DNA of 33,942 nt from Nitrosomonas sp. Its GTDB lineage: Bacteria > Pseudomonadota > Gammaproteobacteria > Burkholderiales > Nitrosomonadaceae. The first letter of the stretch is position 1. Each line of letters begins with the position of its first letter. Positions 1 through 33,942 of the stretch are shown here, one piece after another. The stretch lies in assembly GCA_030682075.1 (NCBI GenBank), contig JAUXRH010000142.1, forward strand, positions 1 to 33,942, given 5' to 3'. A model generated the notes under the pieces. That model was not told the DNA's origin. It saw only the letters and a list, made by a program, of their open reading frames with translations, and ran no database searches. A program made the position numbers and the translations under genes.

Positions 1-142
1 ATCGTAGCGAGCAAAGTGGGAAAGCGAGGACAGATTGGCCGGATTTTGAGGCGCATAGTCATTCTATGCAACGAAAAATCAGGGTAATATGAACCGCTTG
101 TCCCATTTGTGCAGTAGATCAACCTTAAGTCCGACAGACTCC
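1..142. mobile_element. Family A MITE-like element, left part cut by window edge
   Basis: This is the inner part and right terminal repeat of a small element whose complete copy lies at 30849-31011. The right inverted repeat, cttaagtccgacagactcc, is at 124-142. An internal hairpin (gcatag/ctatgc) is at 53-69. No reading frame of useful length is present, so it is non-autonomous. It directly abuts a family B remnant at 143, which suggests insertion into that element. Confidence 0.75.
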
Positions 143-180
143 TGGTCTTGTTTAGAACGCTGAATTTTTAGAGGTGCCCT
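143..180. mobile_element. Family B MITE-like element, right-end remnant
   Basis: About 30 bases here (141-171) are identical to 13435-13465 in the longer family B copy. The stretch ends with the terminal repeat ttttagaggtgccct. The rest of this copy was displaced by the family A element to its left. Its outer edge touches the stop codon of the ycgR-type gene (181-183) with no spacer. Confidence 0.7.
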
Positions 181-975
181 TTAGTTATCTCTGGCTTGTC
201 TTTGCATTCGTTCCAGCTTGGCCATGTAACGTTGAATCATTGCCAATTTTTTTGCTGGAAGAAGTTCGGCAAATTTACATCCAACACGTTTACTCATAAG
301 GCCATTGCGCAGAGTGACTTCAAAAGTACTTTTAATCTGGATGGTCGTGGTGATTGTGCCGATCTCAGGTAGTGTGATTTTACAGTCTTTAAAGATCGTT
401 TCTCGATCAACGTGCAGAATAGAATGGTCGTCCAGAATGCCGATACCGCCACAACTGATATCAGATATTGTTACTTCAGCCGTATCAGAATCATAACTAT
501 CAGAAAGTGGAACGATACATTTCAATGGGTTGATTTTAGGTATGGAAATACGAAAAAATTCTCTTCTTTGCAGGCGTACTAGAGATTCTGGTAAATCGAC
601 CAAGAAAGCATCATTGCCTTCAAATTGCACTTTCTTAACCGAGTCACAAGTAAATTTGATTTCCACCTCAGCCTGGGCGGTCATGATTGTTAGATTTCTT
701 GCGTCAAGCGCTTTTCGGTTTAATTTCTTATCACAACCATAGTCTATGATTATTTGCTTGATTTCTGGATCAACTGCCAGAACCGATGACAGAATGAAAC
801 TGTTATTCTGATCGAAGTAAAGCGTGATGAGTGTCCTTGATTTCATCATCCCGCGTAGGATAAAGAGAATATCGATTGGGTTATGAATGCGGAATTTCTC
901 ATCTCTGTCTTCCACGGTTAATTTGTCTGAGTCAGTCGCTTCAGACTCGTGTAATGCTTGATTGGATTGAGACAT
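181..975 (-). CDS. ycgR: YcgR-type flagellar brake, c-di-GMP-binding PilZ protein
   Basis: The 264-residue protein matches the YcgR layout: an N-terminal YcgR domain (about 30-125) and a C-terminal PilZ domain (about 133-255). The PilZ c-di-GMP-binding signature is visible as RREFFR (R137, R138, R142) followed by D172-I-S174-x-x-G177. YcgR proteins bind c-di-GMP and then slow or bias the flagellar motor from the cytoplasmic side. It is the last gene of the flagellar block, and its start overlaps the stop of the FlhB-like gene by one base (TAATG), suggesting coupled translation. Two diguanylate cyclases in the same window could supply its ligand. Its stop codon lies exactly at the edge of a mobile-element remnant, but the length is normal for the family, so I see no truncation. 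Confidence 0.9.
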   Translation of the reverse strand: MSQSNQALHESEATDSDKLTVEDRDEKFRIHNPIDILFILRGMMKSRTLITLYFDQNNSFILSSVLAVDPEIKQIIIDYGCDKKLNRKALDARNLTIMTAQAEVEIKFTCDSVKKVQFEGNDAFLVDLPESLVRLQRREFFRISIPKINPLKCIVPLSDSYDSDTAEVTISDISCGGIGILDDHSILHVDRETIFKDCKITLPEIGTITTTIQIKSTFEVTLRNGLMSKRVGCKFAELLPAKKLAMIQRYMAKLERMQRQARDN

Positions 976-1301
976 TATTGGCTAAGCTCCGGTTTGTTTG
1001 ATCTGTTCGCTGTTTCAGAATGCCCTGTCGGCATTTCTTTACCTTTTTCCAGCCGGTAGAGCCATGCCAATAATTCAGCTACCACTACATAAAGTTGCGG
1101 TGGAATGCGGTCATCCAGGTTTACCTGCATCAGTAATGCCACGAGTTCAGCTGATTCATGGACATAAACCTCGGATTCCTTGCCTCTTCTAATAATTTCT
1201 TCAGCAATAATTCCGCGCCCTTTAGCCACAACTATTGGCGCTGCTTGCCCAGTACGATAGGTCAATGCTACCGCTGTCTGACAGGTTTTATTCTTTGGCA
1301 T
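975..1301 (-). CDS. Stand-alone FlhB C-terminal-like protein (EscU/YscU/HrcU switch family)
   Basis: This 108-residue protein resembles only the cytoplasmic C-terminal domain of FlhB, the export-apparatus switch. The FlhB-like core is TAVALTYR...APIVVAKGRG...AEEIIRRGKE, at about residues 9-45. Full-length FlhB (about 380 residues) has four membrane helices and a self-cleaving NPTH motif; both are missing. The residues at the NPTH position read KTCQ. Such orphan domains are known beside fliK in many bacteria, and FliK and FlhB together set hook length. The start overlaps the end of fliK by 14 bases, and the stop overlaps the ycgR-type start by one base. A role in the substrate-specificity switch is inferred from family and neighbours. 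Confidence 0.85.
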   Translation of the reverse strand: MPKNKTCQTAVALTYRTGQAAPIVVAKGRGIIAEEIIRRGKESEVYVHESAELVALLMQVNLDDRIPPQLYVVVAELLAWLYRLEKGKEMPTGHSETANRSNKPELSQ

Positions 1302-2343
1302 CTGCGCGCACTTCTACAGTTTTAATATTCATACCTGCTGATACTATGGCGGTTGTTAGTGGCGATTGGTTATTTTTCAATAATTCAGCAGTCTTAGCTG
1401 CTGTTGTGTGTAGTTTAATCTGTACATCTTGAGAATTAAATATAATCGTAGCGGTAACATCCCCCAGTTTGGGTAGTGTCAGGCGTAGTTGCGTTTGCCA
1501 TTGGGATGATGGCTCATTCTTTTCTTGTGCATTATCCTCTGCTGTATGCTCCGAGATGTCCCATTCCATTTGCTGTTTCGGCCATATTTCCCCACGCCAG
1601 ATTAAGTGGCCAGTTTCCAGTGTCGTGAGCTGCTGTTGCACTAAGGGTAGGGCTTGTGCATGAACAGGGCTCTCTGCATTTATTGAGGCTGAAATGGCCG
1701 CTGTTGCTACCGGTAATTTACCTTGTGGTTCTTGTTGCAGTTGTTCAATTGTTTTTTTTCCTGTTATCCATTGTGCTTGATGAGATTCATAGAATAGACC
1801 ACTTTGAGCTAATCCTTTTTGTAATAAAACAGGTATTTCTATATTATTTGTGGGTGGACTGGTCAGGATGGGTGCTGTATTAGTTGAGAGCTGTGATAGT
1901 GGAGATTTAGTGTTATCTTGTGCCAATGAGCCAAGTAGACGTCCCATCGTGCTAATATTTTGCGGGTTTTTGTCGGGATCTGAAGGTCTATCATTTTGGA
2001 GCGGATATTTGGTTATTGGGCTGGTAGAGATTGGCGCTGCGTTATTTTGTAGCAGGAATTTAAATTGAGGTTCCCGTGCAACTAACACGAGTTCCATCTT
2101 GCTTCCAGGAACTATGTTTTCAGGAAGGCGCATTTGTAATGTCTGTCCTGCAATTAATACGCTGGAGTTACCGTTAGGCAGGCGTGCCTCGACTAATGCA
2201 ATAAATTTCTGTCCCTGCGCAAAATTTGGTGATGATTGGAGTGCGTCAGGAACAGGTGCAACGGGTGTTATGGGCGTGACTGAGCTTATCCGTGCGAGTG
2301 GCGTTATCAGATCAGTTTTAATTATAGTTGGAATCATTACCAT
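1288..2343 (-). CDS. fliK: Flagellar hook-length control protein FliK
   Basis: The 351-residue protein has a Pro/Gln/Asn/Thr-rich, low-complexity N-terminal two thirds and a compact C-terminal domain (about 265-345). The latter, LRLTLPKLGDVTATIIFNS then LLKNNQSPLTTAI, matches the Flg_hook domain. FliK is exported during hook assembly and its C-terminal domain signals FlhB to switch from hook to filament substrates. The length is close to the E. coli protein (375). The start is ATG at 2343 after an AGAGA stretch; an in-frame ATG two codons later (2337) is equally possible. A strong hairpin separates it from fliT upstream, so it may have its own promoter. The downstream FlhB-like gene overlaps it. 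Confidence 0.85.
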   Translation of the reverse strand: MVMIPTIIKTDLITPLARISSVTPITPVAPVPDALQSSPNFAQGQKFIALVEARLPNGNSSVLIAGQTLQMRLPENIVPGSKMELVLVAREPQFKFLLQNNAAPISTSPITKYPLQNDRPSDPDKNPQNISTMGRLLGSLAQDNTKSPLSQLSTNTAPILTSPPTNNIEIPVLLQKGLAQSGLFYESHQAQWITGKKTIEQLQQEPQGKLPVATAAISASINAESPVHAQALPLVQQQLTTLETGHLIWRGEIWPKQQMEWDISEHTAEDNAQEKNEPSSQWQTQLRLTLPKLGDVTATIIFNSQDVQIKLHTTAAKTAELLKNNQSPLTTAIVSAGMNIKTVEVRADAKE

Positions 2344-2370
2344 ATTTTTCTCTGTTAATGGCTTTGATTA

Positions 2371-2407
2371 ACATTAAAACCTGGAATTGTGTTCCGGGTT
2401 TTAATGT
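2371..2407 (-). terminator. Strong hairpin, likely terminator of the fliC-fliT operon
   Basis: A 16-bp stem (2371-2386 with 2392-2407, one G-T wobble) has a 5-base loop. It is GC-rich near the loop and A/T-rich at the base, which gives a T-rich end on both strands. It starts 4 bases after the fliT stop and lies about 28 bases before fliK, so it probably ends or attenuates transcription between the two. Confidence 0.75.
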
Positions 2408-2410
2408 ATC

Positions 2411-2746
2411 TTATGCAGTATTAACCGATTGATAGGTTTGTTGCAGATTGCGTTCACACTGGGTGACATGCAAAATATTTTGCAACTGCATCATCCAAGG
2501 TTCTGTTATTGTTCTAATTTTTGCGTCATTGGCTAATACCTGATGAATGATTTTAACTTTCTTTTGCTGCAACTCATTATTTAATATATTTTCAGAGTTA
2601 TTAGAAATAAGTTTGTCTGTCAGTTTCTTGCATTCTTTTTCCAGGTTTATCAATTCTTCCCATTCATTGTTCTGCGCAGCTGCCAACATCTTGTCGGTAG
2701 CGCTTAGTATTGCCTCATAGGTGTTAATTGTCTGTGTGTTATCCAT
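2411..2746 (-). CDS. fliT: Flagellar protein FliT (export chaperone)
   Basis: A 111-residue, mostly helical, charged protein with a heptad-like pattern (WEELINLEKECKKLTDKL). It has the size and position of FliT, immediately after fliS. FliT is the cytoplasmic chaperone for the filament cap FliD, and in enteric bacteria it also restrains the flagellar master regulator. Sequence conservation of FliT is low, so the name rests largely on length, composition and gene order fliD-fliS-fliT. It starts 46 bases downstream of fliS and shows only a weak ribosome-binding site. Confidence 0.75.
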   Translation of the reverse strand: MDNTQTINTYEAILSATDKMLAAAQNNEWEELINLEKECKKLTDKLISNNSENILNNELQQKKVKIIHQVLANDAKIRTITEPWMMQLQNILHVTQCERNLQQTYQSVNTA

Positions 2747-2792
2747 AGTTATTTATCGCTTCGTTGGTTTATTTTAAGAATATATTTTTGCT

Positions 2793-3218
2793 TCAGTTTG
2801 CGGTTGTTTGCGGCATAAGTTTTGTAATATTATTGTCATCAATCGATTCCCATGCCTCATGTAATTGAGATAACAATCCATTAACTTCATTGATTATTTC
2901 AATGTCATTTTTGAGATTCGCCGTTAACAGGCGATGGGTCATATATTCATAAAGACTAAAAAGTTTGGGTGCTATATCGCCACCCGCATTCATATCGAGA
3001 CTGGCTTTGAGACCATGGTCTATGATCATGATGGCTTTAGAAATCATGAGTCCTTTTTGTGCAATTTCATTATGACGTATATGTAGTTTTGCATTTGCCA
3101 GTGCTTGTTGTGCGCCTTCAAACAACATGAGTATCAGTTTGTGGGGATTGGCTGATTCGACACCGGTTTCAACGCCTGTACGTTGATAGGCAGATATTGG
3201 ACTCATTACAGCAAACAT
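2793..3218 (-). CDS. fliS: Flagellin chaperone FliS
   Basis: The 141-residue protein has the FliS hallmarks: an N-terminal YQRTGVETGVESANPHKLI segment and LILMLFEGAQQAL, the helical bundle that grips the flagellin C-terminus. FliS keeps flagellin unfolded in the cytoplasm and delivers it to the export gate. The length fits the family (about 130). It has a good ribosome-binding site (AGGAG) before the ATG at 3218. It sits between fliD and fliT, the usual order. Confidence 0.93.
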   Translation of the reverse strand: MFAVMSPISAYQRTGVETGVESANPHKLILMLFEGAQQALANAKLHIRHNEIAQKGLMISKAIMIIDHGLKASLDMNAGGDIAPKLFSLYEYMTHRLLTANLKNDIEIINEVNGLLSQLHEAWESIDDNNITKLMPQTTAN

Positions 3219-3254
3219 TTTTTTCTCCTGATTCTCTGGATTATTTTAGAAGTT

Positions 3255-3270
3255 TGGTTTTTGCAAACCA
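3255..3270 (-). other. Small intergenic hairpin between fliD and fliS
   Basis: TGGTTT and AAACCA form a 6-bp stem with a 4-base loop in the fliD-fliS gap. It may moderate read-through or protect the upstream message; a full terminator seems unlikely because fliS and fliT need this transcript. Confidence 0.35.
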
Positions 3271-3295
3271 GACTGTGAATACTGGCTAACACTAT

Positions 3296-5278
3296 TTACC
3301 TTCCACTGGTAGATAGATTTGATAATTGTTGCTGTAAAAAATTACTGGTCTGGCTCATACTGGAAATCATTGAATCGAGCGCGGAAAATTGCGCGCGCAT
3401 GCGTCTTTCTACATCGACCAGTCGTCGATTGACTGAATCCCGCTGGGTACTAATATCCTTGATAGTCGCGTTGATGCCATCAATGCGACTGTCAATCAGA
3501 CTGTCATTTTCCAGCATGTTCGCGACCAGTTTATCCAGCTTAAAGGCGAATCCGTGAGCAAAGTCGACGCTGCCACGAAGGCCGGTTGCACCCCCTGTTA
3601 TCTCCAATACAAGGCCGCTATTACTTCCTGCGCCTAGCAGTGTTTGACCTGAGCCTGTTGCGTTGACGCCACCAATGGTGCCAGCAACATTAACTCCCGC
3701 TGTCTCAATGGGGGTGCCGAATAAATCGAGTTTGCCAGTTCCGCCGGTGATAGATACGGTTGATTCAGAGCCATACCGATCAGAGGTGATGTTAAGTACG
3801 CCGGCTGACTGCGTAACCGATACATTAATACCCGCTGCTGAAAGTGCCGATGCACCTTTAATTTTTGATTGTATTTCAGCCGCAAGTGAGTCAGCAGTGT
3901 AGGTGCCCGCAGCAAGTGTAATGCTGGCACTCACACCTTCAATCGTTAAATTAAGGGTGTCATTAACACTGGCGTTTATCGTCAGTGCCGCAGCCGCATT
4001 ACCAATAGCCGTTCCCTGGGTGGCAAGCTGGCTGATATTTAAAAAATACTCGCCATCCTGTGTTTCTGATGTGGCGCTGACAAATGAGACTAAACTGTCA
4101 TCTGGCTTGCCGATTGAGGCGAAGAGGGTAGCTACATCCTTAGTCGAATCAGCCAGAACAGTACTTAATTTGCTCGAGTCCAGTTTTAGTTTTCCATCTG
4201 ATTGAAAAGTAAGACCTATTTCTGACAGCGTAGTTAAGCCGCCTCTCGTTGCTGATAGTGGTGTATTGAATACACCACGCAGTTGAGATTGGATTGATCG
4301 TAAGGTGGAGTCACCGGTTAATATCGATGCCCGTTTACTTGCGGCATCAAATTGCGACAAATCGGTAATCGTTTTACCAAGATCGTTAAAGGCCTTAACA
4401 AAAGATTGTATCGACGCCTGGACACTGGATGCATCACGTGCAACTGACAGGGTTGTCGCGCTGCCCGTATTTGTTTTAAGTAATTTCAGCGTGACGCCTT
4501 GAATTGCATCGCTGACGATATTGGATGCTTTGCTGACCGTAATGCCGTCTATTATTAGTGTGGCGTTGCTTGCGGCGACCGTTTCCGTAAGATTAGCAGT
4601 ACCACCTGAGGATATATCATAAGCGAGTTGTGATAGCCCGGCGTTATCAATATTGTTTGCATCGTCATCGGTGACGGTAATTTTTAAGGCATTACTCAGG
4701 CCGGTATCTTTTGAAGTAATGACTAATCGATCGCCGCTGCCATCATTAACGATGCTGGCTGATACGCCAACATCAGCGGCATTAATTGCCGTGCGAACAC
4801 CGGCAAGTGATGATTCGCCGGCTGCAATGGTAATCGATTGTGATGCTTTATCCGGGTTGAGGGTAAAGGTGCCGCCGACACCGCTGTAGGTGCCAAACTG
4901 GATCGTCAGTGTGCCACTGCCGACTGTGGCGGTTGTATCCACAAAATTACTGGATTTTATTTTTTGTGCTTGCGCCAGTGTTTGTACTTCGACGGAGTAA
5001 TTTCCGGTTGCTGCTGCTGAAGATGTGGCAACGGTAGCCAAGGTGGAATCAGCCAGGTTCGCTGAAATCGCAGAAAACTTTGCTGGACCGGCGAGTGCGG
5101 CAACACTACTTTGAAATGAAGATAAAGCGCCTTTCAAGCTACCGAAAGCAGTCAGCTGTGCTTGTTGTCTGGCTTCCTTATTATCCAGCGACGCCAGTGG
5201 CCGACGTTCTATGGCCATTAATTGGCTGACGATGCCTTTGACATCCAATCCGGAGCCGATCCCTGGTGAAGAAAGCAT
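3296..5278 (-). CDS. fliD: Flagellar filament cap protein FliD
   Basis: The 660-residue protein begins with the FliD N-terminal signature, SSPGIGSGLDVKGIVSQLM, and ends with a coiled-coil tail (IDGINATIKDISTQRDSV...LDSMISSMSQTSNFL). FliD forms the cap under which flagellin subunits fold. It is longer than the E. coli cap (468 residues). The extra length lies in the Ala/Ser/Thr/Gly-rich central part (about 390-575), which resembles a flagellin-type insertion and probably forms surface-exposed domains of the cap. It lies 45 bases downstream of flaG. The ribosome-binding site is weak (GGGA), but the start is fixed by the conserved N-terminus. Confidence 0.93.
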   Translation of the reverse strand: MLSSPGIGSGLDVKGIVSQLMAIERRPLASLDNKEARQQAQLTAFGSLKGALSSFQSSVAALAGPAKFSAISANLADSTLATVATSSAAATGNYSVEVQTLAQAQKIKSSNFVDTTATVGSGTLTIQFGTYSGVGGTFTLNPDKASQSITIAAGESSLAGVRTAINAADVGVSASIVNDGSGDRLVITSKDTGLSNALKITVTDDDANNIDNAGLSQLAYDISSGGTANLTETVAASNATLIIDGITVSKASNIVSDAIQGVTLKLLKTNTGSATTLSVARDASSVQASIQSFVKAFNDLGKTITDLSQFDAASKRASILTGDSTLRSIQSQLRGVFNTPLSATRGGLTTLSEIGLTFQSDGKLKLDSSKLSTVLADSTKDVATLFASIGKPDDSLVSFVSATSETQDGEYFLNISQLATQGTAIGNAAAALTINASVNDTLNLTIEGVSASITLAAGTYTADSLAAEIQSKIKGASALSAAGINVSVTQSAGVLNITSDRYGSESTVSITGGTGKLDLFGTPIETAGVNVAGTIGGVNATGSGQTLLGAGSNSGLVLEITGGATGLRGSVDFAHGFAFKLDKLVANMLENDSLIDSRIDGINATIKDISTQRDSVNRRLVDVERRMRAQFSALDSMISSMSQTSNFLQQQLSNLSTSGR

Positions 5279-5323
5279 TTTTTAATCCCGCCGTTAGCGT
5301 TAGTTGGTTTATTGTTACTTTGA

Positions 5324-5701
5324 TCAGGCTTTATCGTTAAACAATAAGCCTTGTACCTTATCCAGTGTGCGTGCGATGGATAGGGCTTCTTCCGTCGGAA
5401 ATTGACGGATTACTTCCTGTGTCCGGGAATCCAGAATCTTGACCACTGTTTTACCCGTCTCTTCATCAATAGAAAATCTCAAGTCCTGGGTTAATTTATT
5501 AATGGCGCCTTTGATCTGATCCACTGCCTGCTGTACCTGTTCATCATCCGGGATTGATTCTGCGGCAATTTTCTGTGGTGATGTCGCTGCGGGTATTGGC
5601 GTTGCATTGGTTGCCAGTGGTGCCTGCAATCTCTGCGCCTCTATCGGAGTCGATGAAGGCTTGGCCAGGCCGTTCGATCCCATTATTTGATTAATCGTCA
5701 T
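5324..5701 (-). CDS. flaG: FlaG family flagellar protein
   Basis: The 125-residue protein has a variable N-terminal half and the FlaG domain in the C-terminal half: LRFSIDEETGKTVVKILD, then EVIRQFPTEEALSIARTLD. FlaG affects filament length in several bacteria, and its gene commonly lies between fliC and fliD, as here. AAGGAG stands 8 bases before the ATG. A hairpin at 5727-5763 separates it from fliC and may reduce its expression relative to flagellin. Confidence 0.9.
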   Translation of the reverse strand: MTINQIMGSNGLAKPSSTPIEAQRLQAPLATNATPIPAATSPQKIAAESIPDDEQVQQAVDQIKGAINKLTQDLRFSIDEETGKTVVKILDSRTQEVIRQFPTEEALSIARTLDKVQGLLFNDKA

Positions 5702-5726
5702 GTCATGACTCCTTAGTGTTTGAATG

Positions 5727-5763
5727 TGAACGCGAAGCGACCCTTCCGATCACTTCGCGTTCA
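5727..5763 (-). terminator. Hairpin downstream of fliC
   Basis: A perfect 11-bp inverted repeat, tgaacgcgaag/cttcgcgttca, with a 15-base loop begins 23 bases past the fliC stop. No T-run follows on the transcribed strand, so partial termination or a 3' stabilising hairpin for the abundant fliC mRNA is more likely than full termination. Confidence 0.6.
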
Positions 5764-5786
5764 TCATTGCATCCTTATCGCCGCTC

Positions 5787-7247
5787 TTAACGTAACAGTG
5801 AAAGCACATTATTGGGCAGTGAATTAGCTTGCGCCAAAATTGCCACGCCTGCCTGCTGTAGAATCTGGCCACGGGTCATGTTGGCAGTTTCAGCAGCAAA
5901 GTCAGCATCTTGAATCCGACTACGTGAGGCGGTCAGATTCTCTGAAGTCCTTTGTAGATTTGCGATGGTTGAGGTGAAACGGTTCTGAATCGCGCCCAGA
6001 TCGCCACGCGAACTATTGATGGCGTTTAAAGCCGCATCCAGTGTCGCAATGGCTGTCTGCGCGTTAGCAGCAGACGAAATATCCATCGTTGCAACAGAAT
6101 TAAAGGCACTGGCTGTGGCAGTAAACACATCCGCATTTGAATTCCCGGCAACCACCCGGCCTTGGGTACTGGCTATTTCGACCGTGCCGGTTAGCGTAGT
6201 TGAATCTGATGCTGTACCACCTGTTAGAGTTCTTGTGGTTACTCCAGCAACGATATCGGCTGTTTTGGTTGTGCCTGAATTGTTGAAATCCACCACCGTG
6301 ATATCTCTGCCATCTGTGGTGCTCAGGGTAATGACTGATTTATCACTGGTTGATGCAAAGGAAGCGGTGACCCCGGTCAGTGATTGGGCGCCATTAATGG
6401 CCGCAGCCAGGCTGCTTAAATCAGCGTTGTCAGCCACGACCGCAGAGACTGAATTGCCATTTAACGTCATGGAAATAGTACCGGCACTCGCCACGTTGCC
6501 CAGGGTGGCGCTATTCGAGGCGGTTGCAGCGATGCCAATGCTGGAACCGGCCGTGTTAATGGCGGCTGCGATCGTTTTTGCATCAGCACCTGCCGCATAA
6601 GCAATGTTACCCGTTGCTCCTTTATTATTGGTGAGTACCAAATCAGTCTCACTAGCCACGCCGTTAGCTGCCACAGCAGCAGCTACTGCTGTGGCAGTCC
6701 CCATAGCAGTTCCACCAGTGCTCAATAGATTGCTGCCCAGTGCAGTGGCACGCGCATCGGCAATGGAGGTAATATCAATGGTCTGGTTGGCATTGGCGCC
6801 AACCTGGAAACTCTGGTTAAGGAATGAGCCATCCAGTAAGTTTAAGCCGTTAAACTGAGTCTGGCCGGCAACCCGGGTAATCTCTGCGGTTAATTGCGCC
6901 GCTTCCGCTTGTAGTGAAGCACGATCACTGGCACTGTTGGATGCATTGGATGACTGTACCGCCAGCTCACGTATGCGCTGCAAGTTGTTGCCAATCTCGC
7001 CCAGCGCGCCTTCAGCGGTTTGCGCCAGCGAGATACCGTCGTTGGCGTTACGTGCCGCCTGATTTAATCCGCGGATTTGTGAGGTCATTCTTTCAGAAAT
7101 GGCCAAACCCGCCGCATCATCCTTGGCACTGTTGATTCTCATACCCGAGGATAAACGCTCCAATGAGGTATTCAGTGATGATTGAGACATATTGAGGTTA
7201 CGTTGTGCAGTCAATGATGCAACATTGGAATTTATAATTTGTGGCAT
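5787..7247 (-). CDS. fliC: Flagellin FliC
   Basis: The 486-residue protein has both conserved flagellin ends. The N-terminal D0/D1 is INSNVASLTAQRNL and LSSGMRINSAKDDAAGLAI. The C-terminal D1/D0 includes NRFTSTIANLQ and SRIQDADFAAETANM, ending NNVLSLLR. The middle (about 175-385) is Ala/Ser/Thr/Val-rich and variable, forming the exposed filament surface. The product is exported by the flagellar type III system and polymerises into the filament. It has a strong ribosome-binding site (AAGGAG, 7253-7258) and a sigma-28 promoter about 100 bases upstream. It is the first gene of the block. Confidence 0.97.
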   Translation of the reverse strand: MPQIINSNVASLTAQRNLNMSQSSLNTSLERLSSGMRINSAKDDAAGLAISERMTSQIRGLNQAARNANDGISLAQTAEGALGEIGNNLQRIRELAVQSSNASNSASDRASLQAEAAQLTAEITRVAGQTQFNGLNLLDGSFLNQSFQVGANANQTIDITSIADARATALGSNLLSTGGTAMGTATAVAAAVAANGVASETDLVLTNNKGATGNIAYAAGADAKTIAAAINTAGSSIGIAATASNSATLGNVASAGTISMTLNGNSVSAVVADNADLSSLAAAINGAQSLTGVTASFASTSDKSVITLSTTDGRDITVVDFNNSGTTKTADIVAGVTTRTLTGGTASDSTTLTGTVEIASTQGRVVAGNSNADVFTATASAFNSVATMDISSAANAQTAIATLDAALNAINSSRGDLGAIQNRFTSTIANLQRTSENLTASRSRIQDADFAAETANMTRGQILQQAGVAILAQANSLPNNVLSLLR

Positions 7248-7348
7248 TTGGGTTCTCCTTGGTTAAGTATTTTACTTCCGGCATTTCTGCCTTTGACTTT
7301 GGCTCTGCCCTGCAATCCGGGAGGGAAATGAACCGCTGTTGAGTTCTG

Positions 7349-7375
7349 TTATCGGACTATATTTTAGAAAGTTTA
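7349..7375 (-). promoter_or_regulatory. Sigma-28 (FliA) promoter of fliC
   Basis: Read on the minus strand, TAAACTTT-N11-TCCGATAA matches the sigma-28 consensus TAAAGTTT-N11-GCCGATAA at 14 of 16 positions with exact spacing. Transcription would start near 7341, giving a leader of about 95 bases to the fliC start at 7247. Confidence 0.88.
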
Positions 7376-7450
7376 GCCGTTATGATTCATCCGGGTACCT
7401 CACTTATTCTATCTTCAGGTGAATAAGCGTTACATGGGTAAGCTAACTAA

Positions 7451-7621
7451 CCCGGATATTGCATGAGGGCACCATGAATTGCACGCGCCCTCACTGGTCT
7501 CTTGATTCCACAAGGAATTTGTCTCAGTCAGGTGTATGAATAACTACACCGTTTCTTCGAAAAATCCCTTGTGAAACCAATATCATGCGTGATCATCGTG
7601 CGAATTCATGCAATATCCGGG
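7451..7621. repeat. 171-bp imperfect palindrome (foldback element) in the fliC/kinase gap
   Basis: The ends are a perfect 16-bp inverted repeat, cccggatattgcatga/tcatgcaatatccggg. Further matching pairs lie inside: 7474-7485 with 7597-7609, 7506-7520 with 7561-7575, and a central hairpin ggtgta/tacacc (7531-7536 with 7545-7550). The left arm carries an extra 11-base piece that creates its own small hairpin (gagggc 7465-7470/gccctc 7487-7492). The structure is non-coding. It lies upstream of both the fliC promoter and the divergent kinase gene. The rest of the 600-base gap has a minor hairpin (cttattc/gaataag, 7403-7427) and nothing else I recognise. Confidence 0.65.
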
Positions 7622-7848
7622 CTAAGAAAGAGAGCTTTTCATTTCCGCGCGGAGGTACCTTATCGCAAGCTATTTTTCTGCGCACTAAGCTGAAGAAATT
7701 TCGCCTGGTTTAGTCGTTGATTGGTTAATGGGTTAATTCACTGGATGAACTCGCGCTAGAAAGTGCTTCTTTCCATTGAAAATATCTTGTAAAATGAGAC
7801 GCTTATTCGGGAAATAAACCTCGTGCAAATGTTGAAGGGCTGAAGAAA

Positions 7849-9414
7849 GTGGGAATAAAAAGGTTGAACATACTGATGGTTGAGGGCTATGCTGAAGATG
7901 CGGCGCAGGTTCAGCATGTTCTCCAGGAAGGGGGGCTGCACTTTGATTGTCTGCGTGTCGCGACGATTAATGCACTGCATAAGGCGCTGGAAGACAGTGA
8001 CTGGGATGTCGTTTTGTCGGATTATAATTTACCGGATTCCGATGCGAAGGAAGTGTTGTCAGTGCTGGCAAGATATGGCCTGAATGTTCCGTTTATTGTT
8101 TTGTCCCGTCATGTCGGTGAAGAGGCTGCGGGCGCCTTGATGGAAATGGGGGCGCATGATTATGTGATGAAGACTAACATGGCCAGATTAGTTCCAGCGA
8201 TTCGGCGTAGTCTGAGAGAAGTTAAAAATTCCCAACGATTTAACCAGACACAATCCGCATTACAAAAAAGTGAAGCCCGTTTCCGGGCGCTTACCGCTAA
8301 TCTGCCCAGCGTCGTCTTTCAGTTGTTATTAGTAGAGAATAGCGAAATCAGCTTTCCTTATGTGAGTGATAGCTCTGTTACTTTACTGGGCTTGACACCC
8401 TCGATACTAATGAATAACCCAACGCTTTTTCCTGAATTAATTTTGCCTGAAGATAAAAAGATTTTTGATCGATTAATGGCGGCATCTGTTAAATACCTTA
8501 CGACCTGGAATTGGGAGGGTCGTATACAGGTTAAAGGTGATGTCGACACAAAGTGGATCAGTTTGCGTGCAACCCCGCGACGAACAGCGCGTGGCGCGAC
8601 ACTGTGGGATGGTATTATGATCAATATCACCCGAAATAAGTTGGCTGAGAGTGAAATCACACGTTCTCGAGAACAACTGGCCGAGCTTTCATCCTATCTG
8701 CAGAAAGTCAAGGAACATGAACGTGCCTATATTGCGCGTGAAATTCATGATGATATTGGCGGCACATTAACCGCCATCAAATGTGAATTACTGCCTTGTA
8801 TGGATGATAAAACGAGACTCCCTGGTTTTTATCAAAAAAAGGCAAAATCGATCGAAGGTTTAGTGGATCGGGTGATTGATAGTACACGTAGAATTTCATT
8901 GGATTTGCGACCAGGAATACTGGACTTTGGCATCGTTGCCGCTATCCGCTGGCAAGCGCAGGAATTCTCAGGTCGAACGGGCATTTCTTGTTTGGTTTCC
9001 TGTGCTGGCGAAGATATATTGCTGGATTCGGATTTGTCAGTCGCGATTTTTCGGATTTTCCAGGAAACATTGACTAATATTTCGAAACATGCGAATGCTT
9101 CACGTATTCAAGTTAAACTGGATGAAATGGATGGACTCATGTTTCTGGAAGTTGTTGATAATGGTCGTGGCATCAAGGATTCAGATATAAAGAAACAAGA
9201 TTCATTTGGTATCAGAGGAATGAGTGAACGTTGTCAGCAATTGAAAGGGAACTTTAATATTTCCGGGCTGCCTGGTAAAGGAACAAAAGTGACGCTTTGT
9301 ATCCCGGTCAGTGATATAAAGAGCTATGCTGCTCAAATGGTTGGCTCGGGAGACTTATTAAAAGACTTGCCAGCGTCGACAGAAAAACTTGGTTTGAAAA
9401 CAAAAGTTTCATAG
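7849..9414 (+). CDS. Hybrid sensor: receiver-PAS-HisKA_3 histidine kinase
   Basis: The 521-residue cytoplasmic protein has an N-terminal receiver (about 6-125), a PAS domain (about 143-265) and a NarL-type kinase core. The kinase H-box is REIHDDIGGTLTAI with H300, followed by an ATP-binding domain with ISKHANASR, DNGRG and FGIRGMSER. The receiver keeps the acceptor Asp (D58, LSDYNLPD) and Lys (K108). However, one of the usual paired N-terminal acids is glycine (VEGYAED: E12, G13). No membrane segment is visible, so the signal is probably internal or another phosphorelay protein. The start is GTG at 7849, chosen because it opens the receiver's first strand correctly; ATG at 7876 would cut that strand. 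The partner regulator follows within 25 bases. Confidence 0.85.
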   Translation: MGIKRLNILMVEGYAEDAAQVQHVLQEGGLHFDCLRVATINALHKALEDSDWDVVLSDYNLPDSDAKEVLSVLARYGLNVPFIVLSRHVGEEAAGALMEMGAHDYVMKTNMARLVPAIRRSLREVKNSQRFNQTQSALQKSEARFRALTANLPSVVFQLLLVENSEISFPYVSDSSVTLLGLTPSILMNNPTLFPELILPEDKKIFDRLMAASVKYLTTWNWEGRIQVKGDVDTKWISLRATPRRTARGATLWDGIMINITRNKLAESEITRSREQLAELSSYLQKVKEHERAYIAREIHDDIGGTLTAIKCELLPCMDDKTRLPGFYQKKAKSIEGLVDRVIDSTRRISLDLRPGILDFGIVAAIRWQAQEFSGRTGISCLVSCAGEDILLDSDLSVAIFRIFQETLTNISKHANASRIQVKLDEMDGLMFLEVVDNGRGIKDSDIKKQDSFGIRGMSERCQQLKGNFNISGLPGKGTKVTLCIPVSDIKSYAAQMVGSGDLLKDLPASTEKLGLKTKVS

Positions 9415-9437
9415 TATTGAGTATCCAGGGGATATCG

Positions 9438-10070
9438 ATGATACGTATCATGATTGCTGACGATCATGCCATTGTTCGCCAAGGTTTAAGACAGATAATC
9501 AGCGAAACCACTGACATTAAGGTTATGGGCGAGGCGGAAACTGGATTCCAGGCGATCAAGATTGCGCGCCAGAAGATTTTTGATGTCATGCTGCTGGATA
9601 TTTCATTGCCGGATAGAAATGGAATCGAAGTCCTCAAGCAAATTAAAAAAGATCAACCAAATTTAGCGATTCTCATGCTCAGTATGCATACTGAGCATGA
9701 ATTTGCGGTACGTGCATTGAAAGCAGGCGCCGCTGGCTATTTGAACAAGCAAAGTGCGCCAGCTCAGCTGGTAACGGCAATACGCCAGGTAGCTGGTGGT
9801 GATAAATATGTAAGTCCAGCGGTAGCTCAGGAACTTGCTAATGCGATTGGGACAGACACTGAGCAGCCACTCTACGCCAGTTTGTCTGATCGTGAATTCC
9901 AGACTTTATGTCATATAGCAGACGGAAAAACACTGGCAGATATCTCTGCGGAGATGTTTCTCAGCCCCAAAACTGTCAGTGTTTACCGTGCAAGACTCTT
10001 GGAAAAGCTTAAGCTCACTAATAATTCTGAATTAATCCGTTACGCTATTAAAAATAAACTGGTCGATTAG
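9438..10070 (+). CDS. NarL/FixJ-family response regulator
   Basis: A receiver domain (1-120; acidic pair D8-D9, acceptor D54 in LLDISLPD, K104) is joined to a LuxR-type helix-turn-helix (about 145-208, with LSDREFQTLCHIADGKT and LSPKTVSVYRARLLEKL). The regulator would be phosphorylated by the kinase encoded just upstream and bind DNA as a dimer. I chose ATG at 9438 (210 residues) because AGGGGA lies at 9427-9432 with correct spacing; a TTG at 9417 would add seven residues with no good site. Its targets cannot be read from the sequence, but the position next to flagellar, c-di-GMP and chemotaxis genes suggests control of motility or attachment. Confidence 0.9.
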   Translation: MIRIMIADDHAIVRQGLRQIISETTDIKVMGEAETGFQAIKIARQKIFDVMLLDISLPDRNGIEVLKQIKKDQPNLAILMLSMHTEHEFAVRALKAGAAGYLNKQSAPAQLVTAIRQVAGGDKYVSPAVAQELANAIGTDTEQPLYASLSDREFQTLCHIADGKTLADISAEMFLSPKTVSVYRARLLEKLKLTNNSELIRYAIKNKLVD

Positions 10071-10169
10071 TTACGATAGCTTGCGATGTTTTCCTTGCCA
10101 GGAATCCTGATTAGCCGTGATGAGGTGGAAGAATTAGCTCGGAATATTGGTTAGCAACTAATTAGCACA

Positions 10170-10216
10170 GGCCTTCAGGCCGGGGATTTCAACCTTCGTA
10201 CCGCCCTGAAGGGCGG
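10170..10216. repeat. Paired GC-rich hairpins, possible IS200/IS605-type end remnant or terminator
   Basis: Two compact palindromes, ggccttcaggcc (10170-10181) and ccgccctgaagggcgg (10201-10216), lie 100 bases after the response-regulator gene. The second is followed by gggttcc. Similar hairpin-plus-gggtt(t)c strings occur at the ends of IS200/IS605 elements, but no transposase is present. They may simply terminate transcription. The rest of the 276-base gap shows nothing else. Confidence 0.4.
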
Positions 10217-10346
10217 GGTTCCAAACCAGAGTTAGTTTTACGATGAATTAATTGGCGGCTTCCCGTGAAGTAGACTAAGGTTTTGAATTGGATCTGCCAT
10301 TTTTCTTTTTTTAATCCTGCTACTGCTGTCATTACTTTGATGAAAT

Positions 10347-12200
10347 ATGAGTAAAGCTTCTGATCCATCTATTATTGCCCGTGTCACGCTGCAGCAGTTA
10401 GCGGCGCGCAAGATGCCGCCAACACCCGATAATTACCGTCAGCTATATAATGAAAGAGCGGGCATCTCTGTTAATCCGATTGATGCGGGTGTGACCAAAG
10501 TACTCTTTGACTTGATAACCGAACTTCCTCGTAATACACAGGAACTGGTTGATTGTGCTCAGGAGCTGGAATTGGCCGCTAATGAGAAAAACTGGCATAA
10601 ATATAAAGCGACCTTGGTGAATTTAATCAAGATTGCGTTTATAGATCAGGCCGAATCAAATAGTACTTCACCCATGCCAAATATTGCATGGGGAGAGACC
10701 ATTGCTACGCTATTAAAACAGCTTGAGACCACCCGCAGCAAACTGACTATTGCCCAAAAACGAGATGGCTTGAATCGGGTGCTTACTAAATATTCCACAA
10801 ATTCAGCGAAGTTAAATAGTAAATTGTTGGCGTTAGTTGATTCCTGGGTTGTGCCGACATCCACTGACAAAGAACCGGTTGGAATTGAGGTGAAAGATAA
10901 TCTTTTGCCCGAAGTTAGAACAGTTAACGCTACTTCACGACCTGTAGTTTGTAGTCAAGAGATTCCAAATCAGACTACCGTGGTTGCGAATTTCTCAGAC
11001 CAATTGAAAGCGCTGCTTGCTGAAATATTGGAACATATTGCAACCCTGCAGCTGGATGATACTGCAATAAGTGAAGAAGCCAGGTCTCTGGCATGTCGAG
11101 TGCGGTTAATTAAGGATGAATATGAATTAACTGAGTTTATTTCTCACGCTAAACAATTTGGTGACAAGATTAAGTCGCTTGGTGAGAATAGTGCCATGCT
11201 GCGGCAACAACGGTTGCTACGATTATTTAATTTACTCGTGGATAGTACCGGAAAATTGTTTGCGGATGACCAATGGATACAAAGTCAGATTACGATGCTT
11301 CGACAAACCATGTCAAATCAGCTCGACTTACAGGTTGTCGAACAGGCTGAGTATCATTTAGAGAAAATAATCAATAAGCAAGATCTGATTAAGCGCAGCT
11401 TGGGTGAGGCTAAAGAAAGCTTGAGGCAAATGGTGGTGTGTCTGATAGATAATGTCGAGGAGCTGACTGACTCGACCGGTGATTATCATGACAAGATTGA
11501 AAGTTATACAGTGAGGATTAATCAAACTGAAGATACTCCATCTTTGAACCAATTGCTTACTGAAATATTAAATGAAACGAAACAGATGCAGGTAAGTGTT
11601 TTTAATTCCCGCAATGATTTTCTGGCGGCACGTGCAGAGGTTGAAGTTGCTCAGAGCAAGATCAATCAATTGGAATCTGAGCTGTTGGAAATGGGCGATA
11701 AAGTTCACGAAGATCACTTGACGGGCATTCTGAATCGGCGGGGTCTGGACAGCGCATTTGAACGTGAATCAGCACGTGCCAGACGAGAGCAGAAGCCCTT
11801 GTGTTTTGCTTTACTTGATATTGATAACTTTAAGTTACTCAATGATACGCACGGGCATAAAGTTGGGGATGACGCACTTATTTACCTGGTTGAAGCCGTT
11901 AAGGAAACGACCCGGCCGCATGATATTGTGGCCCGTTTTGGTGGAGAGGAGTTCGTCATTTTATTACCTGATGCCAACATCGATGAAGCGGTATTAGTCA
12001 TATCAAGGGCGAGACGTATGCTGACTAAGCAATTTTTTCTGCATGATAATAAACGGCTATTAATTACATTTAGTGCGGGCATTGCTGAATATCATCCAGA
12101 TGACTCGCAGGAAAGTATTATCATGCGGGCGGATGAAGCATTGTATAAGGCTAAAAATAGCGGTAAGAATCAGATAGTTGTAGCGCCAGGAAAGCAGTAA
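10347..12200 (+). CDS. Diguanylate cyclase (GGDEF) with long N-terminal region
   Basis: The 617-residue protein makes c-di-GMP from two GTP. The GGDEF domain occupies about 450-613, with active-site GGEEF at 532-536. An inhibitory-site RxxD (RPHD, 523-526) lies exactly five residues upstream, so product feedback is expected. The N-terminal 440 residues have no membrane segment. They begin with a helical segment (ARVTLQQLAARKMPPTPDN) often found in GGDEF proteins, followed by long helical and coiled-coil stretches that probably mediate dimerisation or signal input. The start is ATG at 10347; the N-terminus fits the family although the ribosome-binding site is weak. It is the likely parent or sibling of the shorter cyclase at 12406, whose last 200 residues are very alike. 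Confidence 0.93.
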   Translation: MSKASDPSIIARVTLQQLAARKMPPTPDNYRQLYNERAGISVNPIDAGVTKVLFDLITELPRNTQELVDCAQELELAANEKNWHKYKATLVNLIKIAFIDQAESNSTSPMPNIAWGETIATLLKQLETTRSKLTIAQKRDGLNRVLTKYSTNSAKLNSKLLALVDSWVVPTSTDKEPVGIEVKDNLLPEVRTVNATSRPVVCSQEIPNQTTVVANFSDQLKALLAEILEHIATLQLDDTAISEEARSLACRVRLIKDEYELTEFISHAKQFGDKIKSLGENSAMLRQQRLLRLFNLLVDSTGKLFADDQWIQSQITMLRQTMSNQLDLQVVEQAEYHLEKIINKQDLIKRSLGEAKESLRQMVVCLIDNVEELTDSTGDYHDKIESYTVRINQTEDTPSLNQLLTEILNETKQMQVSVFNSRNDFLAARAEVEVAQSKINQLESELLEMGDKVHEDHLTGILNRRGLDSAFERESARARREQKPLCFALLDIDNFKLLNDTHGHKVGDDALIYLVEAVKETTRPHDIVARFGGEEFVILLPDANIDEAVLVISRARRMLTKQFFLHDNKRLLITFSAGIAEYHPDDSQESIIMRADEALYKAKNSGKNQIVVAPGKQ

Positions 12201-12228
12201 CTCCAGTTCCAATCTTCTAACATCTTTT

Positions 12229-12251
12229 ATTGCCCTATAAATAGCGGCAAT
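12229..12251 (+). terminator. Hairpin downstream of the first cyclase gene
   Basis: ATTGCC pairs with GGCAAT, and CTA with TAG inside, enclosing a 4-base loop with one bulged C. A short T-rich stretch follows. It lies 29 bases past the stop of the 617-residue cyclase and may separate it from the next cyclase. Confidence 0.5.
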
Positions 12252-12405
12252 TTCTCCATTTATTCCATCGATCATTTAGTCTTAATTCTGCTAATTTACT
12301 CGCATGGCAGGCTATACCGATATGGGTTCTCCTTCGCAATCCAACGAATTACTCCCTATCCAGACAGCTGGCCATTTATGTCGTGCTATTTGAGGAGAAT
12401 ATGTT

Positions 12406-13209
12406 ATGCAAGTTGCAAAAGAGAGGAGACGATTACGGTTAGTCAAGTCAGCAGATACCATAAGAGACCCGATTATGACAAAAAATAAAAAGCCTTTGAT
12501 TGATTCCGATGCGTATTACAAACAAGTAGAGCATTATGCGCAGCAAATACGAGGCACGAGTGATGTTGATGAAATTATCAGTATTCTTGATATTGTATTA
12601 TCGGAAACCAAGGAGCTGCATTTCAGTGATGAGGTATGTGCGGCACGAGAGCAGATGCAACATGCAGAGAGAAAAATTGAGTTGATGAAAGGTGAGTTAG
12701 AGCAATTAAGAGAATTGGTGCATACAGATCAGATGACCGGTGCTTTCAATCGTCGCGGACTCGACGAAATTTTTATTCGTGAGGCCGCGCGTGCAGATCG
12801 GAATGAAGCCTCGCTATGTGTTGTGTTGCTTGACCTGGATAACTTTAAGCAGATTAATGATAATTATGGCCACCAGTTTGGTGATAATGCATTAATGCAC
12901 CTTGTCACAATTGCTAAGGAGACGTTGCGACCTAGCGACATTATTGCTCGCTATGGCGGTGAAGAATTTGTCGTTTTACTCCCAGACATCGGCTTGGGAG
13001 AAGGTATGTTGGTGATTCGGCGGTTGCAGAATAATCTTGCAAAGAAGTGTTTGCCTCATATTGAAAATCAAGCCATCAAAATTACTTTTAGTGCAGGTGT
13101 GGCCGTTCGGGAATTTGGAGAGCACCAGAATTCAGCGATAAGTCGAGCTGATAAAGCATTGTATCAAGCAAAACATGCAGGTAAGAATCGAGTAATTTCT
13201 ACCTGGTAG
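12406..13209 (+). CDS. Diguanylate cyclase (GGDEF), short form
   Basis: The 267-residue protein has a GGDEF domain (about 103-266) with catalytic GGEEF at 184-188 and an RxxD inhibitory site (RPSD, 175-178). Both are intact, so an active, feedback-inhibited enzyme is expected. A coiled-coil stretch (about 75-103, EQMQHAERKIELMKGELEQL) leads into the domain, as in the neighbouring larger cyclase. The first 25 residues are basic and have no counterpart there. No membrane segment is seen. ATG at 12406 has GAGGAG 8 bases upstream; an internal ATG at 12475 is a weaker alternative. The tandem arrangement with a close paralogue suggests local duplication. Confidence 0.92.
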   Translation: MQVAKERRRLRLVKSADTIRDPIMTKNKKPLIDSDAYYKQVEHYAQQIRGTSDVDEIISILDIVLSETKELHFSDEVCAAREQMQHAERKIELMKGELEQLRELVHTDQMTGAFNRRGLDEIFIREAARADRNEASLCVVLLDLDNFKQINDNYGHQFGDNALMHLVTIAKETLRPSDIIARYGGEEFVVLLPDIGLGEGMLVIRRLQNNLAKKCLPHIENQAIKITFSAGVAVREFGEHQNSAISRADKALYQAKHAGKNRVISTW

Positions 13210-13289
13210 CCGGAATTAAATCAGTTCAAATAGCGACATATCACTTGTTGGCGTCTGAAAAGACGGCAAGGTATATGTTAGTACCTAAG

Positions 13290-13472
13290 AAGGGCATCTC
13301 TAAAAATCCAATTTTGCGAGCAGCCGCTTTGCGGCTTGCCTGCTTGCCCCGTTTCGTCGCAATACGGCGTTGCTCACAAAAAATGCTTCCTTACCTATCC
13401 ATCATACGCTGCGTCAATATTTTTTATTCGCGCCTGGTCTTGTTTAGAACGCTGAATTTTTAGCGGTGACCT
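13290..13472. mobile_element. Family B MITE-like element, longest copy
   Basis: The left end reads agggcatctctaaaaa (13291-13306) and the right end is its degenerate inverse, tttttagcggtgacct (13457-13472). An inner palindromic stretch, agccgctttgcggct, lies near the left end. Residual sequence is shared with the copies at 143 and 24841. No transposase frame exists. It fills most of the 330-base gap between the short cyclase and the EAL-like/HDOD gene; nothing else is visible there apart from the start signals of the next gene. Confidence 0.7.
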
Positions 13473-13539
13473 AAAGAACATAATTATTGCTGATAGATTT
13501 CGCATGCGTTGCGTTTGATGAATTACACGGGAGGAAGGG

Positions 13540-14790
13540 ATGAAGGAGTTTTTTCTTGGCAGGCAACCGATTCTTGATTGTAACCAAAATATAGTTGCGT
13601 ACGAATTGCTATTTCATTTGGGAAAATCCGATCATGCTAATGATACGGATAATTTGCTTGCTACAGCAAATGTAATCGTCAATGCATATGGTCAATTGGG
13701 AATCGAGAATGTATTAGGAAAACAACGTGGCTTCATTAATGTAGATACCTCATTATTAATGAGCGACGTTATCTGCCTGCTTCCCCGTGAACATGTCGTG
13801 CTTGAGATAATGGAGAGCGTAAAGATCTCTGATAAGGTCATCCAGCGTTGTATTGAGTTGAAACAAATGGGTTACCAATTGGCGCTTAACAATGTGACTG
13901 AAATTAATGATGAGACCGAATGGCTATTGCCCATCGTTAATATCGTAAAAGTGAATGTACTTGCTTTGGATAAAAAAGCACTTGTTAGTATTGCTGGAAA
14001 GTTGAAACATTGGCCAGTTCTGCTTCTGGCCGAGAAAGTTGATTGCGGTGAACAGGCAAAATATTGTATGGAATTGGGTTTTCAAATGTTTCAAAGTTAT
14101 TATTTTGCAAAACCAGAGATTTTGACAGGAAAACGTGCTGACCCAGCCAAGCTAATCCTGCTGAAATTGCTCACACTCGTCATGAGCGATAGCGATGTTG
14201 AGGATGTTGAGAAGGAGTTCAAGTATCAACCAGGTTTAAGTTATAACTTGCTGCGAATGGTGAATTCGGTGGCTTCTGGTTTGCCGCAAAGGATCAATTC
14301 TATTAAGCATGCGATTATGATCCTTGGTCGGAAACAATTGCAGCGGTGGATTCAGTTGCTGCTTTATACCTCTGAGCAGACGGATGGAATTTTGTCCAAT
14401 GCCTTGATGCAGACAGCAGCCACTCGCGGTAAATTGATGGAGCTTATTGCAGAAGTGGATCGTCCACATGACAAGAACCATCAGGACCGTGCCTTTATGG
14501 TGGGTATTTTATCGTTGCTGGATGCGCTACTGGGTATTGAGATGCCCCAGATTGTCGGCAAACTCGGAATGACGGAGGATATGAGACAGGCATTATTGCA
14601 GCGAGATGGGCGTTTAGGCAGGCAATTAGAGTTGATTGAAGCAAATGAAAAAGGCGGGATTGATAGGGTTCAATCTATTCTTACTGAACTCGGCTTTTTA
14701 GGCCTGGGTGAATTTACCAATCTAGAGTTAGAAGCTTTAGGCTGGGCAAATCGAATTAGTGAAACTGCGGCTAATCCAATTATTTCATGA
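13540..14790 (+). CDS. EAL-like/HDOD signalling protein (YuxH type)
   Basis: The 416-residue protein joins a degenerate EAL domain (about 1-195) to an HDOD domain (about 205-405). It opens with the YuxH-type FFLGRQPILDCNQNIVAYELLF, in which the catalytic EAL triplet reads ELL. Several metal-binding acids of active c-di-GMP phosphodiesterases are not evident, so I expect no hydrolysis. The HDOD part (YNLLRMVNSVASGLPQRINSIKHAIMILG) is a non-catalytic HD-like module linked to signal transduction. Proteins of this kind often regulate motility or attachment. The ribosome-binding site GGAGGAA lies before the ATG. The gene starts a run leading into the chemotaxis cluster. Confidence 0.88.
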   Translation: MKEFFLGRQPILDCNQNIVAYELLFHLGKSDHANDTDNLLATANVIVNAYGQLGIENVLGKQRGFINVDTSLLMSDVICLLPREHVVLEIMESVKISDKVIQRCIELKQMGYQLALNNVTEINDETEWLLPIVNIVKVNVLALDKKALVSIAGKLKHWPVLLLAEKVDCGEQAKYCMELGFQMFQSYYFAKPEILTGKRADPAKLILLKLLTLVMSDSDVEDVEKEFKYQPGLSYNLLRMVNSVASGLPQRINSIKHAIMILGRKQLQRWIQLLLYTSEQTDGILSNALMQTAATRGKLMELIAEVDRPHDKNHQDRAFMVGILSLLDALLGIEMPQIVGKLGMTEDMRQALLQRDGRLGRQLELIEANEKGGIDRVQSILTELGFLGLGEFTNLELEALGWANRISETAANPIIS

Positions 14791-14919
14791 AGATTTGGGC
14801 TTAATTTAGTTTGATTAATGCTGATTCGTGCGAATAAGCTTATTTGGGACTAAAGGTTTTAAGTTCATTGACGTTGAGTTGTGAGCAAACTACTTTCCGC
14901 GAGAGATAAGGAGTAACCA

Positions 14920-15675
14920 GTGATAAAACTTGATTTTAAAAGAAAATGGGCGAATTTTATGTTTGCTGGAATGGTGCTTGTTTTTGCTGTCATCCAAGTT
15001 TATTGGCTTTTTGCGAATGATGCATCGATCATGCATGTGTTGTCAATATTCACCAGCATCGGTTTGTTTCTTGTCCTGATAATCCTGGCTATTTCGAGGC
15101 GAGAGAAGCCAATTAAGATGCAAGGTGAAATAAAGACAGATGCAGTCAAAGAGTCACTGCCTTTCACTTCAGTGACCATAGGCAATGTAGATGCCGATGA
15201 GTATTTCTACAGTATAAAAAATGAATTAGATCAAGCTGAGCGATTAGTTAGCGATGCAGTTAATAATCTGGTACTTAATTTTAATTATATTAGTAAGTTA
15301 ACCAGTGCTCATCATAACATGGTGTTGGCAATCGAAAAAATGGCGGCGCCTGCAGATAATAAGCCAATATTAAAGTTATTGCGGCGACAAATGGAGACTG
15401 CTGACAAAATTGAACAAGAACTCGCGGCTGCTGTTACTTCACTCCAGTTTGGAGATTTAGTGACGCAACTTCTTAATCATACGACAAATCAGGTAGATGA
15501 ACTCAATTTAGCACTGCAACGTATAGATCGAAAAAGTAATAGTGGCAGCAGAGGTAAAAGCCTTGATGAAATTCATCATGGAATTTCCAAGGCAGTTGTC
15601 GCAGCAAAAGAAAAGAACAAAAGAAAGCCCGTTGTTCAACAAGGCATGGGAATGGGTGAAGTCGAATTATTTTAA
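14920..15675 (+). CDS. Membrane-anchored protein with CheZ-like DxxxQ motif
   Basis: I do not know an established name for this 251-residue protein. It has two membrane segments (about 13-32 and 40-59), then a helical cytoplasmic part rich in coiled-coil pattern. Residues 175-183 read LQFGDLVTQ. The spacing F-x-D-L-x-x-Q (D179, Q183) matches the catalytic segment of the phospho-CheY phosphatase CheZ, where E. coli has D143 and Q147. The protein ends GEVELF; CheD in this window ends GEVELFS. The gene lies directly upstream of cheY, and no ordinary cheZ is present. I infer a membrane-tethered CheY phosphatase or docking protein. The start is GTG at 14920, with AAGGAG 6 bases upstream. Confidence 0.7.
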   Translation: MIKLDFKRKWANFMFAGMVLVFAVIQVYWLFANDASIMHVLSIFTSIGLFLVLIILAISRREKPIKMQGEIKTDAVKESLPFTSVTIGNVDADEYFYSIKNELDQAERLVSDAVNNLVLNFNYISKLTSAHHNMVLAIEKMAAPADNKPILKLLRRQMETADKIEQELAAAVTSLQFGDLVTQLLNHTTNQVDELNLALQRIDRKSNSGSRGKSLDEIHHGISKAVVAAKEKNKRKPVVQQGMGMGEVELF

Positions 15676-15739
15676 TTAGCTAAGAAATGAAACTTTTAAG
15701 GTAAATGAATCGGTTCAGCAATAAGGAGATATGAGCGAT

Positions 15740-16105
15740 ATGACTAAGACGATACTGGCGGTAGATGATTCTGCTTCAATGCGACAAATGGTAGCTTTTA
15801 CGCTAAAGGGTGCCGGTTATGAAGTTATCGAAGCAGTGGATGGTCAGGATGCACTCGATAAAGCAAATCACTATAAGGTTAATTTGGTTTTAACCGACAT
15901 CAATATGCCGCGCATGGATGGATTGAAATTACTCGAGATGTTGCGCCAATTAGCAGACTATAAATCAATCCCCATTTTAATGCTTACCACTGAATCCAGT
16001 AATGATATCAAGGCCCAGGGAAAGGCAGCTGGTGCGACTGGGTGGTTGGTTAAGCCATTTGATCCCAAGCGACTGCTGGAAGTAGTCCACAAAGTTATTG
16101 GTTGA
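15740..16105 (+). CDS. cheY: Chemotaxis response regulator CheY
   Basis: A single-domain receiver of 121 residues with all key residues: acid pair D9-D10, acceptor D53 (LTDINMPRMDG), T83 and K105 (WLVKPFDP). Phospho-CheY binds the flagellar motor switch and changes rotation. AAGGAG at 15723-15728 lies 11 bases before ATG 15740 and only 2 before ATG 15731, so neither start is ideal. I prefer 15740 because it gives the usual MTKTILAVDDS N-terminus; the other adds three residues. It follows the CheZ-like gene by about 60 bases. Confidence 0.95.
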   Translation: MTKTILAVDDSASMRQMVAFTLKGAGYEVIEAVDGQDALDKANHYKVNLVLTDINMPRMDGLKLLEMLRQLADYKSIPILMLTTESSNDIKAQGKAAGATGWLVKPFDPKRLLEVVHKVIG

Positions 16106-16148
16106 AGACTAATGGTAACGAAACTAAAAGTTACAGAGAAAAGTTGGT

Positions 16149-16168
16149 CTGGAAGATTCTAATTCCAG
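16149..16168 (+). other. Small hairpin between cheY and cheA
   Basis: CTGGAA and TTCCAG form a 6-bp stem with an 8-base loop, 44 bases past the cheY stop. It may attenuate transcription into cheA; with no T-run immediately after it, full termination is doubtful. Confidence 0.35.
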
Positions 16169-16256
16169 GGATTGAGTAATCTTTGTACCTCTATTTTTCA
16201 ATTTGTTGGTTTTTTCTGAGTGTTAGGCTGGTACAAAATTTAAAACAGGATTGAAT

Positions 16257-18398
16257 ATGAGTACTGATCTCGAACAATTTTATGAAATATTTTTTGAGGA
16301 ATCCTCAGAATTACTAGCAGAGATGGAAGCCTGTTTGCTTGGGCTGGATGTTAGTTCCCCGGATTTGGAAGATTTGAATGCAATCTTTCGTGCGGCACAT
16401 TCCATCAAGGGTGGGGCGGGCACATTTGGTTTTACAGACATGACGGAGATGACGCATATGTTGGAAACGCTGCTTGATAGATTGCGTAAAGGTGAACTTG
16501 AAGTTCGAAGTGAGATGGTTGATGCCTTCCTCAGGGCCGGTGATGTTATCAAAGGGCAATTAGCCGGGCATCGTGGAGATGGCGCGGCAGATCCAGTTGC
16601 TACTGCAGCGGTGTGTGAAGAGTTAAGAAAATTTTCTGAAGCGATATACGCGTCTAATGAGACTGCTGATATAACGACCGTTAAGATTACTGATAGCGCT
16701 GAAGTTAAGTCAATTACGTCAGAGGTCAATGATGCGACAGGAGCAGCAGCTTTAAACGTAAATCCAGCATTGACAGTTTTCTCCATAGCGTTCTCAAACG
16801 AGGGTGTTAGTCCCCGAGCGATGGATAATTTGCTTTCTAATTTAGGCGGGATGGGTTCGCTTGAAAAACTTATATTATCTGGCGATGAGCAGCGAAGTAA
16901 GTTACTGCTTAAGACTAATTCCAGTGAGGAAGATATTTGGGAAGCACTGGCTTTTGTGGTGGATCCGGCTAATTTAAAAATAGCGGCAGAAATCTTAATG
17001 AGTACTGATGCAGATACTCTAACACCTGATCCTACTGATGAGTTTGAAGCAGTTCCTTCTTTATCAGGGCCACCTTATGGTTTCTTCCCTGGCGCACCTG
17101 CTGCGCCTAATGACATTGAAAATATAGAGAATTCTGCAGCAACAACTGGATCAGGCCGACAAGTAACAAGTAGCCATCCAGTGGCGCAACAGAAGGATGA
17201 TAAAGCGGCGGCAACTGCGGCAGAAACGTCTTCAATTCGGGTCAGCATTGATAAAGTAGACCAGATGATTAATTTGGTCGGTGAATTGGTTATTACTCAA
17301 GCCATGCTTGCTCAGACTGCTTCGCAGGTTGATCCAGTTATCTATGAAAGATTGCTCAGTGGAATGAATCAGCTGGAACGTAATACCCGTGATTTGCAGG
17401 AATCTGTCATGTCGATTCGGATGATGCCCATCAGTTTTGTATTTAGCCGTTACCCACGTGTAGTGCGTGATTTAGCAGCAAAACTTAATAAACAGGTTGA
17501 ATTGAAAACTGTTGGTGAAAACACTGAATTAGATAAGGGACTAATTGAAAAGATTGCAGATCCATTGACACATCTGGTGCGTAATAGTCTTGATCATGGT
17601 ATAGAAATCCCTGAAAAGCGTATCGTTGCAGGTAAGTCAGCAAAAGGTACGATCACGTTACGTGCCTTCCATCAAGGGGGGAGTATCGTTATTGAAGTGT
17701 GTGACGATGGCGCAGGTTTAAACCGGGAGAAAATTCTCGCGAAAGCCAAAGAACGTGGGATTTCACTACTTGACGGGATGTCGGATCAGGAAGTCTGGAT
17801 GTTGATTTTTGAGGCGGGATTCTCTACTGCAGAAGTGATTACCGATGTTTCAGGGCGTGGTGTCGGCATGGATGTGGTGAAACGCAATATCCAGAGCATG
17901 GGTGGACGCATAGAAATCGATTCGGCATTTGGCGTGGGAACACGGATTTCAATTCGTTTGCCATTAACACTTGCCATTCTTGATGGGCTATCCGTAGCAG
18001 TTGGGGATCAAATGTTTATTGTGCCGCTGACCTATATTATAGAATCACTGCAACCCACCGCCAGCGACATTAAAACAGTGAGCGGTCATGGGTGTGTGGT
18101 TCAAGTGCGCGGCGAATATTTGCCGGTCATTGCATTACATGAAATATTCAATTTGCGACCTCATTCGACCGAAATCCATAATGGAATTCTTGTCATTCTT
18201 GAAGCTGAAGGGCACAAAGCGGCCATGTTTGTCGATGCATTAATAGGTCAGCATCAGGTCGTCATCAAAAGCCTTGAAAGTAATTATCGCAGGGTTCAGG
18301 GCGTTTCAGGCGCCACCATTATGGGTGATGGCAAAGTCGCCTTGATCCTTGATACAGCAGCGCTTGTGATGGCGTCACAGAAAGAATCGGTTAAATAA
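16257..18398 (+). CDS. cheA: Chemotaxis histidine kinase CheA
   Basis: The 713-residue protein has the CheA order of domains. HPt comes first with phospho-His H48 (AAHSIKGGAGTFG). A P2-like region (about 165-245) and an Ala/Pro/Ser-rich linker follow. Then come the dimerisation helices (about 325-390), an ATP-binding domain with LTHLVRNSLDHGIE, CDDGAGL and GRGVGMDVVKRNI, and a C-terminal CheW-like regulatory domain (about 575-705). CheA autophosphorylates under receptor control and passes phosphate to CheY and CheB. I chose ATG 16257, with AGGA 6 bases upstream, over a TTG at 16251. It is followed by cheW after 68 bases. Confidence 0.97.
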   Translation: MSTDLEQFYEIFFEESSELLAEMEACLLGLDVSSPDLEDLNAIFRAAHSIKGGAGTFGFTDMTEMTHMLETLLDRLRKGELEVRSEMVDAFLRAGDVIKGQLAGHRGDGAADPVATAAVCEELRKFSEAIYASNETADITTVKITDSAEVKSITSEVNDATGAAALNVNPALTVFSIAFSNEGVSPRAMDNLLSNLGGMGSLEKLILSGDEQRSKLLLKTNSSEEDIWEALAFVVDPANLKIAAEILMSTDADTLTPDPTDEFEAVPSLSGPPYGFFPGAPAAPNDIENIENSAATTGSGRQVTSSHPVAQQKDDKAAATAAETSSIRVSIDKVDQMINLVGELVITQAMLAQTASQVDPVIYERLLSGMNQLERNTRDLQESVMSIRMMPISFVFSRYPRVVRDLAAKLNKQVELKTVGENTELDKGLIEKIADPLTHLVRNSLDHGIEIPEKRIVAGKSAKGTITLRAFHQGGSIVIEVCDDGAGLNREKILAKAKERGISLLDGMSDQEVWMLIFEAGFSTAEVITDVSGRGVGMDVVKRNIQSMGGRIEIDSAFGVGTRISIRLPLTLAILDGLSVAVGDQMFIVPLTYIIESLQPTASDIKTVSGHGCVVQVRGEYLPVIALHEIFNLRPHSTEIHNGILVILEAEGHKAAMFVDALIGQHQVVIKSLESNYRRVQGVSGATIMGDGKVALILDTAALVMASQKESVK

Positions 18399-18466
18399 TC
18401 AAACGTAAAAACCTGATCAATTAATTAATCCATGCGATTTTATTATATTAAGAGGAGAACACAAAA

Positions 18467-18973
18467 ATGACACAACAGCAGGCAGCAACAACCGAACCCG
18501 TCAATAATTACGCAAGTAATATGTCAAATGAGTTCCTGACATTCCGGTTAGGGAAAGAAGAATATGGTATGGATATTCTGAAAGTGCAAGAAATCCGTGG
18601 TTATGACGCAATCACTCAAATTGCCAATGCGCCTGAGTTTATCAAGGGTGTTGTCAATCTACGCGGCATTATCGTCCCTATTATAGATATGCGCATCAAG
18701 TTTATGCTGGGCAATGCGGAATATGACCAGTTTACCGTGGTAATTATCCTGAATGTGTCAGGGCGTGTCATGGGTATTGTGGTTGATGGGGTTTCAGATG
18801 TCATCAGCCTGGGCATGGATCAGATGCGACCGACCCCGGAATTTGGTTCCGTGATTGACACTGAATACATCATGGGTCTTGGTACGGTGGAAGATCGGAT
18901 GTTGATACTAATAGATATAGAGAAGTTAATGAGCAGCACAGATATGGGTTTGATCGATCAGGTTATAAATTAA
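18467..18973 (+). CDS. cheW: Chemotaxis coupling protein CheW
   Basis: The 168-residue protein is a CheW domain with short N- and C-terminal extensions; motifs include [18 protein letters not shown] and [15 protein letters not shown]. It links chemoreceptors to CheA in the polar array. A strong AGAGGAG site precedes ATG 18467. It sits between cheA and the receptor gene, in the same direction and with short gaps, consistent with one transcript. Confidence 0.97.
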
Positions 18974-19012
18974 TTTTCGTTTTTTTGACAATAAAGGCTA
19001 AAGGAGATTCTG

Positions 19013-20722
19013 ATGCGTAACAATATGACGATAAAGTCACGTTTGATAATTGTAATCGGTATGCTGTCGCTGCTGCTGGCAGGTATTGGTGGTCTGGGGT
19101 TATATGGTATGAACCAATCCAATGACGCTTTGAAATCGGTCTATGAAGATCGCGCCATTCCGCTGGCGGATCTGGCGCTCGTTTTGGATCGAGTTCAACT
19201 TGTACGTCTTAATGCGGTGATAGCTTCCAACTTTAGGGATATCGAAACTGCGAAACAACGTGCTGCCATGACGGCTGAGCGAGATGCTGAAATCAATAAT
19301 GTTTGGCAAAAATATTTGCTTACTAAGCTGATTCCTGAAGAGGAAAGGTTGGCTAATGTCTTTGCTCAGCAATGGCAGGCATATAAGGAGTCGCGTGATC
19401 GTACAATGAGTGCAGCTTTGGCTGGAGATTTTGATACAGCTATTGCGAATGCAACATCTGATGCCGGGCCAAAATTTGATCGCGCACATCAAACCATATT
19501 CAGTTTAATCGAATTGCAGCGTGATGTGGCTGCGCAGGAGTATGCAGGCGCGCAGAGTAACTACGAAAGTATTTTTATGGTTTCGACTATCACAGTAATA
19601 TTGGGTGTTCTGCTGGCCTGTATTATCGGATGGATGCTGATCCGTGCCATTGTTGGGCCGCTCAATGAAGCCATTGCCGTTGCCAATGCAGTGGCCTCAG
19701 GTGATCTCACCAGTCGTATTGATGTTAATTCGACCAATGAAACGGGACAATTGCTGCTGGCATTAAAACTGATGAACGATAATCTGGTTGACCTGGTGGG
19801 TAAGGTTCGGACAGGTACCGATTCGATTGCAATCGCTTCAGCAGAAATTGCTTCAGGTAATGCCGATTTGAGTCAGCGCACGGAAGAACAGGCATCCAGT
19901 CTGGAGGAAACCGCTTCTTCAATGGAAGAACTGACTTCTACCGTCCGGCAAAATGCAGATAATGCGCGTCAAGCCAATCAATTGGCATCAAGTGCTTCAG
20001 ATGTTGCCGTAAAAGGCGGTGCAGTTGTCGGACAGGTGGTGCAGACCATGAGTTCAATCAACGCAAGTTCGAAGAAAATTGTCGACATTATCAGTGTCAT
20101 TGATGGAATCGCATTCCAGACCAATATTCTGGCGCTGAATGCAGCGGTAGAAGCAGCCCGTGCCGGTGAGCAAGGGCGTGGTTTTGCTGTGGTGGCGACT
20201 GAAGTACGGACTTTGGCACAGCGCTCAGCAGCAGCAGCGAAGGAAATCAAGGAGCTGATTGGTGACTCAGTAAGTAAGGTTGAAGATGGTACACGACTGG
20301 TTGATGAAGCGGGCACTACCATGGATGAAATTGTCAGTGCTGTTAAGCGGGTAACTGACATCATGGCTGAAATTGCAGCAGCTTCACAGGAACAAAGCTC
20401 GGGTATTGAACAAGTAAATCAGGCAGTGACACAGATGGATGAGGTAACGCAGCAAAATGCAGCGCTGGTGGAAGAAGCGGCTGCAGCAGCAGAGTCGATG
20501 CAGGAACAGGCGCAAACGCTGACACAAGCTGTCTCTGTGTTCAGGTTAACGGGTGGGATGGCGCCGACAACGGTTAAAAGAAGTAATCGTGTAGCAAATG
20601 TTGCGAAACTGCCGACACGTAGCATAGCCAGGAAAACGGCAGGACTTTCTTCTGCTCCAGTTCCAGCCAAGCCACGTAAAGTTGCTGGAGGCGGTAGTGA
20701 TGAATCCTGGGAGGAATTCTAG
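19013..20722 (+). CDS. Methyl-accepting chemotaxis protein (transmembrane receptor)
   Basis: The 569-residue receptor has a first membrane helix (about 9-31), a periplasmic helical ligand domain (about 32-188, Tar/4HB-like), a second membrane helix (about 190-212), HAMP (about 213-265) and a signalling tip with [32 protein letters not shown]. Gln/Glu-rich stretches such as [19 protein letters not shown] carry methylation sites. It ends ESWEEF, like the NWETF pentapeptide that tethers CheR and CheB in enteric receptors, and both of those genes are close by. The ligand cannot be read from the sequence. AAGGAG lies 6 bases before the ATG. Confidence 0.96.
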
Positions 20723-21168
20723 TCGATCACTATTGAATTAATTCAGTAGTAAATGATTTATGTTTCAAGTTTGTATTGGATGCGATCGGTGCAAAATTAA
20801 GCTTTTCATTAGGTAAATTGTGAAACGTGCAATTTGTATCTTTTAAGCATTCAATGCAAACAGTTAATCCAGGTTTTCCTGAAGATCCTTTGAGAGTACG
20901 TAGATTAAATTAACCATAAAAATTTCTGTTAGAAACGTTATCGTTCTTAGCTTTATAATGATTACTGCATAACCAAGATTTAGTATGTTGTAGTTAAAGA
21001 ATGGAATTCTGGTGAGCGACTGAACAAACTTGTACGTTTATCAGGTGGCAATTGGAAATGTAGTAACCCAGTATAAAATTTAAAGTCAGATGCTGCTCTA
21101 ATCTAATTAATTTCAGTTAGTTAAGACAGCATTTTCCATTCTGTATAATTGAAAAGGTCAGTGATATT
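20723..21168 (+). other. Non-coding gap between receptor and cheR
   Basis: This 446-base A/T-rich stretch has no credible gene. It starts with a small palindrome (20729-20750, actattgaat paired with attcagtagt) that may act as a weak terminator for the receptor operon. It ends with the promoter-like site described separately. I found no riboswitch or repeat. Confidence 0.5.
21121..21149 (+). promoter_or_regulatory. Sigma-70-like promoter candidate for cheRDB
   Basis: TTAAGA (4 of 6 to TTGACA) and a perfect TATAAT are separated by 17 bases. Transcription would begin about a dozen bases before the cheR start at 21169, leaving a very short leader. This would make cheRDB separable from the cheA-cheW-receptor transcript. 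Confidence 0.5.
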
Positions 21169-22032
21169 ATGGCTATTGGGCTGGCATGTGAAAATAAAGC
21201 GCGTGAATATGATTTCACTCAACATGATTTTGAACGCATAAAGAAACTGATCTACGATCGCGCAGGTATTTCACTTTCTTCGAGTAAGCAGAATATGGTA
21301 TACAGCCGTCTTGCTCGACGGTTGCGTATTAATGGGTTAAATAACTTTAGTGAGTATCTGAGCATACTGGAGCGTGGTGTTCCCGAAGAGTGGGAGGCAT
21401 TTACCAATGCGCTGACTACTAACCTTACCGCTTTTTTTCGTGAGCAACACCATTTTCCGATTCTAGCGCAACATATGGAGAGCAGGAAAAATCAAAAGCA
21501 AATTCAGCTTTGGTGTAGCGCGTCTTCCACTGGTGAAGAGCCGTATTCTATGGCAATGGCAGCGGTAAAGGCGTTCAAGTCATTTACACCGCCGGTTCAC
21601 ATTTTGGCAACCGATCTGGATACCAACGTACTTGCAAAGGCGCAGGAAGGGGTTTATCTCATGGAAAGGTTGGAGAAACTACCGAAGGACAAGCTCAGAC
21701 AGTTTTTTCTGAAAGGGAAAGGTTCTCAGGCTGGTTCGGCAAGAGTGCGACAGGAACTACGTAATATGATCACTTTCCGTCAGCTTAATTTGCTGGATGA
21801 AACCTGGCCAATACGCGGTCCATTTGATGCCATATTTTGTCGTAATGTCATGATTTATTTTGATAAATCAACGCAATACAAAATATTGAAGAAGTTTACT
21901 CCTTTATTGGCGCCTGATGGATTACTGTTCGCTGGTCATTCAGAAAGTTTTCAACATGCGGCAGATTTATTCAAATTACGAGAAAAAACTGTCTACGAAC
22001 TTGTTCGCTATCAGAAGGTAAGAAATGGATGA
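21169..22032 (+). CDS. cheR: Chemoreceptor methyltransferase CheR
   Basis: The 287-residue enzyme transfers methyl groups from S-adenosylmethionine to glutamates of chemoreceptors. Visible are the N-terminal helical domain (about 15-90) and the methyltransferase core with LWCSASSTGEEPYSMAM (cofactor site) and IFCRNVMIYFD. Its length matches the family. It probably docks on the receptor's C-terminal WEEF tail. The last 8 bases overlap the start of cheD, so the two are translated together. Confidence 0.96.
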   Translation: MAIGLACENKAREYDFTQHDFERIKKLIYDRAGISLSSSKQNMVYSRLARRLRINGLNNFSEYLSILERGVPEEWEAFTNALTTNLTAFFREQHHFPILAQHMESRKNQKQIQLWCSASSTGEEPYSMAMAAVKAFKSFTPPVHILATDLDTNVLAKAQEGVYLMERLEKLPKDKLRQFFLKGKGSQAGSARVRQELRNMITFRQLNLLDETWPIRGPFDAIFCRNVMIYFDKSTQYKILKKFTPLLAPDGLLFAGHSESFQHAADLFKLREKTVYELVRYQKVRNG

Positions 22033-22636
22033 TATTACTGATGAACAGGTGGCCTCAAATTTCTATTTTGATAAGACGCTAAATTTTCATGCGGTAAAAT
22101 TGCTGCCAGGAGAATACTTTGTTACCAGTAAGGATATGTTATTGGTAACAGTATTGGGTTCTTGTGTTGCGGCGTGTATTCGGGATTGTCACAGTGGGAT
22201 TGGCGGGATGAATCATTTTATGCTGCCCGATAGTGGTGGCGATATAAATAGTCCAATGAATGTATCAGCACGTTACGGTACTTATGCAATGGAAATACTG
22301 ATCAACCAACTGTTAAAATTGGGCGCGCGTCGATCAAATCTGGAAGCAAAGGTGTTCGGCGGTGGTAATGTACTGGAAGGCCTTACTGTCACAAATGTGG
22401 GGCAACGAAATGCCGATTTTGTTTTGAAATTTCTGGCTGCTGAAAATATCCGGGTTGTTGCTCAGGATCTGATTGACATTTATCCACGGAAAGTCTATTT
22501 TTTTCCTAAAAGTAGCAAGGTTATGGTGAAGAAACTGATGAAAATTAGAAATAGTACAATTGCCGATCGAGAGAAGGATTACAGTTCGCGTTTGCGTAAA
22601 TCTAAGATTGCGGGTGAAGTTGAGCTATTTTCTTGA
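22025..22636 (+). CDS. cheD: Chemoreceptor glutamine deamidase CheD
   Basis: The 203-residue protein carries the CheD signature: catalytic Cys C47 in VLGSCVAACI and His H64 in GGMNHFMLP, plus KVFGGGNVL. CheD converts specific receptor glutamines to glutamates, setting methylation sites, and in some bacteria partners CheY phosphatases of the CheC type. Its C-terminal tail (about 175-203) is basic and ends GEVELFS, matching the last six residues of the CheZ-like membrane protein at 14920. It overlaps cheR by 8 bases and is followed by cheB after about 36. Confidence 0.95.
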   Translation: MDDITDEQVASNFYFDKTLNFHAVKLLPGEYFVTSKDMLLVTVLGSCVAACIRDCHSGIGGMNHFMLPDSGGDINSPMNVSARYGTYAMEILINQLLKLGARRSNLEAKVFGGGNVLEGLTVTNVGQRNADFVLKFLAAENIRVVAQDLIDIYPRKVYFFPKSSKVMVKKLMKIRNSTIADREKDYSSRLRKSKIAGEVELFS

Positions 22637-22672
22637 TGTTGTTTTTGTTCTAATCAAATGAAAAACTGACTG

Positions 22673-23752
22673 ATGAAAAAAATAAGAGTCCTGGTTATTG
22701 ATGATTCTGCGTTAATCCGCAAATTGCTGACAGAATTAATTAATAGCCAGCGCGATATGGAAGTAATAGGTGCTGCATCTGATCCATTAGTGGCACGCGA
22801 AATGATTCGAGACATGAATCCTGATGTATTAACACTGGATGTAGAAATGCCGAGAATGGATGGGCTTGATTTTCTTGAAAAATTAATGAGATTGCGGCCC
22901 ATGCCGGTCGTAATGGTTTCCACATTGACAGAGAAAGGCTCAGAAGTTACGTTTCGTGCACTTGAGCTGGGAGCAGTGGATTTTGTTGCTAAACCGAAGA
23001 TCGATATTGCTTCTGGTTTAAAACAATATACTGATGAGATTGCCAATAAAATCCGTATTGCCATGACCGCACGTATCAGGCAGCATGTTTCAGCGCCCGT
23101 AACCAAGAGCGCTACTGCAGATGCAGTGCTGCCATCGATAGCCAATCGTGTCGCTTCAACTGAGAAACTTATTATTGTCGGTGCTTCTACGGGTGGAACT
23201 GAGGCGATCAAGGATTTTTTGATTCAATTGCCACCAGATTCTCCCGGTATCCTCATTACGCAACATATGCCTGAGGCGTTTACCAAGTCATTTGCAAATC
23301 GTTTGAATAATCTTTGTAGAATATCGGTGGTTGAAGCGCAAGGTGGTGAGCGGGTATTGCCTGGTCATGCATTCCTTGCGCCAGGACATTCGCATTTATT
23401 ACTTAAGCGAAGTGGCGCGAATTACATGACAGAGTTAAACCAAGGAGATCTGGTTAGTCGTCATCGCCCATCAGTGGATGTGTTATTCCGTTCTGCTGCT
23501 AATTATGCAGGTAAAAATGCGATAGGCGTGATTCTGACTGGAATGGGCAAAGATGGTGTTGCAGGAATGCTGGAAATGCATCGAGCTGGCGCGTATAATC
23601 TAGCGCAGGATGAAGCAAGCTGCGTAGTGTTTGGCATGCCGAAAGAGGCGATTGCCGCAGGTGCGGTGGATGAAGTAGTTCCGATAAAGGACATGGCAAA
23701 AAGAGTGTTAGCGCGGCTTTCTGGTATGGGTAAACATAGCCACCGAGTTTAG
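22673..23752 (+). CDS. cheB: Chemotaxis methylesterase/glutamine deamidase CheB
   Basis: The 359-residue protein pairs a receiver (D10-D11, acceptor D56 in [11 protein letters not shown]108) with a methylesterase domain. Its catalytic triad is visible: S172 in [10 protein letters not shown]198 in ITQHMP and D294 in MGKDGVAGM. CheB removes receptor methyl groups when phosphorylated by CheA, opposing CheR. There is no clear ribosome-binding site before ATG 22673, but the start fits the receiver's first strand. It is the last gene of the cheRDB group. Confidence 0.97.
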
Positions 23753-23806
23753 TTAGGTGTGGATGGATCTCATTGAGAACTTTCAACCAAATAGAATAGA
23801 GTAACT

Positions 23807-24310
23807 ATGCTGAAAAGAAGTTATATTAACTTGGCTTTGGGTATAAGTGTTAGCTTATTGGTTAGCTGTGGATACTTGCAAGAAAAGAAAACCAGCAATT
23901 TTTCGCAGGCACCGACTTATGATAAAGCTGGCAATGCAGACTCCCATAACATAAAAATTAAATTATATGCCCAGTATAATAAATGGCGAGGTGTACGCTA
24001 CAGCCGAGGTGGATTAAGTCAGCGCGGGATTGACTGTTCTGGTTTTGTGCATCTGACATTCAAGTCAAAATTAGGTATTCACTTGCCGAGAACAACTCAC
24101 TTGCAATCAAGATTGGGGAAAGAGGTCAGAATGGCTGATTTGAAAGCAGGAGATCTGGTTTTCTTTAGAACAGGGTCAAGTTCCAAGCATGTGGGTATTT
24201 ACCTTGAGAAAAATAGATTTCTCCATGTTTCTGAGAGTCAAGGGGTAATTATCTCCAGGTTGGATAATTCGTATTGGAGTTCTAACTATTGGAAATCAAT
24301 AAGAATTTAG
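23807..24310 (+). CDS. NlpC/P60-family lipoprotein peptidase
   Basis: The 167-residue protein starts with a lipoprotein signal; the lipobox is LVSC, with C21 as the lipid-modified residue. An NlpC/P60 domain (about 50-165) follows, with catalytic C77 (GIDCSGFV), H128 (KHVGIYL) and H140 (FLHVSES). Members cut D-glutamyl or related bonds in peptidoglycan peptides and resemble enteric Spr/NlpC. It would sit on the inner face of the outer membrane or in the periplasm. It follows cheB by 54 bases; any tie to flagella, such as opening the wall for the motor, is speculation. Confidence 0.9.
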   Translation: MLKRSYINLALGISVSLLVSCGYLQEKKTSNFSQAPTYDKAGNADSHNIKIKLYAQYNKWRGVRYSRGGLSQRGIDCSGFVHLTFKSKLGIHLPRTTHLQSRLGKEVRMADLKAGDLVFFRTGSSSKHVGIYLEKNRFLHVSESQGVIISRLDNSYWSSNYWKSIRI

Positions 24311-24477
24311 ATCCCGTCCTGATGTTGTGCTCTTAGTTTTAGTTAACTATGCGTCAGCTAACGTTCGACATGCCATCCTCATAATCCTTCTAATCTTGTC
24401 CGAAATATTACTACTGGCGTGAACAGGTATTACCGTTTTATCCGGAATTCCGTGATTAGTTACAGGGAAAAGGTATT

Positions 24478-24783
24478 ATGAAAGAGGAATTAAAGCAAAA
24501 GTTGGAAAAGAATGAGGCTTGGCAACGTGGACTGTATATGTTATTTTTTATTGCGGCATATGGTATTTCAAAGTTTATAATCATTGCTGTAATGCTATTT
24601 CAGTTTTTTTCCATTGTGTTGTCTGGTGGAACAAACAAACAATTGCTCAAATTTGGTCAGAGTTTGAGTACGTATATTTATCAGATAGTGATTTTCTTAA
24701 CGTTTAATAATGAAAAGCGTCCATTTCCGTTTAGTGCCTGGCCAATTGGACCACCCGATAAAATAGATCAAAGTCTGGAGTAA
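24478..24783 (+). CDS. DUF4389 family membrane protein
   Basis: A 101-residue protein with one clear membrane segment (about 19-45) and a second hydrophobic stretch (about 64-75), followed by the conserved tail EKRPFPFSAWP. These fit the DUF4389 family, whose function is not known. The N-terminus is charged (KEELKQKLEKNEAW) and cytoplasmic by the positive-inside rule. It is preceded by an AAGG-type site. The 167-base gap before it has no recognisable element. Confidence 0.8.
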   Translation: MKEELKQKLEKNEAWQRGLYMLFFIAAYGISKFIIIAVMLFQFFSIVLSGGTNKQLLKFGQSLSTYIYQIVIFLTFNNEKRPFPFSAWPIGPPDKIDQSLE

Positions 24784-24841
24784 TAATCTATCCGCTCCTA
24801 ATAACAAGTGGACTCATTCTCATAGCGATAAATTGCTATTA

Positions 24842-24958
24842 AGGGCACCTCTAAAATGTAGTGATTATTTCAGGATAAACGCCGTATTGCGACGAAACGG
24901 GGTAAGCAGGCAAACCGCAAAGCGGCTGCTCGCAAAATTGTATTTCTGGCGGCGCTCT
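24842..24958. mobile_element. Family B MITE-like element, short inverted copy
   Basis: The left end is agggcacctctaaaa; the right end is degenerate (ggcggcgctct). Bases from about 24880 to 24941 are the reverse complement of the left half of the copy at 13290, so this copy is inverted and lacks the other half. A TA dinucleotide flanks both ends, compatible with a TA target duplication. The other bases of the 24784-25080 gap show nothing else. Confidence 0.65.
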
Positions 24959-25080
24959 TAAATGGAAATTTATCATCACCAATAGTGGAACCAGTTGAAA
25001 AGATCAGAAGGTGAATATAGAAGTAATTTATCTGGTAAAGTAGTCTAGGTATGAATGTCCGGTGAATTGGATACTGCAAT

Positions 25081-26268
25081 TTATTGCAAAATTGTTGCAT
25101 GTAATTCTGAAAATATCTCGCCCACATACGCAATCTGTTCGGTTGTATGGGCAGCATTAATACTGCAACGTACCAAAGATTTATTCTCAGGCGCTGCGGG
25201 TGGTAAAATTAAATTTACATATATATTATGCTCTAGTAAGCCATTCCATATTGCAAGTGCCTGTTGAGGATTATCGAGTACTGCCGAAATAATTGGCCCC
25301 GGTTCAGGCCCAAGTTTAAAGCCAATCTCACTCATTATTGAATAGAGTTGGTGGGCGTTTCTCCATAATTGATCACGTAAGTTACTTCCATTACGTAATA
25401 GCTGTAATGCTACACGAGTAGAAGCGATTGTTGCTGGGGACGGTGACGCCGTAAAGATATATGGGTGACTAACATACCGAAGTTGATTCAATTGTGGGTG
25501 ATTACTGACACAATAACCACCAATACTGCAGAGACTTTTACTAAAGGTTCCCGTGATAAAATCAACCTCATTAAGTAATCCGGTTTTTTCAACCAGACCT
25601 TGACCTGTGCTACCTAAAACACCGAGCGAATGTGCTTCATCAAGTAGGAGGATGCTGTTGTAAGTATTCTTGATTCTAACAATATCTGCTAATGGGGCCT
25701 GATCCCCCAGCATACTGTATATCCCTTCGGCAATGATTAAGGTTGAACGTGAGCGTTCACCTAAACGACGTAGTCTTTTTTCTAAATCAGCCACATCATT
25801 ATGACGGAATCGAATGATGTCAGCACCACTCAGTGTGCATCCATCATAGATACTCGCGTGAGAATCACCATCAATCAGGACAACGTCGCCAGACCCAACC
25901 AGGCCCGATATAGTACCAAGATTTGCTTGATAACCTGTAGTGAATACGATACTTTCACGACAATTATAAAAATCAGCAAATTCCTGTTCTAGCGCACGGT
26001 GGCCAAAATAACTTCCATTGGCCATACGTGAGCCTGTTGTGCCAGTGCCTTCTTTATCAATGGCTTCATGGGCGGCCTGAAGACATTCTGGCGCAAAAGA
26101 TAATCCAAGGTAGTTATTCGTCCCGAGAAGTAGTACACGGTTATTACCAATTCTTGCTTCTGTTGCTGAATAAACTTCCTCGATGGGAATGCCAAATGCT
26201 TTCAGTCCAGTAGGTAATAGTGCTTTTCTTGCTGATGCAGCCGCATCTAGTTTATCTAACAGATTCAT
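25081..26268 (-). CDS. Serine palmitoyltransferase-like alpha-oxoamine synthase (PLP enzyme)
   Basis: The 395-residue protein is an alpha-oxoamine synthase. These enzymes join an amino acid to an acyl thioester with loss of CO2. The PLP lysine is K244 in GTFSKSLCSIGG; H137 (DGDSHASIYDG) and D210/H213 (LDEAHSLGVLG) complete the cofactor site. Family members include serine palmitoyltransferase, 8-amino-7-oxononanoate synthase (BioF) and 5-aminolevulinate synthase. The neighbouring acyl-AMP ligase and acyl carrier protein argue for an acyl-ACP substrate, as in bacterial sphingolipid pathways, rather than biotin synthesis. The start overlaps the acyl carrier protein stop (ATGA). The amino-acid substrate is not decided by sequence alone. 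Confidence 0.85.
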   Translation of the reverse strand: MNLLDKLDAAASARKALLPTGLKAFGIPIEEVYSATEARIGNNRVLLLGTNNYLGLSFAPECLQAAHEAIDKEGTGTTGSRMANGSYFGHRALEQEFADFYNCRESIVFTTGYQANLGTISGLVGSGDVVLIDGDSHASIYDGCTLSGADIIRFRHNDVADLEKRLRRLGERSRSTLIIAEGIYSMLGDQAPLADIVRIKNTYNSILLLDEAHSLGVLGSTGQGLVEKTGLLNEVDFITGTFSKSLCSIGGYCVSNHPQLNQLRYVSHPYIFTASPSPATIASTRVALQLLRNGSNLRDQLWRNAHQLYSIMSEIGFKLGPEPGPIISAVLDNPQQALAIWNGLLEHNIYVNLILPPAAPENKSLVRCSINAAHTTEQIAYVGEIFSELHATILQ

Positions 26269-26522
26269 TTTGATTCAGATTCGATTTTATAGATCAAGTC
26301 CGCAAGGTCGCGAACTGTTAAAACATCCACAAGTGCATTTATGGGTATGGAAATATCAAAGGTATCTTCAATTTCCATAATAAGATTTAACAGTTTTATA
26401 GAATCAATTGCAAGTTGATTGATAAGACTCATTTCCGGAGTAACAGTTACACCAGACTCAGTAAAGTTTTCAAGACGATGGCAAAGTTGCTTTAGGATTT
26501 CGTTGTAATTATTTTCCGCCAT
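26265..26522 (-). CDS. Acyl carrier protein
   Basis: An 85-residue acidic carrier. The phosphopantetheine attachment serine is S41 in LAIDSIKLLNLI. The helices around it (TPEMSLINQ, IMEIEDTFDISIP) fit the family. I placed the start at ATG 26522 rather than at upstream codons because the preceding 34 residues are unlike any carrier and run into the SDR gene. The stop overlaps the synthase start by four bases. It likely carries the fatty chain from the acyl-AMP ligase to the synthase. Confidence 0.88.
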   Translation of the reverse strand: MAENNYNEILKQLCHRLENFTESGVTVTPEMSLINQLAIDSIKLLNLIMEIEDTFDISIPINALVDVLTVRDLADLIYKIESESK

Positions 26523-26559
26523 ATATACCGATTTCGAATAGATTAAGGCTGCTATTGTC

Positions 26560-27468
26560 TCAGAAAAGCAATGGCAACGCATTACGTAGAGTAATGTGAG
26601 GCTGCCACCCGGGAAGTGCTTCAATTAGTGGTTTATTATTACACAGCCAGTTTGGATGTTGTAATTCTCTTACTTTTCCTGGGGTCAACATAGGCGCATA
26701 GTCAAAAATCATTGCTAACCACAAATTTGCATAAGCAATCAGATGAACTAATGATGTCGGGATGGTAATGCAGCGTACAGAATGCCCCCAAATTTCCTGG
26801 GTAATGGTGGCTATTGATTGGTAACTGTATCCTTCTGGATTTCCATCATCAAGCTCATAGATTCCATTAGAAGGTGTAATCGCTGAAAGCCAGCATTGTA
26901 TGGCAGCAACAAGATCGTCAATATGCAATAGACTGAAATTATTTGACGGGCTACCAACTACCGGCAATAATCCATGGCGCGTTGCACTGAAAACAGGTTT
27001 CAGCTCTTTATCGCCAGCACCATAAACCGCTGTTGGTCTAAAAATAGTCCATTGTCCGTCTGGATAGTAAACTACAGACTGCTCAGCCATCAGTTTACTT
27101 TCTGCGTACCAGGAAAGCTGAGGTTCTCTTGCGGCCAATGAAGAGATAAGGAGAAAACGAGGTTTTACTTTTTGCAGAGTTGCCGCTTGTACCAGATTTG
27201 ACGTTCCAGTTACGTTGGTGTTAATAAAAGCTTTAAGAGAGTTTCCTCGCACCGAGCCAGCACAATGAATAACAGAATCAGCACCGTGAACCAGTTCAAG
27301 TAATGCTGATTGGTTATTCAAGTCCCCATTTATCCATTGTATAGATTCTTGATCATTACGCGGGCTTCTTGTTAAAGCTCGGACTTTATAGCCATTCTTA
27401 ATGAGATTATCTAAAATCGCTCTACCAATAAAACCAGTAGCGCCTGTTAACGCGATGATTCCAGGCAT
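26560..27468 (-). CDS. Extended SDR / NAD-dependent epimerase-dehydratase-like reductase
   Basis: The 302-residue protein has a nucleotide-binding TGATGFIG near the N-terminus and the catalytic SWYAESK (Tyr and Lys), placing it in the extended short-chain dehydrogenase family. In the Caulobacter sphingolipid cluster a protein of this family reduces the ketone made by serine palmitoyltransferase. By analogy this enzyme may reduce the oxoamine product, but the family is broad. It follows the acyl-AMP ligase by six bases and precedes the carrier-protein gene by 37. Confidence 0.8.
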   Translation of the reverse strand: MPGIIALTGATGFIGRAILDNLIKNGYKVRALTRSPRNDQESIQWINGDLNNQSALLELVHGADSVIHCAGSVRGNSLKAFINTNVTGTSNLVQAATLQKVKPRFLLISSLAAREPQLSWYAESKLMAEQSVVYYPDGQWTIFRPTAVYGAGDKELKPVFSATRHGLLPVVGSPSNNFSLLHIDDLVAAIQCWLSAITPSNGIYELDDGNPEGYSYQSIATITQEIWGHSVRCITIPTSLVHLIAYANLWLAMIFDYAPMLTPGKVRELQHPNWLCNNKPLIEALPGWQPHITLRNALPLLF

Positions 27469-27474
27469 TACTGG

Positions 27475-29298
27475 TTATCTGTCTCCTGATTCTACAGCGG
27501 ATAATTGATCAGATAAATTTGTACGTTGAATAAATCCTTGACGTGCAGCAAATCGTGATAATTTTCCGGAAGACGTCCGCGGTAATGTGTGTGGTGATAC
27601 CAACTCAACCAGACAATTGACACCAAATGCCATATATATAAGCTGTTGTAGTCTGTTGATGAGCGACTGACGCTCTGTAGCTGAAGTTAATCTGCACTCT
27701 ATAACCAATACTACTGTTGTTGCCCCATCAGCAGCATTTATGCCAAAGGCAGAAGCCTCACGAGATCGTATCTCTGCTTGTTGCTCTGCTAACTCTTCAA
27801 CATCTTGTGCGCGAATATTGCGGCCATTTACAATAATGACATCAGTACGTCTTCCTGTAATATACAAGTCTCCTTCAAAGAGAAAGCCAATATCGCCGGT
27901 GTCTAACCAGTTTCCAGGTTTTAGTGCTTTCTTGGTTTCCTCTGGATTTTGGAAATAACCTGCCATAACACTGTCGCCATGTACTAATACACTGCCTACC
28001 ATAAAATTTGGCAGTTCTTCACCAGCCTCATTGAAAATTTTAACGGTATGTCCAGGTAACGGTCGACCGCAATTTACAAACTCATTATACTTTCTTCCAT
28101 CAGCTTGTACCCGTACAGCCATTTTTTTATCGACTAATGTTTTTGCATCAATCTTTATACTTTGTGAGCCATGATTAATTCGAGAGAAAGTGACAGCAAG
28201 GGTTGATTCAGCAAGGCCATAACAAGGTAAAAATGCACGCTCATCAAAACCGGCAGAAGAAAACTTCTTCGCAAAACTTCTTAGAGTGCCGGGATTAATC
28301 ATCTCTGCACCGATCCCTGCAGCACGCCAACAACTAAGATCGAGATCCTTTAGATCTGAGTCGCGCACACGCAACGTGCAGAGATTAAGGCCGAAAGGCT
28401 GACTAAATGCAATTGTGCAGCGATTGCGACTAATCAATCGTAACCATTGCAAGGGTCTGATTGCAAAATCACGAGTTGCAAGATAGTCAACGGTGACCTG
28501 CGAAACCATTGGCGCCAAGACTAATCCAACTAAGCCCATATCATGATAAAAAGGCAGCCAGGAAGCTGCGCGATCTCCAGGCTTCATCTCTAAACCGTTC
28601 CGGACAATTCCCTGCATGTTGCTCATTAGTGCGCGTTCTGTAATAACTACCCCACGTGATGCGCGCGTGCTTCCAGATGTAAATTGTAAATAAGCTGTTT
28701 CATCTGGATGATTCGGCTGGAATTCAACTTCCAAAGCAGGAAGCTGTGCAAGTTGGTCCGGCGTGCCGACCCATTTTAGCCCCTTAATATTTTTTGCAGC
28801 TTCTTTAAGGAAGTTCACATAATCAAAATTAGCCAATGCGATATCAGCTTGACCGCTATTTAGCATTCCTTGTAACTGCTGAACATATACAGTATGGCTG
28901 CCAAGATTAACGGGAACAGGCATTGCATAAGGAACTAGTCCCACATAGCGGCATGCAAAGAATAATTCAACAAACTCGGGTGATGTATCCGCAATGATAG
29001 CTACACGGGCGCCACGATTCAAGCCAAAGCCATATAAGCGCTGTGCTGATATACGTGCCTTTTTTCTTAATTCACTATACGGGAGAACTGAGCGCAAATT
29101 TCCTTTTGCGTCATAGAAGTTATATCCCGTTGTTCCACTCGCAGCGTACTCCAAAGCATCGGTCAATGTATTGAAATCTGCTAAGCGTTGTGCTTGCACA
29201 TTGATTGTCGGTGTTGCCGTTATTTGTATTTCGCTTGAAGGTTGAGAATCAAACGCTGGCGTTAGCGGAGCATTCAACTTGGTTATTGTCAAACTCAA
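27475..29298 (-). CDS. Fatty acyl-AMP ligase (FAAL-type)
   Basis: The 607-residue adenylating enzyme activates a fatty acid with ATP and, in this family, hands it to an acyl carrier protein. Motifs include LQFTSGSTRASRG (ATP loop), WLPFYHDMGLVG, LPCYGLAE, DTGDIGF and the C-terminal catalytic Lys K579 in RTSSGKLSR. The acyl carrier protein encoded two genes downstream is the likely acceptor. The start is TTG at 29298 after GAGGGGAAG; another in-frame TTG lies two codons inside. It is the first gene of the four-gene lipid operon. Confidence 0.88.
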   Translation of the reverse strand: MSLTITKLNAPLTPAFDSQPSSEIQITATPTINVQAQRLADFNTLTDALEYAASGTTGYNFYDAKGNLRSVLPYSELRKKARISAQRLYGFGLNRGARVAIIADTSPEFVELFFACRYVGLVPYAMPVPVNLGSHTVYVQQLQGMLNSGQADIALANFDYVNFLKEAAKNIKGLKWVGTPDQLAQLPALEVEFQPNHPDETAYLQFTSGSTRASRGVVITERALMSNMQGIVRNGLEMKPGDRAASWLPFYHDMGLVGLVLAPMVSQVTVDYLATRDFAIRPLQWLRLISRNRCTIAFSQPFGLNLCTLRVRDSDLKDLDLSCWRAAGIGAEMINPGTLRSFAKKFSSAGFDERAFLPCYGLAESTLAVTFSRINHGSQSIKIDAKTLVDKKMAVRVQADGRKYNEFVNCGRPLPGHTVKIFNEAGEELPNFMVGSVLVHGDSVMAGYFQNPEETKKALKPGNWLDTGDIGFLFEGDLYITGRRTDVIIVNGRNIRAQDVEELAEQQAEIRSREASAFGINAADGATTVVLVIECRLTSATERQSLINRLQQLIYMAFGVNCLVELVSPHTLPRTSSGKLSRFAARQGFIQRTNLSDQLSAVESGDR

Positions 29299-29330
29299 GA
29301 TCTTCCCCTCGAAGTAATGGTGTTTGTCAT

Positions 29331-29348
29331 CTTGCTATCTCTAGCAAG
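29331..29348 (-). other. Leader hairpin upstream of the acyl-AMP ligase gene
   Basis: CTTGCTA and TAGCAAG form a perfect 7-bp stem with a 4-base loop, about 33 bases before the TTG start. In the mRNA it would sit just 5' of the ribosome-binding region and may affect translation of the operon. Confidence 0.4.
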
Positions 29349-29438
29349 GAATTCTGGCTGTGCATGCCAACTCTGATTATTAATCCACATTAACTGATTT
29401 GTTGTTCGTTGGAAAATTGTCATTCAAACGTTGATCGC

Positions 29439-29483
29439 CGAAGTTGCCTAATAAATATAAGTGTGTCATATTTAACAACTTCG
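29439..29483. promoter_or_regulatory. Inverted repeat in the divergent promoter region, possible operator
   Basis: CGAAGTTG (29439-29446) and CAACTTCG (29476-29483) form an inverted repeat around an A/T-rich centre. It lies in the 359-base gap between the divergent acyl-AMP ligase and mnmH genes, with a weak promoter-like pair on the minus strand inside it. It could bind a dimeric regulator or simply be chance. I see nothing else clear in the gap. Confidence 0.35.
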
Positions 29484-29657
29484 CAGCTTATCTAAGGTGA
29501 ATTTCCCTGTCAAGGCAATAATTAACTGATGTTGCGCTAAAACAACAATCATTCAAGAGCCAATCTTTAACAACTCAATATTGTACCGGATAATTGATCG
29601 AATATTGTTTTTTTATCCTATTTTGAAGTGAGCAAATTTCTTGTTTGATTTTTTTAT

Positions 29658-30788
29658 ATGGATTTAAGAGCCATTGTATTGAGATTAAAAAATTTGGTTA
29701 CAGCAGTGTATTTCCGAGATTTGTTTTTGCGAGGCACGCCATTTTTAGATGTGCGAGCAGAGGACGAGTTTGCTAAAGGTAATTTTCCTCGATCGACTAA
29801 CCATCCGATCCTGAATAATCATGAACGGCATTTGGTCGGCACTTGCTATAAGCAGAAGGGACAGCAGGCAGCAGTTGCGTTAGGCCATCAATTGGTTTGT
29901 GGAGAATTGAAAACGGCTCGTGTACAAAGTTGGTGTGAACTCCTGGCTGCGAATCCTGATACGCATGTGTATTGTTGGCGTGGGGGGATGCGTTCAAATC
30001 TGGCGCGTCAATGGATGCATGAAGCGGGAATGGATATTCCGTTGGTAGAAGGTGGTTATAAAGCGCTTAGGCAGTCATTAATCCAGGTAATTGATGAAGT
30101 AGCGGCTAATGTTCGAATGATCAGAGTGGGTGGAAAGACAGGGGTTGCCAAGTCCCGATTAATTAACCAAGTTTTGCATAGCGTTGATTTAGAAAAACAT
30201 GCGAATCATCGTGGGTCGAGCTTTGGGAAGATGATAAGCCAGCAACCGACGCAGTCTAATTTTGAACATGCGTTAGCTATCGATCTACTACATACAATGG
30301 GTCAAACATCCCAATGGAAAACATTATTTGTTGAGGATGAAAGCAGGAATATTGGCGCAGTTAGTATTCCATTGCTATTTTTCGATGCAATGCGACAGTC
30401 ACAATTAGTACTTATTGAGATGCCATACGAATTTCGTGTGCAACAAATATTACAAGAATATGTAGTTGAAATGCTGAGAAGTTTTGAGGAAAATTATGCT
30501 GAAAGTGGATTTGAACTTTTTAGTAATTATCTGAAAGAGAGTTTGCGGGGAATTCAGAAACGATTGGGCTTGGAGCGCTATAAATCGATTGCCGGATTAT
30601 TAACAGACGCTTTGAAAACTCATTTGAATACGGGCCGCATTCAAGGGCATGAAGCATGGATAATGCGTTTGTTAACTGATTACTATGATCCCATGTATGA
30701 ATACCAGATAAGTAAAAAAAAGGATCTGATCATTTTTAGGGGAAATAATTCAGAAGCCCTGGATTGGGCATTACAATTGGACAGTTGA
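29658..30788 (+). CDS. mnmH: tRNA 2-selenouridine synthase MnmH (SelU/YbbB)
   Basis: The 376-residue enzyme converts 2-thiouridine at the wobble position of certain tRNAs to 2-selenouridine through a geranylated intermediate, using selenophosphate. The N-terminal rhodanese domain has catalytic C106 (YCWRGGMRS). A P-loop region follows at about 158-166, reading GGKTGVAKS, where most members have a glycine directly before the Lys and Thr after it. The length fits the family, with an N-terminus roughly 15 residues longer. There is no clear ribosome-binding site before ATG 29658. No selD (selenophosphate synthetase) is present in the window. Confidence 0.9.
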   Translation: MDLRAIVLRLKNLVTAVYFRDLFLRGTPFLDVRAEDEFAKGNFPRSTNHPILNNHERHLVGTCYKQKGQQAAVALGHQLVCGELKTARVQSWCELLAANPDTHVYCWRGGMRSNLARQWMHEAGMDIPLVEGGYKALRQSLIQVIDEVAANVRMIRVGGKTGVAKSRLINQVLHSVDLEKHANHRGSSFGKMISQQPTQSNFEHALAIDLLHTMGQTSQWKTLFVEDESRNIGAVSIPLLFFDAMRQSQLVLIEMPYEFRVQQILQEYVVEMLRSFEENYAESGFELFSNYLKESLRGIQKRLGLERYKSIAGLLTDALKTHLNTGRIQGHEAWIMRLLTDYYDPMYEYQISKKKDLIIFRGNNSEALDWALQLDS

Positions 30789-30848
30789 AGATTCTCTGCG
30801 CGACCATAGCTGATGATTTTCCTCTTGAAAAGAGAAATGCCAGCTTTG

Positions 30849-31011
30849 GGAGTCTGTCGGACTTAAGGTTGATCTACTGCGCAAATGGGACAAGCGGTTC
30901 ATATTACCCTGATTTTTCGTTGCATAGAATGACTATGCGCCTCAAAATCCGGCCAATCTGTCCTCGCTTTCCCACTTTGCTCGCTACGAGCACTTAAGTC
31001 CGACAGACTCC
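30849..31011. mobile_element. Family A MITE-like element, complete copy (163 bp)
   Basis: Perfect 19-bp terminal inverted repeats, ggagtctgtcggacttaag (30849-30867) and its inverse (30993-31011), bound a 125-bp core. The core is almost identical, in reverse orientation, to 1-123 and 33826-33942. It holds a hairpin but no transposase. The copy lies between the convergent ends of mnmH and rimO, 24 bases from the rimO stop, where its folded ends could also stop transcription. Confidence 0.85.
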
Positions 31012-31035
31012 TGGATGGTTAAATAAATTCTGCCG

Positions 31036-32370
31036 TCACAATACGACTTTGGCCTCTAAATCATGCGCATCAGAATCCGTAATTTCAACCTCAGCAAACT
31101 CACCGGGCTTCAGATGACCGGCATTCGCAATAGAGACCATGCCGTCGATTTCCGGCGCATCCGCCGTACTTCGCGCAATCACCTGATCTTCTTCGACCTC
31201 ATCGATGAGCACGGTCATTTTATGCCCCACTTTACCGGCAAGACGCGCCCGGCTAATTTCTTCCTGCACCTTCATGAAACGCGCCAGGCGTTCTTCTTTG
31301 ATTTCTTCAGCAAGCGGATCGGCAAATGTATTGGCGACCGCACCTGCTACGGGTGAATAAGTAAAGCAGCCAACACGATCCAGTTGCGCTTCCTGTAAAA
31401 ACTGGAGCAATTCCTCAAACTCCGCTTCCGTTTCACCCGGAAAGCCCACAATGAACGTACTGCGCAACGTGATATCAGGACATATCTGTCGCCATTGCTG
31501 GATCCGTGCCAGGTTATTTTCCGCACTCGCCGGGCGTTTCATGGCTTTCAAGATACGTCGATTGGCATGTTGCAAGGGCACATCGAGATAAGGCAGGATT
31601 TTTCCTTCAGCCATCAAGGGAATCAACTCATCGACATGCGGATAGGGATAGACATAATGCATCCGTACCCATATCCCCAGCGCACCTAATGCTTGCGCCA
31701 GTTCGGTGAGCCGTGTTTTTATGGGTCGGCCTTGCCAGAAACCGGTGCGGTATTTGACATCAACACCATAGGCACTGGTATCTTGTGAAATGATCAGTAA
31801 TTCTTTGACACCAGCATTCACCAGGTTTTCTGCTTCATCCATCACCTGATGGATTGGGCGACTCACCAGATCACCGCGCATAGAAGGAATAATACAGAAT
31901 GTACAACGATGATTGCACCCTTCCGAGATTTTTATATAGGCATAATGCTTTGGCGTCAGCCGAATGCCCTGCGGCGGAACCAGGCTGGTAAATGGATCAT
32001 GCGGTTGCGGCAAGTGCCGATGCACGGCCGCCATCACTTCCTGCAATGCATGTGGACCGGTCACTTCCAATACCTGCGGATGTGCCCTCTTAACTACCTC
32101 CCCGTCTTCTTTGGCACCCAGGCAACCGGTCACAATCACCTTGCCATTTTCAGCCAGTGCCTCGCCGATCGTATCCAGCGATTCCTCCACCGCACGATCG
32201 ATAAACCCACAGGTATTGACTACCACCAGATCCGCATCTTCGTAAGAGGGCGAAATACCATAGCCTTCGGCACGTAATTGCGTCAGAATTTGTTCGGAGT
32301 CCACCAGCGCCTTAGGGCAACCCAGTGAGATAAAACCGATTTTTGGAGTAAATTGCTTGAGTGATGACAT
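31036..32370 (-). CDS. rimO: Ribosomal protein S12 methylthiotransferase RimO
   Basis: The 444-residue radical-SAM enzyme adds a methylthio group to Asp88/89 of ribosomal protein S12. It has the N-terminal MTTase domain with cluster cysteines C18, C54 and C83. The radical-SAM CxxxCxxC is C152, C156, C159 in [13 protein letters not shown]-terminal TRAM domain (about 375-440) binds substrate. Length and motifs are normal. Its codon use is visibly more GC-rich than its neighbours, as expected for a conserved housekeeping gene beside AT-richer accessory genes. The short gap downstream holds a mobile element. Confidence 0.97.
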
Positions 32371-32521
32371 GTATTACCCGAGGTTAAAAATAATGACTAA
32401 AATTAATTTCTGATCACACTACTCAGTAGTAGACTGACTCAGTCTCATTTTACTTCATCCACCATTAAAGAATCGCCGATTAATTTTGCCCTCATGCAAT
32501 TGCCTGAAAAAAGGAGGAATA

Positions 32522-33082
32522 ATGATTATTATCAAAACTGGAAGCGTGATACTTACTGGACTATTGGCGCTTTGCCTATGGCCACTTTCAGCCTTGGCAC
32601 AAGTCAACTGTGCCACACTGCCCCATTGGGTTAAGCTGAATAATGGACTGCAAATGAATCAGATCCATGTCTTTTGTGGCGAATGGCAACATGATCGAGC
32701 AAAAGGTTTTCATTCCCGGCCTGACGGGATCAACCCTGCCACTGTCGCAAAATTTACCGTCCAGGATCGACCAAACGCTGCGGGTATCTATACCGGCAAA
32801 TGGTCTTATCAAAATCAGCCGGATAAAAATAAATTTTCATCCCTGTTTCCAGACAACTGCTCAACCGAGCAAGTGCTTAATTCTATCTCCCATGCTTCAA
32901 CCACCACAGATGCCCAATGTCCTCAAGGTGCACCAAGCTGGACAAAATGTGGTCAAAACAAACCCAAGTCCGCTCAGAAAAATTCGATAAAATACTGTAG
33001 TAAAGATGGCCAGTTTTTTACCATCGGCTTTGCGCCACCTCAGAACGGAAAAATTAATACCGCATTCCCAATCTTCCAATGA
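32522..33082 (+). CDS. Secreted EndoU-type nuclease (putative toxin)
   Basis: A 186-residue protein with a Sec signal peptide (about 1-27, cleavage after ALA) and a compact domain resembling bacterial EndoU: IHVFCGEWQHDRAKGFHSRPDG. Two histidines 15 residues apart, H49 and H64, match the catalytic spacing of EndoU nucleases; K93 in TGKWSY is a candidate third residue. The mature protein has six cysteines (C30, C52, C113, C133, C143, C159), suggesting disulfides outside the cytoplasm. ATG 32522 follows AAGGAGGA with 5-base spacing; a longer frame from 32486 lacks these signals. Its stop overlaps the next gene by four bases, the pattern of a toxin-immunity pair. The activity is inferred. Confidence 0.78.
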   Translation: MIIIKTGSVILTGLLALCLWPLSALAQVNCATLPHWVKLNNGLQMNQIHVFCGEWQHDRAKGFHSRPDGINPATVAKFTVQDRPNAAGIYTGKWSYQNQPDKNKFSSLFPDNCSTEQVLNSISHASTTTDAQCPQGAPSWTKCGQNKPKSAQKNSIKYCSKDGQFFTIGFAPPQNGKINTAFPIFQ

Positions 33083-33393
33083 ATCAAAGCAGTTTCACAT
33101 GGCCGGGGCGAATTCAAAATGACCCGGCTCATGATCTGATCGTGGCCTATCTTACCATTGACCTGCAGAAAAGCTCGAAATGGACAGAGGAACTTCTACA
33201 GAAAATTCGAGAGGTTAAATCGGGCCTGGTTTCTTCATGGGAACGAACAGGTAACGCCTACTGCCTGCATTTGTATCCCGGGCACATTGAGATTGAGGAA
33301 GATTATGCGGAAGAGACTGGGGGACTCATAAAGGTTTCACTGGATGATTTTGAAGCAGCGGTAATTGCGTGGCAAGCGTTTATAAAAAAATAA
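33079..33393 (+). CDS. Small acidic protein, putative immunity partner of the EndoU gene
   Basis: A 104-residue soluble protein without signal peptide or membrane segment. It is net acidic (about 16 Asp/Glu to 10 Lys/Arg by my count), with aromatic residues spaced through SSWERTGNAYCLHLYPGHIEIEED. The start overlaps the nuclease stop (ATGA), so translation is coupled. I do not recognise a named family with certainty; size, charge and coupling resemble immunity proteins of contact-dependent toxins. It could instead be an unrelated small cytoplasmic protein. Confidence 0.6.
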   Translation: MNQSSFTWPGRIQNDPAHDLIVAYLTIDLQKSSKWTEELLQKIREVKSGLVSSWERTGNAYCLHLYPGHIEIEEDYAEETGGLIKVSLDDFEAAVIAWQAFIKK

Positions 33394-33474
33394 ATTATTA
33401 TCCGTCGTTGGCAGATTGGGTTAATTTAAGGCAGGTTCGATTGTCTCAAGCAGAAACTGCTGTCACAAGGAACT

Positions 33475-33693
33475 TTATATTTTAAACCTGGCTGCATCAA
33501 TAATCGACCAAATATGAAAGATAGCACCGATCACCACGGGAATAATCAATACCGCAAAAAAGTAGTTAACCCCAACAATGATAAAAAATAGCAGTGCCGG
33601 CAAGATACGCCCCTGAACCAGTTGACCCAGTCCGGGAATAAAAAAACTACAGATTGCTGCGAGTACGTTTCCGCCAGAGCCTTGTCCTGTCAT
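33475..33693 (-). CDS. Small hypothetical membrane protein, TM2-like
   Basis: A 72-residue protein with a Gly-rich N-terminus and two hydrophobic segments (about 9-25 and 32-60) around FIPGLGQLVQGRI. This proline/glycine motif is typical of small TM2-like membrane proteins of unknown function. A GGAGAA-like site lies before the ATG at 33693. It is convergent with the immunity-like gene, separated by 81 bases that hold a small hairpin (agcag/ctgct). Confidence 0.65.
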   Translation of the reverse strand: MTGQGSGGNVLAAICSFFIPGLGQLVQGRILPALLFFIIVGVNYFFAVLIIPVVIGAIFHIWSIIDAARFKI

Positions 33694-33806
33694 AGGAATT
33701 CTCCAGATTAAGTAATATTATTTTTTATCAATACGTTAGATTTTAACATTCAGTGCCGATTTAATACGATGTGATTAAAACAAGTGATTACACGACTAAA
33801 ACGCCA

Positions 33807-33942
33807 GGAGTCTGTCGGACTTAAGTGATCGTAGCGAGCAAAGTGGGAAAGCGAGGACAGATTGGCCGGATTTTGAGGCGCATAGTCATTCTATGCAACG
33901 AAAAATCAGGGTAATATGAACCGCTTGTCCCATTTGCGCAGT
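33807..33942. mobile_element. Family A MITE-like element, right copy cut by window end
   Basis: The left inverted repeat ggagtctgtcggacttaag (33807-33825) is followed by core sequence. Bases 33828-33942 match window bases 1-115 with one difference. The orientation is opposite to the copy at 30849. The window ends before its right repeat. Confidence 0.75.

Follow-up and report, generated by a model that had tools for sequence, protein, structure and literature searches.

Bacterial MITEs, such as Correia elements and TIMEs, are small, multicopy and gene-free elements whose terminal inverted repeats (TIRs) resemble those of an intact element, TIMEs being usually present as single copies (PMC4133298). 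The MITE-like repeats of Thiohalocapsa PB-PSB1 form stem-loops, and their ends are matched by those of IS elements at other places in the same genome (PMC10907252). In the eukaryotic piggyBac superfamily, to which IS1380 has served as an outgroup, the target duplication is 4 bp long and is mostly TTAA with a few cases of CTAA or TTAG, and the TIRs often start with CCC (PMC10813416).

The window, that is, the whole stretch of 33,942 nucleotides from Nitrosomonas sp. that was analysed, contains a palindrome of 171 bases between a flagellin gene and a sensor kinase gene. We identify this palindrome with high confidence as a non-autonomous MITE of IS1380 type, about 160 bp long in its standard form and presumably mobilized in trans, since the same TIR and the same YTAR repeats bound complete IS1380-family IS elements. 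The element is similar to the Correia/TIME-type MITEs (PMC4133298) in that it is small, multicopy and gene-free, has a stable predicted fold, and carries TIRs like those of an intact element. Unlike them, its TIRs are those of IS1380 and not of Tn3 or others, its target duplication is a 4-bp YTAR instead of the usual TA, and its internal hairpin displays compensatory changes across genera. The TIR CCCGGATATTGCAYGA and the 4-bp YTAR duplications are shared with IS1380-family ISs (NF033539/PF13701; L198, L315, L318 and others), whereas the window element is only 171 bp long, has no transposase, and is unrelated in its interior to the ISs compared. The likeness to piggyBac, seen here in a bacterial and gene-free element, lies in the TTAA-like 4-bp target preference and the start of the TIR. 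The likeness to the PB-PSB1 repeats, a stem-loop with IS-matching ends, is one of description. In the open-access literature, neither the TIR sequence nor IS1380 MITEs led to a description of the element. The features of the locus are as follows.

5787 to 7247, minus strand: neighbouring flagellin gene (PF00669, 155 bits; PF00700, 95 bits).
7349 to 7375, minus strand: sigma-28-like flagellin promoter TAAACTTT-N11-TCCGATAA, read by eye from the sequence.
7447 to 7450, no strand: left target-site duplication CTAA, the same on both sides.
7451 to 7621, plus strand: MITE copy of 171 bp, with dispersed copies (covariance-model match over 7451 to 7621, 160.9 bits).
7451 to 7466, plus strand: left TIR CCCGGATATTGCATGA, the same TIR as on the IS1380-family elements L198, L315 and L318.
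7466 to 7476, plus strand: 11-bp insertion peculiar to the window copy, from the alignment of the genome copies (its precise placement can shift by a few bases).
7504 to 7516 (approximate), plus strand: left arm of a covarying, sequence-variable inner stem (helix 4).
7531 to 7550, plus strand: central hairpin GGTGTA-TGAATAAC-TACACC (helix 6).
7569 to 7580 (approximate), plus strand: right arm of the covarying inner stem, from the fold and covariation.
7606 to 7621, minus strand: right TIR, the reverse complement of the left TIR.
7622 to 7625, no strand: right target-site duplication CTAA, from the flanking 4-mers of the copies.
7849 to 9414, plus strand: neighbouring receiver-PAS-histidine kinase gene (PF00072, PF08447, PF07730, PF02518).

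The structure described in the original prediction is borne out by the sequence. The segment 7451–7466 is the exact reverse complement of 7606–7621, giving perfect 16-bp inverted ends, and the inner stems and the central hairpin are present. The predicted RNA fold of 7441–7631 has an energy of −67 kcal/mol compared with −42.3 ± 4.4 kcal/mol for dinucleotide shuffles (z = −5.6), none of 200 shuffles being as stable. The 11-base insertion in the left arm, also part of that prediction, was confirmed by comparison with the remaining 10 full-length genome copies, which are 159–160 bp long and lack it. The insertion generates a new inverted pair (TGAGGGC/GCCCTCA) in the window copy, and a foldback template switch could be its source. 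No open reading frame of 80 amino acids or more is found inside 7451–7621, and no transposase is encoded within the 171 bp.

The palindrome was said to be unrelated to families A and B. A search for direct or inverted repeats revealed nothing that connects it with the other dispersed repeats of the window (1–180, 13290–13472, 24878–24959, 30849–31014, and 33804–33942). A second MITE-like unit with the ends GGGCACCTCTAAAAAT is among these repeats, and on other contigs (L007 and L008) copies of this unit lie directly next to copies of the palindrome. The window starts and ends in one of the dispersed repeats, where the assembly probably broke.

In the host draft genome (340 contigs, 2.73 Mb), there are 11 full-length and at least four truncated copies, about fifteen in all, which are dispersed and mostly intergenic. 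The full-length copies are 94–99% identical to each other. Copies are also found in four further species of the genus and in one other genus among 60 relatives. Among 150 genomes of the order, 10 had a match to the covariance model of the element; they belong to eight of 91 genera, that of the host included, and relatives of the element occur in other families of the order and in other proteobacterial groups as well. When public genomes were scanned for YTAR followed by CCCGGATATTKCATGAA, at least 115 stretches were obtained; among the matches listed, the assemblies are mainly of Proteobacteria and Desulfobacterota, and most of the paired TIR ends enclose 51–250 bp. No match was obtained in the plasmid collection or by distant BLAST searches for the element, and the solitary TIRs (C15, C77 and others in the host genome) that were checked as possible IS ends have no paired TIR nearby. 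The original prediction held that a single copy at the same place in all relatives would argue against mobility; the many copies in different places favour mobility.

Some further arrangements of the TIRs should be noted. Elements of 178–250 bp in Deltaproteobacteria-type assemblies (L172, L182, L208, L167 and others) are longer than the window copy and carry the same TIRs, and their interior differs while the architecture is similar, the covariance model matching them weakly. A genome of the same order (G239) has 49 TIR matches, many of them at contig ends, so heavily has the TIR family expanded there. In the host, two abutting TIRs (CCCGGATATTTCATGAAATATCCGGG) at about 1490–1523 of L025 (G000:C211:22444–22480) form a minimal perfect palindrome with no interior, flanked by TTAG and CTAA.

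The junctions of the window copy read CTAA/CCCGG...CCGGG/CTAA. Identical 4-bp YTAR flanks are found in 10 of the 11 full-length genome copies, CTAA at the window and TTAA or TTAG elsewhere. Over all sources, 49 of 92 elements have the same 4-mer on both sides, compared with 19.1 by shuffling, and none of 10,000 shuffles reached this number. Positions −5 and +5 of the copies are not conserved, which sets the length of the duplication at 4 bp. A copy in L011 (1505–1663; G000:C211) interrupts the reading frame of a KefB-like antiporter, and when the copy and one TTAA are taken out, the frame is continuous across the junction. In G010 and G011, two species of the genus, the homologous gene has no such break, its reading frame being open over 571 and 557 amino acids, respectively. 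The split gene in the host and its uninterrupted counterparts in the two relatives thus indicate that the element inserts. The host KefB-like gene has a further frame change downstream of the copy, and is therefore probably a pseudogene. No orthologous empty site for the window locus was found in the relatives, because their intergenic DNA has diverged.

Complete, transposase-encoding IS1380-family ISs of 1.56–1.64 kb are bounded by the same TIR CCCGGATATTGCAYGA and 4-bp YTAR repeats as the MITE. In L198, the TIRs enclose 1631 bp with CTAA repeats and a 448-amino-acid IS1380 transposase, which scores 417 bits against NF033539 (IS1380; cut-off, 180) and 548 bits against PF13701. The L198 protein was used as a query to collect more relatives, whose flanks were then examined for inverted ends bordered on both sides by the same 4 bp. 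The inverted ends are CCCGGATATTGCACGA in L315 and CCCGGATATTGCACCG in L318, and similar ones are found on L316, L320, and L321. The flanks are CTAA in L198 and L321, CTAG in L316, L318, and L320, and CTAT in L315. IS1380 elements of the same genus have the ends CCCGAATATTGCACGA. In the host itself, an IS1380 element (L118) occurs in decayed form and in pieces, with similar ends (CCTGAACATTGCATAAA) and a CTAA duplication. It is the sole candidate partner in the 340-contig host draft, where no intact IS1380 element with the exact MITE ends was found; an intact partner could have been lost or could have disappeared by repeat collapse in the assembly.

A deletion derivative of an IS1380 element was considered as the origin of the palindrome and rejected, because the BLAST similarity to the nine ISs compared (E < 0.1) is limited to the terminal 13–19 bases. 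The interior is thus not visibly an IS remnant.

Taken as a MITE, the element has a length of 159–171 bp without coding capacity, against a usual range of about 30–300 bp, and perfect 16-bp TIRs in the window copy. It is multicopy and dispersed, with flanking target-site duplications, and its TIRs match those of autonomous elements (L198, L315, and L318), none being intact in the host draft. Its target preference, a 4-bp YTAR duplication in common with complete ISs, is that of IS1380-type elements. Having no transposase, it does not belong to the autonomous members of the family; it is tied to the IS1380 family by its ends and is not itself an IS. An IS1380-family (DDE) transposase would recognize the terminal repeats of 16–17 bp and, when supplied in trans, would cut the element out. 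Insertion at a YTAR target (TTAA, CTAA, TTAG, or CTAG) would then duplicate those 4 bp. Judging from the sequences, IS1380-family enzymes are most likely to move the MITE, and we infer both cut-and-paste mobilization in trans and its recency.

Three guesses had been offered for the palindrome in the original prediction, of which a foldback mobile element was the right one, more precisely an IS1380-type MITE. Another was a cruciform insulating two divergent units. A regulatory cruciform or insulator confined to the region between flagellin and kinase would suit the position between divergent genes and the long foldback that is possible there, but the same element lies at ten or more unrelated loci, once inside a coding sequence, and nothing specific speaks for this role. 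The flagellin matches in the relatives have no adjoining copy, including those in the MITE-bearing G016, G020, and G022, and the sigma-28-like flagellin promoter lies 76 bp away from the element and is intact. We therefore regard such a local function as very improbable, and the window copy is probably a neutral passenger insertion upstream of the intact flagellin promoter. Still less credible is a REP/BIME-type palindrome that depends on a Y1 (RAYT/IS200-IS605) transposase for its movement. The element is dispersed, mostly intergenic and strongly palindromic as such a repeat would be, but 4-bp target duplications are not expected from IS200/IS605-type transposition, and those found in the element already largely refute this origin. 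The identity of the TIRs to those of DDE IS1380 elements also stands against it.

The remaining guess, a regulatory RNA, was not supported as such: a scan of the window against Rfam gave no match above the gathering score, and no promoter- or terminator-like match in the region rises above near-chance level. The compensatory changes leave room for a function of the folded form. Of the 46 consensus pairs in an alignment of 22 sequences, which come from several genera, 21 display compensatory change, including seven of the 10 pairs in helix 4. Cells changed on both sides number 109, compared with 34.6 in shuffles (none of 500 as high) and 10–14 with the partner slid, though the consensus structure was derived from the same alignment and is favoured to some degree over the slid versions. 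The shuffles leave relatedness in, and the slid controls keep it too, yet fall far short. In a comparison of G-U with A-C cells, aimed at selection on one strand as RNA, the numbers are 13 and 47 in A1, and 13 and 24 once clustered. Between the stems, motifs such as GCCCTCRCT, CTCAGTCG, CGCTCCTTC, and GATCATC are largely conserved over several genera. The compensatory change suggests a constraint on the hairpin. Since the stems covary around conserved unpaired motifs, the interior hairpin appears to have been kept, either by selection or by foldback-templated correction matching the arms; the conserved unpaired motifs favour some selection.

These observations raise the possibility that the IS1380-type ends carry a structured element with a function of its own, as RNA or as single-stranded DNA/cruciform, which is selected through transcript processing, termination, or protein binding, for example. 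Such a function would add to the MITE reading rather than exclude it. The 21 compensated pairs, the excess of doubly changed cells, and the conserved motifs all speak for it, but the hairpin has no Rfam family, the promoters and terminators are near chance level, and foldback template switching could also yield matched changes, so that we hold this function to be possible but doubtful. We advance in the same tentative way the idea that the hairpin of about 160 nucleotides is a genus-crossing, structure-constrained module, its fold selected as RNA or as extruded or single-stranded DNA, which spreads in proteobacteria by means of IS1380 ends.

With the element identified as an IS1380-type MITE, a striking palindrome is accounted for by a mobile repeat, and a widespread, apparently undescribed group of proteobacterial MITEs is linked to IS1380 transposases by its ends and its target duplications. 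Because the stems have evolved by compensatory change, it can be tested whether the hairpins of bacterial MITEs are functional or are by-products of inverted ends. If the structure-constrained module is real, the element would be a mobile functional hairpin and not a passive deletion derivative.
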